Below are positions 1-64,000 of a DNA stretch of 64,000 nucleotides, one piece after another (the first letter of the stretch is position 1; every line of letters begins with the position of its first letter). This DNA is from Desulfomicrobium sp. ZS1. GTDB taxonomy: Bacteria > Desulfobacterota > Desulfovibrionia > Desulfovibrionales > Desulfomicrobiaceae. Position numbers and translations under genes: made by a program. The DNA lies in the NCBI RefSeq assembly GCF_024204645.1, contig NZ_CP100351.1, positions 2,232,001 to 2,296,000 of the forward strand, in the 5' to 3' direction. The notes below the pieces were generated by a model, which saw only the letters and a list, made by a program, of their open reading frames with translations, ran no database searches and was not told the DNA's origin.

Positions 1-1263
1 CAGGAAGTGGCCGAACCCAATGCCCGCTTTATGAGCGCGAACCCCTTGGATATCCGTCGCGTCATTGACAACCCAGGGGAGTTCAGGCGGCTTAATGTCA
101 TTCTGGTCACGGTCGAAAGTTTGAGCGCGAAATACCTTGGGTGTTTCGGTGATTCTCGCAACTTGACACCGAATTTGGACCGGTTGCGGTCGGAGAGCGT
201 GTTTTTTAACAATTTCTACGCAACTGGCACACGCACGGACCGAGGCTTAGAAGCTATCACGCTGTCCATACCTCCGACCCCGGGGCGATCCATTGTCAAG
301 CGCCTCGGTCGGGAAACCGGATACGCCAGCCTTGGCAGACAACTGGAGGCCCGAGGCTACGACAGCGTCTTCCTGTACGGCGGACGCGGTTATTTCGACA
401 ACATGAACGCGTTCTTCGGCGGCAATGGATACCGTATCATCGATCAGAGCAGCGTCCCCGAGAAAGAGATAACCTTCAAGAACGCCTGGGGAATGTGCGA
501 CGAGAACCTGTACAGCCAGGCGCTGCGGCAGGCGGACATCGATCACGCCGTGGGCAAGCCTTTTTTCTTCCAACTTATGACCACCTCGAATCACCGTCCC
601 TACTCCTATCCCGAGGGCCGCATCGACATTCCTTCAGGATATGGCCGGGAAGGTGCCCTCAAATACACGGACTACGCCATCGGAGAATTTTTGAATCAGG
701 CACGGCAAAAACCTTGGTTTGAAAAGACGGTTTTCGTCTTTGTCGCCGACCATACGGCGGGGAGCGCAGGCAAGGAAGACCTGCCGGTTGCCAAATATCG
801 AATCCCGTTGTTCATCTACTCTCCCAACATACTCAAAGCGCAGGAGGTTTCAATGCTCTCCAGCCAGATTGATCTGGCCCCGACACTGCTTGGCCTCTTG
901 AACCTGGATTATACATCGACCTTTTTTGGACGCAACGTATTGCGCGAGGATGGTGCTTCAGGGCGGGCGCTGATCGGAAATTACCAGCATCTTGGTCTGT
1001 TTGATGGTCAGAGCCTTGCGATTTTGAGCCCTCGTCGGGGCATGCGCCGCCATGACGACGCCCTGGGGCTGAGCGATGAATCAAGCGTCAGTGCCGCCGA
1101 TCCTCTGATGCGCCGTGATATTGCGTATTACCAAGGTGCCAGCCACGCATTCAAGGCGGGTCTTCTCCGTTGGCAAAGCAATGGTTTGAAAGAGATTGGC
1201 AAAGAAAATTCAAATCCATCTCGCTCCGTTTCATTATCACCCCGAACCCATCCGGAGAGTTGA
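1..1263 (+). CDS. LtaS/MdoB-type sulfatase-fold phosphotransferase, 5' partial
   Basis: The reading frame is open from the first base, so the N-terminus, presumably the membrane segments, lies outside the window. What remains is the extracytoplasmic alkaline-phosphatase/sulfatase fold of lipoteichoic acid synthase and phosphoglycerol transferase (MdoB) enzymes. Visible motifs are VTVESLSAKYLG near the start, GTRTDRGLEA, whose threonine sits where the family nucleophile is expected, a YDSVFLYGG segment, TSNHRPYSYP, and FVADHT, a metal-binding DH pair. The stop codon overlaps the start of the next gene (TGATG), so the two are translationally coupled. The family transfers phosphoglycerol or phosphoethanolamine to envelope glycans or lipids. 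The actual acceptor cannot be told. Family assignment is firm; substrate is unknown. Confidence 0.85.
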   Translation, partial: QEVAEPNARFMSANPLDIRRVIDNPGEFRRLNVILVTVESLSAKYLGCFGDSRNLTPNLDRLRSESVFFNNFYATGTRTDRGLEAITLSIPPTPGRSIVKRLGRETGYASLGRQLEARGYDSVFLYGGRGYFDNMNAFFGGNGYRIIDQSSVPEKEITFKNAWGMCDENLYSQALRQADIDHAVGKPFFFQLMTTSNHRPYSYPEGRIDIPSGYGREGALKYTDYAIGEFLNQARQKPWFEKTVFVFVADHTAGSAGKEDLPVAKYRIPLFIYSPNILKAQEVSMLSSQIDLAPTLLGLLNLDYTSTFFGRNVLREDGASGRALIGNYQHLGLFDGQSLAILSPRRGMRRHDDALGLSDESSVSAADPLMRRDIAYYQGASHAFKAGLLRWQSNGLKEIGKENSNPSRSVSLSPRTHPES

Positions 1264-2879
1264 TGTCTGCCCCCTGTCTTCGTTCGGCGGCCTTGCTGGG
1301 CGGCTTGCTTGGCCTATTGATTCTGCTTTATGCTGGGATATTCGCCCATCGGGCCGTGCTGGGTGTGGATATAATGGAGGCCCGCAACCTCATCACTGCA
1401 AGAGAAATGATCGAAACAGGACACTGGTTTCTGCCCACACTGCATGGGGAGCCGCGCCTGGCCAAACCACCCCTGCCGACATGGCTCACGGCCGGGGCCA
1501 TGTTGCTCGGCAATGCCGGGCTGGACACGGATCTAACGGTGAATCGCATCCCCTCGGCCTTGGCCGGTTTGCTTCTTGCTGTCTCACTTTTCGGACTGAC
1601 CCGCTTTTGGACGAAAAGCGCAGCTGCGGCCTCGTGGAGCACAGCCTTTTTGACCACCAGCTACATGTTCGTGCTCATGGCCCGCCGCAACAGTTGGGAC
1701 ATTTATTGCCATGCTTTCATGCTGGCCGCGATATGGGGTGTGGCGGTGATTGTCGAATCCCCCACGCCCAGGAGAAAGCTGTCCGTGGGAACAGGCCTGC
1801 TGCTTGGTTTGTCGGGCTTGAGCAAGGGACCTGTCAGCTATTACGCGCTGCTACTGCCTTTTGCCATCGCACTGCTGGCCACCGGGGCAAAGGCGGGTAT
1901 TCGTTCGCATCTTCGGGATCTGGGTCTGGCACTGAGAATCGGCGTGGCACTGTCTTCAGTCTGGTCCATGGTTGCATGGGTGGCGATGCCCCACGATTTT
2001 TCACGCATGCTCGCTACAGAGCAGGGCGCTTGGTTCACGGAGCACACCAAACCCTTCTGGTTCTATTTGCAATTTCCGTTCATGACGGGAATCTGGTCAC
2101 TAGTTGCCTGTGCGGCACTCTGGCCAAGGCACGCGCGTAGCAGGGTCGAGCCGTTGTTGCCGTACTGGCGTCCTGTCATCTGGTGTCTTGGCAGCGTGCT
2201 GCTGCTCATGCTCGTCCCGGAAAAAAAAGATCGCTACCTGCTGCCCATTCTCATCCCGTTGTGCCAACTTATGGGAGTGTATTTGACGGGATTGCTGCGT
2301 AATCCGGAAAAGGGCGGACGCCTTGGGCGTGCGCTTATTCTCGCGAACTCCGTGATTTTCGGGATTGTGTGTATTTCTATTCCAATCTCTTTGTTCTGGC
2401 TGTGGACACGTTTTCCTGCCTTGGACGGCATTGAACTGACCGGAGTCGGAATGACGGCTGTGCTTGCTGCGTTGCTTTTATACTTCCTCTGGCGCTCGCA
2501 GCATCTGCCGGGACTTTTCGTAGCCAAATTCTCGATTCTCGGGCTTTGTTGTCTGGCGCTGCCGGCCATCATTCAACCCTTCGTCGGGAATATGTCTGTT
2601 CCCCTCACTGAAATCCGTTCTTTCACCTCGGGAGGGCCTGTGTTGTGCGACAGTTCCCTCAAATTTCAAGACTCCTGGATCATCGGCAGCAAGCCATTGG
2701 CACAAAATGATTCCGCAAATATTGAACTCCCTGATAAAATATATTTTGCCTCGCGTAGGAAAAATCCAATCTTGCCGGAATCGCTGCGCGAATATGCGCC
2801 TCAAGCCCACATGGATGTACACAATTTTTCCGGCAAGAAATTATACTTCATCGCACTCGATCGTCGTATAACCCAATAA
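1263..2879 (+). CDS. ArnT-like GT-C glycosyltransferase (GT39/GT83 family)
   Basis: This is a polytopic membrane protein of 538 residues that begins with a long hydrophobic segment and then has the first periplasmic-loop signature of ArnT/PMT proteins: DIMEARNLITAREMIETG followed by a GEPRLAKPPLPTW motif, with the acidic residues expected for lipid-linked sugar transfer. About twelve hydrophobic segments follow, plus a short soluble C-terminal domain. The start overlaps the stop of the preceding gene, which fixes the ATG; a frame extending 93 bases further upstream is a shadow. Family members move a sugar from undecaprenyl phosphate to lipid A, protein or another envelope acceptor. With the flanking phosphotransferase and metallophosphoesterase it probably decorates an envelope glycan or lipid. 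That context is inference. Confidence 0.85.
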   Translation: MSAPCLRSAALLGGLLGLLILLYAGIFAHRAVLGVDIMEARNLITAREMIETGHWFLPTLHGEPRLAKPPLPTWLTAGAMLLGNAGLDTDLTVNRIPSALAGLLLAVSLFGLTRFWTKSAAAASWSTAFLTTSYMFVLMARRNSWDIYCHAFMLAAIWGVAVIVESPTPRRKLSVGTGLLLGLSGLSKGPVSYYALLLPFAIALLATGAKAGIRSHLRDLGLALRIGVALSSVWSMVAWVAMPHDFSRMLATEQGAWFTEHTKPFWFYLQFPFMTGIWSLVACAALWPRHARSRVEPLLPYWRPVIWCLGSVLLLMLVPEKKDRYLLPILIPLCQLMGVYLTGLLRNPEKGGRLGRALILANSVIFGIVCISIPISLFWLWTRFPALDGIELTGVGMTAVLAALLLYFLWRSQHLPGLFVAKFSILGLCCLALPAIIQPFVGNMSVPLTEIRSFTSGGPVLCDSSLKFQDSWIIGSKPLAQNDSANIELPDKIYFASRRKNPILPESLREYAPQAHMDVHNFSGKKLYFIALDRRITQ

Positions 2880-2921
2880 TTCAGGCTAACCTTGCCCACC
2901 AACGTGACTCCGAGAGAAAAT

Positions 2922-3926
2922 ATGAAGATCATCTACAAACGGTATATTTTATGGGCGTTGGCTGGACTCTATGTCATTGCCGCCGGAATGCAGATTTATG
3001 CCTGCGTTGTGACATATACCGCCCGACAGACTCAATTCCCAAAAAATTTTGGCAATTTCGAGAGCGTACGTGCGGCCTTGCCTGCATCCGATGCGAAAAA
3101 GCCATTCACCTTCGTGATAGTGGGCGACACACGCAGTACGGGCACTTTCAAAGGCTTAACTGAAGATATTAACAAGGCCGAGCCTGCTTTTATTGTCATT
3201 CTTGGGGACTGGGTGAATGGCGGTTCCATGGATCAGCACGCCGATTTCAAACAAAAATCGGCTGAATATGATTTCTCATGCCCGGTTTTTTTCACGCCGG
3301 GCAACCATGACGTTGACCCGGAAAAATATCCAATGGCTTCGTTTGAAAAGGAGTACGGACCGCGAAATTTTTCATTTGTTTTCAATGATAATATTTTCAT
3401 TTTCATAAGCCATCTCGATAAACGTTTCCCCAATCATGACTCTTTGAACTATCTACGTTCTCTGGACCAAAAAACATTAGCCGCATATCGCAATCGGTTT
3501 GTCTTCATGCATATCCCGCCATGGGTTTCGCCGGACATCAAGGAGCGTCATACACGAGATGAAAAGGAGCTTATGCAAATTTTTGAAGATTTGAATATAG
3601 ATTATGCGGTGGCCGCAGACTTTCATGGTTATAACCGGACGCGTCTGCGCGGGGTGGAATATATCATCACTGGCGGTGGAGGGGGACGGTTGCACGAATC
3701 TCAAGGGCGACAATTTCATCATGCCATAGCATTGACTGTTGGGACGGACATGGTTTCGGAACGAATTCTGCCAGCATTTGCGCATTTTGATTTTAAAGAA
3801 TGCATAGATATGAATTCCATTGCTTATATCTGTCCATTTCTGCTTGACCATTCTTTTTTAATTGTAATAGTAAATATTATTATAATTATATTTTTGGTAA
3901 TTTTATATAAAAAAAATAATTGCTGA
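2922..3926 (+). CDS. Membrane-anchored metallophosphoesterase
   Basis: A calcineurin-like phosphoesterase of 334 residues. The ordered metal-binding blocks are VGDTRSTG, ILGDWVNGG, PGNHDVDP, FMHIPPW and a terminal DFHGYNRTR, followed by a GGGGGR turn typical of purple-acid-phosphatase-like relatives. The first block has D-T-R instead of the usual D-x-H, so one metal ligand may differ. An N-terminal hydrophobic segment (about residues 8-27) and a very hydrophobic C-terminal segment ending in KKNNC would place the catalytic domain outside the inner membrane, tethered at both ends. The ATG was preferred to an in-frame TTG 30 bases upstream because the protein then begins with a normal signal-anchor. 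The 3' end is markedly AT-rich. It follows the ArnT-like gene by about 40 bases, so an operon is likely. Confidence 0.8.
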   Translation: MKIIYKRYILWALAGLYVIAAGMQIYACVVTYTARQTQFPKNFGNFESVRAALPASDAKKPFTFVIVGDTRSTGTFKGLTEDINKAEPAFIVILGDWVNGGSMDQHADFKQKSAEYDFSCPVFFTPGNHDVDPEKYPMASFEKEYGPRNFSFVFNDNIFIFISHLDKRFPNHDSLNYLRSLDQKTLAAYRNRFVFMHIPPWVSPDIKERHTRDEKELMQIFEDLNIDYAVAADFHGYNRTRLRGVEYIITGGGGGRLHESQGRQFHHAIALTVGTDMVSERILPAFAHFDFKECIDMNSIAYICPFLLDHSFLIVIVNIIIIIFLVILYKKNNC

Positions 3927-4024
3927 AATTGGCTAAATGATGTGGATCTACACACCACATTAAACTCTAACCACAACTCAAGCAACAAACGACATCGCGG
4001 CCATCGCCATACAGTTCTGAGGTT

Positions 4025-4971
4025 CTACCTCTCTTGGACGGCCCGATTATAGACGGCGTCGATTCTCAAAAAAATCTTCTCCCAGGTGAACGGCTCCGTA
4101 ATCCTGCGGATGTATTCCTCATCGGGCCGCACCCCGTTCATCACATCCGAGATGCTCTTCTCCAGCGCCTCGGCCAGCCGAGCTTCCAGCAGCGGCTCGT
4201 CGGTTGTGTACGGCTTGTCCACGGTTTCAAGCCGGGGAAGCTCCACCATGCGCACCATGTGCGGATGCGGCTCGGCGAAAAGCTCCCTGGCTCCGGGCAG
4301 GTCCGTGGTAACTATGCGGCAGCCGCAGGCCATGGCCTCCAGCAGGACCAGGGGAAGGCCCTCAAAAAACGACGGCAGCACAAAGATGTCGCATCTACGC
4401 ATCAGGCCGCCCAACTTCTCGTGGGAGAGCACGCCATGAACCATGACTCGGTCGCCATGGCTCGCGGCCAGGTGCAGGCACAGGTCCCTTTCCGGACCGC
4501 TGCCTGCACCCACCAAATGCAGACGCCAGGGTTTGCGGATCCTTTTTAGACTTTTCAACAACCAGGGCACCCCTTTAGAGGAGTCGAGCTTGCCCGCGTA
4601 GAGAATCTGCACGGCCCCGCCTTCATCCTCAACTTCCCCGGAATGAAAGCACAGCTCGTTGTATCCGCCGCTGACGACGTCCACCCTGCCGGGATCAATG
4701 CCCAGCAATTCGACAATGTCGGCCTTCTGCTGTTCAAAGAGGGCGATGATCAGATCGATGCCGCGCAAAGACCCTTTAAACGAGTCGCCCAGGTCCGGAC
4801 AAAGGCGGTGCTGGCGCAAACACGAGCCGTGGTAGATGAGGTCACCAGGGGCACAAGGAACGCAACCTCGCGGACCACCGCCATGACCATCCACAGGAGG
4901 TTGGAGTGGATGAGATCCGGAGCGGAGTCGGCCACGACGGCGGAGATATCCATGCACAGGGTGGTGAGGAG
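4025..4971 (-). pseudogene. Broken group 1 (GT4) glycosyltransferase
   Basis: The C-terminal two thirds is an intact GT4 Rossmann half with VVSGGYNELCF, ILYAGKLDSSKGV, LVGAGSGPE, VHGVLSHEKL, and the nucleotide-sugar signature PSFFEGLPLVLLEAMACG. The N-terminal half is in another frame: PDLIHSNLLW and PLVTSS read in one frame, then YHGSCLRQH continues in the next, so there is a frameshift near 4845. The upstream frame is also closed by TAG at 4972-4974, and the roughly 70-90 residues that normally precede the LIHSN block are absent. The remnant abuts and is cut off by the kinase gene ending at 5004. An apparent 336-residue frame over this locus therefore has a nonsense N-terminus. Programmed frameshifting is unlikely because the true N-terminus is gone. 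Confidence 0.75.
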
Positions 4972-5003
4972 CTAGTTTTCCGGCGATTCCATGTCCGCCC
5001 AGA

Positions 5004-5879
5004 TCACAAACTCGTCTCCACATCGCGCATGGCACGCTCCAGCGCTTCGGGCAGGAAAGGAAGCAACTCTGCTACGCCAAAGGCAGGCGTGGGATTGGCC
5101 AGAACGCCCAGGTAACGGTTGGCCAGCGCGGCCGTCCGGCATGCTTCGGTCATTTCCATCCCGGAAGCCAGCAGCGCCGTGACCAAACCGGTCAAGGTGT
5201 CGCCGGTGCCGCCGATGGGCTCCATGGCCGGAGTGTCGGGCTCGCTCACCCGCGACACAATGCGTCCGCCGGCAACCACGTAGTCCGTTTGCCCTTTGAC
5301 CAGGAGGTGACGCGCCGCGTTCGCGCCGGCATGGGCCGTGTCGATCAGTTCCGGAATCATCGCTTCCTCCTGAAGCAGAAATCCCCTCGTATAGAAGGGA
5401 TGAGGCGCAATCTCATCCGCCAAAAAGGCCATCTCCCCGGCATCCGGAGTGAACAGATCATAGTGATCGGCATAGCCGCTCATTTTTGCCGCGTACATGA
5501 ATCCCGCGTCAGCCACCAGCAGGGGGCGCTCGGCGAGTTCCTCAAGGCCCCACAGGATTTTGTTGTGCCAAACGACATCGGGCATGAGATAGTGAAAGGT
5601 CACCCCAACATGCCGGACCCGGCCACGATTTTCGACCAGATGCGCATAAAGGGTGCGGCTGCCCTCACCCGAGCCGGTGTCACCGATGATCAGTGCCTCG
5701 GGCGGATCGATGCCAAGTGCGCGGGCCGCAACAAAGGCCGTTGCCATAAGGGCCGGAGTCCCCCTGGCCACGTTGACGGTAACGCCAAGCACCTCAATGG
5801 CTCGTTCCTGAACAGTATAGGGGCCCCACGCCAGACTAAAATCAGCCCTGGGGACCGTGCCGACAATCAACCAAGACAT
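5004..5879 (-). CDS. YjeF C-terminal-type carbohydrate kinase (NAD(P)H-hydrate dehydratase-like)
   Basis: A 291-residue ribokinase-fold protein. The C-terminal GGTGDTLTG motif is the anion-hole and catalytic-base signature of this superfamily, and the central VADAGFMYAAK / DLFTPDAGEMAFLAD blocks resemble the ADP-dependent NAD(P)H-hydrate dehydratase branch. It lacks the N-terminal epimerase half found in Nnr fusions. It is the last gene of the probable selenium operon: its start overlaps the DUF3343 gene by 13 bases, so translation is coupled. Two readings are possible, NAD(P)HX repair or an operon-specific kinase or nucleotide-binding role. The fold is firm, the substrate is not. Its stop codon lies beside the truncated glycosyltransferase, so DNA just downstream has been rearranged. 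Confidence 0.75.
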   Translation of the reverse strand: MSWLIVGTVPRADFSLAWGPYTVQERAIEVLGVTVNVARGTPALMATAFVAARALGIDPPEALIIGDTGSGEGSRTLYAHLVENRGRVRHVGVTFHYLMPDVVWHNKILWGLEELAERPLLVADAGFMYAAKMSGYADHYDLFTPDAGEMAFLADEIAPHPFYTRGFLLQEEAMIPELIDTAHAGANAARHLLVKGQTDYVVAGGRIVSRVSEPDTPAMEPIGGTGDTLTGLVTALLASGMEMTEACRTAALANRYLGVLANPTPAFGVAELLPFLPEALERAMRDVETSL

Positions 5880-6415
5880 TGACGACGCGCCTCATCGAAA
5901 GCCAGTTGCAGGGCATAGCCGCACAGGGTTTGCCCCAAAGAACGGGGTTCGGGAGCCGCATCGAGAGTATGGCCCACCAGCATCTCTGCCAGATAGGGCA
6001 CGTCCGGGCACCCGCCACCAGACACGTTGACGATACGCAGATCCCGACGATCCACGGTGATCTTCATATTGGCGGCCCGAACCATCAGATACGACCCCAA
6101 CTCCTTGGACTGGAACAGGGATACAGGTTCAAGCAGATGATCCTGGGCGACGGCTACTCGCAAGGGCTGAAGATTTCGCTCTGCCAACACCTCGCGCACG
6201 CGCATTTCCTGCACCAGGGAAAATTCAACAACCATGTCGCAGCCCTGACGCAAATCCGGAGGCGGTCCCTTGACCGCGACCTCCAGACCCGACTGGCGCA
6301 GCGCCTCCTCGGCCCGGATAACCTCGCCAGTACTCGGATAGAGAAGCATCCCCTTTTCAGAAAGGCCTCGAACTGAGGGGGCTTTGCGGGACAGAAGCCC
6401 CCTCAGCCAGTTCAT
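5867..6415 (-). CDS. DUF3343 (putative Se/S carrier-like) protein
   Basis: A 182-residue protein. The region around residues 20-85 (KGMLLYPSTGEVIRAEEALR ... GCDMVVEFSL) matches the DUF3343 family, which Pfam describes as a putative Se/S carrier. The C-terminal 100 residues contain VSGGGCPDVPYLAEMLVG, with a conserved-looking cysteine in a glycine-rich loop, and QTLCGYALQLAF. The start overlaps the yedF stop by four bases (ATGA) and the end overlaps the kinase start, so it sits in the middle of a tightly coupled operon. DUF3343 proteins are known to co-occur with SelD and YedF-type proteins. A role in selenium trafficking is therefore inference from family and context, not something the sequence proves. 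Confidence 0.75.
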   Translation of the reverse strand: MNWLRGLLSRKAPSVRGLSEKGMLLYPSTGEVIRAEEALRQSGLEVAVKGPPPDLRQGCDMVVEFSLVQEMRVREVLAERNLQPLRVAVAQDHLLEPVSLFQSKELGSYLMVRAANMKITVDRRDLRIVNVSGGGCPDVPYLAEMLVGHTLDAAPEPRSLGQTLCGYALQLAFDEARRQCLG

Positions 6416-6636
6416 GACTTCGCCAGGGACAATCTGAATTCCCCTCCGTCAAGCTCATCCACAGCCACGCTCCAGCCCTGGCTCTGCGCGGCACGAGAAA
6501 CGTTCTCCCGGCTGGCTTCGTTGTCCACGACCACCTCGATTTCCCCGGAACCATTTGCGCGCATGGCCTGCATAGCCATGAGCACCGGCTGGGGGCACGA
6601 CAAGCCTTTGGCGTCCACTATCTGTTTCATCTCCAC
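6412..6636 (-). CDS. yedF: YedF/TusA-like sulfurtransferase-fold protein
   Basis: A 74-residue SirA/TusA/YedF-family protein with the diagnostic N-terminal motif VDAKGLSCPQPVLMAMQAM, where the CPxP cysteine is the candidate sulfur or selenium carrier. It ends with a short beta segment GEFRLSLAKS. Longer YedF proteins linked to selenium metabolism carry an extra C-terminal DsrE-like domain; here that half is absent, and the following gene supplies a DUF3343 protein instead. It lies five bases downstream of yedE and overlaps the next start. The yedE-yedF pairing is a recognised signature of selenium metabolism genes, and the same window encodes a selenoprotein hydrogenase. Confidence 0.85.
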   Translation of the reverse strand: MEMKQIVDAKGLSCPQPVLMAMQAMRANGSGEIEVVVDNEASRENVSRAAQSQGWSVAVDELDGGEFRLSLAKS

Positions 6637-6641
6637 ATCCC

Positions 6642-7730
6642 CTATTTTCGATTTGTGAACCCGATGAACATCAACACGGCCAAGCCGATAACGATTCCAG
6701 CTACTCCGTGGGGGCCGATGCCCTGGGGCGAACTGGCCAACCCGAAATTATGGGCGATCCCGGCGCCTGCCAGAGATCCCAACACGAAGATGCCCGCGTC
6801 GCTGTTACCCTCGCCGGACATGAAAAGCTGTCTGCCCGGGCATCCGCCCGCCAAGGCGAAAGCCAGGCCGGCCACGAGCATGCCGGCGAAATTCCAGAAC
6901 CACATGGTGTGCGCCACCGGCTGGCCTTCGAATCCAGGATTGAACTGGCCAAGAAAGACGTTGGCGATCAAGGCGAAGACCAAAAGCGCAAGGAAGCCGA
7001 ACATGAGATACCACTGCTTGAAAAGCAGAACGTCACGGATGGCGCCCATGGTGCAGAACCGGCTGCGCTGCGCCAGAAAACCGATGCCCAGACCCGCGCC
7101 AAGGGAAAGCAAAAGAGGCGCGTAGGCCGCACCGGGTCCTTTGAGAGAATACCACAGCACCCCGCTCTGGGCTTCTCCCGCCACTGGCGGAAACAGCACC
7201 CGCAGAGCCAGAAGACCAAGCATGAGCAAAGGCAGGATGAGTCCCGTGCCGGTAGACTGGGCCTGAGTTCGCCCCAGGTTGAAGCCGCTCTTGAAAAAAA
7301 GAGTACCGATCCACACACCGGTGACAAGGCCTATCAGTCCGAACAGGGCATTTCCGTCGCCACCGGCCAGACGAAGGATCACCCGCCAGGGGCATCCCAA
7401 AAAGACCAGCGCGCCGATCATGGCGATCATACCCAGAACAAAACGTGCCAGAGGAGCCGAACCCCCAGTAGGCTTGAATTCCTTGAAAGCCAGGGCCGCC
7501 ATGAAAGAACCGAGCACGAAGCCGATGATCTCGGGGCGCATGTACTGCACTACGGCAGCGCGGTGCAAACCTATGGCGCCCGCAATGTCACGTCCGAAAC
7601 AGGCCACGCAAATGGCCATGTTCGCCGGATTGCCAGACTTCTGCAAAAAAGCGGCGACCACCCCGATCACAGCGCCTACGGTTATAATTCCCGCAGTTGT
7701 GGCAAAGACATTCTTCACTCCACGTGCCAT
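6642..7730 (-). CDS. yedE: YedE-family putative selenium transporter
   Basis: A 362-residue polytopic membrane protein of the YeeE/YedE (TsuA) family. It shows the two family repeats, each with a conserved cysteine in a glycine-rich turn: VFLGCPWRVILRLAGGDGN in the first half and FALAGGCPGRQLFMSGEGN in the second, plus an internal QRSRFCTMGAIRDVLLF block. These cysteines line the substrate path in the thiosulfate transporter TsuA. The selenium-linked subfamily is recognised by its partnership with yedF, as found here. The ATG was chosen over a GTG one codon upstream because the Shine-Dalgarno run GGGGGAG lies at usable distance from the ATG. It is the second gene of a minus-strand operon starting near 7970. 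Confidence 0.85.
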   Translation of the reverse strand: MARGVKNVFATTAGIITVGAVIGVVAAFLQKSGNPANMAICVACFGRDIAGAIGLHRAAVVQYMRPEIIGFVLGSFMAALAFKEFKPTGGSAPLARFVLGMIAMIGALVFLGCPWRVILRLAGGDGNALFGLIGLVTGVWIGTLFFKSGFNLGRTQAQSTGTGLILPLLMLGLLALRVLFPPVAGEAQSGVLWYSLKGPGAAYAPLLLSLGAGLGIGFLAQRSRFCTMGAIRDVLLFKQWYLMFGFLALLVFALIANVFLGQFNPGFEGQPVAHTMWFWNFAGMLVAGLAFALAGGCPGRQLFMSGEGNSDAGIFVLGSLAGAGIAHNFGLASSPQGIGPHGVAGIVIGLAVLMFIGFTNRK

Positions 7731-7748
7731 CACTCTCCCCCTTTGAGG

Positions 7749-7970
7749 TTACAATTCCTTTCGCTCTCCAACCCCAACCGCCAACGGACACGGCAACTCG
7801 TCAGGCGCGTAGACATGCTCTCCCCCACACAGCGGACATGTCGCCGTGACCGTGCCCTGCAAACGCTTGTTTCCTTCGTGGTCAAGACTTACGATTTCGC
7901 ACCCCGATGCCTCCCACCGGTCCGTACGAAAAACATCACGTTTCACCGGACAAAAAAAGCAAAGCTCCAC
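7749..7970 (-). CDS. Small Cys-rich, zinc-ribbon-like protein
   Basis: A 73-residue protein with two cysteine pairs, CFFC at residues 4-7 and CPLC at about residues 45-48, plus C23 and C60. The spacing suggests a small metal-binding or redox module, but I do not recognise a named family. The start is a GTG preceded by GGAGA four bases upstream. It ends 18 bases before yedE and is co-directional, so it is probably the first gene of the selenium operon. The two CxxC motifs would suit a chaperone-like partner for a thiol/selenol pathway or a zinc-binding regulator; neither is shown. Moderate confidence that it is a real gene. Confidence 0.55.
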   Translation of the reverse strand: MELCFFCPVKRDVFRTDRWEASGCEIVSLDHEGNKRLQGTVTATCPLCGGEHVYAPDELPCPLAVGVGERKEL

Positions 7971-8396
7971 AATGTCTCCATGAATAATTCAGAATCAATT
8001 GCAGAACTTATTATCATAAAGGCTTTTATGTCCAATAGACCTTATCAATTCATAATCTACAAACGTATTGACAAAGCTTTCGCAATCATGAACGAACGAT
8101 ATCGTATTAAAATGGTACGAAATATATAGTATATATTCAAAAATAAAAAAATAAATACACAATCATAAAAAGTATTAAATTATAAGTATAGAAAAAAGCA
8201 TAAAAAAACATTTTTGAATAAAATATATAATATTCACGGACAGATTAATCTCAAAGCATCTCATCATGTACATATAGAACATCTACAAAATTCAATTCAA
8301 TTCACTGATGGCCAAGACAAAATCAACGCCGAGTACTTGAGCATTGAGAAAAAGTTATTCACAACAGCAATGGCATAATGTCAGGACGATGAGTAC
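7971..8396. other. AT-rich intergenic region upstream of the selenium operon
   Basis: About 425 bases, strikingly AT-rich compared with the genes around it, and without a credible coding frame. It must contain the promoter of the minus-strand operon that starts at 7970. Several TATAAT-like strings occur on both strands, so no single promoter can be singled out. Two similar strings (GAGTACTTGAGCATTGAG and GAGTACTTGGACAATGAA) lie 60 bases apart at 8331 and 8391, just before the hydroxylase remnant. No hairpin followed by a T-tract was seen. Confidence 0.4.
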
Positions 8397-8729
8397 TTGG
8401 ACAATGAATTCCACCTAGCCACGGCCGCGATATTCAACCACGCCAACGTCTTCCTGCCCCTTCCCCTGGACCGCGTCCTGCGCCTCATCCTGGTCACGCC
8501 GGATATGCACCGCATCCACCACTCCACCGACGGCAAGGAGATGAACAAAAACTTCGGCTTCAGCTTCCCCTGGTGGGACCGGCTCTTCTCGACCTATCAA
8601 AATCAGCCCGCCGGAAGCCATGAGAACTTGCCGCTGGAGCTGAAAATCTTCCGCGAAGCCAGATACCGATCACTGCCTTGGATGCTGGCCATGCCCTTCA
8701 CGAACCCCGGTTCAGTTCGCAAGAAATAA
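8397..8729 (+). pseudogene. C-terminal remnant of a fatty acid hydroxylase-family protein
   Basis: The 110 residues match the end of the membrane-bound sterol desaturase/fatty acid hydroxylase superfamily: ATAAIFNHANVFLPLPLD, then VTPDMHRIHHSTD, which is the last histidine box, then FGFSFPWWDRLFSTY. The first two histidine boxes (normally HxxxH and HxxHH upstream) and all transmembrane helices before them are missing. The frame begins with TTG directly after AT-rich noncoding sequence, with no ribosome binding site. An enzyme lacking most of the di-iron ligands cannot work, so this is a truncated remnant. It adjoins another damaged gene. Confidence 0.8.
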
Positions 8730-8958
8730 GCACGCCTTGCGGCCTGCGGCCCGCTGTTGGAATCGTATCTGGTCATGGACGAAGCTTCCCTTCGCCCATC
8801 ATCTGACCCCCAAATCCGGAACGCGGGCGCGTCATTTTCCTTCTTGACCCAGCCCGGCGTAACGCGCCATGTTTAGCATTCTGCGCAGAAACTTGGCCAT
8901 GCCCATCTTCCTGTGACTGGGGCATGGCCCAGCCGGTATCATCGATCCCAACAGTTTC

Positions 8959-9591
8959 ATGGAGTTCTCACAGACCATGCTGTCCCTCTTCATTCTCCTG
9001 TTCATCGTGCTTTGCGCCCTGGTCCTTTTCATCGGCGGCTGGCTGCCTGCGGACGTGGTCGGGATCATGGTCCTCGCCGCCCTGGCCCTGACCGGAATGG
9101 CGGCCATGGTCGTCGGAGACTGCCTGACCATGGAGGAGGCCTACCACTCCATCGAATGGAAAGTGATCTTTCTCATCGCCGGCATGCTCCCGCTGGGCAT
9201 GGCCATTGAGAACACCGGGGCGGCGCAGATGGGGGCCGAGGCACTCATAGGCATGGTCGGCGACCTCGGCCCGCGCTGGGTCGTGGCCGCGCTGTTTGGG
9301 GTGACGGTACTCGGCACGCAGGTCATTCCCACTGCTGCCCTGGTGGTGCTCATGGCACCGGTGGCCCTCGGCGCGGCTTCGACACTGGGCATCTCACCGC
9401 AACTCCTGATGATGACCGTGGCCATGGCCGCTTCAGCGAGCTTCGCGAGCCCCCTGTCACACCCGGCGCATCTGCTGGTCATGGGCCCCGGCGGATACAA
9501 GTTCATGGACTATGTAAAAGTCGGCGCACCGCTGACTCTTGTGGTCATGGCCGTGTCGGTCTGGCTGCTGCCCATGCTTTGGCCAGCATGA
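8959..9591 (+). pseudogene. Internally deleted SLC13/DASS-family transporter
   Basis: The 210-residue frame joins two pieces that are far apart in normal family members. Residues 8-45 (LSLFILLFIVLCALVLFIGG and the helix after it) are the N-terminal first helices. Residues from about 55 (DCLTMEEAYHSIEWKVIFL) onward are the C-terminal transport half, including QVIPTAALVVLMAPV and SFASPLSHPAHLLVMGPGGY. The central part, normally several helices and two TrkA-C domains (some 350-400 residues), is absent, yet the frame is preserved. No ribosome binding site precedes the ATG. It lies next to the hydroxylase remnant in what looks like decaying DNA. A functional mini-transporter cannot be excluded but is unlikely. 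Confidence 0.65.
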
Positions 9592-9755
9592 GCCCGCACG
9601 GCATAGACAACCGGTCTGCGCCCTGCTTCATCGCAAGCCAAGCTTACGCTCATTGCCGCGAATATGGCTCAACATACTCAAACGCGTGATAAATTCCCAC
9701 ACCGGGTATTCTCCAGATGATGCTTCTTGCCTGTCCAAGCATCCGTATCGCTGCC

Positions 9756-10940
9756 TCACGCCGCACGAAAATGCTTGCGATTCAAAATGAAGACCAACCA
9801 AGCAGTGACCATTTGGATCGCCACGGCCAGGGCTGAAATCGTCCAATACCCAAGCGAAAACTTGGCGATCAGGCCTGCGTCCACCAGCCCCCGGTTGAGC
9901 CAGAAGTGGATCATCACGGCCAGGGCCACGCCCGGACAGACCAGGGCGTAGGAACTCACCGAAGTCTCGCGGCCGGTGACGTATTTGGCGACATAGCCCA
10001 ACCGGCACAGCACAAGCCCGGTCAGCAGGGCGAACAGGAGCTGGGCGGAAAGATATTGCGAGAGCATCATCAACCGTTCGGCCCCGCCGCCGGTCAGGCC
10101 GAAGTGCTCGTCAAGGCCGTGGTTCTGGCGTAGCGACAGGATGCCGATGATAGTCAAAAGCGGAATGAAGACCGAAAGAGTCGGGGCTGTCTCGATGTTG
10201 GCCCCGTTCTCCGCCAGTGAACGAATCCCCAGGACCAAGGCGATGGCCGCGATCAAGGCGGCGGCGATCAGGAAAAAAGTCGAAAGAACCAGCCCCGTTC
10301 CGGCCATCAAAGGCGCTGCCGACAATCCGGCTGGCGCCGCCAGCCCGACGCCGATCATGGCCAGGGCGAACGCAGGCAGGGCCTGGGCGAATGAATTGTT
10401 GCCGGCGCAGCTGAACCCACCGGACGTCATCACCCGTCCCATGAAGTTTCCCAGCATGCGAAAGGCCAGAACGCCGATGGCGAGAAAGGTCAGCACGGCC
10501 ATGGGAAAAAGGTATTCCACCACGCTCCACAGGCCCGGCACGAAGACCATACCCAGAATGAAACAGACGTTGACGGTCATCGCCAAGGCCAAGGGCATAG
10601 CCAACAGCTGCGTCTCGGCGTTGGAGGAGCATAGCTGGGCATAGGCGGGCGTAAGTTTCCACTGCCGGAACCGGGCCAAGTTCCAGAGCAGGTATTTGAT
10701 GTTCAGAAACGCATAGAAAGCGATCCCCGCCACCGCCAGGACGATCATGACGCGAACGCCCGCCCCGCCTGCGGAAAACGAGGCGACGATATCCTCGAAC
10801 ACGGGAACAGAGCGGCCAGGATGCTTTGTCCAGTGCATGAGCCACATGAAGAAGGACACGCTCAGTCCTCCGCTCCCAAGGGATGTCAAAAAATAAAGCG
10901 GCGCGTAATTGTCGGACGGCCTGCTTGATGCTTCGGTCAT
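9756..10940 (-). CDS. Polytopic membrane protein, TsoY/TehA-like
   Basis: A 394-residue protein with about ten hydrophobic segments. The start is set by AAGGAGG five bases before the ATG; a longer frame upstream is not coding. Recognisable stretches are YAPLYFLTSLGSGGLSVSFF near the N-terminus, a loop around KYLLWNLARFRQWK, and SGGFSCAGNNSFAQ. The overall plan resembles the TehA/voltage-dependent anion channel superfamily and the family I recall as TsoY, some of whose members are selenoproteins; this one contains no in-frame UGA. Transport substrate unknown. No co-directional neighbour is close enough to suggest an operon. Confidence 0.5.
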   Translation of the reverse strand: MTEASSRPSDNYAPLYFLTSLGSGGLSVSFFMWLMHWTKHPGRSVPVFEDIVASFSAGGAGVRVMIVLAVAGIAFYAFLNIKYLLWNLARFRQWKLTPAYAQLCSSNAETQLLAMPLALAMTVNVCFILGMVFVPGLWSVVEYLFPMAVLTFLAIGVLAFRMLGNFMGRVMTSGGFSCAGNNSFAQALPAFALAMIGVGLAAPAGLSAAPLMAGTGLVLSTFFLIAAALIAAIALVLGIRSLAENGANIETAPTLSVFIPLLTIIGILSLRQNHGLDEHFGLTGGGAERLMMLSQYLSAQLLFALLTGLVLCRLGYVAKYVTGRETSVSSYALVCPGVALAVMIHFWLNRGLVDAGLIAKFSLGYWTISALAVAIQMVTAWLVFILNRKHFRAA

Positions 10941-11398
10941 GTCATCCTCCTTTCCCATACGAGGGGTCAATTTCAGCTTCCACGGATTCGGCATGCGCGT
11001 CGGGCGCGGGAATGAAAAGCGGCACCTGAAAACAGACGCCGCCGCTCCGGATTCAGGCGACAAACCTAGTCAAAGGCCTTGTCGACGCTCCAGACCTCCC
11101 AAACCTTGCCGACCAGACCCGGACCAAGTTTCAATGTTTGCTTGCCCGGTCTCCAACCAGAAAGCGCGGCCTGAGTTCTCTTGATTTCGCGAACACGTTG
11201 GAAAGCCTGGATTTCACGCAGGACCTCGATTCAGTAACGATAGCTTTAATCAATAAATCCCACCATAACCCATAAGACAGACCTTGAGCAAGAAAAGTTA
11301 ACATTTTCTCAGTCCCACCCTTTCGATCGGAAAACATAACGGCACGTGACATGACGGTGTCCGTACTTCTCAACAGCCACAATTCAGCAAATTACGAC
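10941..11398. other. Intergenic region with no recognised gene
   Basis: About 460 bases between the divergent membrane protein gene and the terC leader promoter. Short open frames on both strands lack ribosome binding sites and family resemblance. I see nothing else in it. The promoter for the minus-strand membrane protein must lie near 10960-11050 but no convincing box was found. Confidence 0.4.
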
Positions 11399-11428
11399 TT
11401 GACGATTCTGGAAGACAATCTGTATTTA
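11399..11428 (+). promoter_or_regulatory. Candidate sigma70 promoter of the terC riboswitch transcript
   Basis: TTGACG at 11399-11404 and TATTTA at 11423-11428 are separated by 18 bases. The predicted transcription start falls a few bases before the GAAGGGG that opens the riboswitch aptamer, which is the strongest argument for this call. Confidence 0.5.
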
Positions 11429-11436
11429 TATTTATT

Positions 11437-11527
11437 GAAGGGGAGTAGCTCCTCGAGACAAGGTCAACATCACTGGCGCGAGAGCGCTTGGCCTTGTCGT
11501 CGGATCAAACCGATGAGCAAGACCTTC
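11437..11527 (+). promoter_or_regulatory. yybP-ykoY (Mn2+) riboswitch aptamer
   Basis: The segment begins GAAGGGGAGTAGC and ends GAGCAAGACCTTC, which are the conserved strands enclosing yybP-ykoY aptamers; GAAGG and CCTTC pair to close P1. Inside, CAAGGTCAACA and TTGGCCTTGTCGTC can form the paired arms, with GCGCGAGAGCGC a stable hairpin. This RNA class senses Mn2+ and often precedes manganese exporters or TerC-like proteins, as here (terC starts 262 bases downstream). The 3' P1 strand also forms the 5' strand of a terminator, which gives a clear on/off switch: ligand-stabilised P1 should prevent termination. Recognised by eye from consensus; a covariance-model search would confirm. Confidence 0.85.
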
Positions 11528-11558
11528 AGCATGACAACCATGCTGGAGGTCTTTTTTT
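11520..11558 (+). terminator. Riboswitch expression platform / intrinsic terminator
   Basis: A 14-bp stem, AGACCTTCAGCATG pairing with CATGCTGGAGGTCT (one G-U) around an ACAAC loop, followed by a run of seven T. The first eight bases of the stem are the 3' closing strand of the yybP-ykoY aptamer, so aptamer P1 and terminator are mutually exclusive. Confidence 0.9.
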
Positions 11559-11788
11559 ATTGACCTCCGGCCAACTTCCGGAGGTTCCATGAAGGTTTTT
11601 TCTCCCCCTGCCCACGCCATCGGTCGCCAGCCATGGCCGCACCACCCTCGTTTCTCAGCCAACGACTCGCCCCGCCCTCCCGGCGGTGCCAAACGTCGTT
11701 TCGTTGAGCCGCTTTTCCCAATCCCGAATACCACAACCACGGGAGTCTGCGGCCTTCCCTTGGCTATGAATAAACTTTGGAGAAATAT

Positions 11789-12802
11789 ATGAGCACGTTA
11801 TCGCTGTGGGTCGGATTTCATGTTTTCATTTTCGCGCTCTTGCTCTTCGATCTTGGCGTGGTGCAGCGCAAAAACAAGGACATGAGCGTCGGCACGGCCC
11901 TGTGGGTCAGTCTGGGCTACGTGCTGCTGGCGCTCATGTTCGGGGCGGGGGTGTTTTATTTCAAGGGTTCGCAGGCCGGGCTCGAATTTCTGACGGGGTA
12001 TTTCATCGAGAAAAGCCTGAGCGTGGACAACATCTTTGTCTTCCTGCTCATCTTTCTGCATTTTTCGGTGTCCAAGGCCAATCAGCGCCGGATTCTCTTC
12101 TGGGGCATCCTCGGCGCCCTGGCCATGCGCGCCACGCTGATCATCGCCGGAGCCAGCGCCATCGCGACCTTCCACTGGCTGCTCTACGTGTTCGGTCTCC
12201 TGCTCATCGCCTCGGGCATCAAGATGCTCGTCACCATCAACCAGGAACCGGACCTTTCGCGCAACCGCATCGCCCGCTTCATGCGCAGCCACTTCCGGGT
12301 CACCGAAGACTTCGAGGGCGAGAAATTCTGGATCCGGCGCGACGGCCTCTGGTACATGACGCCCCTGTTCATGGTCCTCGTCATCGTCGAGGTCTCGGAC
12401 GTTATCTTCGCCATCGATTCCATCCCAGCCATCCTGGCCATCAGCAAGGACACGTTCATCGTCTATTCCTCCAACGTGTTCGCGATCCTGGGCCTGCGGG
12501 CCCTGTATTTCGCCCTGGCCGGAGTGATCCACCGCTTCCACTACCTGAAATACGGCCTCTCCTTCGTGCTCATCCTGGTGGGGGCCAAGATGACCGTGAA
12601 CACGTATTTCGGGACCAAGGTCATCTCGACGGAAATGGCGCTCATGGCCACGGCCGCCCTGATCGGAAGTTCCATGCTCTACTCCATGTACCGCACGCGG
12701 CAGGCCACGGCCTCGGAAACGAAGAAAACCCTGCGCTGGTGGATTCCGGGAACTCCGGCCCGCAAGGAGGAAAGAAAAGATCACAAGCAGGATGTGAACT
12801 GA
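11789..12802 (+). CDS. terC: TerC/Alx-family integral membrane protein
   Basis: A 337-residue TerC-family protein with about nine hydrophobic segments. The family's acidic membrane motifs are present: the FLTGYFIEKSLSVDNIFVFL block in helix 3 and VVIVEVSDVIFAIDSIPAIL in the second half, each carrying the conserved D/E-x-x-x-x-N/D residues expected for metal binding. The ATG was preferred to an in-frame TTG 12 bases upstream because GGAG is correctly placed. E. coli Alx, of this family, is linked to manganese export, and the upstream yybP-ykoY riboswitch independently points to manganese control here. The C-terminal tail after about residue 315 is charged (KEERKDHKQD). Confidence 0.9.
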   Translation: MSTLSLWVGFHVFIFALLLFDLGVVQRKNKDMSVGTALWVSLGYVLLALMFGAGVFYFKGSQAGLEFLTGYFIEKSLSVDNIFVFLLIFLHFSVSKANQRRILFWGILGALAMRATLIIAGASAIATFHWLLYVFGLLLIASGIKMLVTINQEPDLSRNRIARFMRSHFRVTEDFEGEKFWIRRDGLWYMTPLFMVLVIVEVSDVIFAIDSIPAILAISKDTFIVYSSNVFAILGLRALYFALAGVIHRFHYLKYGLSFVLILVGAKMTVNTYFGTKVISTEMALMATAALIGSSMLYSMYRTRQATASETKKTLRWWIPGTPARKEERKDHKQDVN

Positions 12803-12869
12803 TAATTGGATGCGCATCCAAAAAGCCACGCAGCAATGGATGCGCGCCCAATTCCGACAAATAAGACCC

Positions 12870-13226
12870 CTACTGCATGACCACCCAGCCGTCGGGCCCC
12901 TTCACGAAACGCACCGTGGTCATTTCCTTGGAACGCCCTGCAATTGGGACGGTCATATCGACCTCGACGTCACAAACAAAGCCGGGGGCTTCCTTGGCCT
13001 CCGTGCAGCCGATCTTCTTGACGGCGTGCAATTCCGTTTTGCCCAAGGAATCCGTAAACGACTTGCCCACTCCGCCAAACAGCTTTCCGGCTTCGTCGAG
13101 GCTTTGAGCGGTTTTTGCCATGTCTTTCTCAAAGGCGGCCCGGATGTCGGCCTCGGACGGTTCGCCGGAGCAACCCACTGCCAAAAGCGACACGGCCAAT
13201 ACGGCTCCTGTCAGCATGAATTTCAT
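12870..13226 (-). CDS. Small secreted lipoprotein
   Basis: A 118-residue protein with a typical lipoprotein signal: MKFMLTGAVLAVSLLAVGC, with the lipobox LAVGC placing the lipidated cysteine at residue 19. The mature part is short and soluble, with two cysteines (in IGCTEA and FVCDVEV) that could form a disulfide and a terminal beta strand MTTVRFVKGPDGWVVMQ reminiscent of periplasmic DUF domains. I do not recognise a named family. It is transcribed toward terC, so it is not in the terC operon. A Shine-Dalgarno run (GCAGGAGGAA) precedes the ATG. Confidence 0.8.
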   Translation of the reverse strand: MKFMLTGAVLAVSLLAVGCSGEPSEADIRAAFEKDMAKTAQSLDEAGKLFGGVGKSFTDSLGKTELHAVKKIGCTEAKEAPGFVCDVEVDMTVPIAGRSKEMTTVRFVKGPDGWVVMQ

Positions 13227-13300
13227 TTTTCCTCCTGCGGTTACGGATACTGAAATCTTTCGATCAGAGTGAAATTGAATAGTGGCTGTAAACGGGACGG

Positions 13301-13328
13301 TTGTCCAACTCCTGTCTTTTCATATAAA
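13301..13328 (+). promoter_or_regulatory. Candidate sigma70 promoter
   Basis: TTGTCC at 13301-13306 and TATAAA at 13323-13328 with a 16-base spacer. It would start a transcript near 13335 that runs into the intrinsic terminator at 13562-13592 without crossing a credible gene. Confidence 0.45.
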
Positions 13329-13334
13329 TTGGGG

Positions 13335-13592
13335 GGCTGAATCATTCCTGATCCCCGTTCAATAAAGAGGTAGATCCCCGCCATGTCCCCGATATTCTCC
13401 CAAGAAACGTTGACTTCCACGCCTCCCTATGCTCAAGGTTCCGCTCCCGGGCGCGCTTCTTCCCGAGATCGGGCCACGCATGTTATCGAAAACAGAACAT
13501 GCGCAAGGTTCGACTGTTTTTCAAGCCCTTGCCCTGGAAACAGAATTCCTGATGACTTAAGGGCTCCGGCCACGCAAGGCCTGAGCCTTTTT
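13335..13592 (+). ncRNA. Candidate structured non-coding RNA
   Basis: Between the lipoprotein and the Nif3-like gene is a 258-base stretch bounded by a sigma70-like promoter and a strong intrinsic terminator. It contains several stable hairpins: CGCATGTT/AACATGCG around 13476-13502, CAAGG/CCTTG around 13503-13530, and CCCG-rich pairings around 13445-13475. The one short open frame inside lacks a ribosome binding site and looks non-coding. I could not match it to a known RNA class. A 6S-like rod or a free-standing small RNA are the main possibilities; the long-range pairing expected of 6S is only partly visible. It could also be an attenuating leader of the Nif3-like gene 113 bases downstream. 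Confidence 0.4.
13562..13592 (+). terminator. Intrinsic terminator
   Basis: GGCTC-C-GGCC pairs with GGCC-T-GAGCC around a six-base loop (ACGCAA), with one C/T mismatch, and is followed by five T. It lies in a region without a recognisable gene, which is the reason for suspecting a small RNA upstream. Confidence 0.75.
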
Positions 13593-13704
13593 CGTTGTGC
13601 CTCGCATTGACATCACGGGGACTGGTTACTAAGTTTGCAGCTTTCCCTGTCCATCGGGCATATCGACAGGACGGCACAACGACCCGATTTTTTTACGGAG
13701 CTCC

Positions 13705-14664
13705 ATGCACCCCTCGACCCTGATCTCCCGCATTGAATCCACGGCCCCGCCACAACTGGCAGCGTCCTGGGACAAATGCGGCGTGCAGATTGCATCTGCC
13801 GCTTCGGAGGTCAAGACGTTGTGCGTGGCCCTGGACCCCAGTGCCGAAACGGTACGCCAGGCGGTGGAACATGAGGCGGACTTTCTGCTCTGCCACCACC
13901 CGCTCAGTCTCGCGCCCCGGCTGCCGAGCCGCCTGGACGACTTTCATGAAGTCCTGCGCCTGACCCTGGGCGCGTCTCTGTGGCTTTACAGCGCGCACAC
14001 CTCCCTGGACGCCAACCCGGACGGACCGGTCAACTGGCTGGGCCGCGCCCTGCGGATGCAGGACATGCGCATCCTTGAAGTGACCCGCCGCGAAACGCCG
14101 ATAATCGTGCGCCTGACGGACCCGGCCCTGCAGGAAAAAGTCCGGGATTTCGGAAGCGCCCTCGCCCGCCGCGACGGGCACATGGAAGAATATCTCCTCT
14201 GGCCGGATGAAAGCGCCGCTTTCAAAGCCAGGCTGGAACCCGGATCATCCTTCCAGGAGATCGCCCTGGCCGCGCCGGTGCGTGAATACGGTTTCGGATG
14301 CATCGGAACGTTGCCGGTCGCCCTGGCCTGGGATGAATTCGCAGCCCGTCTGAGCGCCCTTGGCCTGCCGCTGTCGCGCATGGTGGGGCAGGCTCCGGAG
14401 AGCGTCGTCCGAGTGGCCTATTGTCCCGGATCGGGAGCCGAGCTTGGGCCGGCCGCCTTCGCGGAAGGCGCGGACGTCTATCTGACCGGCGACGTCAAAT
14501 ACCACCAGGCCCAGGCCGTGCAGGACCTCGGCCTGACCATCGATGTCGGACATTTTTGTCTTGAAGAGACCATGATGCGCATCTGGAGCGAAGACCTGGA
14601 CCGCGAACTGTCCCCCGAGGGAGTTCGGGTCGTCTTTCTGCCGGGCCGCAATCCTTTTGTTTGA
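13705..14664 (+). CDS. Nif3-like dinuclear metal-centre protein (YbgI family)
   Basis: A 319-residue member of the Nif3/YbgI/DUF34 family. Metal ligands are visible as the LLCHHPL pair at about residues 62-64, the AHTSLDA motif near residue 97, and the C-terminal DVGHFCLEE motif containing GH and E. It has the longer form with an inserted middle domain. Members form toroidal hexamers with two metals per subunit; a GTP cyclohydrolase-type activity has been proposed but the true function is unsettled. It precedes the zinc-ribbon coiled-coil gene by 55 bases on the same strand. These two are commonly neighbours in Deltaproteobacteria and are probably co-transcribed. Confidence 0.9.
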   Translation: MHPSTLISRIESTAPPQLAASWDKCGVQIASAASEVKTLCVALDPSAETVRQAVEHEADFLLCHHPLSLAPRLPSRLDDFHEVLRLTLGASLWLYSAHTSLDANPDGPVNWLGRALRMQDMRILEVTRRETPIIVRLTDPALQEKVRDFGSALARRDGHMEEYLLWPDESAAFKARLEPGSSFQEIALAAPVREYGFGCIGTLPVALAWDEFAARLSALGLPLSRMVGQAPESVVRVAYCPGSGAELGPAAFAEGADVYLTGDVKYHQAQAVQDLGLTIDVGHFCLEETMMRIWSEDLDRELSPEGVRVVFLPGRNPFV

Positions 14665-14718
14665 ATCTTCCCGGGGAACATCCCGGAAAATTGATACGTT
14701 TTTGAGGAGGATGCTACC

Positions 14719-15450
14719 TTGAGTATTTATATGGAACAGATCGAGCAGCTGGTCGTGCTGCAAAAAGTGGATTCGGAGATGATCACCCTGCAGCGCATCC
14801 TCGAAGACGCGCCCAAGCAGCTGCAGAGCCTGCAGGAAAAACAGGCCTACCTCAAGCAGCAGCAGGCCGTGATCCAGGAAAAGGTCGACGTGCTGATGGA
14901 GCAGAAGAACCGTCTGGAAAGCGAGATCGAAAACGACACCCAGAAGGTCAAGAAGAGCAAGAACAAGCTCATGATGGTCGAAAACACCAAGGAATATCAC
15001 GCCATGATGCGTGAGATGGACACCATGGAGAAGATGAACCGCTCCCGCGAGGAAGAAAAGGCCAATCTTCTTGCGGATCTTTCCGACCTCGAAGGTCGCA
15101 AGGATGCCCTGCAGGGCGACATCGACAGCCTGGAAGCGACCATCACCGCCCAGCAGTCCACCCTGGACCAGGAATTGGCTGAAAAGCGCGCCCGTATCGA
15201 AATCCTGGACAAGGAAAAGAAAAAGGCCTCCGAGGCCGTTCCTGCGCCGATCCTGACCCGCTACAATTTCATTCGCGACCGCATTCCGAATCCGGTCATC
15301 GTGCCGGTCAGCGAAGGCGTATGCCAGGGCTGTCATGTGGTCATCCCGCCCCAGGCCTTCATCGACCTGCAGAAGGGCGAGCAGATCCTAAGCTGTCCCA
15401 ACTGCCTACGCATCATTTTCTGGGAGCGTCATTTCTCGGGTAATGATTGA
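14719..15450 (+). CDS. Coiled-coil protein with C4 zinc ribbon
   Basis: A 243-residue protein made of a long heptad-rich coiled coil (about residues 10-180, very rich in Q, E and K) followed by a C-terminal C4 zinc ribbon with CQGC and CPNC pairs separated by some 20 residues around PPQAFIDLQKG. This is the zf-RING_7/CT398-like family, which resembles FlgJ- or Rpn-like adaptor proteins but has no assigned biochemical role. The TTG start is chosen because GAGGAGG lies eight bases upstream, while the next ATG, four codons on, would be 20 bases away. It immediately precedes rnpB. Confidence 0.85.
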   Translation: MSIYMEQIEQLVVLQKVDSEMITLQRILEDAPKQLQSLQEKQAYLKQQQAVIQEKVDVLMEQKNRLESEIENDTQKVKKSKNKLMMVENTKEYHAMMREMDTMEKMNRSREEEKANLLADLSDLEGRKDALQGDIDSLEATITAQQSTLDQELAEKRARIEILDKEKKKASEAVPAPILTRYNFIRDRIPNPVIVPVSEGVCQGCHVVIPPQAFIDLQKGEQILSCPNCLRIIFWERHFSGND

Positions 15451-15456
15451 TTTTTT

Positions 15457-15813
15457 GCGGAGCCGGACAGGCTGTCGCTGCCGATCGCAAGATCGGGAGA
15501 GGAAAGTCCGGACACCACAGGGCAGGATGCTGGATAACGTCCAGCGGGGGCGACCCCGGGACAGTGCCACAGAAACAAACCGCCCGGACTTCATGTCCGG
15601 GTAAGGGTGAAAAGGTGGGGTAAGAGCCCACCAGTTGCCGCGGTGACGCGGCAAGCTAGGTAAACCCCATCCGGTGCAAGACCAAATAGGAAGGTGACCG
15701 GCCCGGTCACGACCCTTCGGGTAGGTTGCTGGAGACGGCGGGTAACCGCCGCCCTAGAGGAATGACAGCCGCCCGGCAACGGGCACAGAATCCGGCTTAT
15801 CGTCCGGCTCCGT
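15457..15813 (+). ncRNA. rnpB: RNase P RNA, class A
   Basis: The P1 strands CGGAGCCGGAC and GTCCGGCTCCG close the molecule. Conserved core segments are all present: GAGGAAAGTCCGGACACC (CRI/P4 side), CACAGAAACA, GGTAAACCCC, GCAAGACCAAATAGGAAGG and the 3' P4 strand AGAGGAATGACAGCCGCC followed by ACAGAATCCGGCTTAT. The size, about 357 bases, and the bacterial A-type domains are normal. It catalyses 5' maturation of tRNAs. It begins only about six bases after the stop of the zinc-ribbon gene and ends about a dozen bases before ispDF, with a TATTTTTT tract at its 3' end. Confidence 0.97.
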
Positions 15814-15824
15814 ATTTTTTGATA

Positions 15825-17015
15825 ATGACACACTCACTTTGGACCATAATCCTGGCTGCGGGCCAGGGTTCGCGTCTGGCTCCGGCAACGGGCGGCACAC
15901 GCAAACAGTTTCTGCACCATGAGGGACATCCCCTCTATTGGCGCAGCGTCCTGACCATGTCCGCAGTGCCTGCACTTGCGGGCGTGGTCCTTGTTTTTCC
16001 GGCCCAAGAGCTGGACCTGCGCAGCGCTGAACTCGAAACCCTCAAAAATATCGCGGACCCCGGCGTTCGCATCCTGGCTGTTTCCGGCGGAGACAGAAGA
16101 CAGGACTCCGTACGCCTGGGCCTGGCAGCCCTGCCCCGGGATTGCACCCGGGTGCTTGTACACGACAGCGCTCGACCCTTTTTCACGCCCGCCCTCGTAC
16201 AGGCCCTCCTTGCAGGTCTGACGGATGAGGACTGCGGCGTCATCCCCGTCATCCCCGTCACGGACACGATCAAGCAGGTCGAAAACAACCTGGTCCTGTC
16301 CACGCTCGCGCGCGAAACCCTGCGTGCGGTCCAGACCCCGCAGCTTTTTCCGGTCGACCTGCTGCGGCGGGTCCACGAACAGGCCCTGACAGAAGACTGG
16401 ACGGTCACGGACGACGCCAGCATGTTCGAACGCGCCGGCCTCACCATCCGGACCGTGCCCGGCGAAACCGCCAATCTGAAGATCACAACCCCGGAGGATC
16501 TGCGCGTGCTCGCCACCCACACCCCACTGCCCGTGCCCTGTACCGGATTCGGCTACGACGTGCATGCCTACGGCGGCAACCGGCCCATGGTCCTGGGCGG
16601 CATGCCCATCGCCGGGGCCCCTTTCGTCAAGGCGCACTCCGACGGCGACGTGCTCCTGCACGCCCTCTGCGACGCCATCCTCGGCTGTCTCGGGCTGGGG
16701 GACATCGGCGATCATTTTCCGGACAGCGACGAGCGCTTCGAAAACATCTCCTCCGCCATCCTGCTGTCGGAAGTCATGGACAAAGCTCGCGCTTCGGGGC
16801 TTTGCCTCACCCATGTCGATCTGACCGTCATCGCCCAGACCCCGCGCCTGACTCCGCACAAGGCGGCCATCCGCGGCAACGTGGCGCGCCTGCTTGAGCT
16901 TTCTGACCAGCAGGTCAATGTCAAGGCGACCACGGAAGAACACCTGGGCTTCACCGGCCGCAAGGAAGGAATCAAGGCCGTGGCCGTCGTCACGGGGACA
17001 AGGACGCTTCCATGA
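15825..17015 (+). CDS. ispDF: Bifunctional IspD/IspF (MEP isoprenoid pathway)
   Basis: A 396-residue fusion. Residues 1-230 are IspD (MEP cytidylyltransferase), with ILAAGQGSRL, KQFLHHEG, VHDSARPF and TPQLFP motifs. Residues 235-396 are IspF (MECDP synthase), with GYDVHAYGG (the DxH zinc motif), FVKAHSDGDVLLHAL and GDIGDHFPDSD. It performs steps 2 and 5 of the MEP pathway. Such fusions are known in alpha-, delta- and epsilonproteobacteria. The ATG lies 12 bases after the 3' end of rnpB, and there is no visible Shine-Dalgarno, only a T-rich stretch; the longer frame upstream runs through rnpB and is not coding. It overlaps gltX by four bases. Confidence 0.93.
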   Translation: MTHSLWTIILAAGQGSRLAPATGGTRKQFLHHEGHPLYWRSVLTMSAVPALAGVVLVFPAQELDLRSAELETLKNIADPGVRILAVSGGDRRQDSVRLGLAALPRDCTRVLVHDSARPFFTPALVQALLAGLTDEDCGVIPVIPVTDTIKQVENNLVLSTLARETLRAVQTPQLFPVDLLRRVHEQALTEDWTVTDDASMFERAGLTIRTVPGETANLKITTPEDLRVLATHTPLPVPCTGFGYDVHAYGGNRPMVLGGMPIAGAPFVKAHSDGDVLLHALCDAILGCLGLGDIGDHFPDSDERFENISSAILLSEVMDKARASGLCLTHVDLTVIAQTPRLTPHKAAIRGNVARLLELSDQQVNVKATTEEHLGFTGRKEGIKAVAVVTGTRTLP

Positions 17016-18472
17016 CCAATTTCAAGACCGGCGGCCCCTGGATCACCCGCTTTGCCCCCAGCCCCACCGGGGCGCTGCATCTGGGCAACGTGCGCACGGC
17101 CATCCTGAACCACCTTCTGGCCAGGCAAAGCGGCGGGAAATTCCTGCTGCGCCTTGAGGATACGGATCAGGAACGCTCCACCTTCGCCGCCGAAGCCGCC
17201 ATCCTGTGGTCCCTGTCCTGGCTCGGGCTTGTTCCCGACGAACCGGTGCGACACCAGAGCCTGCGCCTTGATCTTTACCGCAGGGCCGTGGGCAGCCTCA
17301 TGGCGGAAGGCCAGGCCTACCCGTGCTTCTGCACCGATGCCGAGCTGGAACAGGACCGCAAGGACGCCGCAGCCAAGAACCTTCCCCCCCGCTACAGCGG
17401 TCGCTGCGCGCGCATGTCAGCCAATGAGCGCGCCGAAAAACTGAACCGTGGTGACGCCCACGCCATCCGCTTCCGCTTGCCCGAAAAAACGGAAGTCGGC
17501 TTCACGGACCTCATCAAGGGCCAAGTATCCATTCCGGCGGGGGCGTTCGGAGATTTCGTGCTGCTGCGCTCAAACGGCTGGCCAAGCTACAATCTGGCCG
17601 TGGTCGTCGATGACGCGGACATGGGCGTCAATCTGGTGCTGCGCGGCGAGGACCACCTGACCAACACGGCCCGCCAGATCCTGCTCTATGATGCCCTGCG
17701 GCTCACGGCTCCATCTTTTGCCCATCACGGCCTGCTCATGGACGCGGACGGCAAGAAGCTCTCCAAGCGCAGCGGGGCTTTAAGCATCCCCGAGTGCATG
17801 GAAATGGGCCTTGAACCCCTGGCCGTGGTCCAGTATCTGGCATCCCTGTCCGGGGCTTTGCCGACAAAGAATATTTTTGCGTCTCTTGACGAGATGGCCC
17901 GGGCTTTCAATCCCTTTGCGCTTGGCCGAGGCAACGCGGTCATGAGTCTGGATGAGCTCAACGCTTTGAGCGCGCGCGTCTTCCGGGCAGCGGACCTCGC
18001 GGATCAGGTCCATGAACTTGACGAATCCCTGCCCGCAGATAACGCGTGGCACGACATCGACCCGCAAACCCGCCGGCATCTGCTGGCCAGCCTGCGCGAA
18101 AACGCGGAGAACCTGCATGAACTGCGCGCCCTGCTCCCTCTTTTCACGGAAAAGGAAACCCGCTTTACCCCCAGCGCACTGACCGAATTGGCCGCCAGTC
18201 AGCCGGTTCTTGACGCGCTCGACCACGCCATGTCCGGACATGACCCGGACGCAAGCCTGCAAAAGGACGAAGCAAGCGCCGTGCTGCGCCGGATAAGCCA
18301 GGAAGCAGGGGTCAAGGGCCGTCAGCTTTACCACCCTATACGTCTGGCCCTGACCGGCAGCGACAGCGGACCGGAGCTGGCGACTCTGCTTTCACTTTTG
18401 CCGACAGCTCTGATCAGAGAACGCACCCAAACGGTGCTGAACATATTTTCCCATTGCAACCACAAGGAATGA
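17012..18472 (+). CDS. gltX: Glutamyl-tRNA synthetase
   Basis: A class I aminoacyl-tRNA synthetase of 486 residues. The HIGH-type motif is PSPTGALHLGNVRTA near the N-terminus and the KMSKS-type motif is KKLSKRSGAL at about residue 250. The catalytic fold (residues 1-320) is followed by the helical anticodon-binding domain. It charges tRNA-Glu with glutamate. Start overlaps ispDF (ATGA) and the end overlaps or abuts cysS, so ispDF-gltX-cysS form one translationally coupled operon, a mixture of isoprenoid and translation genes. Length is normal for the family. Whether it also charges tRNA-Gln cannot be judged by eye. Confidence 0.95.
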   Translation: MTNFKTGGPWITRFAPSPTGALHLGNVRTAILNHLLARQSGGKFLLRLEDTDQERSTFAAEAAILWSLSWLGLVPDEPVRHQSLRLDLYRRAVGSLMAEGQAYPCFCTDAELEQDRKDAAAKNLPPRYSGRCARMSANERAEKLNRGDAHAIRFRLPEKTEVGFTDLIKGQVSIPAGAFGDFVLLRSNGWPSYNLAVVVDDADMGVNLVLRGEDHLTNTARQILLYDALRLTAPSFAHHGLLMDADGKKLSKRSGALSIPECMEMGLEPLAVVQYLASLSGALPTKNIFASLDEMARAFNPFALGRGNAVMSLDELNALSARVFRAADLADQVHELDESLPADNAWHDIDPQTRRHLLASLRENAENLHELRALLPLFTEKETRFTPSALTELAASQPVLDALDHAMSGHDPDASLQKDEASAVLRRISQEAGVKGRQLYHPIRLALTGSDSGPELATLLSLLPTALIRERTQTVLNIFSHCNHKE

Positions 18473-18474
18473 GC

Positions 18475-19932
18475 ATGCAGATCTACAATAGCCTTACCAG
18501 GAAAAAAGAAGAATTCATCCCGCTCAAACCCGGCCATGTGTCCATGTATGTTTGCGGCATCACGGCCTACGACTACTGTCACATCGGACACGCACGCTCC
18601 GCCGTGGTCTTCGACGTCCTGGTTCGCTACCTGCGCTACATCGGCATGCAGGTCACCTTCGTACGCAACTTCACCGACGTGGACGACAAGATCATAAATC
18701 GCGCCAACCGTGAAGGAACGGATTTCGAAACCATCGCCCACACCTACATCGAAGCCTTCTATACCGACATGGATCGCCTGGGCATCCTACGGGCCGACAT
18801 CGAGCCCAAGGCCACCGAGCACATCAAAGAGATGATCGAACTCTGCGAAAATCTCATCGCCAAGAAGCACGCCTACTCCACTCCCAGCGGCGACGTCTAT
18901 TTCCGGGTCCGCTCCTACGCCGACTACGGCAAGCTTTCCGGCCGCAACATCGAAGACCTCATGTCCGGCGCGCGCATCGAACCCGGCGAGGAAAAAGAAG
19001 ACCCGCTCGACTTCGCTCTCTGGAAAGGAGCAAAACCCGGCGAACCGTCCTGGCCCAGTCCCTGGGGACCGGGACGCCCGGGCTGGCACATTGAATGCTC
19101 GGCCATGAGCGAGCGCTACTTGCCTCTGCCTTTCGACATCCACGGCGGCGGGCAGGACCTGGCCTTCCCGCACCATGAAAACGAGCGTGCCCAGACCGAG
19201 GCGGCTACGGACAAGCAGTTCGTGCGCTACTGGGTCCACAATGGTTTCGTGCAGATCAATTCGGAGAAGATGTCCAAGTCCCTGAACAACTTCGTGACCA
19301 TCCGCGACATCCTGGCCAACTACCTGCCCGAGGTGCTGCGCTTCTTCCTCATCACCAAACACTACCGCAGCCCCCTGGATTACACCTCCGACGCTCTGGA
19401 AGAATCCGAACGCGCATTGAAGCGCATCTACCTGACCAAGGCCGCCGCCGAGTCCCACGTTGCCGGAACCAAATGGACCGCTACGCCTCTCCCGGCCGAA
19501 ATCGTGGTCGAAGCCACCGCTCTGGAAGCCAAATGGGACGATTCCATGGCCGACGACATGAACACGGCCGCGGCCCTGGGGCATGTTTTTGTGCTGATGA
19601 AGATCGTCAACCGCATCCTGGAAGACAAGACCCTCAAAAAATCCGAACAGGGCCGGGACATGATTCGCCACGCCCTCAAGCTGTTCGAACGCTGGGGAGA
19701 GGTGCTGGGCCTTTTTCTCATGCCCAGCAGCGATTTTTTAACCCAGCTCAAAGAAAGCCGGGTCCTGCGCAGGAAAATCGACACTGATCTGGTGCAAACC
19801 AAGCTGCAGGAACGAAATGAGGCGCGCGCGGCCAAGGACTTTGCCCGTTCAGACGCCATCCGGGACGAACTTCTTGCGCTGGGAGTGACCATCCAGGACA
19901 CGGCCCAAGGCGTTCAGTGGGACGTTGAGTAA
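18475..19932 (+). CDS. cysS: Cysteinyl-tRNA synthetase
   Basis: A 485-residue CysRS. The zinc-binding cysteine in [17 protein letters not shown], which includes the HIGH motif, and KMSKSLNNF are both clear, as is WHIECSAM with the second zinc ligand and HHENE with further ligands. The start ATGCAG is favoured over an ATG two codons earlier because AAGGA lies six bases upstream of it. It follows gltX directly and is followed by a bidirectional terminator, so it closes the operon. Confidence 0.96.
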
Positions 19933-19970
19933 AATGCTGCACGGGCCACCGGCCCTAGAATGTAACCAAC

Positions 19971-19997
19971 AAAAAGGCCGCGCAATGCGGCCTTTTT
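19971..19997. terminator. Bidirectional intrinsic terminator
   Basis: AAAAAGGCCGC pairs with GCGGCCTTTTT around a five-base loop. The T-tract on the plus strand ends the ispDF-gltX-cysS operon; the symmetrical A-tract serves the convergent AsmA gene on the minus strand. Confidence 0.9.
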
Positions 19998-20016
19998 AAT
20001 TTTGATAAGAACGCTG

Positions 20017-22068
20017 TTATTTGAAGAGGTTCTTCAAACCCTCCACGCCCTTGTTCAAGCCCGATCCCACGCCTTGTAAAACATCCTGCACGGCCTGACC
20101 GCCACGCAACCCCAGGGCCCGCAAAACAGCTTCCATATCGGGACTGATGGTCGGTTCGCGCACCGGACCGCTGATCCTCACCGGGACGCTGTTCAAGCCA
20201 AGCGAGCCTTCATCGAATTGACCCTGACTGCCGGTAAGCTCGATCAGAAGTTTGAAATCCAGGACTTCGCGTACCAGATCCGTCTGACCGTTGCCGGTGA
20301 CGCGGAAGCGTGGCGCAAAAAGGTAAAGATCGGGCGTCGTCTCCACCCCGTTACTGATACTCCCGCTGGCTGAAAGGACGGAAAAGACCGTGCGAGGCGA
20401 TTCTTGCGGTCCCGGGGAGAGGCCTTTCACTTTGCGGATTCCATCACGCAGCAACTGCGAAACGTTCACCCCGCTTATGGCCCCGTCGGACACTTTGAAA
20501 TCCACTTTCCCCTTCAGATTGCGCCGCAAATCCATTGTGCTCCACCCGCTCGTATCAATGGCGGCGCTGCTTTGCATCGAACCCGAAAGGCTTTCCTGGC
20601 CATGCAGATCACGCAGCAACGGCCCGATCTGCAAACCGGAGACGAGATGGGACCACGTATACCTAGGTGTCTGCCCACGCACCTCCAGGGATCCCTCGCC
20701 CTTCAACTGCCCGCCGTAAAGACCTGATTCGATTTCCTGCATGTCGAACAAACCGTCTTTGGCCGTCAGGCGAATGCGCGCGTCGGATACTCGCAGATTG
20801 TACACGGTAAGGAAATCCACTGCCAACGTAGCGTTCAGATTCAGTTTGCGCATCATCGTGACCGGCAAATCGATGTTTTCTTCCGAAGAACCGGAGGAAG
20901 CCTGTCCCACGCCAGAATCGGAATGCATGCGGTAACGGTCCAGATTCAGGGTATTCAGATGCAGATCGAGGTCAACCTGGGGATTTGTGCGCCCATGGAC
21001 GGTGACACGGCCTTCGAGCGCTTGATCGTCGATCACGAGCTTCAAATTCGACGCCGCAAAACCATCCATTCCTTTGGTCAATGTACATGAAAAGGCCGCC
21101 TCTTCCAGAGCGGATGGGTCCGTAAAATTTGGAAAGGGCAACCCGAGCCGGGTAAACGCATCCTTTGGATTGAACCGTGCGACATCAAGAACGCCTGTGA
21201 TGTCGGTACCGTTTGATGCCTGTGCCGAAAAACCGACATCAAGCCCCAAGCCCTGCATTCGTCCATTGTCGATCCGGCCGTCAGTGGAAAAAAAATCAGC
21301 CGAAAGAGATATGGTCTCAGGGCTGCCCGGCAGAGAATCTCCGGACAAAATGGCCTTCATGGTCAGATCCTCGACGCCCAAACGATCAAGATCCAGAGTC
21401 GCTTTGGCGGAAAAATCAAGTTCTGCGGTGATCTCACCCCGCTTTGCCCGTGCATAGGTGTCCACCACAAAAGGTACGCCAAAAGCAAAATCGGACACGT
21501 CAAGACGAATGCCGGCGACCTCGAAATTCTCACCACTGCGCCGGTCGTCCCAGACAATCCGGGCATCCGAAATTTGCAGTCCGTCCACAATCAGCCCCGC
21601 CAAAAACGGTACTCGTTTATCCCGGGCTAAAACGGGTTTTTCTGGAGCACTTGCATCATCCGAAGGCGGAGTGGCAAGATCCATCCAATTACCGCGTCCA
21701 CTCTCATCTCGCGAAAGAAACAGGGAAAGACCCTCAATATCGATGGCCACGACGTCCAATCGTGAAGAGAGAAGAGGCAAGAGACGAGTCTTTAAGTGCG
21801 CGCCGCTTAAGGTCAAAAAAGGGCCACTGAAACCCTGGCTGTTCCCAAGCTCAAGATCACTGATGGAAACGGACAGGTAAGGGAAAAATTCCAGGCCGAT
21901 ATCCCCGGAAATGACCAGATCGCGCCCGGTGTTGTCGCGCACGGATTTGATGATCTGCGACTTGAAATCGTTGGGATCGAAATTCAGCAGCAACACACCG
22001 ACCAGAATTCCGCAAACCACGACCAACCCCAGCAGAACACGCAAAGTCCAGATCCGTATATTCATCAC
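20017..22068 (-). CDS. AsmA-family envelope protein
   Basis: A 683-residue protein with one N-terminal transmembrane helix (about residues 7-30) and a long periplasmic region of beta-rich repeats. The N-terminal AsmA block is recognisable as NFDPNDFKSQIIKSVRDNTG followed by GDIGLEFFPYLSVSISDLEL. The C-terminal AsmA_2-like half contains NGVETTPDLYLFAPRFRVTG and RISGPVREPTISPD, also typical. AsmA-like proteins are bridge-type lipid-transfer candidates that affect outer membrane composition. It is transcribed alone, with bidirectional terminators on both sides. The ATG at 22068 has a weak upstream AGGGGATACTGTG. Confidence 0.9.
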   Translation of the reverse strand: MMNIRIWTLRVLLGLVVVCGILVGVLLLNFDPNDFKSQIIKSVRDNTGRDLVISGDIGLEFFPYLSVSISDLELGNSQGFSGPFLTLSGAHLKTRLLPLLSSRLDVVAIDIEGLSLFLSRDESGRGNWMDLATPPSDDASAPEKPVLARDKRVPFLAGLIVDGLQISDARIVWDDRRSGENFEVAGIRLDVSDFAFGVPFVVDTYARAKRGEITAELDFSAKATLDLDRLGVEDLTMKAILSGDSLPGSPETISLSADFFSTDGRIDNGRMQGLGLDVGFSAQASNGTDITGVLDVARFNPKDAFTRLGLPFPNFTDPSALEEAAFSCTLTKGMDGFAASNLKLVIDDQALEGRVTVHGRTNPQVDLDLHLNTLNLDRYRMHSDSGVGQASSGSSEENIDLPVTMMRKLNLNATLAVDFLTVYNLRVSDARIRLTAKDGLFDMQEIESGLYGGQLKGEGSLEVRGQTPRYTWSHLVSGLQIGPLLRDLHGQESLSGSMQSSAAIDTSGWSTMDLRRNLKGKVDFKVSDGAISGVNVSQLLRDGIRKVKGLSPGPQESPRTVFSVLSASGSISNGVETTPDLYLFAPRFRVTGNGQTDLVREVLDFKLLIELTGSQGQFDEGSLGLNSVPVRISGPVREPTISPDMEAVLRALGLRGGQAVQDVLQGVGSGLNKGVEGLKNLFK

Positions 22069-22183
22069 AGTATCCCCTTACAGAGTGTTACAGCGAAAGG
22101 CTGGCATGGCCACAAGCCATGGCAAAAGCGTTTCGCCCACAAACACCATAAAGGCAAAACATGTCGGAATAAAGGGAGGAAAC

Positions 22184-22228
22184 ATGCAGAAACGGAAAAA
22201 CTGGATAAATTGGCGTATCATTTTCTAA
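22184..22228 (+). CDS. Possible 14-residue peptide (small ORF with strong RBS)
   Basis: The frame MQKRKNWINWRIIF starts at an ATG preceded by AAAGGGAGGAAAC, a near-ideal Shine-Dalgarno at correct spacing, and ends two bases before a strong terminator hairpin. The peptide is basic, amphipathic and contains two tryptophans. It might be a genuine small protein, a toxin-like membrane peptide or a leader peptide; there is no downstream plus-strand gene for it to control. No promoter could be singled out. Such a combination of ribosome site, frame and terminator is unlikely but not impossible by chance. Confidence 0.35.
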   Translation: MQKRKNWINWRIIF

Positions 22229-22230
22229 AA

Positions 22231-22259
22231 AGAAAAGCCGGCTTTCGGCCGGCTTTTCT
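22231..22259. terminator. Bidirectional intrinsic terminator
   Basis: AGAAAAGCCGGC pairs with GCCGGCTTTTCT around a five-base loop. On the minus strand it is followed by a T-rich tract and ends the Rnf-apbE operon; on the plus strand it follows the 14-codon frame. Confidence 0.88.
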
Positions 22260-22285
22260 GCTTATGAGAATAACAATTCGGTATG

Positions 22286-23299
22286 TTAGCTCCACAAAGG
22301 CGAAGTAAGGCGTGCGCCGGAGGAGGTCACCAGCATACAGGAATGACCGGGCAACGTTGATGTCAGACGCAAAGCCTCGCGCGGTGACATGAGACTCAGC
22401 GCAGTAGCCAGGCCGTCAGCCTGCATGACCGTGGGGGCTTGGACGCTTACGCTTCTGATGTACTGCGGGGAAGTGCCGGTCTCGGGGTTGATCAGGTGAG
22501 TCGATTTGCGGGAAGAATCAAAATAGACTTCATAACCGCCGGATGTTGCCACGGCACCCGAACGCATTTCGATGACGGCAGGATAATCGCCCTGCTTGTT
22601 TGGATCTTCGATGGCAATGCGCCACGGACGACCGTCACCCTTGGGCGAGCCCTGGACGCGAATGTCTCCGCCGGCATCGACCATGTAATGAGCAACTCCG
22701 AGCGTGCTCAGCATTCCTGCCGCGCTGTCGGCAATGTATCCTTTGGCTATTCCGTCAAGAGTCACGCTCATCCCGGATGTGGTGAACTTCAAATCCGATC
22801 CGCTCTGCCGCAGTTGGGCGGAGTCAACCAAAGCCAGGGCCTCTTGAAGTTCTTTGGCGTCAGGCTGCCCCTTGGTGCGTTCCATGAGGTTGACAACAGG
22901 TGCGACAGTCATGTCGAAGCGTCCACCGGATTGGCGGTGCAGCGAGCTCCCATGGGCCAAGACATCCAGCAGTTCCTGCGGAGAGCCGGAAAGGCGTCCG
23001 TCAACATTCAGGGCGGATAATGCGGTATTGGAATCAAATCGGCTCAAAATGCCGATCAAACGGTTCATTTCATCAAAAGCGCGGCCAATGGCTTCCTGAC
23101 CCTGGTTCGTGCTTGGCGTCATAACGGTCATGCCGACAATGGTGCCCATGAGCATGCGCTTTTCGGTGGTCATGACCAAGCCGCTCGCGGCCATGGCCGG
23201 GAGCACGCGCAATGCAGGAGCCAGGGCTGCTCCGCCGGCGAGCACAGCCAGTTTTTTCAGAAAATCACGGCGGTCTTGAGTGTGGGTCCCATGCTTCAT
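22286..23299 (-). CDS. apbE: ApbE-family FAD:protein FMN transferase
   Basis: A 337-residue flavin transferase. The N-terminus carries a twin-arginine-type signal (DRRDFLKKLAVLAGGAAL), so it is exported folded or lipid-independent. Family motifs are MGTIVGMTV, RFDSNTALSALN, GIAKGYIADSA, VDAGGDIRV and a C-terminal ADGLATALSLM segment. It attaches FMN through a phosphoester bond to threonine or serine of target proteins, using Mg2+ and FAD. It is the last gene of the Rnf operon, 27 bases after rnfB, and the SGAT motif of RnfG in the same operon is an obvious substrate. Confidence 0.92.
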   Translation of the reverse strand: MKHGTHTQDRRDFLKKLAVLAGGAALAPALRVLPAMAASGLVMTTEKRMLMGTIVGMTVMTPSTNQGQEAIGRAFDEMNRLIGILSRFDSNTALSALNVDGRLSGSPQELLDVLAHGSSLHRQSGGRFDMTVAPVVNLMERTKGQPDAKELQEALALVDSAQLRQSGSDLKFTTSGMSVTLDGIAKGYIADSAAGMLSTLGVAHYMVDAGGDIRVQGSPKGDGRPWRIAIEDPNKQGDYPAVIEMRSGAVATSGGYEVYFDSSRKSTHLINPETGTSPQYIRSVSVQAPTVMQADGLATALSLMSPREALRLTSTLPGHSCMLVTSSGARLTSPLWS

Positions 23300-23326
23300 A
23301 TTTATGCTCCGATTCTGTGGCGTGGG

Positions 23327-24208
23327 TTAGGCGTTCAGGTCCGCGACATGTGATTCTTCAGGATAACGCGCCGGTTCGGTCTCGGGCGCCGCTGCGATCA
23401 GGTCGGGATTGAGGCAACGCAAAATGTTGCGGGGACATTTTTCAACGCACACTTCCTCGCAGGACGGACCGTAGGCCAGACACGCTTTATGGTCGATGAA
23501 TATGCGCTCGTCGACCATGGAGATGCACTGGGCCGGACATTTTTTGATGCAGGCTCCACAGCTGATGCACCCGGCGTCGCAGACATCCTTTACGGCCTTG
23601 CCCTTGTCCTGGGACGAACAGAAGACCATCACGCGAGCCCGTCTCGGGATAAGTTCAAGAATTGAATTGGGGCAGGTCCGAACGCATGTGCCGCAACTGG
23701 TGCACTTGTCGGGTGCGATATGAACGAGGCCACCCTCGATCCACATGGCGTCGAATGGGCACGCACGCACGCAGTCACCAAAACCGAGACAGGAATACTT
23801 ACATGCATCGGGGCCGTCCTGAACCAGTTTGGCGGCGGCGCAACTCTGGATGCCGAAGTACTCGAATTTTTTGGCGACATTGCCTTCGACCTTGACGCAG
23901 CGCCTGAACGCCACTTGAGGGTCGGAATCACCGGCAGCCTTGCCCGTGAGTTCGGCCACCTTTGCGGCGACGTCGGGGCCGCCGGCGCAACATTTGTTGG
24001 GCGGAACGTCCGGATCATTGATGACCGCCGCAGCATACGCTTCGCAGCCTGCAAATCCACAACCGCCACAATTGGCGCCGGGAAGTGCTTCGGTGACAAC
24101 CTCGATGCGCGGGTCTTCTTCCACGTACAAAACCTTGGAAGCTACGGCCAAAACTCCGGCGGAAACAAATCCCAGACTAAAAAGAGTGACTACTGAAGCT
24201 GTGATCAT
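23327..24208 (-). CDS. rnfB: Rnf complex ferredoxin subunit RnfB
   Basis: A 293-residue iron-sulfur protein. An N-terminal membrane helix (residues 5-27) is followed by the Fe-S domain with NCGGCGFAGCEAYA and a later CC pair, then at least three more [4Fe-4S] motifs: CLGFGDCVRACP with C upstream, CTSCGTCVRTCP and CISCGACIKKCP, plus a further CLAYGPSCEEVCVEKCP block near the end. RnfB receives electrons from, or gives them to, soluble ferredoxin. The protein is longer than the E. coli RsxB type, as in other Desulfovibrionales. GGAGATAATT precedes the ATG. Position rnfA-rnfB-apbE is as expected for the order in sulfate reducers. Confidence 0.95.
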   Translation of the reverse strand: MITASVVTLFSLGFVSAGVLAVASKVLYVEEDPRIEVVTEALPGANCGGCGFAGCEAYAAAVINDPDVPPNKCCAGGPDVAAKVAELTGKAAGDSDPQVAFRRCVKVEGNVAKKFEYFGIQSCAAAKLVQDGPDACKYSCLGFGDCVRACPFDAMWIEGGLVHIAPDKCTSCGTCVRTCPNSILELIPRRARVMVFCSSQDKGKAVKDVCDAGCISCGACIKKCPAQCISMVDERIFIDHKACLAYGPSCEEVCVEKCPRNILRCLNPDLIAAAPETEPARYPEESHVADLNA

Positions 24209-24222
24209 AATTATCTCCGCAG

Positions 24223-24798
24223 TTAGGCAATCATGCCTTTGAATGCCATGAATGCCAAAGACATAAGTCCGGCCATGACCAACCCGATGGGAACTCCGCG
24301 CATTGAACGCGGAATCCGGGTAATTTCAAAGCGCTCCCTGATGCCGGCCATGAGAATGAGCGCTAGAAGAAAACCTGCAGCGGCGGCGATGGCATAAAGA
24401 ACCGACGTGAAAAGATCATATTCCTTGCGCTGAACCAGAATGGCGACGCCGAGCACCGCGCAGTTCGTCGTGATCAGAGGAAGGAAAATGCCCAGTGATT
24501 TATAAAGAGGTGGAACCATCTTCTTGAGGAACATTTCGACAAACTGCACTAATGCAGCGATAACAAGAATGAAAACGATGGTTTGCAGATATGCCAAATG
24601 AAAAGTGACAAGCACATATTGCTGAATGATGTGGGTAAACAACGTGGCCATTATGGTGACAAAGATCACGGCCGCACCCATGCCGAAGGCCACCCCTTTT
24701 TCTTTGGAGCATCCGAGATACGGACAGTTCCCAAGATATTGGGCAAGAACGATGTTATTTACAAAAATAGCCGAGATAAAAAGCAGAAAAATTTCCAT
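24223..24798 (-). CDS. rnfA: Rnf complex membrane subunit RnfA
   Basis: A 191-residue protein with six transmembrane helices. The family signature is clear: IFVNNIVLAQYLGNCPYLGCS in helix 1, with the cysteine proposed to bind the intramembrane iron cluster, and the symmetrical TTNCAVLGVAIL in helix 4, with its matching cysteine. RnfA pairs with RnfE in the membrane core that carries the Fe-S centre and ion path. It lies between rnfE and rnfB at spacings of about 14 bases, so the genes are co-translated. Confidence 0.96.
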   Translation of the reverse strand: MEIFLLFISAIFVNNIVLAQYLGNCPYLGCSKEKGVAFGMGAAVIFVTIMATLFTHIIQQYVLVTFHLAYLQTIVFILVIAALVQFVEMFLKKMVPPLYKSLGIFLPLITTNCAVLGVAILVQRKEYDLFTSVLYAIAAAAGFLLALILMAGIRERFEITRIPRSMRGVPIGLVMAGLMSLAFMAFKGMIA

Positions 24799-24812
24799 GC
24801 CGTTTCTCTCCC

Positions 24813-25532
24813 TTATCCTTTAGCAGGTTCGAGCCGTTCCAGTTTCTTCTGGGCGGCAATCTTGTCCATGGCCTTACAAGCTCCGCAGCCGGAGCAGCCG
24901 GAATCAAAATTCGGGTCCAATTCAACACCTTTTCGTTTGGCCTGCCAGATGCTGAGGTAATTCATTCCGGCCAAGATCAGACCGAGGCAGACAAAAGCGC
25001 CAGGGGCCTGAACCATGAACGTGAACGGTTCGAAATCAGGTCCGAAAAGAGAAACACCAAACAATGTTCCCGCCCCGAAACTTTCGCGGAGTGCACCAAG
25101 AAATGTAAGGGATAAGGTAAAGCCAATGCCCATTCCCAGACCATCCGCCAGCGAAAGTAGCGGGGAATTTTTTGCAGCGAACGCTTCCGCTCGCCCGAGA
25201 ATGATGCAGTTAACAACGATGAGCGGAACGAAAATGCCCAACTGCTCATAAAGCGGGTAAGCAAAAGCCTGCATAAGCATTTCAACCGCGACAACCAATG
25301 ACGCCGCGATGGCAATAAAACATACGATACGGACTTTTTTAGGAATTATGTTGCGAACAAGAGAAATAATGACGTTGGAGAGCGCGAGAACAAAAATAAC
25401 TGCAGCTCCCATGCCCAAACCGTTGTTCGCGGTATTGGTGACCGCCAGAGTCGGACAAAGACCAAGCACTAAACGGAACGGAGGAAGCTCTTTCCAAAGT
25501 CCCTTGGTGAATTCTTGCATCAAACTGGCCAT
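24813..25532 (-). CDS. rnfE: Rnf complex membrane subunit RnfE
   Basis: A 239-residue homologue of RnfA with six helices. The motifs GLCPTLAVTNTANNGLGMGA in the first half and VVNCIILGRAEAFAAKN in the second carry the paired conserved cysteines. The C-terminal extension contains CSGCGACKAMD, a four-cysteine cluster motif that short RnfE proteins lack, ending in a lysine-rich tail. The extra CxxCxxC could bind another metal centre; I have not seen it described for RnfE. The start ATG was chosen for the AAGGAGC eight bases upstream, two codons inside the longest frame. Confidence 0.95.
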   Translation of the reverse strand: MASLMQEFTKGLWKELPPFRLVLGLCPTLAVTNTANNGLGMGAAVIFVLALSNVIISLVRNIIPKKVRIVCFIAIAASLVVAVEMLMQAFAYPLYEQLGIFVPLIVVNCIILGRAEAFAAKNSPLLSLADGLGMGIGFTLSLTFLGALRESFGAGTLFGVSLFGPDFEPFTFMVQAPGAFVCLGLILAGMNYLSIWQAKRKGVELDPNFDSGCSGCGACKAMDKIAAQKKLERLEPAKG

Positions 25533-25561
25533 GAACAATGCTCCTTAGAATGATTGACCGT

Positions 25562-26146
25562 CTACTGCCATGTGGTTTTGATGGTGTCCTTAAGAGCCGC
25601 ATACCATCCGGCAGCCTGCTTGACCGCATCCGCTGACCCGATGGACGAGAAGGTCGCTCCGGATACGAGGTCAATATCGCCGCCGTCTTTCTTGAGAGAT
25701 GCCTTGGCAGGGTCCTTGCCTTTGAACTGCTTCGTGAAGGCAGGCTCCTGAATGCGCGAACCCAGACCCGGAGTTTCCTTGTGCGTGGTCACACTGATTC
25801 CAAGTAGATTGTCCTTGTTCACGTCAAATCCTACCAGGACGTTGACATCACCACCGTAACCCTTGCCTGAACCTTCAATCGCCACGGCTTGGAGTTTGCC
25901 GTCCTTCATCGCCGGGAAAACAATAATCGTTTCTCCCTCGCTGCCAGGCTTAGGCAAAGTTTTTCGGTCCGCGATAGGATCGTTGTTGCTGTCAACAAAA
26001 AGCTGTTTCAACGCCGGACCCTGCACATTCATGAGCACCTGCTCCTCAATGATGGGATTGGTCCAAACCTTGAGACCGGACAAGACAAATCCCGAAAGTC
26101 CTGTAATGGCGGAAAGCACTACCACCATTCGAATAATTTCCATCAT
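25562..26146 (-). CDS. rnfG: Rnf complex flavoprotein subunit RnfG
   Basis: A 194-residue protein with one N-terminal transmembrane helix and a periplasmic FMN-binding domain. The flavinylation motif DLVSGATFSS lies near the C-terminus and makes Thr165 the expected site of covalent FMN, comparable to Thr175 of the Vibrio protein. GYGGDVNVLVGFD and HKETPGLGSRI are the other conserved blocks. FMN would be attached by the ApbE encoded at the end of this operon. The start follows GGGAGGT at eight bases. Confidence 0.95.
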   Translation of the reverse strand: MMEIIRMVVVLSAITGLSGFVLSGLKVWTNPIIEEQVLMNVQGPALKQLFVDSNNDPIADRKTLPKPGSEGETIIVFPAMKDGKLQAVAIEGSGKGYGGDVNVLVGFDVNKDNLLGISVTTHKETPGLGSRIQEPAFTKQFKGKDPAKASLKKDGGDIDLVSGATFSSIGSADAVKQAAGWYAALKDTIKTTWQ

Positions 26147-26152
26147 ACCGTG

Positions 26153-27109
26153 CTACCTCCCGCCAAATGGCTTGGGTTGGATGAGGTCAAAAAGCGGCGT
26201 GCAGAGATTGACCAGCAAGATGGCGAAAGGGGCCCCATCCGGATAAATGCCGTAGGTCCGTATGACCACCACCATCACTCCACCAAAAAAACCGAATAAA
26301 AGCATCGGAATACGCCATGCAGGAGATGACGACGGATACGGCATCAGGAAAAACGCTGCGAGCAGTGTGCTGCCTGAAAGAAGATGGAAAAGCGGTGTGG
26401 CGTAGACTTGAGGATCAATGAGATTATACACCAAGCCCGTAACCAGAACTCCGACCAAAAAAGACACGGGAATGAACCACCGCAACAAACCGCGAGCCAT
26501 CAAATAGAGGCCACCAAGCAGCACCATCGCGACCTGCGAGGCACCTAGTGCCCCCAGATTCTCGCCAAGCAGAAGGCTCATGGGGCTTATGGAGGCAATG
26601 GCATCCAGTCCGAAAAACTTGAGTTCGCTCAACGGTTCAACAAGATCCCATTTGAGCAGCATTCCATTCAAATCCATGAATTCGGGCCACGAGATGGCGA
26701 GAATCGCCCAACCTGCAGCCGGAGCGCAAAGAGGACTCCCTCCGAATCCGCCGAAAACCATACGGCCCAGAATAACCATGATGGCGCTGCCGATGACCAC
26801 CATCCATACGGGGGCGGTGGCAGGTAGCAAAAAGGCGAAAAGCAGCCCATCCACCAACGCACTGAAGTCATCGGAGGTGGGAGCCTGTTGCATAAGCTTT
26901 TGCACGAGAGCTTCAGTAACGACGGCCGTGAGTCCGGCCCAGGCCATGACCACAACCGCATCGTATCCGTAACGATATACGGCCATGGCAACCACCGGCA
27001 TAAGAGCCAGTAGAGTCTGAAGCATGTTCTTTTGGAGTGTTCTTCCGCTATGCCAAAGTGGAGCCGTGGCTACGGAATACATTTTCTTGGAAATATCCTG
27101 GCTTGCCAT
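26153..27109 (-). CDS. rnfD: Rnf complex membrane subunit RnfD
   Basis: A 318-residue polytopic protein of the NqrB/RnfD family, with APLWHSGRTLQKNML at the N-terminus, DGLLFAFLLPATAPVW, FGGFGGSPLCAPAAGWAIL and a C-terminal YGIYPDGAPFAILLVNLCTPL. In many RnfD proteins an SGAT-type threonine in the middle of the sequence carries covalent FMN. Here the corresponding region reads LDAIASISPMSLLLG (residues 168-182), with serine but no threonine. It sits six bases upstream of rnfG. Confidence 0.94.
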   Translation of the reverse strand: MASQDISKKMYSVATAPLWHSGRTLQKNMLQTLLALMPVVAMAVYRYGYDAVVVMAWAGLTAVVTEALVQKLMQQAPTSDDFSALVDGLLFAFLLPATAPVWMVVIGSAIMVILGRMVFGGFGGSPLCAPAAGWAILAISWPEFMDLNGMLLKWDLVEPLSELKFFGLDAIASISPMSLLLGENLGALGASQVAMVLLGGLYLMARGLLRWFIPVSFLVGVLVTGLVYNLIDPQVYATPLFHLLSGSTLLAAFFLMPYPSSSPAWRIPMLLFGFFGGVMVVVIRTYGIYPDGAPFAILLVNLCTPLFDLIQPKPFGGR

Positions 27110-27159
27110 GTGCTTTTATCCTTCCTTGTTCATGTCTGATTGAAACGATGCGGGGAGCA

Positions 27160-28356
27160 TCAGTCCTGCAATCTGCATGTAGACACTGCTTCGTCCTGCG
27201 CAGCCAGCTGCTTCTTGGCCAGAAGCAGATACTGCATCACCGGACGATTGGCCGGGCACACGAAAGTACACATGCCACATTCAAGACAGGCTTCGACATG
27301 CTGTGAGCGGGTACTTTCAAAGATATTGAATTCGGCATACCGGGAAAGCATTCCTGGTTGAATACGAGCCGGACAAACCAGGACGCACTCGCCGCAGTTG
27401 ATGCAGGGATTGGGCTGAACCTGAGGGTAGAGGCCATCCCGGACCATGGTCACGGCAGTACAGTCTTCTGGAATGCCCGTGCTCAGGTCGCTCAACGGCT
27501 CCCCGCGCATGGGACCGTTCAAGGCCAGTTTCCAATCCGTACCGTATTCGACACCCGCGGCATTCAACAAGTCCTGCACCGGCATGCCCGTGGGCACGCG
27601 ATACACCTTCTCGCCGACTGTGACCACGGCTTCTGTGAGAGGAAGCTTGGTGCTAGCCACAAGGCCGACTCTGTACAGAACAGAAATGGAAATGACATCG
27701 ACGTTATCAGGTCTCTCGGATCCTGTCGCCGCATGAACGACCAAGGGATCGATGGTGGCCGGATAAACATCGCTGGCGTTGACGGTGGTGCATCCGTGCA
27801 GTGATATCTGCTTGCCGCTGGCAACAACCAGCTTCACTGTTCCGGGCTTGATGGCGCGTTCCAAAATCTGCAGACCGGCCTTCAAAGTATCCTGGGCATC
27901 CCGAACCAGCTGTTCGCTGACCAGCACGCCGGGCTCAGGATTGAGGCCGTTAATGATCAATGCGCGTGAGGCATGGAACCTGCTCGTGTCGATGCCAAGT
28001 TCCAGCAGCTTGCGGCAAAGTTCTTCGTTGGCGAGCGAGTCCAACTCCGCGCAGGGTTCCGGCCGGGCGGGAACCGCAGGCTCTTCACCCTCTTTGGGTG
28101 CGGGCATGGGACCGATGACGATGGCGTCGGGAAGCACATCCTCAATAATGCCGTCGATGGAAGAATGGACAAAGCCGATGCCGTAAGCGCTCTTCGAAGG
28201 ATTTTCCGCGACGACCTGGCCACGGCCCACGATTTGTTTCTTCTTGACGATGGGTTTGTGTTTTTTCTGAATCGGAATCCGTACCAACGTGGGCGTCGGC
28301 ACGTTCTGCAAAACGTCCTTAATCTCGACCGAGGTATTCAGGCGTAATTTCATCAT
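27160..28356 (-). CDS. rnfC: Rnf complex NADH-interacting subunit RnfC
   Basis: A 398-residue protein. The N-terminal part is short, and lacks the clearest glycine-rich NADH/FMN-binding stretch seen in longer RnfC. The SLBB-like central domain contains LALNGPMRGEPLSDLSTG. Two [4Fe-4S] motifs close the protein: CINCGECVLVCPARIQ and CLECGMCTFVCPANRP. In this bacterial type the subunit may pass electrons to the multiheme cytochrome instead of, or as well as, to NAD. The ATG-ATG start is eight bases after the stop of the cytochrome gene; a longer frame overlapping that gene was rejected. Confidence 0.92.
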   Translation of the reverse strand: MMKLRLNTSVEIKDVLQNVPTPTLVRIPIQKKHKPIVKKKQIVGRGQVVAENPSKSAYGIGFVHSSIDGIIEDVLPDAIVIGPMPAPKEGEEPAVPARPEPCAELDSLANEELCRKLLELGIDTSRFHASRALIINGLNPEPGVLVSEQLVRDAQDTLKAGLQILERAIKPGTVKLVVASGKQISLHGCTTVNASDVYPATIDPLVVHAATGSERPDNVDVISISVLYRVGLVASTKLPLTEAVVTVGEKVYRVPTGMPVQDLLNAAGVEYGTDWKLALNGPMRGEPLSDLSTGIPEDCTAVTMVRDGLYPQVQPNPCINCGECVLVCPARIQPGMLSRYAEFNIFESTRSQHVEACLECGMCTFVCPANRPVMQYLLLAKKQLAAQDEAVSTCRLQD

Positions 28357-28363
28357 GATGGTC

Positions 28364-29113
28364 TTACCTGGTATGACAGCGGGTACACGATTTTTCGCCA
28401 AAAGGTCCTTTCCCAGCCTCTTCGTGACACGTCATGCACTGATCGTGAAACGAATCCATGCGATGCGGCAAAGGCGTGGCGTCAGTATCGAAATGACACG
28501 AATTGCAGGACGGCTGCGGGGTTCCAGCCTTGCCGGGCAGCAATTCATGACACTCGTTACAACCTTCCAATTTCTGCTCGTACATGTCGGCATGACAGCT
28601 CTCGCATTTGGCGTGCACGGCATCGCGCAAAGCGGGCGTTTCGCCATCGGCTTTTTCGCCATGACACTGGTTGCAGGCGCCCGGTTCGGCCTCGATATCC
28701 GTGTCGTGATGGCAATCAGTACAGCTCGACGCATACTGCTCCGCATGGTCGTCATGGCTGTAGGCAAGCTTGCCGAGTTCGGCATGATGACAACGCGTAC
28801 AGGTCTCCTCAGGCAATGTGGTCTGGTGATCCGAGGAGAATTTCGCATCAAATTCCGTCGCATGGCATGAGCCGCACGGCAGCGGAGTCAAACCAGGATT
28901 TTCACTCTCGTGATGGCACTTGGCGCAGTTGCCGCCATCTTTCTCAACGTACTGCACATGACGAGAATGGGTGAAAACTACATCGCCGCCCTTGTTGTCC
29001 AACCGAAGACGAACAGGCAGCTCTTCCGAAGGGGCTGGCACAAACTGACCACCCAGGGCCAGAAGCGCCAACAGACCGCAGACAATGGTGATGGGTACGT
29101 AACGTTTTTTCAA
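28364..29113 (-). CDS. Rnf-associated periplasmic decaheme cytochrome c
   Basis: A protein of 249 residues with an N-terminal membrane segment (RYVPITIVCGLLALLALGG) that acts as signal or anchor, then ten CxxCH heme c sites: CAKCH, CGSCH, CTRCH, CTDCH, CNQCH, CESCH, CNECH, CNSCH, CMTCH and CTRCH. Additional histidines such as FTHSRH can supply distal ligands. It begins the Rnf operon, as in other Desulfovibrionales, where it should link the Rnf complex to periplasmic cytochrome c3 and hydrogenase. The TTG start is preferred because AAGGA lies seven bases upstream and it gives a standard signal peptide; a GTG 51 bases upstream extends the frame but lacks a ribosome site. Confidence 0.9.
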   Translation of the reverse strand: MKKRYVPITIVCGLLALLALGGQFVPAPSEELPVRLRLDNKGGDVVFTHSRHVQYVEKDGGNCAKCHHESENPGLTPLPCGSCHATEFDAKFSSDHQTTLPEETCTRCHHAELGKLAYSHDDHAEQYASSCTDCHHDTDIEAEPGACNQCHGEKADGETPALRDAVHAKCESCHADMYEQKLEGCNECHELLPGKAGTPQPSCNSCHFDTDATPLPHRMDSFHDQCMTCHEEAGKGPFGEKSCTRCHTR

Positions 29114-29186
29114 GACAGTGTCCTTGTGCTCCGGTTTGACGCAACTAAAGACAGGATGCTTCACTTAAGCATCCATCTCCCACAGA

Positions 29187-29217
29187 ATAATAACGCAAGG
29201 CAGCTTTTTCCCGTCAA
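29187..29217 (-). promoter_or_regulatory. Candidate promoter of the Rnf operon
   Basis: On the minus strand TTGACG (29212-29217) is followed 18-19 bases later by TTATTA/TATTAT (29187-29193). It lies about 75 bases before the cytochrome start codon. Spacing is slightly long, so the call is tentative. The remaining 270 bases up to the antiporter gene are AT-rich and otherwise featureless. Confidence 0.35.
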
Positions 29218-29491
29218 AAAGCCTGCTTCAAAAGGACGCCTATTCAATTATCGATTTTTTGTAAACATAAATCTGAAATGATTTTTAAACTCAACTGTTT
29301 TGCTCAGAATAACCTCGTCGTACGCTGACCTTTCGGGAGCCTCGATTCCACCAAAAATGACGTCTGGACCTCTTCATTTTTTCGCGACATGATCAAACAT
29401 GCATGTCACGCTGCAACTCAGCGCAGTTATTGTCAAACCAGTATTCGGGACGCCACTCGCCCGGATCAAATCTTAACGAATACGGTGCGAT

Positions 29492-30463
29492 ATGTTTATC
29501 CCTTTTCTCGCTCTTTGTGCCGGATTGGCCCTGCTTGTCTGGAGCGCGGACCATTTCATCGACGGCGCGGCCAGCGTCGCGCGCCATTTTTCCATGCCAC
29601 CGTTGCTCATCGGCATGATCATTGTCGGCTTCGGGACTTCAACTCCAGAGATGGTCGTCTCCTCGCTGGCCGCCATAAATGGAACCCCCGGCATTGCCTT
29701 GGGCAATGCTTTCGGTTCGAATATCACAAACATAGCTCTCATCCTCGGCTTCACCGCCCTGCTCAAACCCATCGAGATCCATTCCCAGGTGCTGCGCAAG
29801 GAATTGCCGTTGCTCACAGCGGTGACCGCAGTGACGGCGTACCTTATTCACGAAGGAACCCTCACCCGCACTGATGCCGTGATCATGCTGGTTCTTTTTG
29901 CCGGGCTCATGTTCTGGACAGTGCGACAGGGAATGCAAACCCAGGGAGACCCCTTTGGCGACGAGATGGGCAACGAATTATGCGCGCAGTGCATGCCCCT
30001 CGGCCGCGCCTACTTTTGGCTCGTCACAGGGCTTGTGCTTCTCATCGGCAGCTCCCGCCTCTTGGTATGGGGCGCGGTGGAGATCGCGCATGCGCTTGGG
30101 GTGAGCGACCTCATCATTGGTCTAACCGTCGTTGCGCTGGGCACCTCGCTTCCGGAACTGGCGTCCTCGATAATAGCCAGTCGCAAGGGCGAACATGATA
30201 TCGCGCTGGGCAATGTCCTAGGCTCCAACCTTTTCAACACCCTGGCCGTAGTGGGAATCGCCGGCGTTATCCTTCCCATGGACGTCGAACCCGGGGTCAT
30301 TGCACGCGACATTCCGGTCATGACCGCTCTTACCCTTTCCCTGTTCCTGATCGGCTTCAGATTCAAGCGCCCCGGCCGCATCAACCGCTACGGGGGCGCA
30401 GCCCTGCTGACGTGCTATATCGGATACACTGCCTTTCTGGTCAGAACGACTCTCTTTCCATAA
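29492..30463 (+). CDS. Ca2+/Na+ antiporter (CaCA family, YrbG-like)
   Basis: A 323-residue cation/Ca2+ exchanger with ten helices arranged as two inverted repeats. The alpha-1 repeat is GFGTSTPEMVVSSLAA followed by GNAFGSNITNIALILG; the alpha-2 repeat is ALGTSLPELASSIIAS followed by GNVLGSNLFNTLAVVG. The acidic residues of each repeat (E in TPEM and LPEL) are the transport ligands. A cytoplasmic loop with CAQCMP lies between halves. There is no clear Shine-Dalgarno before the ATG. It is followed by a 13-bp perfect hairpin and is probably a single-gene unit. Confidence 0.93.
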   Translation: MFIPFLALCAGLALLVWSADHFIDGAASVARHFSMPPLLIGMIIVGFGTSTPEMVVSSLAAINGTPGIALGNAFGSNITNIALILGFTALLKPIEIHSQVLRKELPLLTAVTAVTAYLIHEGTLTRTDAVIMLVLFAGLMFWTVRQGMQTQGDPFGDEMGNELCAQCMPLGRAYFWLVTGLVLLIGSSRLLVWGAVEIAHALGVSDLIIGLTVVALGTSLPELASSIIASRKGEHDIALGNVLGSNLFNTLAVVGIAGVILPMDVEPGVIARDIPVMTALTLSLFLIGFRFKRPGRINRYGGAALLTCYIGYTAFLVRTTLFP

Positions 30464-30467
30464 AAAC

Positions 30468-30507
30468 GACTAGAGGCCCGCAAGCTTTCGCTTCCGGGCC
30501 TCTAGTC
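30468..30507 (+). terminator. Terminator-like hairpin after the antiporter gene
   Basis: GACTAGAGGCCCG pairs perfectly with CGGGCCTCTAGTC (13 bp) around a 14-base loop. The trailing sequence ATTTGTTTT is only moderately T-rich. It may serve the convergent small membrane protein as well. Confidence 0.7.
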
Positions 30508-30523
30508 GATTTGTTTTCCATGT

Positions 30524-30901
30524 TCATTTCGCGGCGTGCAAATCCTCACCTATCTCCTGCAACATCAGGCGGATGGCTGCGAGTTTGTCACGATGCTTTC
30601 CCTCCAGACGCTGATCCAGGTCATCGGTGGCATGCGCCATGGCCCGAACCTGATTTTCCATGGTCATGAGCGATGTCCGTCGCGGGAGCGTGCCGAGCTC
30701 AGTCACCTTGCCATCCAGCGCGGTATGCCGGGCGTCGAGTTCCAGTACGGCGCTGTTCAACGATTTGAGTTCGTCGATCTCCCGGCCAAGCCCAGCCACG
30801 TTTTGATGCAGGGCGTAAAAAAAGACGAAAAGAAGCAGGATGGTGCAGGCAGCAAGCCCTGCAGCCAATCGGTCCTTTCCGAACACGTCTTTTGATTCCA
30901 T
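30524..30901 (-). CDS. Small membrane-anchored coiled-coil protein
   Basis: A 125-residue protein: a short cytoplasmic N-terminus, one transmembrane helix (LAAGLAACTILLLFVFFYAL) and a C-terminal heptad-rich region from about residue 35 to the end (LGREIDELKSLNSAVLELD and onward). No named family recognised. The start codon ATGGAATCA is set by GGGAGG four bases upstream; a four-codon longer frame is less likely. It follows the PFL-family gene by 80 bases on the same strand and might be in its operon. Confidence 0.65.
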   Translation of the reverse strand: MESKDVFGKDRLAAGLAACTILLLFVFFYALHQNVAGLGREIDELKSLNSAVLELDARHTALDGKVTELGTLPRRTSLMTMENQVRAMAHATDDLDQRLEGKHRDKLAAIRLMLQEIGEDLHAAK

Positions 30902-30982
30902 GATACCTCCCAAGCAGCAATCGTCTGAAAAATGCCGGATTTCAACAACCGGAATAACTCAAAGAAAACGCCAGCCTCAGCG

Positions 30983-32356
30983 TCAATTAATGAGGGCCTG
31001 CAAAGGCGCCGGAATGCCTCCGCCACGATTGATGAAGCCCGCGGAAACACCGTTGCTGCGCACGGGCATGATTTCGGCCTCGCCCAGCAAGCCGCCGAAA
31101 TACACCCGGTCGCCGGCCTTTTTACCGGGCACCGGGATGAGGCGACAGGCCGTGGTCTTCTTGTTAATCATGCCGATGGCCATTTCGTCAGCAATGATCG
31201 CGGACAAAGTTTCGGCCGTGGTATCGCCCGGCAAGGCCACCATATCGAGCCCGACTGAGCACACGGCGGTCATGGCTTCCAATTTTTCAAGACAAAGGTG
31301 TCCGGCGGCAGCGGCAGCCGCAATGTTCAGATCCTCGCTGACGGGAATGAATGCACCGCTCAAGCCACCGACGCGCGAACTGGCGAAAGCGCCGCCCTTC
31401 TTGACCGCATCGTTAAGCATGGCCAAGGCCGCCGTGGAACCGGGCACGCCAATGGCTCCCAAACCCAGGGCCTGAAATATCTCGCCCACGCTATCGCCAA
31501 CGTTGGGAGTCGGGGCCAGGGACAAATCGACAATGCCGAATTCCACGGCCAGAATACGGGCCACTTCGCGGCCGATGATCTCGCCCACGCGGGTGACCTT
31601 GTAAGCCGTACGTTTGATCACGTCGGCCAACTCGCCCAAGTGCGCGCCCGGATTGTCCTGCAAGGCGCGGTCGATGGCCTTCTTGACCACGCCAGGGCCG
31701 CTGACGCCGACATTGATGACCGAACTGGCCTCGCCCACGCCCAGATAGGCGCCTGCCATGAAAGGCACGTCCTCGGGAATATTGGCGAAAACCACCAACT
31801 TAGCGCAGCCCAGGCCGTCACGGTCGGCCGTGCGCGCGGCAGCGGCCTTGATGGTCCGCCCCATAAGGGCCACGGCGTCCATGTTGATGCCCGCCCGGGT
31901 CGTGGCCACATTGATGGATGAGCACATGCGATGGGTGACATCCAGAGCCTCGGGGATGGCGTCGATAAGGGCCAGATCGCCCTTGGCCATCCCTTTTTCG
32001 ACCAAGGCGCCGAATCCGCCGATAAAATCGACGTTCACGTCCTTGGCGGCCTGATCCAGGGTCTTCGCCACCTCGACCATGCCCCGGCTGTCGAAGGGAG
32101 CGGCGGCCACGGCGATGGGACTGACCGAAATGCGCTTGTTGACGACGGGAATGCCGTAACGGTCCCCGACCTCGTCGCACACAGTGACCAGATCTCTGGC
32201 CAGGGTGGTGATGCGTTTATATATGGTATCGGTAAATCTGGACAAGTCGTGGGACGCGCAGTCGAACAGGCTGATGCCGAGCGTCACTGTGCGTACGTCC
32301 AGATTCTCGTTCTTGATCATGGAAAGGGTTGAAAGAACCTCGCGGTCGTTAAGCAT
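30983..32356 (-). CDS. PFL-family protein (UPF0210/DUF711)
   Basis: A 457-residue protein of the UPF0210 family, loosely called PFL-like because of a pyruvate formate-lyase-type barrel, but with no glycyl-radical motif. Conserved stretches are [51 protein letters not shown] in part, and [15 protein letters not shown]. Function is unknown. It follows an ACT-domain gene by ten bases; the pair is a conserved two-gene unit across bacteria (UPF0237/UPF0210), suggesting amino acid-responsive control. The start is chosen from AGGAGAC five bases upstream; the longest frame extends 132 bases into the ACT gene and is spurious there. Confidence 0.9.
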
Positions 32357-32366
32357 GCCTAGTCTC

Positions 32367-32918
32367 CTAAACTCTGTGAATCGTTTCAAAAATATCGCGG
32401 TGCTGGACCGACACGTCGAGTCCGAATCCGGAGCACGTCTCCTGCATGACCCGGCGCAGATGGCGATGCTCCACGCCTGCGGGGACATCGACCTCGAAGA
32501 TCATGATCATTTCGTCCACGCCTTCATCCTGGGTGATAATGGCCCGGAAATGAACCACGTTGCAGGCCAGGGAGGCGATGGCGCCGGTCACGGCGGCGAT
32601 GGTCCCGGGTTTGTCCGCGCCTTTGGTGGTGATGACGAAGGGCTGGGTGTCCGGGGCGGGAACCTGGACCGGGGCGGCCATGGGCCGCAGATGAGCGCTG
32701 AGTTCCATGTCCGCAAGGGCCTCGTTCAGACTCCGTCCGATCTCATCCAACGGATGGGCGTCGGGATTGAGAACAATAAAGATGGATGCGAACTCGGTTT
32801 GCAGGATGGTCTGGCTGACATCTTCGATGTTGCAACCATGGGTAAACAGGATGGTCGATATTTTTGCCAGGATGCCCGGCTTGTCTTTGCCGATGACCGA
32901 CAGTACGAATTTATTCAT
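32367..32918 (-). CDS. Double ACT-domain protein (GcvR-like)
   Basis: A 183-residue protein with two ACT domains. The first (residues 1-75) begins [20 protein letters not shown]; the second (about 92-175) begins [20 protein letters not shown]. Both carry the DKPG turn that binds amino acid ligands at ACT dimer interfaces. Proteins with this arrangement include GcvR and the UPF0237 partner of UPF0210. Together with the next gene it may sense or handle an amino acid, but the ligand is unknown. Small spacing to the PFL gene indicates co-translation. Confidence 0.88.
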
Positions 32919-33063
32919 TGATCCTCCGAATCTTGGGAAAGTCCTGGTCTATTGCTTGGCGCACGGACATGCGTCAAGCCTTATCCCCACGCCGCGCTGG
33001 CCAAACAAAGTGAGATAGGCTAGGTGCTGGCACCTTAATACATCAACCCAACCCGAGGTAAAA

Positions 33064-34245
33064 ATGGCACAAATAGGAACCCCGCTCTCCCCTTCAGCCA
33101 CCAAGGTTCTTCTGCTCGGCTCCGGCGAATTGGGCAAGGAAGTCGTCATCGAGTTGCAGCGACTTGGCGTGGAAGTCATCGCCGTGGACCGATACGAGAA
33201 TGCACCGGCCATGCAGGTTGCGCATCGCAGCCACACCGTTTCGATGCTGGACGGCCCTGCTCTGCGCAGGATCATCGAGACTGAAAAACCGAATTTCATC
33301 GTCCCCGAAATCGAAGCCATCGCCACCGACACCCTGGTGGAACTTGAAGCCGAAGGGTACACCGTCATCCCTACCGCCCGCGCCGCAAAACTGACCATGA
33401 ACCGCGAAGGCATCCGGCGCCTGGCCGCCGAGGAACTGGGTCTTCGGACTTCGCCCTACCGCTTTGCCGCGACCTACGAAGAATACATGGACGCCATCCA
33501 GACCGTGGGCACCCCTTGCGTGGTCAAACCCATCATGAGCTCCTCCGGCAAAGGGCAATCTGTGGTCAAGACCCCTGCCAATGCCGAGAATTCCTGGAAA
33601 TATGCCCAGGAAGGCGGCCGCACGGGCAAGGGCAAAGTCATCGTCGAAGGATTTGTCGACTTCGACTACGAGATCACCCTACTTACCGTGCGCCACGCCG
33701 GAGGGACATCGTTCTGCGCCCCCATTGGCCACTTCCAGAAAGATGGAGACTACCAGCAATCCTGGCAGCCTCAACCCATGAGTGATGCGGCCTTGGCCGA
33801 GGCCAAACGCATGGCCGAGGCAGTGACCGGAGCCCTGGGCGGACGCGGGATTTTCGGCGTGGAATTCTTCATCAAGGGCGACACCGTCTATTTCAGCGAG
33901 GTTTCCCCCCGCCCTCACGACACCGGGCTGGTCACGCTTATTTCTCAGGATCTCTCGGAATTCGCCCTGCACGCCCGCGCCATCCTCGGGCTGCCTGTGC
34001 CGGCCATCCGTCAACATGGACCCGCCGCCTCCAGTGTCATCATAGCTGAAGGAACTTCAAATCGCGTGTCGTTTGGAAATCTTGAAGCCGCGCTGTCCGA
34101 GCCGGACACGGACTTAAGGCTGTTTGGCAAGCCCGAAGTTTCCGGCAAGCGACGCATGGGTGTGCTCGTCGCCCGCGACGAAAGCCTGGAAAAGGCCCTG
34201 GAGAAAGCCAAAAAAGCCGCCAAGGCGGTGACGATCACGCTCTGA
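33064..34245 (+). CDS. purT: Formate-dependent GAR transformylase PurT
   Basis: A 393-residue ATP-grasp enzyme. Motifs: [20 protein letters not shown] at the N-terminus, [31 protein letters not shown] for ATP binding, [36 protein letters not shown] and a C-terminal [18 protein letters not shown]. It uses formate and ATP to formylate glycinamide ribonucleotide in purine synthesis, which suits an anaerobe with formate metabolism. GAGGTAAAA precedes the ATG. Length is that of E. coli PurT. Confidence 0.96.
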
Positions 34246-34396
34246 GCGCGTTTGGAGACCGAGGATTGTCTTGTCAACGCCTGTGGCTTGGCATAGACAG
34301 CTTCGGTCCTGGCGATATCCGCCGCACCCACCCGGCGCGAATCCGGCAAACAGACTTTGACAGTCGGATCGCAACCGAGCCCCACAAGGAGACAAC

Positions 34397-34933
34397 ATGT
34401 TGAAAAAATTTGCTTTACTTCTGTGCTTGATGCTGATCTGCAGCACTGCCTACAGCGGTGAAAAAGAACATCGGGCCCTGGCTGAAGAACTGATCAAAAT
34501 CACCGACGGCGACACCGTCATGGAAAAAATGAAAGCCCAGGTGACCATGATTTTCCAGCAGATCGCGTCCCAGATGAACATCCAGGAAGCCGACAAGCCC
34601 AAGCTGGAAAAATACTCAGCCCGCTTTGACACCATCTTGAAAGAAGAGATGTCCTGGGAAAAGGTCAAGACGCAGTATCTGGATCTCTACACCTCCGTTT
34701 TCACCGAGGAAGAAACCAAAGGACTGGTCGACTTCTACAAATCCGACCTGGGCAAAAAGGTCACCGCGAAGATGCCCGAGCTCATGCAGCAGAGCATGAC
34801 CGTGGCCCGTACCTATATGCAGGGCGTGGTACCTAAACTCGAAAAATTGACCGAGGAAATGCGTGTGGAGTTCGAGGGCGCGAGTTCCCCGGCCCCGGCC
34901 ACGCAGGCTCCGCAGGAAGAAAAAAAGCAGTAG
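34397..34933 (+). CDS. Periplasmic DUF2059 protein
   Basis: A 178-residue exported protein. A signal peptide (residues 1-20, cleaved around TAYS-GEKE) precedes a helical DUF2059 domain: ALAEELIKITDGDTVMEKM near the start and the family signature VFTEEETKGLVDFYKSDLGK followed by KMPELMQQS. The tail is proline- and alanine-rich and low complexity. Function of the family is unknown. AAGGAGACAAC precedes the ATG. It ends at a strong intrinsic terminator. Confidence 0.9.
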   Translation: MLKKFALLLCLMLICSTAYSGEKEHRALAEELIKITDGDTVMEKMKAQVTMIFQQIASQMNIQEADKPKLEKYSARFDTILKEEMSWEKVKTQYLDLYTSVFTEEETKGLVDFYKSDLGKKVTAKMPELMQQSMTVARTYMQGVVPKLEKLTEEMRVEFEGASSPAPATQAPQEEKKQ

Positions 34934-34953
34934 TCCCCTTTTTCGTGTTCTGC

Positions 34954-34986
34954 AAAAGGCTCCCCGGCATCCCGCGGAGCCTTTTT
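34954..34986. terminator. Intrinsic terminator
   Basis: AAAAGGCTCC pairs with GGAGCCTTTT around a 12-base loop and continues TT. It ends the DUF2059 gene; the symmetrical A-tract could also serve the convergent hydrogenase protease gene. Confidence 0.85.
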
Positions 34987-34994
34987 TCATGCCT

Positions 34995-35462
34995 TCAAGA
35001 CACGAGCGTGCGAATTTCCCGGCGCGCTGCCTCCAGAAATTTCGGATACTTGGCCTTGACGGGAGCCGACAACTCCATGGACCATTCGCTGATGGTCAAA
35101 GGTTCGATACCGATGACCATGAGCTCGGGTTTATTACCCAACAACTCCGCCATTTTCAGCGAATCCAGCAGATCGATGTCATGCAGCGACAAACGCTGCT
35201 GATAATTGTCCCGCAGATTCTCCTCCGTAAAACGATACACCGTTCCAGGTTCCCGGCCGCCCTTGACGGTGTCGAGGACAAGAACGCGTTCGTATTCCTG
35301 AAAAATATAAAAAATATCCTGCGTAAAGGTCGCTCCGTCCAGAAAATCGACCTTGTCCGAATCCCATTCGTTTTCCTGGCCTAAATCTTTGACCGCGTGC
35401 ACGCCGGCGCCATCATCGGTCAACAGAAGATTGCCCACTCCGAGCACCAAAAGTCGTTTCAT
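34995..35462 (-). CDS. Hydrogenase maturation endopeptidase (HyaD/HybD family)
   Basis: A 155-residue member of peptidase family M52. The N-terminus KRLLVLGVGNLLLTDDGAGV has the family GxGN-LL-DDG-G pattern with the first nickel-sensing acidic residue; VLDTVKGGREPG contains the second (D) and the SLHDIDLLD region the histidine. It removes the C-terminal tail of the large subunit once Ni-Fe is inserted. The target should be the adjacent HysA, whose tail after His499 is 15 residues. The gene starts 115 bases after hysA, beyond a terminator, so expression may involve readthrough or its own promoter. Confidence 0.92.
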   Translation of the reverse strand: MKRLLVLGVGNLLLTDDGAGVHAVKDLGQENEWDSDKVDFLDGATFTQDIFYIFQEYERVLVLDTVKGGREPGTVYRFTEENLRDNYQQRLSLHDIDLLDSLKMAELLGNKPELMVIGIEPLTISEWSMELSAPVKAKYPKFLEAARREIRTLVS

Positions 35463-35526
35463 GCCATATTCTCCAAATCCAGCGTTCCCGCGGCAGCAAT
35501 CATTTGCACTATCATAATTTTTATTC

Positions 35527-35554
35527 CTAAAAAAAAGGGCCGGTTTCCCGGCCC
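35527..35554 (-). terminator. Intrinsic terminator of hysBA
   Basis: On the minus strand GGGCCGG pairs with CCGGCCC around a four-base loop and is followed by eight U. It lies 22 bases after the hysA TAA stop. Confidence 0.92.
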
Positions 35555-35576
35555 TTCATGGTTCATTCAATCCGCG

Positions 35577-37121
35577 TTAGTCAATGTTGACAACGTGTTC
35601 TTCACCGGTCTCAGCGTGCAGCACGTGCACGGCACAGCCCAGTCACGGGTCGTAGGAGCGAACTAGGCGCCCCACATTGACGGGATTCTTGATGTCGGGA
35701 ACCGGCACGCCGATGAGGGCTTCCTCGATCGGACCGCGCTGGCCCATATCATCTCTGGGGTTGGCGTTCCAAAGAGTCGCAGACACGATCTGATAATTCT
35801 CGATCTTCTTGTCCTTGATCTTCAGGTAATGCAGCAAGGAGCCGCGGGGAGCCTCGGTGAAACCGGTGCCTTCGGCGGCATCCGGGATCTCGGACTTGAC
35901 GTAGGTTTCGGCGCCGGGCTGAACCTGCTTGAGCCATTTTTCAACGGCAACAGAGGTAACCCAGGTTTCCTCGGCACGAGCCACGTGGCGACCCATGATG
36001 GAGAAAGCCTTGTCGCCCAGATCACGGAAGTTCTTGGCTTCAATGCCGTAGAGTTCCTTGAGCAGTTTCTGGCCGACGGGGCTCAGTTCCGGGTTCTGGA
36101 CCCACATACGGGCCAGCGGACCGACTTCACAGGGCTTGTCCTTGTAACGGGGAGCCTTGATGAAGCTGTACGCACCGGGCTTGTCCGGATTGGGATTCGT
36201 CTCGCCGACGCTGTAGTGCAGGCCGCCGGGAGCAGACTGATCAAAGAAGGAATGTCCGACATATTCCTTGACCAGCTTGGAATCGAATTCCTCATCCTTG
36301 CCGTCGATGTAAACGCCGGGTTTGAGCAGGAAGGTCTTGTAGTCGTCGTCTTCGGGAAAAACACCGAAAGCGATGACGTTCTTCCAGCCGATACCGGTCT
36401 CGAACAGATCGGTGTACACGGAACCCAGAGTGTAGATCAAAGGCAGATATTCCTCGATCACGAACTTCTGGACTTCCTTGAAACGGGCTGCGTATTCGGC
36501 AACCTTTTCCGCCGTGGGAATCTCGGTTGCACCGCCCACGACCATGCCCTGAACATGAGGCATGCGACCGCCGAACATGGCGACCATCTCATGACAGATG
36601 CGGCGGATTTCCAGTGCCTTGAGGTACTGATTCAAGCCGTAGGTGTTGGTTGCATCAGCCTTGGCCCCGTCCTTGATGCGATCCGTCAAAAGATCCGCAT
36701 TGGCGTAACGGGGAACAAAAGGAGATACATCGGGACCCTTGACATAATCCAGGGCGGCCAAGTGATAAAAATGCAGAATATGAGACTGCAGATAGTTGGC
36801 ACCGAAGATCAGGTTACGGGTAATGCGGCCATTGGTAGTTACTTTGACGCCAAAGGCGTCATCCTGGGCCATGACGGAAGCCGTACAGTGCGCCGTGGGG
36901 CACACGCCGCAGATGCGCTGTACGATCTGGGAAGAATCCCTGGGATCGCGACCGCGCAGAATCTGCTCGAACCCGCGGAACATTCCGCCGGAACACTTGG
37001 CATCGACGACCTTGCCGTCCTTGACTTCAACCTCAATCTTGAGATGACCTTCAACCCGAGTCAACGGATCAATGGAAATCTTAACTTTCCCGTCAGCTGC
37101 GGGAGTAGCTGCTTGTGACAC
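35577..37121 (-). CDS. hysA: [NiFeSe] hydrogenase large subunit, selenoprotein
   Basis: The frame continues through an in-frame TGA at 35643-35645 and ends at TAA, giving 514 residues with selenocysteine at 493. Nickel ligands: CGVC at residues 71-74 and the C-terminal DP-U-LGC at 493-496, where Sec replaces the first cysteine of the usual CxxC. Downstream of the TGA the reading continues with the normal large-subunit ending AVHVLHAETGEEHVVNID, so the stop cannot be real. Cleavage after His499 would release 15 residues. Reading only to TGA would remove two nickel ligands. Periplasmic, exported with HysB through Tat. An automated caller would truncate it at 492 residues. Confidence 0.97.
35615..35631 (-). 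promoter_or_regulatory. Candidate bacterial SECIS hairpin in hysA
   Basis: Eleven bases after the UGA, CGUGCA pairs perfectly with UGCACG around the loop CGUGC, which contains the GU typical of SelB-binding loops. Distance and loop fit the bacterial SECIS pattern. The hairpin lies within codons for the conserved C-terminal residues. Confidence 0.65.
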
Positions 37122-37136
37122 GTGCGTCCTCCTTGA

Positions 37137-38084
37137 TTATTCCGCTACATAGAAAGGAGACTTTCCATCCGGAAAGTCCGGTTCCACACAGCCGATACAC
37201 ACGGCGTTCTCGACACACCAGTTGATGCCGTTGTTCCAGCGACGCTTGGCGCAATCGGCATAGGTGGACGGACCCTTACAGCCAAGTTCGGCCTTGCAGC
37301 CCGGCTTGGTGAAGGTTTCCGCGAATTCGGAGTTGTCGTACTTATCAAGATACGGACAGTTCTCGTGGATGTTGTCGCCAAAGAACAGCAGCGGGCGGCC
37401 GTCATCATCCAACTCGGGCAGGGGATGCTCGGTCGGATTGAGGACATGGCTCCACGCGGCAACCAGCGTGCCGACCATCCAGTCCGGATGGGGCGGACAT
37501 CCGGGCACGTTGACCAGCAGTTTTTCGATCTTCTCTTCGGCAAAGAAGTCACGAACGCTCTTGGCGCCGGTGACGTTGCCTGCAGCGGCAGGAATGCCGC
37601 CAAAAGCGGAACAAGTGCCCACGGCCACTGTGGCCAGAGACTTGGGTGCCAGATCCCGAATCAGTTCCATCATGGTGACTTCATGGTGATGCCCTTTGGC
37701 ATCAAGAGTTTCACCGACAATGCAGTAGCGACCTTCCTTGGCGGTGGGGATGGCACCTTCCACCAGCAAGAAAAAGTTGCCGTTAAACTTTTCAGCAATT
37801 TCGTACATGTGCGCCAATGCCATCTCACCTTCACTTGCCATGACGGTGGGATGGAACTCAAGGCTGATCACATCCAACAGAATCTCCTTGATTCTGGGAT
37901 GGACTGCGTTGAGCAGAGAAACGGAACAACCTGTACAACCCTGTCCCTGTACCCAAATGACCGGAGCTTTTTTGGCCCCTTCGGTCATGGCGTGCACGAT
38001 GCCCGGATGATAAATCTGGGAGATTCCCAATCCGGCGACACCTGCGGAGCACAGTTTTACGAACTCACGTCTGCTAAGACTCAT
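37137..38084 (-). CDS. hysB: [NiFeSe] hydrogenase small subunit
   Basis: A 315-residue precursor with a Tat signal (SRREFVKLCSAGVAGLGIS). Fe-S ligands: proximal cluster CTGC, GTCSAFGG and PGCPPHPDW; distal and medial clusters in NIHENCPYLD, KPGCKAELGCKGP, DCAKRRWNN, NWCVENAVCIGC. The NWC cysteine replaces the proline of standard [NiFe] small subunits (NWP), which gives a medial [4Fe-4S] instead of [3Fe-4S] cluster, the recognised feature of the NiFeSe type. Electrons go to periplasmic cytochrome c3. The start is fixed by AAGGAGGAGG just before the ATG; 18 further codons upstream are noncoding. It precedes hysA by 15 bases. Confidence 0.97.
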   Translation of the reverse strand: MSLSRREFVKLCSAGVAGLGISQIYHPGIVHAMTEGAKKAPVIWVQGQGCTGCSVSLLNAVHPRIKEILLDVISLEFHPTVMASEGEMALAHMYEIAEKFNGNFFLLVEGAIPTAKEGRYCIVGETLDAKGHHHEVTMMELIRDLAPKSLATVAVGTCSAFGGIPAAAGNVTGAKSVRDFFAEEKIEKLLVNVPGCPPHPDWMVGTLVAAWSHVLNPTEHPLPELDDDGRPLLFFGDNIHENCPYLDKYDNSEFAETFTKPGCKAELGCKGPSTYADCAKRRWNNGINWCVENAVCIGCVEPDFPDGKSPFYVAE

Positions 38085-38147
38085 ACCCTCCTCCTTCAAA
38101 AAGGTAATAGCGTGCAGAGACTTCGGCCTTTTTTTCACGAGCTGCCA

Positions 38148-38176
38148 GATATCCTTAAAATTATTGATATGTCAAC
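38148..38176 (-). promoter_or_regulatory. Candidate hysBA promoter
   Basis: On the minus strand a perfect TTGACA (38171-38176) is followed after 17-18 bases by ATATCT/TATCTG. The predicted start is about 55 bases before the hysB ATG. The -10 match is weak, so an activator may be needed. Confidence 0.45.
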
Positions 38177-38302
38177 GCACTTTGGATCGAAAATCACGAT
38201 CACTCCGATCTGAACACAGCAACAGCACGAAGCAGCAATTAGTGTTATGATATTTTAATATAAACACAAATAGTATTACTTAATCATAATAAATAACACT
38301 GC

Positions 38303-38317
38303 ATGAAGCTGCTTCAT
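38303..38317. promoter_or_regulatory. Palindrome upstream of hysB, candidate operator
   Basis: ATGAAGC-T-GCTTCAT is a perfect inverted repeat with a one-base centre, in a very AT-rich region about 130 bases upstream of the candidate hysBA promoter. The regulator is unknown. Confidence 0.4.
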
Positions 38318-38370
38318 CCGCCTTTGCATATTTAAATTTCTGCAAAAGCACATGTGTCATATAATTGGTT

Positions 38371-38491
38371 GCTGCAAAAAGTCGGGTGATGCCGCGAAAA
38401 GTCATTCCAACGCGTGCAAAATCATTTATTCTCAAGCATTTAAAAAAGAAACATACCCATTATTCTTGAAAAAAAATGACGATTTTTTGTG
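38371..38491. repeat. Dispersed intergenic repeat, copy 1
   Basis: Begins GCTGCAAAAAGTCGGG and ends GACGATTTTTTG, so the ends form an imperfect terminal inverted repeat (GCAAAAAGTCG / CGATTTTTTG). Internally AAGTCATTCCAACGCG and TTTAAAAAAG...TTCTTGAAAAAAAATGACGA align to the copies near 45.6 and 54.5 kb. Confidence 0.6.
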
Positions 38492-38527
38492 GTGACATCT
38501 TCACCTGGCAAGCGGGAACAATGCAAT

Positions 38528-39421
38528 TCAGTCACGGCGAGGATAATAGGCGTGAGTCGAGTTATGCTGCCATAGAAAATTGTTGACATGGAACCCGTCG
38601 GAAAAAAAGGTCACTGAACCGAGAATAGGCTCGGGGGAATCGGGGTTCTCTCCGTATACGTAAATAAAACGGTTGAATCGAAAAAGCTGACGCCTGAGGC
38701 CCATTGCTTCAGCATGTAAAATAAGATGTCCGCTGCCGGCACGATCGTCTTCAATCCACACCTTGCCGGATTTTCCCATAGAATATTCGCCAACATAATT
38801 TTCCTCGACGAACTCCTCCGTGGCCACGCCGTGCATGAAGCGGGCTTCGGCGCCATGTTTGAGAGCGTCTTGTCCTGATTCATTGGCCAGCACAGTCACT
38901 CCGGGGCGGGGAACAATCTCTCCGATCGGTGTTTTACTCTCCACGATCTCCTGCAACACGGGGCTCGGATTACGCACACGTTCCGGAGCAGGCTCTACCT
39001 GGGCACGAGATTTTGACTGAACGGGAGAAGTATTTTTTTTGGACACGGCTTTAACCTCCGGCACAGGTTTTTGAACCGGACTGGAGCGGGCAGCAGAAAC
39101 CGACGATGTGACATCCGAGGAAGTGACAGGACGCGGCGCTACTTTCGCGGCCACCGGGGCTTGGGCAGGAGGAGAGACAGACTCGTCGGATAGCGCATCA
39201 ATGTCCAACAGCAGGGGCCTGTCTTTGACCAACTCTGGCACGGGCCGAAAATCAGCCATCCAGCCACTTAGAGCGTGGAGAAGTAGCGACAAAACAATAC
39301 AACCCGTCAACACGGATTTACGGATGCCAAAAACACGGCCATCCTTTCCCGCGTTCTTCAATTGGGTTATATGAATTCCCTGATCAAAAAGTGTCAAAAA
39401 TCTCATTGCGGAAGGACTCAT
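38528..39421 (-). CDS. TonB-like protein with proline-rich linker (unknown function)
   Basis: A 297-residue protein: a cytoplasmic N-terminus of about 34 residues, one transmembrane helix (SVLTGCIVLSLLLHALSGW), a linker of about 120 residues rich in P, A, V, S and K (PPAQAPVAAKVAPRPV and similar), then a C-terminal domain of about 110 residues with VGEYSMGKSGKVWIEDD and PEPILGSVTFFSDGFHV. The plan resembles TonB/TolA energy transducers, but the terminal domain is not a standard TonB domain. No ExbB/ExbD neighbour is present. Divergent from the substrate-binding protein gene. AGAGGAAAG precedes the start. Confidence 0.6.
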   Translation of the reverse strand: MSPSAMRFLTLFDQGIHITQLKNAGKDGRVFGIRKSVLTGCIVLSLLLHALSGWMADFRPVPELVKDRPLLLDIDALSDESVSPPAQAPVAAKVAPRPVTSSDVTSSVSAARSSPVQKPVPEVKAVSKKNTSPVQSKSRAQVEPAPERVRNPSPVLQEIVESKTPIGEIVPRPGVTVLANESGQDALKHGAEARFMHGVATEEFVEENYVGEYSMGKSGKVWIEDDRAGSGHLILHAEAMGLRRQLFRFNRFIYVYGENPDSPEPILGSVTFFSDGFHVNNFLWQHNSTHAYYPRRD

Positions 39422-39485
39422 ATTGTTCTTTCCTCTGGCCCGTGATACGTAGAAATAATATCATAGCGTTCCACGGGAGGCGGAT

Positions 39486-40469
39486 ATGCTGAAGCTGGTC
39501 GTGACTATGCTTATCTTGTGTGCGGTCACATCCGACGCATCAACACAATTTAATCTAAGCATTGTTCATAGCTATCACAAGGAGTACGCTTGGGAGCAAA
39601 GTTTGACCAGCGGCCTTTTAGACTCCTTGCCGAAAAACGCAAACCTTGACCATTTTTACCTGGACACCAAGCGCCTGCCAAAAACCCAGCACGCGGAGCG
39701 TGCCAAAACAGTTTTGCAGCAACTGGCCGCAAGCCAACCGGACCTGATCATCCTCTGCGACGACAATGCGGCCAAATATCTGGGCCCGCACCTCAAAAAC
39801 GGTTCCACTCCGGTCGTATACGTCGGCATCAATCGCAACCCCAGAGATTACGGCCTCTTTCCTGCCATTAACATGACCGGGATTCTCGAACGTCCTCTTC
39901 TCAAGCGTTCGCTGCATTCCATGTGCCGACTGGTCAATACGGCCGACACCAAGGTGCTTGTCCTTTTTGACTCCGACGCCACCTCCGATGCCGTGCTGCA
40001 CGAAGCGTTCAAGGGAGAGGCGTATTTCAACCTGGGCAAGGTGCGCGTCGAACTCAAGCAATTCGAATTGTTGGAAAACTGGCAAAACGCACTTCGTAAC
40101 GCCAAAGCCGAGGGTTTTGACACCGTTTATATCGGCCTTTACCACACTTTACGCAACAGCGTGGGCGAACATGTGCCGGATGAAGAGGTGATCGCCTGGG
40201 CCAACACCCATGCTCCTGTACCCATTTTCGCTTTTTGGGATTTTGCGGTAGGAACGGGCAAAACAATTGGCGGATATGTGCTCAGCGGACGCGACCAAGG
40301 TCTGGCCGGCGGCGAGATCGTGACCGAAATTCTGAACGGCAGATCTCCATCAACAATCCCCCCCCGTTCCGCAAAGGAAGGTTCATACCAGTTCAGCATT
40401 CATGAACTGAATCGATTCGGCATTACACTGCCGCAAAAAATCCGGCAACAGGCAGTCCTGCTTCCCTGA
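39486..40469 (+). CDS. Orphan ABC-transporter-type substrate-binding protein
   Basis: A 327-residue exported protein with a signal peptide (about residues 1-19) and the fold of the PF04392 periplasmic binding family: LSIVHSYHKEYAWEQSLTSG, PDLIILCDDNAAKYLGP, TPVVYVGINRNPRDYG and a final RFGITLPQ segment typical of this family. No permease or ATPase gene is nearby. Such stand-alone proteins in Deltaproteobacteria are often sensory inputs, sometimes joined to kinases; here only the binding protein is present. It is divergent from the TonB-like gene and 80 bases upstream of another unknown gene. Confidence 0.75.
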   Translation: MLKLVVTMLILCAVTSDASTQFNLSIVHSYHKEYAWEQSLTSGLLDSLPKNANLDHFYLDTKRLPKTQHAERAKTVLQQLAASQPDLIILCDDNAAKYLGPHLKNGSTPVVYVGINRNPRDYGLFPAINMTGILERPLLKRSLHSMCRLVNTADTKVLVLFDSDATSDAVLHEAFKGEAYFNLGKVRVELKQFELLENWQNALRNAKAEGFDTVYIGLYHTLRNSVGEHVPDEEVIAWANTHAPVPIFAFWDFAVGTGKTIGGYVLSGRDQGLAGGEIVTEILNGRSPSTIPPRSAKEGSYQFSIHELNRFGITLPQKIRQQAVLLP

Positions 40470-40550
40470 AAGACTCAAGACAACGCCGCCGGCCCAAAAG
40501 GACCTTCCATGCCTTGACCCGAAGCAGGTCACTCATTACCAGCCTTTTCC

Positions 40551-41141
40551 ATGAACATAAAAAACGCAGACCAAAAAAAGCAACAAATTTTGGACCATGA
40601 ATCGCAACTGGCCCGCCAACTGGCCCTGCAGGTTCTCGAAAAACCCAAACCGCCCATCTGGATGATTTTTGTACCAATATTCTTTGTTTTCTTCGTACAG
40701 AAGATGAACCAGTACAAGAGTGGGCTAACAGAATTCGTCGACAACTACATAAAGTCGCGTCGCCTCGCCTTGGAGGAGGCCCTGGAAGCCGAAGAGACCG
40801 AACGCCCGGTGGATGTGACGGGACTTGTGAAAAAAGTGGGGACTATTCCGGAGCAGGCAAAGCCTTTTTTCACACAATGGATGGCCATCCTGGTTGACCA
40901 CTATCGTCTGCTGCTGACCTCACAGGGCAATAGCCATTCTGTGTTGGTTCGCGCCGGCTACCAAAACAAAACGAACTATCTTCTGTTCTGCAATTGCCTG
41001 AACAAAGCCGAAAACGCGTACAGCATGGCACTTCTTCCGGAAATGGACGGAGACAACCAGGACCTTCATCATGTCATCAAAAAAATAGATGCCTGCGTCA
41101 CCAATCTGCGTCGACAGGATGCTGACGCAATCTTCCCTTAA
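40551..41141 (+). CDS. Conserved hypothetical membrane protein
   Basis: A 196-residue protein with one hydrophobic segment at about residues 36-52 (IWMIFVPIFFVFFVQKMN) between a charged N-terminus and a helical C-terminal domain of about 140 residues. The C-terminal part contains LLLTSQGNSHSVLVRAGYQN and NAYSMALLPEMDGD. I do not recognise the family; it appears to be limited to sulfate reducers and relatives, but this is an impression. It lies downstream of the binding-protein gene on the same strand. Confidence 0.6.
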   Translation: MNIKNADQKKQQILDHESQLARQLALQVLEKPKPPIWMIFVPIFFVFFVQKMNQYKSGLTEFVDNYIKSRRLALEEALEAEETERPVDVTGLVKKVGTIPEQAKPFFTQWMAILVDHYRLLLTSQGNSHSVLVRAGYQNKTNYLLFCNCLNKAENAYSMALLPEMDGDNQDLHHVIKKIDACVTNLRRQDADAIFP

Positions 41142-41385
41142 AATCAAATACGCGGACACAGTCCAAAATCCCGTAAGCCAAACTCGTTTCAGCATAACAA
41201 TCGATTGGCAATGTCGAATGAAAATACGGTATTGCCAATTTTCATTTCAAGACAACTGTTCCATCTTCTTTTTCAAAAAACACAGCATTGTTGACACTTC
41301 ATAACAAATAAAAACGTATTCAAAGTCTTAATTTTTCCGCTGGAAACACGCACGCGGTACTGAAAGACACCACCTCCCTGATAAA

Positions 41386-41685
41386 CTACAGCATATCTTG
41401 CATCTGAGTAAAAAAATCTCCGCGTTCAAAGGCCGGAGAATGCGCTTTTTCCAGTCGATCCAAACTTGCAAGAAACGCTTCCCACCCCTCAATTTCCTCA
41501 ATTTTAGCCTTGTCGCAAAAGATCTTGAAACGCGTGCCACGGGGGCATTTGGTCAGGTTTATCTCAAAACTGTGTCCTTGAGTGTACACGGTCCAATGTG
41601 CGGACCAACTGCTTCTATCTCCTTCGGTTTTTTTGAATTTCTCAAAAAAAGCCTCGAATATTTCGACAATCCGCTTCTCGTCCAT
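41386..41685 (-). CDS. Small hypothetical protein
   Basis: A 99-residue soluble protein. The start is fixed by AAGGAG five bases before the ATG; a much longer frame upstream has no ribosome site. Sequence features: an N-terminal helix (EIFEAFFEKFKK), a beta-rich centre HWTVYTQGHSFEINLTKCP, and a helical end. Not assigned to a family. It is transcribed away from the GntR regulator gene. About 240 AT-rich bases between it and the preceding gene hold nothing I recognise. Confidence 0.6.
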   Translation of the reverse strand: MDEKRIVEIFEAFFEKFKKTEGDRSSWSAHWTVYTQGHSFEINLTKCPRGTRFKIFCDKAKIEEIEGWEAFLASLDRLEKAHSPAFERGDFFTQMQDML

Positions 41686-41839
41686 TTCTTCTCCTTTTGC
41701 CCTTAAATGATTCTTTCGCGCATCATTACCGCCAAGCAGGTAAGCACTTTCCCTGCGCTTCGGCAACTCTGAAACACAGACTTGCCTTTTGACCTCAGCC
41801 GGGCGTATTGGTAGGACCAATTTCACGGGAGAAAACAGA

Positions 41840-42538
41840 GTGACAACACCCATTCAACAAAAAAGAATTTACGAAGAGATTACTACGCGCCTGCAGACAA
41901 TGGTGCAGAACGATGACCTAAAACCTGGCGATCGTCTGCCGCCGGAACGCCAACTCGCGATACTGTTCGGGGTGTCGCGAAATTCCGTGCGCGAGGCAAT
42001 CAAAAGCCTGGAGCAGCAAGGAATGCTGGTCAGCAGACCAGGGGCAGGCACCTTCATTGCCGAAAATAATCAAGCCAGTCTGACGACGGCCCTGGGAGAC
42101 GCCTTTGCGCGGGAACGACATCGTCTCGATGACATATTTGAATTGCGCCTCCTGCTTGAGCCTCAGATCGCGCATCTGGCCGCCCAGCGCATCGCACAAC
42201 ATGAACTTGCGGAGTTGCAGGACCTTATCCACGCCTACAAAAAAAACCTTGGAGATGGCCTGTCTGTCTGTCTTTTCGATCAGGCTTTCCACGACGCCAT
42301 TGCTGCCGCCACCGGCAATCAATCCATCATCCTGCTCATGGAGCAGATGCATGATCTGCTGCGCGAAAGCAGGGATGAGGCGCTGCAATCACCCGCCCGC
42401 AATGCCAAGTCGCTGGAGGATCATCAAACAATCCTGGAAGCCTTGAGTTCACACGATCCGGAGCGTGCCCGAGAGGCCATGACGGTACACCTCATACATA
42501 CCAGAGAAATTGTTTTTACCTCAACCACAGGAGAATGA
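41840..42538 (+). CDS. GntR/FadR-family transcriptional regulator
   Basis: A 232-residue regulator: an N-terminal winged helix-turn-helix (DRLPPERQLAILFGVSRNSV then REAIKSLEQQGML) and a C-terminal FCD ligand domain with conserved acidic and histidine residues for a metal-carboxylate effector (RLLLEPQIAHLAA, FHDAIAAATGN, DHQTILEAL). The GTG start is chosen because GGGAG lies eight bases upstream. It precedes and overlaps the hydroxy-acid oxidase gene, so it is likely its regulator, responding to lactate, glycolate or a related acid. LldR, GlcC and PdhR belong to this family. Confidence 0.88.
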   Translation: MTTPIQQKRIYEEITTRLQTMVQNDDLKPGDRLPPERQLAILFGVSRNSVREAIKSLEQQGMLVSRPGAGTFIAENNQASLTTALGDAFARERHRLDDIFELRLLLEPQIAHLAAQRIAQHELAELQDLIHAYKKNLGDGLSVCLFDQAFHDAIAAATGNQSIILLMEQMHDLLRESRDEALQSPARNAKSLEDHQTILEALSSHDPERAREAMTVHLIHTREIVFTSTTGE

Positions 42539-42540
42539 TC

Positions 42541-43557
42541 ATGAAAGAAATACGTAAAACAGCCCGCGATCTGATGACCGGCTTCTGTCGCGTGTGCCCT
42601 GTTTGCAATGGCAAGGCTTGCGCAGGAGAAGTTCCGGGCATGGGCGGACTCGGCACCGGGTCGGCCTTCATGGCCAACGTACAGGCTTTGGCAAAAGTCA
42701 CTTTCAACATGCGCCTAGTGCACGAAATCACCGAACCCGATACCAGCACCAGTATCCTAGGCCTGGATTTGTCCATGCCTGTCATGGCGGCTCCCATCGG
42801 CGGAGTTTCATTCAATATGGGCGGGAAGCGCACTGAAGAAGAATACATTAACGCGATCATCGACGGGACTAAGCAGGCAGGAATCATCGGATGCACCGGA
42901 GACGGAGTGCCGCCCTTAATCCACGAATCGGGTCTGGCCGCCATTGCGGCTGCGGGCGGACACGGAATCCCGTTCATCAAACCCTGGGAAGACGCCGAAC
43001 TCTACGAAAAATTAGCCAAGGCCAGGGACTGCGGAGCCAAAATCATAGGAATGGACATCGACGCAGCCGGCCTTATTACGCTGCGCAAAATGGGGCGCCC
43101 GGTCTCTCCCAAATCGGTGGACACGCTACGGAAAATCATTGCCAAGGCGGGAGTGAAGTTCATCGTCAAGGGTGTCATGACCCCGCACGACGCGGCACTG
43201 GCTTTGGAGGCAGGAGCCGATGCCATAGTCGTTTCCAACCATGGCGGACGAGTGCTCGACCATACGCCGGGAACAGCCGAAGTATTACCGGGCATAGCCG
43301 AACAGATGAAGGGAAAATTGGGAGTAATCGTGGATGGAGGGGTACGCACAGGTGCCGACGTACTCAAAATGCTCGCCCTGGGAGCGGACGCAGTCATGGT
43401 CGGCAGGCCCTTCAGCATAGCAGCCATGGGCAATCTGACCGAGGGCGTTGTTACCTACAGCGAAACACTTCGCACCGAACTCATGCAGGCCATGGTCATG
43501 ACCGGAACGGAATCGATAGCGAAGGTTTCGCCGACCATACTCTACAGCAAGGCCTAA
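42541..43557 (+). CDS. FMN-dependent alpha-hydroxy-acid oxidizing protein
   Basis: A 338-residue FMN barrel of the lactate/glycolate oxidase family. PVMAAPIGGVSFN, KIIGMDIDAAG, KFIVKGVMTPHDA, VVSNHGGRVLDHTPG (catalytic His and Arg) and VDGGVRTGADVLKMLALGA are clear. The N-terminus is unusual for the family: FCRVCPVCNGKACAGEVPG carries four cysteines in CxxCxxC...C spacing that could bind a metal or Fe-S cluster. It is probably an anaerobic dehydrogenase version rather than an O2-using oxidase. The second ATG is favoured by GGAG spacing. Coupled to the GntR gene upstream. Confidence 0.88.
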   Translation: MKEIRKTARDLMTGFCRVCPVCNGKACAGEVPGMGGLGTGSAFMANVQALAKVTFNMRLVHEITEPDTSTSILGLDLSMPVMAAPIGGVSFNMGGKRTEEEYINAIIDGTKQAGIIGCTGDGVPPLIHESGLAAIAAAGGHGIPFIKPWEDAELYEKLAKARDCGAKIIGMDIDAAGLITLRKMGRPVSPKSVDTLRKIIAKAGVKFIVKGVMTPHDAALALEAGADAIVVSNHGGRVLDHTPGTAEVLPGIAEQMKGKLGVIVDGGVRTGADVLKMLALGADAVMVGRPFSIAAMGNLTEGVVTYSETLRTELMQAMVMTGTESIAKVSPTILYSKA

Positions 43558-43560
43558 AAA

Positions 43561-43582
43561 AAGGGCCGGAAAACCGGCCCTA
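43561..43582. terminator. Intrinsic terminator shared by convergent genes
   Basis: GGGCCGG pairs with CCGGCCC around an AAAA loop. The minus strand has seven T after the stem and this hairpin starts at the very stop codon of the PilZ gene; the plus strand tail is weak (TATCCT). Confidence 0.85.
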
Positions 43583-43879
43583 TCCTCTGTACTTCAACCC
43601 GGTCTCGTAAACCGGCAATCCTCTCTCGGGGATCTCCTTGCTCCAGCATACGGCCACAGGGTAGCGGTCGAATTCGCCCATGGATGATTCGGGAGAATAA
43701 CCTTCCAGGGAAAGCTCAAGCTTGGCGTCCTTCTGGATGGGCGTACGGGTCTTGAGACACAGGCCACCGTCGCTGTAATTGATCAAACGGGCATACTGGG
43801 TCTTGCTCTGACCTTCATAGACATAGCGGACCGGCACCAGACAATCTTTTCGAATATGCATGCGCTTGTTTTCAGACAT
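43580..43879 (-). CDS. Single-domain PilZ protein
   Basis: A 99-residue PilZ domain. HIRKDCLVPVRYVYEG carries an R/K-x-x-x-R-like arginine motif and NYSDGGLCLKT gives the N-x-S-x-x-G motif, so c-di-GMP binding is plausible. PVAVCWSKE completes the fold. CGAGGAGG lies correctly before the ATG; the longer frame upstream was rejected. Single-domain PilZ proteins act as adaptors for motility or secretion. The RxxxR motif is slightly altered (RKDCL), so binding is not certain. Confidence 0.85.
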   Translation of the reverse strand: MSENKRMHIRKDCLVPVRYVYEGQSKTQYARLINYSDGGLCLKTRTPIQKDAKLELSLEGYSPESSMGEFDRYPVAVCWSKEIPERGLPVYETGLKYRG

Positions 43880-44050
43880 TGGATTCCTCCTCGCGTTTTG
43901 CCCCGGCCATTCGGAGCCAGGAATGAAACTCGAACATTTAAAACAGGACTTTTTTATAGCCGATTTCAGCAAAAGAGGCAATTATCCAAATTTAGAACAT
44001 ATCGGCAAAAAAATACTTGCCATTTGTAACACCCCTCTATATTAACCGAC

Positions 44051-44077
44051 TTCGCTTTCGGGGCAACCCAAAGCGAA
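44051..44077 (+). promoter_or_regulatory. Hairpin just upstream of tRNA-Met
   Basis: TTCGCTTT pairs with AAAGCGAA around an inner GGG/CCC hairpin, three bases before the tRNA 5' end. It may be a 5'-leader structure for RNase P processing. Confidence 0.35.
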
Positions 44078-44080
44078 CAC

Positions 44081-44157
44081 GGCGAGGTAGCTCAGACGGT
44101 TAGAGCATGCGGCTCATATCCGCAGTGTCGGGGGTTCAATTCCCTCCCTCGCTACCA
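44081..44157 (+). tRNA. tRNA-Met (CAU), elongator type
   Basis: A 77-base tRNA with the 3' CCA encoded. Acceptor GGCGAGG pairs with CCTCGCT (terminal G-U), D arm GCTC..GAGC, anticodon stem TGCGG/CCGCA enclosing CTCATAT with CAT anticodon, and T arm GGGGGTTCAATTCCCTC. It lacks the C1-A72 mismatch of initiator tRNA. A CAU anticodon could also be tRNA-Ile2 (lysidine-modified); the anticodon loop and body look more like elongator Met. Confidence 0.9.
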
Positions 44158-44164
44158 ACTTTAC

Positions 44165-44206
44165 GATAAACCACCGAGGTCTCAGGCTTCGGTGGTTTTT
44201 TTATCG
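44165..44206. terminator. Terminator after tRNA-Met
   Basis: AACCACCGA pairs with TCGGTGGTT around an 11-base loop and is extended by GATAA/TTATC, with a run of seven T on the plus strand. It is eleven bases after the tRNA. Confidence 0.85.
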
Positions 44207-44715
44207 CCGAATAGGGTCCACTTTACCAATGATGGTCCAGTGGCTGGCACACTCTCGTGTCAAACGGCATCGAAAAATGATCTGAGCGGCTTCGACGGGT
44301 ATCTTTTCGGTGGTGTCGATGGTCACCTCCGGGTTCGCCGGGGGGATGTAGGGGTCGTCGATGCCCGTGACGCCCTTGACGAGCCCGGCCCTGGCTTGGC
44401 GTACAGGCCTTTTCTGTCGCGCTGCTCGCAGACCTCAAGGGGCGTATTCATGAAAGCTTCGACGAACCCTCCGGTTTGGCTGATGAGATTACGGTTGTGC
44501 ACCCGCGCCTCAGGGCAGGGTGCAATGGGGGCGCAGAGGGCGATGCCACCGTTCTTGGTGATTTCGCTGGCCACGAATCCGATGCGGCGGACGTTGAATT
44601 CCCGGTGTTCCTTAAAGAAGGGTGACGTGTAGCCGGATACAGGAACCTTGCAGAATTGCTGGGCAGCGCAGTCCAAAACGGATTTTTTCAACGGCAGTTT
44701 AGCGTCTTTCGACAA
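44201..44715 (-). pseudogene. Truncated, frameshifted APS kinase (CysC) remnant
   Basis: The frame contains the C-terminal APS kinase block: HREFNVRRIGFVASEITKNG, CAPIAPCPEARVHN, SQTGGFVEAFMNTPLEVCE and RDRKGLYAK. After that a single base is missing near 44396: restoring one G gives ARAGLVKGVTGIDDPYIPP, PEVTIDTTEK, which is the normal continuation. The N-terminal P-loop (GxSGxGKS) is absent, replaced by some 35 unrelated residues. The remnant starts by overlapping the end of cysQ. It once formed a sulfate activation pair with cysQ (PAPS synthesis and PAP removal) and is now non-functional. Confidence 0.82.
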
Positions 44716-45505
44716 TAAAGAACGGGTTGAGTAAGTCCGGCTTGTTGTAGATCAGGGGCTCCCCTGTGTTGACCCTGACCACCGCGCATCCCGCGCAAGC
44801 CGCTACGGCATGCCCCGCTGCCGTGTCCCATTCCATGGTCGGACCGAGGCGGGGGTACACGTCCGCCGAGCCTTCGGCCACGAGACAGATTTTTAGGGAA
44901 CTGCCGATGGAGCGCACCGCAACGCGCTCATACTCCTTTTCTCTGGCGGAGACGAAGGCGGCAAATTCCGGTGTCTGGTGGGAACGGGAACCGACGATGG
45001 TGTAGGCTCCAGCTTCCGGCTGCGCACAGGGCAGGGAACACGAGGCAGCAACCATTTCATCCAGCGGACGCCCGGCATACGTCGAGGCCGTGCCGAGCTT
45101 GTACGCCCCCGCTCCCTTTGCGGCGAAATAGAGCGTATCAAGGACCGGTGCGTACACCGCGCCCAGAACAGGACAGCCGTTTTCGATCAGCGCGATGTTG
45201 ACGGTGAATTCGCCGTTGCGCTTGATAAACTCCCTGGTGCCGTCCAGGGGGTCGATCAGCCAGAAGACAGGCCAACTGCCGCGCTCGGCATGGGGGATGT
45301 CCCGCCCTTCTTCACTCAGCAGGGGATAACTGGTGCCGGAAAGACGCTCGAAAATGCACGCATGCGCAGCCCTGTCGGCCTGGGTGAGCGGGGAATTGTC
45401 GGACTTTGTCTTGATGCCGAAATCCCCGGACGCGTAAATGTCGAGGATGACTTTCCCCGCTGCAAGGGCGGCATGAATGGCTGCCAGCAGGTCGTCGTTA
45501 CGCAT
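44699..45505 (-). CDS. cysQ: 3'(2'),5'-bisphosphate nucleotidase CysQ
   Basis: A 268-residue lithium-sensitive phosphatase of the inositol monophosphatase superfamily. The metal-binding motifs are all present: SEEGRDIPH, WLIDPLDGTREF and EWDTAAGHAVAACAG. It removes the 3'-phosphate of PAP, the by-product of sulfotransfer. The neighbouring APS kinase is broken, so its original role in PAPS metabolism may be lost, although PAP hydrolysis can be needed for other reasons. Length is normal for the family, and no defect was seen. Confidence 0.93.
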   Translation of the reverse strand: MRNDDLLAAIHAALAAGKVILDIYASGDFGIKTKSDNSPLTQADRAAHACIFERLSGTSYPLLSEEGRDIPHAERGSWPVFWLIDPLDGTREFIKRNGEFTVNIALIENGCPVLGAVYAPVLDTLYFAAKGAGAYKLGTASTYAGRPLDEMVAASCSLPCAQPEAGAYTIVGSRSHQTPEFAAFVSAREKEYERVAVRSIGSSLKICLVAEGSADVYPRLGPTMEWDTAAGHAVAACAGCAVVRVNTGEPLIYNKPDLLNPFFIVERR

Positions 45506-45545
45506 ATTTTACTCACCTTGGTTTGTTCTTCAATTATCTTTCGGG

Positions 45546-45692
45546 AGTCGTTCCCGCGTACGTGTGCACAGCATGGGTAGATGTGACATCTCAGGCTAGG
45601 CCTGAATATCGGGGCAATAGCGCGAAATCCGTTTCTTTCGGACAGTTAAAAAGACAAAGCCCCCTTCTTCAAGAAAATGACGACTTTTTGCA
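45546..45692. repeat. Dispersed intergenic repeat, copy 2
   Basis: Runs from GTCGTTCCCGCGTACGTG to CGACTTTTTGCA. The best conserved part is AATCCGTTTCTTTCGGACAG, TTAAAAAGACAAAG, CTTCTTCAAGAAAATGACGA, which aligns with the 3' halves of the other two copies. The 5' end (GCAAAAAGTCG) is missing in this copy. Confidence 0.6.
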
Positions 45693-46162
45693 CTAACCGC
45701 GGAAAAGAGTTTTCAGGCCTCAGCCGAGCAAGGCAGCATTTTTCAGCCACAGCGTCGCCAACTGGTCCACATCAAAATCACGCTGCGTCGCATTGCCTGC
45801 CCGACTGCTGCTCCACAATACACACCCTACATCCCCGCAGGGCGTCCCAAGGGCCTCGTAAACCTTCAGCATGATGGGGCGCACATGGGTTCCTGTTCCA
45901 TGGGCTGCATGCGACCGTCCCGGCGGCGAGCGTCCCGATCAAGACGTCGGCGATGCGGACACGGAGTAGATACAAACAGACTTGAAACAACCATTAAAAG
46001 AACGCTAACAAAAAACCCATCAAACCAGATAGTTATGTTTTTTACAAAAACTATAACAGAAAATTGATTATTGAAAATCAGCTTGAAATATGAAAAAGAA
46101 CACAAGTTAATGAAAGAAGATTTTGAACGATTCTTAAATTCGGATCAAAGTGGTGACGCCTG
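45693..46162. other. Intergenic region with a possible coding remnant
   Basis: No intact gene. On the minus strand, between about 45870 and 45725, one frame reads MLKVYEALGTPCGDVGCVLW and continues to NAALLG before a stop. It has codon-like texture but no ribosome site and no known match, so it may be the end of a degraded gene. From 46000 onward the sequence becomes AT-rich, like the following gene. Confidence 0.3.
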
Positions 46163-46702
46163 ATGAATATTTTCGAAAAAAAGGAAACACGTAAAAATAC
46201 GAAAATTTCATTTCGCACAGATGATGAAACTCTCGCTCAGCTCAAATCAATTTGCAGAATAGAGAACAGAACAACTTCATCCTTAATAGAAAATATACTT
46301 ACAGAATATGTTCTATTACATGACAACAGCTCGCTCGTAGAACAAGAAAAAAGGCTTTCACCGCGAAAAAAGTGTTCAATACCAGCTGTACTATTAATTG
46401 ATAAAGATAACAAAAAAAAATATTATAATTCCTTAATCAAGAGCTTATCAACAAATTCAGCGCAACTAGTTTTAAAAAATATTTCTTCAACAGAAAAATT
46501 TATAAAAGATTTTTTTATACTTTTCAATTTACCGAAAAGCGACCATCCGTTACTTCTGCCTTGCCAGCTGATACGTCAAAATTGCAGAGAAAACGAATGC
46601 ATGATTATCTGTAAATTTAATTTTAGCAACAGTACTGACTGTGAAATATTGTTAAAATATTTGCAAAAAAATGAGTTTATAGAAATAAATGACAAAAAAT
46701 AA
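46163..46702 (+). CDS. RHH-like N-terminus fused to a degenerate PilZ-like domain
   Basis: A 179-residue protein with much lower GC than its neighbours and AT-rich codons. Residues 13-50 (KISFRTDDETLAQLKSICRI followed by ENRTTSSLIENILTEYV) look like a ribbon-helix-helix DNA-binding unit: a beta strand and two helices with hydrophobic spacing. From about residue 63 a PilZ-like domain begins, with RLSPRKK giving RxxxR. The second PilZ motif (D/N-x-S-x-x-G) reads SLSTNSAQL, so it lacks the acid/amide and glycine, and c-di-GMP binding is doubtful. Probably acquired. A DNA-binding regulator is inference. Confidence 0.6.
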   Translation: MNIFEKKETRKNTKISFRTDDETLAQLKSICRIENRTTSSLIENILTEYVLLHDNSSLVEQEKRLSPRKKCSIPAVLLIDKDNKKKYYNSLIKSLSTNSAQLVLKNISSTEKFIKDFFILFNLPKSDHPLLLPCQLIRQNCRENECMIICKFNFSNSTDCEILLKYLQKNEFIEINDKK

Positions 46703-46749
46703 TACTTCATGCCAAATAATCAATAATTTTATTCAAAAAGGATATTCTG

Positions 46750-47412
46750 ATGGAAACTAAAAATTTGTTAAAAAGAAGAGTTTTGCGAGACGATGTCGCG
46801 GAATACTTGATGGAATCCATTCTTAAAGGGGATCTTAACCCTGGAGACAAAATAATCGAATCAAAATTGGCAAGAGAGCTATCCATCAGCCAAGGTGCAG
46901 TACGAGAAGCCATCCGCGACCTCATCGCCCAAGGAGTATTGGAAACAGAGCCCTACAAGGGCACGCGCATACGGACCCTCACGAAAGAGCAACTCAACGA
47001 TTACTATGACGTTCGCACGGAAATTGAAGCGCTGGCCGTAAGATGGAGCATCATCAAGCATGAATCCAAATATCTCGATCTCGCTTTTTTAAAGAGCTGT
47101 GTGGACAATATGAAATTCTGCGTCGATAACAATGACTCGAAAAACATGCGAAAACACGACATGGCTTTTCATTTGGCCATAGTCCAGGCAGCGCATAGCG
47201 AATCACTTGAAAAAGCGTGGAATTCACTGGGTAATTACTACTGGACCTACATCGCTGTTTACTACGATCATGCCGCTTCATTGCTGCAAGCCCAGGTCGT
47301 TAAACACCAAACCATGTACGAAGCCATCGCAACAGCTGACATCAATGCCTATGCAAACTGTGTACGCGGTCACTACTTTGATACTGACCAACTCTTTCCA
47401 GAAAAGAAATAA
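46750..47412 (+). CDS. GntR-family regulator with FCD domain
   Basis: A 220-residue regulator. The winged helix-turn-helix is DKIIESKLARELSISQGAV followed by REAIRDLIAQGVLE; the FCD domain from about residue 85 contains VRTEIEALAVRWSI, HDMAFHLAIVQAAHSESLEK and a final NCVRGHYFD histidine. It is separated by only about 47 bases from the AT-rich gene and is also AT-rich at its 5' end. The regulated gene is unknown, since downstream lies the convergent pil operon. Confidence 0.85.
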   Translation: METKNLLKRRVLRDDVAEYLMESILKGDLNPGDKIIESKLARELSISQGAVREAIRDLIAQGVLETEPYKGTRIRTLTKEQLNDYYDVRTEIEALAVRWSIIKHESKYLDLAFLKSCVDNMKFCVDNNDSKNMRKHDMAFHLAIVQAAHSESLEKAWNSLGNYYWTYIAVYYDHAASLLQAQVVKHQTMYEAIATADINAYANCVRGHYFDTDQLFPEKK

Positions 47413-47445
47413 ATCACAGCAACCTGCTAAAAATAAAATCACACA

Positions 47446-47499
47446 GCATAGAAAAGAGAAAGGCCGCTAGCTGACTAGCGGCCTTTCTCTTTTCTATGC
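47446..47499. terminator. Bidirectional terminator, 25-bp perfect inverted repeat
   Basis: GCATAGAAAAGAGAAAGGCC and the next five bases (GCTAG) pair without mismatch to the mirror strand at 47475-47499 around a CTGA loop. The base of the stem is A/T-rich, giving T-rich tracts in both directions. It separates the GntR/FCD gene from the convergent pilMNOPQ operon. Confidence 0.88.
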
Positions 47500-47510
47500 G
47501 CAGAGACAAA

Positions 47511-49592
47511 CTACATGATACGTGGCTGAATGAATATGAGCAGTTCAGCCTTGGACTTGGCATCGTAGGTGTTTTTGAAGAGCCAGCCAAGGCCAGGCAC
47601 GTCACCCAAACCAGGTATCTGGTTTGTGCCGCTGGTTTCTGTGGTTTTTTGTACACCACCGATAACAATGGTCTCACGATCACTGACCATCATTTTTGTC
47701 TTGGTCTGTTTTGTGTCGATATCACGCCCGTCACTCTTGGGACTGTCGTCGCTTATCTCCAAATCCAGAATAAGCTTGTTATCCGGTGTTATCTGAGGAA
47801 GGACAGATATCTTCAAGACGGCTTCCTCGTATTCTGTCGTGGTTCCACCACTCTCGGATTCAGTCGCGGTAGCAAGCTTGGTGCCCTGTTGTATCTCGGC
47901 TCTGTTGTTGTTCAGTGTCAGGATTCGAGGAGAGGAAATCGTTTTAACCAGATTTTTTGCTTCACCGAGTTGCAGTGCGGCATCCAGCGCAAATAAGTCT
48001 TCGCCCAAAAATTTACCTATTGTCCCGCCAAGGGTGATACCGTTGACAGTGTTGAGCGCATTAAGGCCCGTGGAAGCAAAAGTGCCGCGCCATTGCTCAT
48101 TCGGAAGGTTTTCTGCAGTTTCCGTAGAATAAGCCGTACCCCATTTGACTCCAAGACTTCTCTGAAATTCGTCCGTAGCGTAGACAAGCCGAGCCTCGAT
48201 CATAACCTGTCGTTCAGCGCGATCCAATTTTTTGATAAAACTGTCCACCCGCTTCAAGGTGTCTTCCGTGTCGGTGACTATCAGAATGTTTGTCCGCGGA
48301 TCAGAAGAAACTGAACCGCGACCGGACAACATCGTCTTGACTTTGCCTTCAAACTCGGCGGCGGTATTATAATTGATTTGCATGTATTCAGTCTTCAGCG
48401 GAGCAAGATTCTGCATGCTAACCTGCGCCTGGATTGCGGCCTCGCGGGCTTTCTGCAACTGAACGCGTTCTGCTTCAAGTTTCGTGGTCGAAGCGATGCG
48501 CATGATGTTGCCCTTTATGACCATGCCCAGACCTCTTTGCAAAAGCACCAGATCAAGAGCCTGATCCCAAGGAATGTCGACAAGCTTGAGAGAAATTTTC
48601 CCTGAAATATCATCATCAAGAATCAAATTGTAGCCGCTGATTTCCGAAATAAGGCGCAATACATGCTCTACATCAGCGTCCTGTAAATCAATAGATATTC
48701 TCTCACCAGTATAACGCTCTTTCATGCCTGGAAAAAGGGTATTGAGCTCTTGAATTTCGCTCGCATTTTCAGCAATCGCAGTTCCAGTTCCAGCGGCTTC
48801 GGTGGGGGCACTATCGGCTTGAGCCACCTGGGTGCTTTTCCCCTTGATCAAGATATGAGTTTCGTCTCCTTTGCGCAGAACGGACAAAGCGGGATTTTTT
48901 GCGCCGGCGAATAAAAGATAGGCGTTGCCATCATTACCGTTAAGCGCGGTGACGTAATCAATTGCGGATCCAAGCTTTGTCACGTCATATTTTTTTAGCA
49001 ATGTTTCCTGAAATTGCACTTTACGAAACGTAAGTTTGAAATCTCCGTCTTGCCCAGGAGTCACTTCAAAAGGCAAACTCGAATATGTGACGACCTGCAA
49101 AGAATCATTTTTAGGCTTGAAATTCAGAGACGTGATGTAGTTCGATGGAAGCTGTGGGGATATCGCTTCGTCCGCCACTAACATCAGGCGTCCAAGAGTG
49201 TCGGATTGTTTTGATAGAAGAAATTTACTGTTCTCATTTAAAACAATATTTAAAGAGGCAACCCTTTCTCCATCCATATCTTTTTTAATATCAGAGACAA
49301 GTGCTGTTGCACTTGCCGGTAGTTCAAAATCAGTGACAGAAGGAGTGAAAGAAACTTTTATATTGTCATTAGCGTCGTGATCGGCGTAAATTTGCGTATT
49401 GGCATCCAATGGAATATCAATGATTGTTTTGCCTAACGCTTCAGAAACCACCACTGTTTGCAAATTTTGAACAGAAAGACCAGCTGTATCACCTGTTTCC
49501 ATATTAGCAGGTTTAGAGTGCGTTGCGCAAGAAGTCAGCACAACGATACAACCCAAAAATAAAAATCCAGATATCGCTCTGAAGATCTTCAT
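47511..49592 (-). CDS. pilQ: Type IV pilus secretin PilQ
   Basis: A 693-residue secretin. The N-terminus has a lipoprotein signal with lipobox LTSC (MKIFRAISGFLFLGCIVVLT then SC), so this PilQ is probably lipidated, as in only part of the family. AMIN-like domains occupy about residues 50-270; a secretin N0/N1 region follows (ISIDLQDADVEHVLRLISEI, INYNTAAEFEGKVKTML), and the C-terminal secretin core has VMIEARLVYATDEFQRSLGV, SSPRILTLNNNRAEIQQG and VPGLGWLFKNTYDAKSKAEL. It forms the outer membrane pore for the pilus. Last gene of pilMNOPQ. Confidence 0.95.
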   Translation of the reverse strand: MKIFRAISGFLFLGCIVVLTSCATHSKPANMETGDTAGLSVQNLQTVVVSEALGKTIIDIPLDANTQIYADHDANDNIKVSFTPSVTDFELPASATALVSDIKKDMDGERVASLNIVLNENSKFLLSKQSDTLGRLMLVADEAISPQLPSNYITSLNFKPKNDSLQVVTYSSLPFEVTPGQDGDFKLTFRKVQFQETLLKKYDVTKLGSAIDYVTALNGNDGNAYLLFAGAKNPALSVLRKGDETHILIKGKSTQVAQADSAPTEAAGTGTAIAENASEIQELNTLFPGMKERYTGERISIDLQDADVEHVLRLISEISGYNLILDDDISGKISLKLVDIPWDQALDLVLLQRGLGMVIKGNIMRIASTTKLEAERVQLQKAREAAIQAQVSMQNLAPLKTEYMQINYNTAAEFEGKVKTMLSGRGSVSSDPRTNILIVTDTEDTLKRVDSFIKKLDRAERQVMIEARLVYATDEFQRSLGVKWGTAYSTETAENLPNEQWRGTFASTGLNALNTVNGITLGGTIGKFLGEDLFALDAALQLGEAKNLVKTISSPRILTLNNNRAEIQQGTKLATATESESGGTTTEYEEAVLKISVLPQITPDNKLILDLEISDDSPKSDGRDIDTKQTKTKMMVSDRETIVIGGVQKTTETSGTNQIPGLGDVPGLGWLFKNTYDAKSKAELLIFIQPRIM

Positions 49593-49598
49593 AGCACT

Positions 49599-50090
49599 CT
49601 ACTCCTTCTCTTGCCGCAATCTTAAATTAATTAATCGCTTTTTTGCTTCACCAAAAACATCGATGACATCTTCTTCGACGACAAGTACTTCATTCCCGAT
49701 AGAAGTAACAATGCCATCATATAATCCAATAGTCATCCCAGGGCGAATCAAATATCCTTTGCCATCTGGCAATTCAACCATCGCCATGGAATTTCCGCCC
49801 TCTTTATTGATAATCCCAATGAGCTTTAAACTGCGAACATCCACTGTTTCAAGAGGGGTAGCCGCCTTTTTATCAATTTTAGCTTTTTTGGCGGCTTGCA
49901 TGAGCTCGTATTCGCGAATCTTCACAAAAGATACGAACGGGTCTATTTTCCCCTTCGCGTCATACGGGGGTTGTTGTGGCGTTATCCAGTCCGGAAATTC
50001 CTGACCGGGCGTATCCGTCGTACCCTCGGCGGCATAGACAGTCCCACATAAGAAAAACAAAACTATCAGGGTCCAAATGTGTACTTTCAT
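49599..50090 (-). CDS. pilP: Type IV pilus assembly protein PilP
   Basis: A 163-residue exported protein with a signal peptide (about residues 1-21, ending VYAAEG). The C-terminal PilP domain shows LETVDVRSLKLIGIINKEGG, KGYLIRPGMTIGLYDG and ISLR-like final strands with NLRLRQEKE. PilP connects the PilN-PilO inner membrane platform to PilQ. It is not an obvious lipoprotein, unlike the Pseudomonas protein. Spacings of 6 and 10 bases to neighbours indicate an operon. Confidence 0.9.
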   Translation of the reverse strand: MKVHIWTLIVLFFLCGTVYAAEGTTDTPGQEFPDWITPQQPPYDAKGKIDPFVSFVKIREYELMQAAKKAKIDKKAATPLETVDVRSLKLIGIINKEGGNSMAMVELPDGKGYLIRPGMTIGLYDGIVTSIGNEVLVVEEDVIDVFGEAKKRLINLRLRQEKE

Positions 50091-50100
50091 GGCGTCTCAT

Positions 50101-50745
50101 TCACTTTTTTTTCGTATTTTGTGATTTTTGCGCTTCACGAGCCTTGATTTCGGCCTCTGTAAGAGCCCTGTAGACCTGAAGAACAAGACTGGTGTTCAGA
50201 TACTTTTCCGTCGGAGAAAAATCCGAGACAGGTGAAAAAGTGATATTCTGTATAGTTACAAGCCGATCAAGACGCGAAAGGCGATCGAAATAAGTAACAA
50301 GACGATGAAATGTCCCACTTATTTGCAGTTGAACCGAACGCGTTGCGTAAAATTCCTGAATTTGTTCGGCGCCAGGCTGAAACAAAATAAATTCCACATT
50401 TTCGTCTCGGCCCAATTTTTCAAATGAAGAAAGGAGCATCTCTAGCGCCCTGGCATCCTCGGGAAGCAGAGTTTTGGCATAATAAAGTTCTTTTTTCCGC
50501 AAGGCTAAATTACGCTCCAACTCGGGCAGTTTGGCTACCTGGGCACGATAAAGGGCGATATCCTTGTCGAGTTTTTCGATGGTTTGCTCGGCTTTTGCAA
50601 TCTGAGCCAATTTGCCATCAAGGATAAAGTACCAATACGCCCCATAAACCAAACCAGCCAAACCGAGCAGTATCAGCAACAACTGCAAGGATGACAATTC
50701 AGCAAATTTTTTGGAAACTGTAGTTTTATCCATTTGTTGTTCCAT
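50101..50745 (-). CDS. pilO: Type IV pilus assembly protein PilO
   Basis: A 214-residue protein with one N-terminal transmembrane helix (about residues 18-38, LQLLLILLGLAGLVYGAYWY), a coiled coil (about 45-90) and a periplasmic ferredoxin-like domain with RALEMLLSSFEKLGRDENVE, and RSVQLQISGTFHRLVTYFDR, a standard PilO signature. It dimerises with PilN. The start overlaps the pilN end by 20 bases, so translation is coupled. A second ATG four codons later has no better ribosome site. Confidence 0.93.
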   Translation of the reverse strand: MEQQMDKTTVSKKFAELSSLQLLLILLGLAGLVYGAYWYFILDGKLAQIAKAEQTIEKLDKDIALYRAQVAKLPELERNLALRKKELYYAKTLLPEDARALEMLLSSFEKLGRDENVEFILFQPGAEQIQEFYATRSVQLQISGTFHRLVTYFDRLSRLDRLVTIQNITFSPVSDFSPTEKYLNTSLVLQVYRALTEAEIKAREAQKSQNTKKK

Positions 50746-51310
50746 TCGTACTTATGTTCTCGAAATACTCCTGGGCCTTGACAGAACATTCGAAGGAAAC
50801 CAGGCCAAGCCCGTCAATTTCGCGACGTGAGGTCCTTCGCGTGTCCACACTGGCAATATATTTCGACAGACGAAGCCGTTCAACGAAGCTCACAAAAGCC
50901 TGATTATCCAATGCGACTCCGCTGAGGGCGATATTGCCATTGGCGTCAACATTGAATTTTTCAACCCATAATTTATTTTGGGGTATATTGATGACGACCT
51001 CATCAATATATTTGACCGGCAATCCCTGACGAAGGCGAACTTGCTTGATGATCTTGATTCTTCCATCGATATCCTGAAGTTCTTGTATGGTTTGATTAAC
51101 CTTTGCGACTTCTTTTTCCAAAAGCGTCTTTGTCTGCGTTTTTTTAGATACTGACGCATTCAATTCCGCTAGTTGAGAAGAAAAAAAGTAGTCTACGGCA
51201 AAAACGGATCCGAGCACCAACAAAACCCCTAACACGAAAAAAACAAAACTTTTTTCAATGTTTGTTGTTTTAGTTCGCTTTTGCTGAGGAAGTAAATTAA
51301 TTTTGATCAT
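50726..51310 (-). CDS. pilN: Type IV pilus assembly protein PilN
   Basis: A 194-residue protein beginning MIKINLLPQQKR, which is the INLLP motif that docks into PilM. One transmembrane helix (about 24-44) and a periplasmic fimbrial-assembly domain follow, with VNQTIQELQDIDGRIKIIKQ and FVERLRLSKYIASVDTRRTS. It bridges PilM in the cytoplasm to PilO and PilP in the periplasm. Start is 16 bases after pilM. Confidence 0.94.
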   Translation of the reverse strand: MIKINLLPQQKRTKTTNIEKSFVFFVLGVLLVLGSVFAVDYFFSSQLAELNASVSKKTQTKTLLEKEVAKVNQTIQELQDIDGRIKIIKQVRLRQGLPVKYIDEVVINIPQNKLWVEKFNVDANGNIALSGVALDNQAFVSFVERLRLSKYIASVDTRRTSRREIDGLGLVSFECSVKAQEYFENISTNGTTNG

Positions 51311-51325
51311 AGCTGGCTTCCAATA

Positions 51326-52378
51326 TTAAATTGCTCTCAAGGCAAGGCCAAAAGGAACAACCATTTGCGGACCTATTTCTTCAAGATATTCTTTCTGAAA
51401 AGAATTTCTATCGACAAAAATTTTACGGAACGGGTTGTGGTATTGAACATCCAGGTCGAGTTCTTTCTGGAAGACATCTTTTAGTCCGCCGAGCAATGCC
51501 CCACCACCAGACAGATAAAGTGACTCCGCAGGCACAACATTGCTCGAAGATGAATGATAAAACCCTATCAAGCGCTTCAATTCGTCACACCAATTCTTGA
51601 AAGTCTTGTTCACGGCGTCAGCAATGGCCTTGGCGCTCTTTTCATCAAGATCATCCTTGCCGCCCAACTTGATGCGCTCCGCTTCCATTCTTTTTAAATT
51701 GAGAATGGAGGCAAGGGCCTCAGTTATAACCCGCCCACCAAACGACACTTCTCGCAAAAAAACCGGCTGTCCATTATGATAAATGCAAAAAACGCTTTGC
51801 GCGCCGCCAATATCAAGAAGATAAACAGGCTTATCCTGCAATTCTGGGTAGTTATACTCAAAACTATTGCATATTGCAAAAGAATCGACGTCTATCACCG
51901 AGAGGGACAATCCAGACTGGGTGATCACGTCGCTCAAATTCTGCACAACCTTCTTTTTGCTGGCCACAAGCAAAACGTCATAACTCTTTTCTTTTGCCCC
52001 AGGACCCAGAACTTGAAAATCGAGGTAAACGTCGTTGATATCGAAAGGAATGTACTGACGAGCATCTTTATGGACCGTGTCTCCCAAAGTTTTGGGTGAA
52101 TCAGACTCAAAAGTGACACGCTTAACTATAACCGCATGTCCCGCCATAGAGGAAGCGACCACTTGGTCCTTTAGCAGAAGCTGCGACCAAAGACCTGCGA
52201 TCTTCTTTGCTGTTGCCGAATTATTATCAAGATCACCAGGCTGCCATGGGCTTCTGGCAATGCTCTCCAAAATAAGATCACCTTTTCCCGGCCGAATCTT
52301 TACCATTTTCAGCCATTCGCTTCCAAGATCCAAACCGACACCGGCATTTTTCTTAGAAAATAAACCTAATTTTTTCAC
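51326..52378 (-). CDS. pilM: Type IV pilus assembly ATPase-like protein PilM
   Basis: A 350-residue actin-like protein. GVGLDLGSEWLKMVKIRPGK at the N-terminus is phosphate 1, YLLDIGGAQSVFCIYHNGQP is the second phosphate loop, and SLYLSGGGALLGGLKDVF is the adenosine motif. It binds ATP and the PilN N-terminal peptide. GTG start with GAGGA nine bases upstream. It opens the pilMNOPQ operon; the promoter must be within 52379-52450. Confidence 0.93.
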   Translation of the reverse strand: MKKLGLFSKKNAGVGLDLGSEWLKMVKIRPGKGDLILESIARSPWQPGDLDNNSATAKKIAGLWSQLLLKDQVVASSMAGHAVIVKRVTFESDSPKTLGDTVHKDARQYIPFDINDVYLDFQVLGPGAKEKSYDVLLVASKKKVVQNLSDVITQSGLSLSVIDVDSFAICNSFEYNYPELQDKPVYLLDIGGAQSVFCIYHNGQPVFLREVSFGGRVITEALASILNLKRMEAERIKLGGKDDLDEKSAKAIADAVNKTFKNWCDELKRLIGFYHSSSSNVVPAESLYLSGGGALLGGLKDVFQKELDLDVQYHNPFRKIFVDRNSFQKEYLEEIGPQMVVPFGLALRAI

Positions 52379-53197
52379 AGCGTTATATCCTCAACGATTT
52401 TTTTCTCCACCCAATACCCTGCATTTACTCGTCGATAGTTTATTTATTAACACAAAACATTCAGCCCATGCAAGAAATAATGCGTTGAAAAACAGTGAGC
52501 AGCATAATCGACTTTCCGCCTTTTGAAACTTACTCCAGCGACACAATCAAAACTCATTCTGTCTACCTGCGCAGAAGTCAACGCCATAACTCCATCTGAA
52601 ATTTTCACCGATACGTATCGGTCTGACCAAATAACGAGCAATTAAACTTCTTGCCGTGGTTTAAAAGATAGCGGCAAAAGCTTTCGCGCCTCAAAATTCT
52701 CATTTTTACCCTGATCCCTCATCCTTTCAGCAGGTCGAACAATACACCTGACTTCTTGCCTACTGGGATAGTGGGCCGTCAATTCGACAGAAAAAAGCCC
52801 GATTCTTATTAAAGAAACGGGCCTGCGGGAATCAAACAATACTGATCCGATAAAAAAAACATCCACGCGATCCGAAGTTACTGTGGCGCCCTTTAAACAG
52901 ATCGATAAAAAAATGAATGATAGTGAAAAATTCAAACCATAAATACTTTTCTAAAACAAGCTAACGGCTATCCAATTCGCGATCAGAAAAACCTTTGAGA
53001 ATCGATTGTCATAAAAAGAAGTTCATCACAATCTCTCGCGCAGCGAAAAATCCTCATCCTCAGGAAAAGGAAATCCTGCTTTCCACGTTTCGGAAAGCAC
53101 GGGACCCGACCTGACGGGCACTGGCCCGTCTTCCCATTCTCGGCGCGCGTTCGCGGGATTCGTTTTTCCGGAATCAAACAAGAACCAATCTTTCGCA
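52379..53197. other. 820-base region between icd and pilM, with a doubtful interrupted frame
   Basis: No established gene. On the minus strand one frame runs from 52935 (TTG) to 52447, interrupted once by TAA at 52642-52644. The first part starts with a signal-like stretch NFSLSFIFLSICLKGA and continues to residue 97; the second continues another 64 codons in the same frame. Codon choice is not distinct and there is no good ribosome site, so it may be a decayed small exported protein or chance. The rest (52950-53197) shows no clear feature. Confidence 0.3.
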
Positions 53198-54355
53198 TTA
53201 GACCCTTTCAAGATTGGCAAGTAAAATCTGTCCGAACTCAGCACATCCCACCTGCTTCGCTTTGGCCATCTGACCAGCAAGATCAACAGTCACTCGGCCC
53301 TCGGAAATGGCCAATTCAACCGCGCTGCGTATTTTCCTGGCGGCTTCGTTCCAGCCCACGTGCTCAAGCATCAACGCCCCGGAAAGGATCAAACTGCCGG
53401 GATTGGCGAGATCTTTTCCTTCGATTGTCGGAGCGGTCCCATGCGTGGGCTCGAAAAAGGCCAGGTCGCTGCTCATGTTCACCCCCGGAGCCAATCCAAG
53501 TCCACCGACCTGGGCGGCGAGGGCATCGGAAAGGTAATCACCGTTCAAGTTCGGCGTGGCGATGACATCGTATTTTTCCGGCCTGATGAGCACCTCCTGA
53601 AACATGGCATCGGCGATGCGGTCCTGCAGCACAACCCGGCCAGGAGGACAACACTCCTCTCCCTCGCGAACCACCATCCCGGAAAACTCCTCCGCGGCAA
53701 GCTCATAACCCCAGTTGCGAAAGGCGCCTTCCGTGAACTTCATGATATTGCCCTTGTGGGCCATGGTCACACTTTCACGTCTCTGATCCAGGGCAAATTG
53801 AATCGCTTTGCGAATAAGTCTTTTGGAGCCCTTTGCCGTCATCGGCTTGATACCTATGCCGCTTTGCTCATCCACGTTCGCGCCCATTTCGTCCCTCAGG
53901 AAACTAATGAGCTTTCTGGCTTCAGGACTGCCTGCCTGCCATTCAATTCCTGCGTACACATCCTCGGTATTCTCGCGAAAAATAACCATGTTGACGCGTT
54001 CAGGATGCTTGACCGGACTTTCGATTCCCTTGAAATACTGGATGGGCCGGATACAGGCAAACAAATCCAGCGTCTGGCGCATGGTCACGTTCAGGCTGCG
54101 AAAGCCCTTGCCGACCGGCGTCTCAAGCGGTCCCTTCATGGCCAGATCCGCTGTCTTCAAAGTGTCCAGGGTCTCTTGCGGAAGATAGGAGCCTGTTGCC
54201 TCAAAAGCTTTCTTACCCGCCAACAGTTCAACCCATTCAAAACCGCGGCCGTCTCCAAAAGCCAGCTCAACGGCCCTGTCGAGAACAGGACGACCGGCCG
54301 CCCAAACTTCCCGTCCAATCCCGTCGCCTTCAATAAAATATACTCTGCGTTTCAT
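53198..54355 (-). CDS. icd: Isocitrate dehydrogenase (isocitrate/isopropylmalate DH family)
   Basis: A 385-residue enzyme. Substrate and metal motifs: GPLETPVGKGFRSLNVTMRQ (with the substrate serine and arginines), FRENTEDVYAGIEW, MAHKGNIMKFTEGAF (catalytic lysine), TPNLNGDYLSDALAAQVGGL (metal aspartates) and FFEPTHGTAP. This fits ICDH more than isopropylmalate dehydrogenase because of the NTEDVYAG loop. Cofactor preference (NADP or NAD) cannot be fixed by eye. The start ATG has GAGGAG at seven bases. It is a little shorter than E. coli Icd. A terminator-like hairpin lies just upstream. Confidence 0.93.
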   Translation of the reverse strand: MKRRVYFIEGDGIGREVWAAGRPVLDRAVELAFGDGRGFEWVELLAGKKAFEATGSYLPQETLDTLKTADLAMKGPLETPVGKGFRSLNVTMRQTLDLFACIRPIQYFKGIESPVKHPERVNMVIFRENTEDVYAGIEWQAGSPEARKLISFLRDEMGANVDEQSGIGIKPMTAKGSKRLIRKAIQFALDQRRESVTMAHKGNIMKFTEGAFRNWGYELAAEEFSGMVVREGEECCPPGRVVLQDRIADAMFQEVLIRPEKYDVIATPNLNGDYLSDALAAQVGGLGLAPGVNMSSDLAFFEPTHGTAPTIEGKDLANPGSLILSGALMLEHVGWNEAARKIRSAVELAISEGRVTVDLAGQMAKAKQVGCAEFGQILLANLERV

Positions 54356-54371
54356 ACTTTTCTCCTCGATC

Positions 54372-54399
54372 AAAAAAATAAAAACCCCTCGCGGGGTTT
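54372..54399 (-). terminator. Terminator-like hairpin in the icd leader
   Basis: On the minus strand AAACCCC-GCGA-GGGGTTT is followed by TTATTTTTTTG, ending only five bases before the icd Shine-Dalgarno. It could end an upstream transcript or attenuate icd. Confidence 0.7.
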
Positions 54400-54470
54400 G
54401 GGGATAGTAAAAGATTATTGATCACGCAACCGCCAAAAAGCGGCATCAGAGCGGCCACTGACGTGACCAG

Positions 54471-54625
54471 GGCGTCAAAGTCGAAAAATTCCGCTGCAAG
54501 TCATTCCCAAACGCCTGTGCTGACCTACAGGAGTAGGCGGACTTCTGCCCGTCAAGACGAATCCGTTCTTTTCAGGCGGTTAAAAAGACATGAAGCTCCT
54601 TCTTCAAGATAAAGACTCTTTCTGA
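54471..54625. repeat. Dispersed intergenic repeat, copy 3
   Basis: Starts GGCGTCAAAGTCGAAAAATT and ends AAGATAAAGACTCTTTCTG. It shares AAGTCATTCCCAAACGC with copy 1 and GAATCCGTTCTTTTCAGGCG, GTTAAAAAGACATGAAGC, CTCCTTCTTCAAGA with copy 2. It lies between icd and cheX. Confidence 0.6.
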
Positions 54626-54627
54626 CA

Positions 54628-55104
54628 TCAACTAAAGCAGACTTCCACCATAAGAGCGCCATGCTGCGTTTCAAAGGGGATTGCCAAAATGGCGCTTGTT
54701 GAAACATGTCTGATTGTATGCCCGGCCCCAGTGATCACAGATGGAATTGCCCCCTCGAAAATCATGCCCATGCCGACCAGACCTTTACGGGCCTGTCCGG
54801 AGATCATGTTTGTCAGCTCGCCGACAGCGTCAGTGACAACATCGTTTATTTCAGACTGCTCCTCGTAGAGCATCGCGCCGACAATGCCCAGCGCCGACGC
54901 CGTAGTGAAGGTCAGGGACATGGTTCCCCTGCTCTTGCCTTTGGGATTGGAAAATCCAATCACGCCCGTTACATCCCCTTGAGCGCCTGCGTGCTGTTTG
55001 ACAAAAGGAGTCCCTACCTTGACCTCGGTCATTGCCATCGTCTTCAAAACAGAGGTCGTCGCTTCCACGAACTGCGCAATTATTCCCTTTATGGTATCAT
55101 TCAT
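54628..55104 (-). CDS. cheX: CheX-type chemotaxis phosphatase
   Basis: A 158-residue CheX-family protein. Key residues: the VGELTNMISGQARKGL helix, carrying the E-x-x-N pair that dephosphorylates CheY-P; GVIGFSNPKGKSRGTMSLTF in the beta sheet; and the matching C-terminal GHTIRHVSTSAILAIPFET. It dephosphorylates response regulators. It ends a co-directional six-gene array that contains a receiver-only response regulator (58665-59051), its likely substrate. A gap of 73 bases separates it from the phosphatase fusion gene. Confidence 0.92.
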   Translation of the reverse strand: MNDTIKGIIAQFVEATTSVLKTMAMTEVKVGTPFVKQHAGAQGDVTGVIGFSNPKGKSRGTMSLTFTTASALGIVGAMLYEEQSEINDVVTDAVGELTNMISGQARKGLVGMGMIFEGAIPSVITGAGHTIRHVSTSAILAIPFETQHGALMVEVCFS

Positions 55105-55177
55105 ATTGACCCGCCATGTTGAAGTCGAAATTTATTGAAATAAGCACACAGTTCATGATCGTAAAAAAACTCATACG

Positions 55178-56218
55178 TCACTGCGAGCGCACCATCAAGT
55201 GAAACAGGGTCTGCACATACTTCCCCGAAACCACGTCGGCCAGGGCAAAAAGTGGCAAGGAGCCTTGGGAAATTCCCCCGGCAAAGGCAAGCCACAGCTC
55301 AAGAGACAGATTGCCGAGCGCCGGGTCAAGGGCTGTTTCCCATAAACCACCGGCCCTCTCTTCATCCAACCCAAAAAAACGGCAGCGCAGCGGTCGTCCG
55401 GTAAAAAGAATGCACTTCCCATTCTCCAGCAAGGGGCACTTCGCGCTGGCGTCGGACAAACAATACTCTTCGGCCGAAACCTGACTGTCGGCAAGACGTT
55501 CCCTGCGAGCGGTCTCCACTGCTCTGGCAATGACTTCCAAGCGTTTTTCGCTGGTCAGTCCAACGTTCATCTTTTGGGTCAGATACACAGCCTCGATCAT
55601 CGATAATTTGATCGGAGTGCTGCAACACTTGTCATGATCGCGTCCGCATTTGGAGACAATATCGCGCGTCTCGTCATCAGCCCTGGCCTGCAACGCTTCA
55701 TAATCACGAAAGAACGGGCTCAGATCAACGGCTTTGTGCATTTCCAGAGACGGCTCGCGCACAGTGAGCTTCGGGCTTTGCTTTCCATATTTCCGGATTG
55801 TCCACCACTGCGAAAAATTGGCGGGCTTGGATCTGAGCGTTCGCAACCTGAACCAGGCAAGGCGGTGTCCCAAGCCTCTGCGCAGCAGGTATGCGTTGAG
55901 CACCGTTCCGGTCCGCCCGATTCCATGACGGCAATGTATGAGCACCTTCTTGCCCAGGTAGATGGCTTCATCGAGCCAGGCCAGCGCCTTTTCCAATTCA
56001 GCCAGTTCCGGGGCCTCTTCGTCGGCAAGGGGCATGTGATACACTTCAAAACCGGCGGCGCACTCGATGTCGTGCAGATCGCAAAATTCACCGCACAGAT
56101 TGAGGATCGCTCCAATGCCCTCAGCGCGCAGGCAATCAAGTTGCTCATAGCTCATGGGAGCCGCCCCGACAGCGAGCTGATCCGTAACCCAGGTTGCAGA
56201 ATAGGCGCTGCGGCTCAT
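55178..56218 (-). CDS. Dual-specificity phosphatase fused to a CxxCxxCC (YkgJ-like) domain
   Basis: A 346-residue two-domain protein. Residues 1-150 are a cysteine phosphatase of the DSP type: IGAILNLCGEF, the general acid Asp in PLADEEAPEL, and the catalytic loop HCRHGIGRTG with Cys96 and Arg102. After a short linker, residues 185-285 hold seven cysteines: C191, C198 and C199 (CGRDHDKCC), C253, C261, C269 and C279 (CPLLENGKC, TGRPLRCRFFG), as in YkgJ/UPF0153 putative zinc- or iron-binding proteins. The last 60 residues are helical and unassigned. The start overlaps the PEP-synthase-like gene by four bases, so they are co-translated. Confidence 0.85.
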   Translation of the reverse strand: MSRSAYSATWVTDQLAVGAAPMSYEQLDCLRAEGIGAILNLCGEFCDLHDIECAAGFEVYHMPLADEEAPELAELEKALAWLDEAIYLGKKVLIHCRHGIGRTGTVLNAYLLRRGLGHRLAWFRLRTLRSKPANFSQWWTIRKYGKQSPKLTVREPSLEMHKAVDLSPFFRDYEALQARADDETRDIVSKCGRDHDKCCSTPIKLSMIEAVYLTQKMNVGLTSEKRLEVIARAVETARRERLADSQVSAEEYCLSDASAKCPLLENGKCILFTGRPLRCRFFGLDEERAGGLWETALDPALGNLSLELWLAFAGGISQGSLPLFALADVVSGKYVQTLFHLMVRSQ

Positions 56219-58668
56219 GCTCTTTCCTCCGGAAAAAATCGCTGCAGAAAAAGAGAAGCCTCGCTCTTGGCCTCGGCCGAATCTGCAAGCTTCACATCCA
56301 TGAGCCGCGTCACTGCCAAAACCAGGCCCAAGACCTCCAGAGCATGAGCGGTCTCGGCGGCGGGCATGCGCATGTACGATGCATCGAGCATGTCGCCCTT
56401 GATGGTTGTTTCGTAACCGAAATATTCCAGGACCTGACGCACAAAAATCAGCCTGTGCATGCGTTGCGGCAGGGCGGCGCCGCCTCCTTTAAAACGGAAT
56501 TTGATGTAGTTTGCACCCGGCAAATCTCCACAAAGGGCATCAACAATGGAAAAATGATACCCGAAGCGGATGTTCAAATGCATGTACTCCGAGGCAATGA
56601 TCGAGTAGCTGGCAAGAATTCGGGAATCCTTGCTGAAAATTCCCGCGCTGACCCGGTCAAAGGCCTCCCAATCAACGTGCAGCTGACTTTCATCCCAGGC
56701 CACGCGCTCATCGGCCAGTCCGGACCACAGCGCGCGAAGCGGAATGCAGGACAGCGCGCCCACATCCACCGGACCTTTTTCTGCTGCGCTGTCTGCAAGC
56801 CCGCCTCCCAGATCGAGCACATACATGACCAGCGGAAGCGTCGTCTCCAGCCGCCTGGATTTGCCAAGCCCCCGCCCGCCCCTGTCGACCAGGGAAAACA
56901 TTTCAGCGACGCTCTTTTCGTGACAAAACCGGACCAGGTCATGCAGTGATTGGCACCCCTCCGGCGTAAAATTTTCGTCCTCGGGATCCAAAAGGCTGAG
57001 TCGCACCGTGCATGAAGCCAGCTCCTGATTTTCGGCCCGAACCTGAGCATGAACCTTTTCAGCCTCATCGTTACGCACCATGATACTCGGCAGACAGCGG
57101 TCATAAATTTTCCCGGCCGCCGCATCCACCGTAACGACCGCGCCCTCTTCCAGGATGCCGGACTCGCATCCCACGACCACGGGCACCCGCCGCTCACGGG
57201 CCACTGAGGCCAGGTGGCTGGCTCTGCTTCCGTTGCCGGCCACGATGGCGACAATGCGATCCAGAAACTGCGAGAGCGCAGGGCGCAGCGTGTTGGTTAC
57301 CACTACCGACCCCTTGGGAATTCCGCGAAAATCGGCTCCGGATGAAACGTGATGGACCGGGCCACAGGCTGCCCCCGGAGACGCGCAATCCAGCTCCGAA
57401 ACCAGTTCAATCGCAGTAGCGATTTCTTCTGCGGAAAAAGCCTCCCTGTCCTGTTCCTGCTGCAAGGGTCTGGACTGCAGGATCGTGAGTCCGTCCGGCC
57501 CGAAGGCCCACTCCACATCCTGAGGCTGTCCGAAAACTTTTTCAAGATGCAGGGCCTTTTTGCCGAGTTCGCACAGGACCTGGTCGGTGATGGCCGCTGA
57601 ACTTTCGCAGACACAGCCCATCAAGATGGACGGCTCGGGCTCCCGGGTCAGATAATGCTTGCCCGGAGTCACCGATCCATCCACCAAATCCGCAGCCAGC
57701 CCGCCAACCACATAGACACCCACGGCGTTACCGCCCACCGCCGAGCATGCGGGATCGAAGGTGTAGACAACCCCTGCGGCCGAAGCCTCCACCATGGGCA
57801 GAACAAGGGCGGCCATGGCTGTATTGTTGTCGGTGAGGCCATGTCGAACCCTGTAGGCCAAAGCCCGGGGGCAATATTTCCCGGCCAGAACGCGCTTGTA
57901 GGCGGCAAGCACGTCAAACGGCTCGACATCCAGCTCGCTGGCGTATTGACCGGCAAAGGAGATGTCGCCGTCCTCAGCCAAGGCGCTCGATCGGACGGCC
58001 AGACGCCGACCCTCAAGATTCATGCTCTCCACCGCCCGCAGGATCTCGTCTGCGATATCCGCGGGGACTTTGGCCGCCAGGATAAGCTCCTGCAATTCTC
58101 CGGTTACACGGACAATGGCGTCATTATTGGACAGGGACACGTCCTCGAAACGCTTCTCGATTTCCTTTTCAAGGTCGTTGTCCCGCAGAAAGCGGGCGAA
58201 AGCCGAGGCCGTGATGACAAATCCCGGAGGGGTCGCTACGCCATTGCGGCGGACAATGGCCAGGTTGGCGGCTTTTCCTCCGACTTGGCCAGGATGGTCC
58301 GCAGCTTCATCCAAATTCAGCACGTAGGGGGGGGCAAAATCAAGCGGAGGCTGCGTCACCAGAACGGAAATGTCCGCAGCGATGCGCTCCAGCGCTTCCG
58401 GGAGGCTGGCGTACGCATGAGGATTCATGTCATAGAGGCTGGCCGTCATGTCGCGGACTGCCTGCACGAGCTGTCCGGTCAGAAATCTGACCCGGGCCAC
58501 GTCCGCCGGATCATAGCCGTATATGGGCGCTTCAAGATCGGCGATCAGGTCCAGGGCCTTGGCATCGCTGTCCAACAGTTCCTTGAAATGTTCGTATTTT
58601 TCACGAATGAGCCTGTTCGGAGCCAGCAGGCGGGTGAACCAGTGTCGTAACAGACGGGACGCGGTCAT
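56215..58668 (-). CDS. PEP synthase/PPDK-like protein lacking the PEP barrel
   Basis: An 817-residue protein. Residues 1-110 form an unassigned helical segment. About 120-410 is the ATP-grasp PPDK_N domain: GQVGGKAANLAIVRRNGVAT, LAVRSSALAEDGDISFAGQY, VEASAAGVVYTFDPA and EWAFGPDGLTILQSRPL. About 430-525 is the swivel domain with GNGSRASHLASVARERRVPV, where His485 is the expected phosphohistidine. The C-terminal 260 residues show no PEP-binding TIM barrel motif. ATP could phosphorylate His485, but PEP or pyruvate would not be bound in the usual place, so it may be a phosphotransfer or regulatory protein. Coupled to the receiver (four-base overlap) and the phosphatase. Confidence 0.85.
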   Translation of the reverse strand: MTASRLLRHWFTRLLAPNRLIREKYEHFKELLDSDAKALDLIADLEAPIYGYDPADVARVRFLTGQLVQAVRDMTASLYDMNPHAYASLPEALERIAADISVLVTQPPLDFAPPYVLNLDEAADHPGQVGGKAANLAIVRRNGVATPPGFVITASAFARFLRDNDLEKEIEKRFEDVSLSNNDAIVRVTGELQELILAAKVPADIADEILRAVESMNLEGRRLAVRSSALAEDGDISFAGQYASELDVEPFDVLAAYKRVLAGKYCPRALAYRVRHGLTDNNTAMAALVLPMVEASAAGVVYTFDPACSAVGGNAVGVYVVGGLAADLVDGSVTPGKHYLTREPEPSILMGCVCESSAAITDQVLCELGKKALHLEKVFGQPQDVEWAFGPDGLTILQSRPLQQEQDREAFSAEEIATAIELVSELDCASPGAACGPVHHVSSGADFRGIPKGSVVVTNTLRPALSQFLDRIVAIVAGNGSRASHLASVARERRVPVVVGCESGILEEGAVVTVDAAAGKIYDRCLPSIMVRNDEAEKVHAQVRAENQELASCTVRLSLLDPEDENFTPEGCQSLHDLVRFCHEKSVAEMFSLVDRGGRGLGKSRRLETTLPLVMYVLDLGGGLADSAAEKGPVDVGALSCIPLRALWSGLADERVAWDESQLHVDWEAFDRVSAGIFSKDSRILASYSIIASEYMHLNIRFGYHFSIVDALCGDLPGANYIKFRFKGGGAALPQRMHRLIFVRQVLEYFGYETTIKGDMLDASYMRMPAAETAHALEVLGLVLAVTRLMDVKLADSAEAKSEASLFLQRFFPEERA

Positions 58669-59051
58669 GGGACCTCGTCCTGGTGATCAGCACCCTGCCG
58701 CAAAACATCCGCGACCTTGGATTCGAGCTCTTCCTTGTCGATGGGCTTGACGCAGTACTCGCTGGCTCCAAGCTTCAAGGACTCACGGGCTGTTTCCAAG
58801 GTGGGATAGCCAGTCAGCATGATGACCTTGATCCGAGGGGCGAGCTTCTTCATCTCCGCCAGCACCTCGACCCCGGTCATCCTTTTGAGCTTGATATCGA
58901 GAATCGCAAGATCCGTAGCGCCTTTGGCCGCGTAACGGATGGCCTCCTCTTCTTCGGTGAACGCCGTGACCTGATGTCCCTGACGCTCCAGAATCCTTTT
59001 CACCAGAACTCCCGCATCGGAAACATCATCCAACACAATAATCGATGCCAT
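58665..59051 (-). CDS. Stand-alone response regulator receiver (CheY-like)
   Basis: A 128-residue receiver without an output domain. Phosphoacceptor Asp52 in LAILDIKLKRMTG, acidic pair in VLDDVSD at the N-terminus, Thr80 in IMLTGYPT and Lys102 in CVKPID. It lies between the sensor kinase and the PEP-synthase-like gene and overlaps the latter, so it presumably carries phosphate from the kinase to a protein partner rather than to DNA. CheX at the end of the array would dephosphorylate it. Confidence 0.93.
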   Translation of the reverse strand: MASIIVLDDVSDAGVLVKRILERQGHQVTAFTEEEEAIRYAAKGATDLAILDIKLKRMTGVEVLAEMKKLAPRIKVIMLTGYPTLETARESLKLGASEYCVKPIDKEELESKVADVLRQGADHQDEVP

Positions 59052-59147
59052 GCATCTCTCCTTACGATAAATTCTTGGTCTGCGGAGCAGTATCGCTAAA
59101 ACCGTTCATCTGTGTCCGCTACGCCGCACAACTCGTCAATGCGGATC

Positions 59148-61181
59148 CTAATATTCGGATCCGTGATCCAGGGGAATATCAACAGTAAAAATAGTTCCCG
59201 GTCCCTTCATGGCCCCCTCCGGCAACGGGGGAAGGTCGAAATCCGGCGGCAACGGGCTATCCGCTCGAATATCGCCCATATGATCCTTGACGATGCCAAA
59301 GGACACGGACAGCCCCAGCCCCGTTCCCTTGTCCACCGCCTTGGTAGTGTAGAATGGATCAAAAATCTTCTTCAAAGACACTTCGTCAATGCCCGTGCCG
59401 CTGTCAGCGACCTCAAGCGTCACTATCCCAAGAGGCGTCTTGAGCTTGGTGATCACAACAATGACCCCTCCGCTCTCGGGCATGGCATCTTTTGCGTTAT
59501 TGAGCAGATTGATCCAGATCTGTTTCAGCTTTTCCGGGTCTCCGTAAATGATGGGAAAGCTGTCATCAAGTCTGGTCACGATCCGCACCCTGTCCAGTTC
59601 GAAGGAATGTCGAACCAGGCTCACCGACTCCATGACCGAATTGTTGAAGCACATCTCCCGCTTATCAGTCTGGCCCTGACGAGAAAAGCCCAGCAGGTCG
59701 GCCACGATCTTGCGGCAGACCTTGGCCTGTTTCTCGATGATTGCCAGATCCTGACTCATCTGGCTTTCAGGAGGCACATCCTCTTTCAGGAGCTGCGCAT
59801 ATCCGAGGATGATACCAAGGGGAGTGTTGATCTCATGCGCTACGCCTCCGGCCAGCTTGCCGATGGATTCCATTTTTTGCGCCTGGATAAGCTGCTGCTC
59901 ATATTCCTTGATATCGGTAACATCCCGATCCATACGCAACAGGCTGACAATGCGACCCGACTCGTCGTGAACCGGGATCTGGACCACATGAAACCATTTG
60001 CGGCCATCCGGGCCATCGACGCGCTCCTGCCTGTCCACGCGCTCACCGGTGATGAGCACCTCCCGCCCTTCGAGATTTCTGCGCTCCGCCTCTTCCTCCG
60101 CAAAAATGTGAAAATCGTTGAGCCCCCGGATTTCAGCCACGGTCTTCCCCACGCTCTGCGCAAAAGCCCGGTTGGACGTCTGATAAATCATGCGCGTGTC
60201 CACCAGGGAAATGAGGTCGGGATTCATGTCGAGCACCGTGGACAAAAGCCGTTGCTGGTTGGTCAGAGTTTGCTCGGCCTCGCGCAGGCCGCGGATGTGA
60301 TCGCGCAGGGTAAAGGCCATAAAGTCCAGCGATTCGGCCAGATCCTGAATTTCATCGCCCACATTCTGCAGAAAAACAGGACAATCCCGGCAACTTGAAG
60401 GCTTCGGCCCGATTATACAGGCATGACAGGCGCATTTCGTGTCCGGCACCAGCCAACAACGACGTACGCGGTCATGATGGGCCGGGCAGCTTGTCTCCGT
60501 GCAATTCATGATTTCCCAGCAAAAATGCTCGCCCGGCAACACGGACAGGTTGTCGAGGCTCCCCGTGACCAAATCTTCGGCATGAGCGCGAAGCTTGGCC
60601 AGGCGGCGGGTCACCGTGCGGGCAAAAACGCTGCCCAGGGCCATGGCCGCAAGCAGCACCCCGCCGAACATGGTCGCCAGGGCCGAGACGAATTGCTTGG
60701 TGGTTGCGTTCAAGCGGGACTTGGACAAACCGATTCGCACGGTCCCGATGCGCTCTCCGGCGACCATTATGGGCGCGGCGAAGTCGTAGACAAATATCTG
60801 TCCCGTATCGATGAGTTGGACATGCACCCGCTCATTGCTCTCGACTCTGTTGGCCCCCACCAATTCGACGGGGTAGCCCTTGACGAAGGAATGGATGACG
60901 ACCCGGTTGTCCGCGTTCTGAACAAAAGCATAAACCACGTCGCCAATTTCACTGACCAGTGTTCTAAGGACAAGATAATCCTGGGCCAAAAGCGGATTCA
61001 CGGCGCGGGCAGCGAGGCTCTCGACCAGGGCGGCCCCGCGCAGCTTGTTTTCCGCCACCAGAGCCGAAGACGTCATTTTGGCCACAACGGGCAACAGCAC
61101 TGCCGCCATGCCAAGCACAATGGTGATGATGCCCAGATTGAGCTTTGTCTCGAATTTGAATCTGGAAAAAACGGATTTCAT
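59148..61181 (-). CDS. Membrane sensor histidine kinase with Cys-rich two-CW insert
   Basis: A 677-residue kinase. Two transmembrane helices (about 16-36 and 165-188) flank a periplasmic domain of about 130 residues. A HAMP-like linker is followed by a nine-cysteine block at residues 221-267, with CWEIMNCTETSCPAHHD and CWLVPDTKCACHAC, the so-called two-CW motif; this could bind metal or sense redox. A PAS domain (about 305-425) precedes HisKA with His449 in GGVAHEINTPLG, then HATPase motifs NLLNNAKDA, EVADSGTGI, GTGLGLSVS. It overlaps the lipoprotein gene upstream by four bases and lies 96 bases before the receiver. Confidence 0.93.
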   Translation of the reverse strand: MKSVFSRFKFETKLNLGIITIVLGMAAVLLPVVAKMTSSALVAENKLRGAALVESLAARAVNPLLAQDYLVLRTLVSEIGDVVYAFVQNADNRVVIHSFVKGYPVELVGANRVESNERVHVQLIDTGQIFVYDFAAPIMVAGERIGTVRIGLSKSRLNATTKQFVSALATMFGGVLLAAMALGSVFARTVTRRLAKLRAHAEDLVTGSLDNLSVLPGEHFCWEIMNCTETSCPAHHDRVRRCWLVPDTKCACHACIIGPKPSSCRDCPVFLQNVGDEIQDLAESLDFMAFTLRDHIRGLREAEQTLTNQQRLLSTVLDMNPDLISLVDTRMIYQTSNRAFAQSVGKTVAEIRGLNDFHIFAEEEAERRNLEGREVLITGERVDRQERVDGPDGRKWFHVVQIPVHDESGRIVSLLRMDRDVTDIKEYEQQLIQAQKMESIGKLAGGVAHEINTPLGIILGYAQLLKEDVPPESQMSQDLAIIEKQAKVCRKIVADLLGFSRQGQTDKREMCFNNSVMESVSLVRHSFELDRVRIVTRLDDSFPIIYGDPEKLKQIWINLLNNAKDAMPESGGVIVVITKLKTPLGIVTLEVADSGTGIDEVSLKKIFDPFYTTKAVDKGTGLGLSVSFGIVKDHMGDIRADSPLPPDFDLPPLPEGAMKGPGTIFTVDIPLDHGSEY

Positions 61182-62101
61182 TGAAAATCCCCATTCAAAT
61201 TCAAGCGCCGTATCAAGCTTCTGACTGGTTCGTAGTCCTCGTCACGGGCAGAGATAATGTCGACCATTCCCGCAGCGGCAAGGACCGTGGCATCATCGCG
61301 TCGGCTCGCGCTCAGGTCCAGCAGAGCCCGGGAGATCTTATTTTTGGTGGCCGGATCAAAACCTTTCCGCACGGAGTACACCCAGCCCGGATATGGACGG
61401 CTTTCAGCCAGCACGCGAATCTGCTCCAGATCTATCTTGTCGCGCACGACATCAAGCGTGCCCTTGCGAATCGTGCCGACATCGTAAGCGCCCGTATACA
61501 CGGCCAGAACTACCGCCTCCTGCCTTCCGCCGGCTCCGGTGGCAAAAGAGACTTCCTGAAAATCTTTTTGTGTGATGCCCTGGTCGAAGAAAAGGCCAAA
61601 AGGATATAAAAAACCCCCAGCAGAATTGGGGTCAACGGCGATGATTCGTTTTCCTCGACAGTCCTCAAGGCTGTTTATGGCGGGGTTGTCGGCGCGCACA
61701 ATAATCTGACCTTGAAAATTGGCGCCGCCATCAGGCTCGACAATGCGTGCGAAGGCTTCGGAGCCATGTCTGGCCAAAGATATGTACACGAATGGATTGG
61801 TGAAGGAGATGTCTATCTCGCCGCGTTCCACCATCTTGATATGCTCGGCGAATGTATTGGGAAAGACCTGGCGCAGGGACAGCCCGGTCTTGTGCCGCAG
61901 ATATTCAAGCAAGCGGCGATGACGTTCAAAAGATACGGAGTGCGAATACTGGGGCAGATAGGCATAGGTGATGGCCGAGGTCGACCCGAGCGGAGCTGCG
62001 CTTTCGACCTTTGACATGTCCACCTTTACGACGGACTCGTCTTCCGTGCAGGCGGCCATGGTGAACACCAATAAAAGAATCAGAAGTCGCGCAAACGTCA
62101 T
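61178..62101 (-). CDS. PhnD-like periplasmic binding lipoprotein
   Basis: A 307-residue PBP type 2 protein of the phosphate/phosphite/phosphonate (PhnD) family. A lipoprotein signal ends in TMAAC (Cys18). ITYAYLPQYSHSVSFERHRR, FTNPFVYISLARHG, VDPNSAGGFLYPFGLFFDQG, AYDVGTIRKGTLDVV and the conserved terminal segment are typical of the family. There is no ABC permease or ATPase beside it. The start overlaps nothing upstream, but its stop overlaps the kinase start (ATGA), so it is probably the periplasmic ligand receptor for that kinase. Ligand is unknown. Confidence 0.9.
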   Translation of the reverse strand: MTFARLLILLLVFTMAACTEDESVVKVDMSKVESAAPLGSTSAITYAYLPQYSHSVSFERHRRLLEYLRHKTGLSLRQVFPNTFAEHIKMVERGEIDISFTNPFVYISLARHGSEAFARIVEPDGGANFQGQIIVRADNPAINSLEDCRGKRIIAVDPNSAGGFLYPFGLFFDQGITQKDFQEVSFATGAGGRQEAVVLAVYTGAYDVGTIRKGTLDVVRDKIDLEQIRVLAESRPYPGWVYSVRKGFDPATKNKISRALLDLSASRRDDATVLAAAGMVDIISARDEDYEPVRSLIRRLNLNGDFQ

Positions 62102-62398
62102 GGTCCCTCTTCGGCTATATTATTTCTATCCGATGCCTTACCTCAAAAGGCCAAAACCAACAACCAGAAGGTTTCTCCGTCCTTTAAGCGCAGGCGCTTC
62201 CGGCCATTCGGATTCATTGCGGAAACGGCATCATCAGAGGATGGTCCAAGGCGTAGGACGAGGCGATCGTCCACGCTGCATGCAGGCCGAAGGCTTTTTT
62301 TGGGAGCAAACCCCCCGCGTCCTTCATCAATGCTTGATGCGCGGCCGCTGACATTGTATCGGTATGCACGTCAACAAACCTCAACACCGGATACAATC

Positions 62399-63262
62399 AT
62401 GCACTCGGTCAAACGACTTGCCCATATCGATTTCAATATTCCGGGCGTGAAAGCCGTCGGAATGGAACTGATGAGACTGATCAACTCCCCAAACCCCGAT
62501 ATGGAAGCCTTCGCCCGGACCGTCGAGCTCGACCCGGCCATCTTTGGCTCCATCCTGGCCTGCGCCAATTCCCCTTTATTCGCCGGTATTGCGGAAATTT
62601 CGGATTTGCGAGTTGCGCTGAACCGACTTGGCATGAAGGAAATTCGCCGAATCATCTTCCATGTAGTCCTCGAATCGGCATTCAGATCCGACAACGCGGA
62701 AATCAACAAGCTTCTGCGCGCCATCTGGAAGCAGAATCTGGCCGTTTCGCTGACCATGCAGCGGCTCATCCAGGAATGCCCGCAGGTAAAAGCCCTGCCC
62801 ATGGAAATGGTCTCCATGATCTATCCTCTTGGTCTCATGCATGTCATCGGCATTCCGGTGCTCGCCATCAATTTTTATGAAGCATTCGCAAAATTCATCC
62901 ATGAAGACCTCTCGCGTCCGTTGCCGGAAATCTATGCGCGTGAAAAAGAGCTCTTCGACGGATTCGATCACTTTGAACTGGGCGCGGAATTGATCAAGCG
63001 CTGGGGCTTTCCGGATTTTGTGCCCGACATCATCTCAACCTACCATGTGCCCGAACCGAGCCTCGATGCACACAGCCGCACCTTGCATTCCCTGCTGCGT
63101 TTTGCCCGCCATCTTGCCCAGGAACTTGGTTTTGCGGCGCTTCCCGGCGCACCCGAAGGCTTTTGGCTGGAAAGCAACACTCTCGACGTATCCAAGGTGA
63201 ACACCCAGGAAATCATGGCCGATGTCACTGATCAGCTCAAGAAAATAACCGCCATGTTTTAG
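62399..63262 (+). CDS. HDOD-domain signalling protein
   Basis: A 287-residue HDOD protein. Recognisable blocks: FARTVELDPAIFGSILACAN, LRVALNRLGMKEIRRIIFHV, YPLGLMHVIGIPVLAINFYE and FELGAELIKRWGFPD. The HD residues are replaced, as in all HDOD proteins, so it is a protein-interaction rather than phosphohydrolase domain. The ATG is preferred over a frame extending further upstream by sequence and modest GGA spacing. It is divergent from the signalling array and ends at a bidirectional terminator. Confidence 0.88.
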   Translation: MHSVKRLAHIDFNIPGVKAVGMELMRLINSPNPDMEAFARTVELDPAIFGSILACANSPLFAGIAEISDLRVALNRLGMKEIRRIIFHVVLESAFRSDNAEINKLLRAIWKQNLAVSLTMQRLIQECPQVKALPMEMVSMIYPLGLMHVIGIPVLAINFYEAFAKFIHEDLSRPLPEIYAREKELFDGFDHFELGAELIKRWGFPDFVPDIISTYHVPEPSLDAHSRTLHSLLRFARHLAQELGFAALPGAPEGFWLESNTLDVSKVNTQEIMADVTDQLKKITAMF

Positions 63263-63282
63263 TGAGCCGCCCTGGATAAAAG

Positions 63283-63321
63283 AAAAGGCCGCCGCGCCCA
63301 TTACGGACGCGGCGGCCTTTT
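63283..63321. terminator. Bidirectional intrinsic terminator
   Basis: AAAAGGCCGCCGCG pairs with CGCGGCGGCCTTTT around an 11-base loop, with T and A tracts on both sides. It separates the convergent HDOD and porin genes. Confidence 0.9.
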
Positions 63322-63349
63322 TTCGTGCCGAACCGGATTGACCGGACGG

Positions 63350-64000
63350 TCAGAATTTATACGTCACGCTCAAGCCCGCCATGTGGGCACGGGCGTCTTC
63401 GCGGGTCAGTTCGAGGATGCCTGATTTGAGTCTGGCCTCGTAGTCTCGATCCTTCATCCAAAGATAGCCGTAGGACGCGTCCACGGCCCAGGCTTCGTTT
63501 ATCTTCCAGCCTGCGCCCAGGGTCACAATCTGCCGGTCCGTACAGGGCACGGCATAATCCTCATAATCGTCATTGACCGGAGACTGGTCGTAAACGTAGC
63601 CCGCGCGCAGATCGACGCTATCGGTCAATGCGTACTCGGCGCCGAACTGGAATCTCCAGGCGTTGTGCCAGTTCTTGGGGCTTTCCAACTTGTCGCCGCC
63701 GAATCCGAGTTGCGGATCATCATAATTGACGATCAAAGATTTGTAGGCGCTCCACTTGGTCCACACCGCATCGAATTCCAGACTAAGGCGCTCCATGGGC
63801 TTGACCATCACGCCCATAGTCACGGATTCGGGAATGGGCTCGGTACCGGAAACCTCCGTACTTTTAAAACCCAGATCCGCGATTCCCTTTTGCGTGAAGT
63901 CTCCGTCGCCATGCACCGTCAGCTGGATTTCGCTGCGCCACATGAGGCCGAACGCCAGCCAGTCGAAGGGTTTGTAACGCGCTCCGAGATTCATGCCGTA
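63350..64000 (-). CDS. FadL-family outer membrane porin, 5' partial
   Basis: The C-terminal 216 residues of a FadL/TodX-like outer membrane transporter; the frame is open to the window edge. The alternating beta pattern, GYVYDQSPV, IVTLGAGWKINEAWAVDASY, and the final strand HMAGLSVTYKF ending in Phe fit the family and the outer membrane assembly signal. Family members import hydrophobic compounds such as long-chain fatty acids or aromatics. Confidence 0.85.
   Translation of the reverse strand, partial: YGMNLGARYKPFDWLAFGLMWRSEIQLTVHGDGDFTQKGIADLGFKSTEVSGTEPIPESVTMGVMVKPMERLSLEFDAVWTKWSAYKSLIVNYDDPQLGFGGDKLESPKNWHNAWRFQFGAEYALTDSVDLRAGYVYDQSPVNDDYEDYAVPCTDRQIVTLGAGWKINEAWAVDASYGYLWMKDRDYEARLKSGILELTREDARAHMAGLSVTYKF

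Follow-up and report, generated by a model that had tools for sequence, protein, structure and literature searches.

A signalling gene array of Desulfomicrobium sp. ZS1 that corresponds to part of the nitrate cluster of sulfate reducers

What would a response regulator without an output domain control, when its gene lies between those of a sensor kinase and a protein resembling PEP synthase? The question is raised by six ORFs, all on the minus strand, that run from position 62101 to 54628 of the 64,000-nucleotide stretch of Desulfomicrobium sp. ZS1 DNA analysed here (the window). The initial annotation had described six co-directional genes with three four-base overlaps and two gaps (96 and 73 bases); the ORF coordinates agree with this, and Pfam backs each of the domain calls. 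The overlaps lie between the lipoprotein and kinase genes (61178-61181), the receiver and PEP-synthase-like (PPS-like) genes (58665-58668), and the PPS-like and dual-specificity phosphatase genes (56215-56218), the remaining two junctions being the gaps.

The array and its conservation

The first gene (61178..62101) encodes a PhnD/PtxB-family periplasmic lipoprotein (lipobox MAAC, Cys18), a putative oxyanion sensor subunit. It matches the Phosphonate-bd family PF12974 at 213 bits (Pfam) and, by profile, the solved structures of PhnD, PtxB and HtxB as well as ArrX and PtxB-like proteins of the Aio type, which act as sensors. Neither a permease nor an ATPase of the ABC type was recognised among the ORFs adjoining the gene. 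AioX and ArrX, which share the PtxB/PhnD fold, are oxyanion sensors that form the first components of kinase systems (PMC5908839). As in the AioX-AioS-AioR and ArrX-type three-component sensors, a periplasmic protein of this fold precedes a histidine kinase, here without an ABC transporter. Those systems differ from the array, whose receiver-only regulator lacks a transcriptional output and is followed by a protein of the dikinase type and by a phosphatase.

The sensor histidine kinase (59148..61181) has the layout sCache_3_2, HAMP, Cys-rich linker, PAS, HisKA (H449) and HATPase_c (Pfam). Its cysteines and kinase motifs are invariant in 19 orthologues, and the Cys-rich linker, at about residues 220-270, has no match in Pfam or NCBIfam. 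The regulator (58665..59051) consists of 128 residues and a single Response_reg domain, with no output domain detected by Pfam; D8, D9, the phospho-acceptor D52, T80 and K102 are invariant in 20 sequences.

A consensus scan placed a sigma-70-like promoter match just 5′ of the PhnD-like gene (62119..62146, minus strand). The best terminator-like site, a hairpin with a T tract 3′ of the last gene (54399-54382, minus strand), likewise comes from a consensus scan, in a region whose total of such sites is not above that of shuffled sequences; the unit likely ends there. None of the terminator-like sites listed falls within the 96- and 73-base gaps. Rex-type operators gave four matches in the window at three or fewer mismatches, against 3.1 expected, and none at the array promoter.

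The order PhnD-like lipoprotein, histidine kinase, receiver, PPS-like protein and dual-specificity-type phosphatase (DSP) recurs in several families of Desulfovibrionales, with some loci rearranged. Most of the Desulfovibrionales loci at the best PPS-like matches keep all five in sequence, and such conservation goes far beyond chance. A DSP profile search returned 234 relatives in named genomes, and the locus counts that follow refer to the best 80 of these. The PPS-like gene immediately precedes DSP in 76, and a receiver of the array type is present in 57 (45 of the 54 loci with a long upstream flank). The complete five-gene order occurs in 35, loci at contig ends included, and in 30 of the 54 whose upstream flank spans 9 kb or more. 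TauE lies inside the locus in 27, and in 17 it heads a seven-gene order together with a small membrane protein. At a strict threshold, 134 of the 247 genomes sampled from the order have DSP, as do 42 of 395 from the phylum.

The last gene (54628..55104) encodes a CheX-type phospho-receiver phosphatase (PF13690, 82.8 bits, cut-off 27) that scores 63 against the Thermotogales equivalog, under its cut-off of 280. The protein has significant similarity to solved CheX-like chains and aligns with them through a conserved GELTN/GEVTN (ExxN-type) segment. Unlike the CheX/CheC phosphatases, it is encoded outside a chemotaxis operon and adjoins a receiver-only signalling array. It does so in nine of the 11 listed loci of the genus, L046 and L048 having DSP without CheX, and in none of the listed loci from other genera does CheX lie beside DSP; among the best 80 of the 234 DSP relatives, CheX at the array was confined to Desulfomicrobium and the 89%-identical L078. 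A close orthologue (82-100%) is encoded in 11 of 16 genomes of the genus. Two others (G005, G009) have DSP and lack it, and three (G006, G010, G011) have neither a full-length DSP match nor a close CheX orthologue, the PPS match of G010 running off the contig end. A six-gene unit conserved as such was therefore rejected, CheX being missing from the array outside the genus. The idea of a single signalling unit survives in reduced form: the sensor kinase and the receiver-only regulator are conserved together with an ATP-to-His phosphotransfer-type protein as well as a cysteine phosphatase, but the conserved core comprises five genes and CheX is a genus-level extra.

Counterpart in the nitrate cluster

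Korte et al. (2014; PMC4001038) described a "nitrate cluster" in D. vulgaris (DVU0251-DVU0245) and D. alaskensis (Dde_0597-Dde_0605), in the order TauE-like permease, conserved hypothetical protein, PtxB/PhnD, histidine kinase, receiver, PPDK-type protein and dual-specificity phosphatase. From PtxB/PhnD to the phosphatase, the order and annotated domains are those of the present array. That the array is the signalling half of this cluster is well supported by the published annotation, the order and the approximate gene sizes, and the cluster genes of the two species are presumably orthologous to those of the array, judging from annotation and order. The earlier statement that no described system has this composition consequently does not hold (Korte et al. 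2014; PMC4001038). The two arrangements differ in that the TauE/SafE permease and the conserved small protein head the operon there and lie about 1.5 Mb off here; in addition, CheX is added here, and the distant permease is accompanied by a degenerate PPS-like protein.

Insertions in the nitrate cluster confer resistance to 100-150 mM nitrate, not to nitrite, and DvH insertions in DVU0251, DVU0250, DVU0247 and DVU0246 grew equally with and without 100 mM nitrate (PMC4001038). The resistant D. vulgaris mutants were those of the PPDK, the receiver, DVU0250 and the permease, the pooled and single-mutant data disagreeing for DVU0250. DvH mutants in DVU0245 (DSP) were still inhibited by nitrate (fitness -6.04); in G20 all cluster mutants were resistant, that of DSP included (+2.08). 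The DvH kinase gene of the cluster is annotated as a pseudogene. Korte et al. describe the annotation of the cluster genes as poor and propose a leaky thiosulfate transporter (PMC4001038); no later mechanistic study of the cluster turned up in the literature searched. Because the D. vulgaris DSP mutant is not resistant, polarity on DSP is not the whole reason why the PPS-like mutant resists nitrate, and the opposite signs of the two effects in this species fit kinase/phosphatase antagonism.

Desulfomicrobium sp. ZS1 carries a split form of the nitrate cluster. The TauE/SafE permease and the small membrane protein, absent from the array locus, are encoded at about 791.3-793.2 kb of the same genome. 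This permease (C1:791-792 kb) is of the same TauE subfamily as that of the nitrate-cluster type loci (E 1e-182), and its gene is followed by those of the small membrane protein, for which Foldseek gave no significant match, and of a 566-aa PPS-like protein. The latter keeps the N-terminal (about 1-295) and C-terminal (about 541-788) regions, lacks the phospho-His domain, and is without the ATP and phospho-histidine residues. The same trio is found in other members of the genus and in G018. In G127 the order is TauE, small protein, PhnD, histidine kinase and degenerate PPS, with PPS-DSP elsewhere in the genome. Two genomes of the genus (G006, G011) keep the trio without the array, the main evidence that the permease can in some cases do without it. 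Many relatives encode the permease and the small membrane protein in the array's own operon.

Across 247 genomes, the TauE subfamily is encoded in 129 of 134 with DSP vs 41 of 113 without (Fisher p 2e-26, ignoring phylogeny), which leaves five genomes with DSP and no TauE of this subfamily.

The PPS-like protein and its phosphatase partner

The PPS-like dikinase-type protein (56215..58668; Pfam PPDK_N and PEP-utilizers) is composed of a helical N-terminal region (1-110), an ATP-grasp domain (about 112-403), a phospho-His swivel domain (about 414-527) and a C-terminal domain (about 548-817) of no named family. His485 sits in the swivel-domain motif GSRASH and, like K132, R226 and E232, is invariant in 53 of 53 orthologues. 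The C-terminal domain carries the motif HDxxRxxHE at 576-584, kept in 52-53 of the 53 orthologues and in 27 of 28 paralogues. In seven degenerate copies K132, H485 and H583 are each retained in none and R580 in one. The motif, conserved in orthologues and largely gone from degenerate copies, thus tracks catalytic competence. One PPS-like protein (L229) has the N- and C-terminal regions only and still lies beside DSP, making the ATP-grasp core dispensable in some cases.

An AlphaFold model of the protein (pLDDT 86) is closest to rifampin phosphotransferase over residues 112-524 (Z 37.3, rmsd 3.1, 390 aligned), with PEP synthase below it (Z 30.4). Matches in the whole-model structure search covered 112-542 only, and Pfam and PDB profile searches with the C-terminal domain gave chance-level matches only. 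The label "PEP-synthase-like" is apt in one respect: the ATP-grasp and phospho-His domains are kept with their catalytic residues. The PEP/pyruvate-binding domain, however, had no match in Pfam, and the scores against the PEP synthase equivalogs, 240.5 and 223.6 bits, are far under the cut-offs of 598 and 739.75; lacking that domain, the protein is not a PEP synthase. It resembles the rifampin phosphotransferase, HpeHI and PEP synthase dikinases in its ATP-grasp and phospho-His swivel domains and their conserved catalytic residues. It differs in its linkage to a two-component system and DSP, and in having unnamed regions at both termini in place of a rifampin-binding or a PEP/pyruvate domain.

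Paralogues of the PPS-like protein show a similar linkage. In a small sample, with counts that ignore phylogeny and controls taken at arbitrary round positions, a receiver was encoded within a 13-kb interval in 12 of 20 cases vs one of 20 control intervals, and receiver-only proteins numbered eight (n=20) vs none in the 20 controls.

The phosphatase gene (55178..56218; DSPc/Tc-R-P, Pfam) encodes a protein that matches PF00782 at 52.4 bits (cut-off 33.5) and has the active site HCRHGIGRTG of the HCx5R(S/T) type. C96, R102 and T103 are invariant and the general acid D66 nearly so. The Cys-rich C-terminal domain resembles PF03692, under the cut-off (E 0.0087). In two genomes the PPS-like protein and DSP form a single uninterrupted frame with a short linker (1272 and 1254 aa).

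A putative route from sensor to permease

The genetics and the gene linkage favour a route that leads from the sensor through the kinase and receiver to the PPS-like protein, with DSP opposing it and the TauE permease as its output. The PhnD-like lipoprotein would bind an oxyanion in the periplasm, probably one of sulfur, and together with the Cache-type kinase would control phosphorylation of the receiver-only regulator. Since the receiver has no DNA-binding domain, it would be expected to act through protein contact on the PPS-like protein. When phosphorylated it would turn on this dikinase, which may take phosphate from ATP onto His485 and then pass it to a putative acceptor on the unnamed C-terminal domain. 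DSP would counteract the PPS-like protein by working in reverse on a shared substrate or product. The predicted output is a rise in the activity of the TauE/SafE oxyanion permease, and in Desulfomicrobium CheX would probably speed the loss of the receiver's phosphate. Taking the nitrate-cluster identity and this sensor-to-permease mechanism together, we put the chances at about even. The broader proposal, a new signalling principle, is tentative and in our judgement somewhat unlikely: an ATP-dependent histidine dikinase with an unnamed acceptor domain would be driven by a receiver-only regulator, reversed by a DSP that is fused to it or adjacent, and would gate an anion permease post-translationally.

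The same genes might instead run a small-molecule cycle, the PPS-like protein being a dikinase of a soluble metabolite whose product DSP hydrolyses, and the phosphorylated metabolite serving as a signal or as a trapped transport substrate. The nearest fold over 112-524, rifampin phosphotransferase, is itself a small-molecule dikinase, as is the related HpeHI; HDxxRxxHE gives the C-terminal domain a conserved set of polar residues of its own, and the PPS-like protein and DSP are nearly inseparable or fused. The adjacency of receiver and kinase, paralogues included, nevertheless fits signalling better than catabolism, as does the retention of degenerate PPS-like copies beside the permease, and we regard such a cycle as possible but rather unlikely.

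It is improbable that the receiver targets something else, whether another kinase or a permease directly, and that PPS-DSP is a separate co-transcribed module. Such a division would suit the Desulfobulbaceae loci L096, L140 and L142, where PPS-DSP is accompanied by the small membrane protein and TauE, PhnD being absent, and also L131, L139 and L146, whose sensor genes run in the opposite orientation to PPS-DSP. It sits poorly with the four-base overlap of the receiver and PPS-like genes here, and with the frequency of the receiver among the DSP loci. A metabolic PEP synthase under two-component control would account for the PPDK_N and PEP-utilizers domains, but the unmatched PEP/pyruvate domain and the low equivalog scores make this very improbable, and a second ORF in the genome (834 aa), matching the ATP-grasp and swivel regions only, is a candidate for the true PEP synthase. 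Chance co-direction of unrelated genes, with a negligible probability, is refuted by an order kept across Desulfovibrionales and a PPS-DSP pairing kept across the phylum.

Nitrate is injected into oil reservoirs to counter souring by sulfate reducers. Loss of the cluster leads to nitrate resistance in these organisms, and knowing its ligand and target would explain that resistance. With its dikinase core, unnamed C-terminal domain and linked receiver and DSP, the PPS-like family is a candidate for an undescribed signal route from two-component systems to transporters, for which the split operon, the degenerate copies and the fusions are natural experiments. If the new signalling principle were true, the many PPS-like paralogues of Desulfobacterota would be further two-component outputs.

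Surroundings of the array and the kinase linker

The gene divergent from the array (window positions 62300-63262), which we take to be of the HDOD type, stays beside it within the genus. Directly after the CheX gene, past a terminator-like site, lies a gene (window 53198-54373) that is presumably isocitrate/isopropylmalate-dehydrogenase-like and stays beside CheX in genus members. Between the HAMP and PAS domains of the sensor kinase is a Cys-rich linker (window 60370-60525; kinase residues about 220-270), which contains invariant Cys and Trp residues. It has no match in Pfam or NCBIfam and is possibly a metal or redox site.

Permease genes and the small membrane protein

A TauE/SafE permease, a small membrane protein and a degenerate PPS-like protein are encoded elsewhere in the same genome (locus L071:4756-8524; contig C1, about 791.3-795.0 kb), adjoining a secF-like gene. 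This PPS-like protein, of 566 aa, lacks the phospho-His domain. The small membrane protein (locus L084:2789-3355 and the homologues in alignment A8) is DVU0250-like by position and was modelled confidently (pLDDT 90). Among solved structures the model fits best to one chain in 7tut, the multipass-translocon ribosome structure (Z 8.5, 140 residues aligned), and a TMCO1-translocon chain, 6w6l, ranks eighth (Z 6.6). Both scores fall within the chance range for helical proteins, so they offer no more than a lead towards an Oxa1/TMCO1-like fold.

Fused, reduced and duplicated PPS-like proteins

The PPS-like protein and the DSP phosphatase share one open frame at loci L225:5474-9289 (1272 aa) and L226:1483-5244 (1254 aa). 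At a third locus (L229:8811-9992), the DSP gene adjoins one for a 394-aa protein with N- and C-terminal PPS-like regions only, so the core that holds the ATP-grasp and His parts seems to be an insert that can be taken out. The window's own genome also carries a tandem pair of PPS-like paralogues of 918 and 938 aa (L070:7265-14866; contig C1, about 625-633 kb). Upstream of these are a histidine kinase and a receiver, which suggests that the PPS-like/two-component family is wider than the array.
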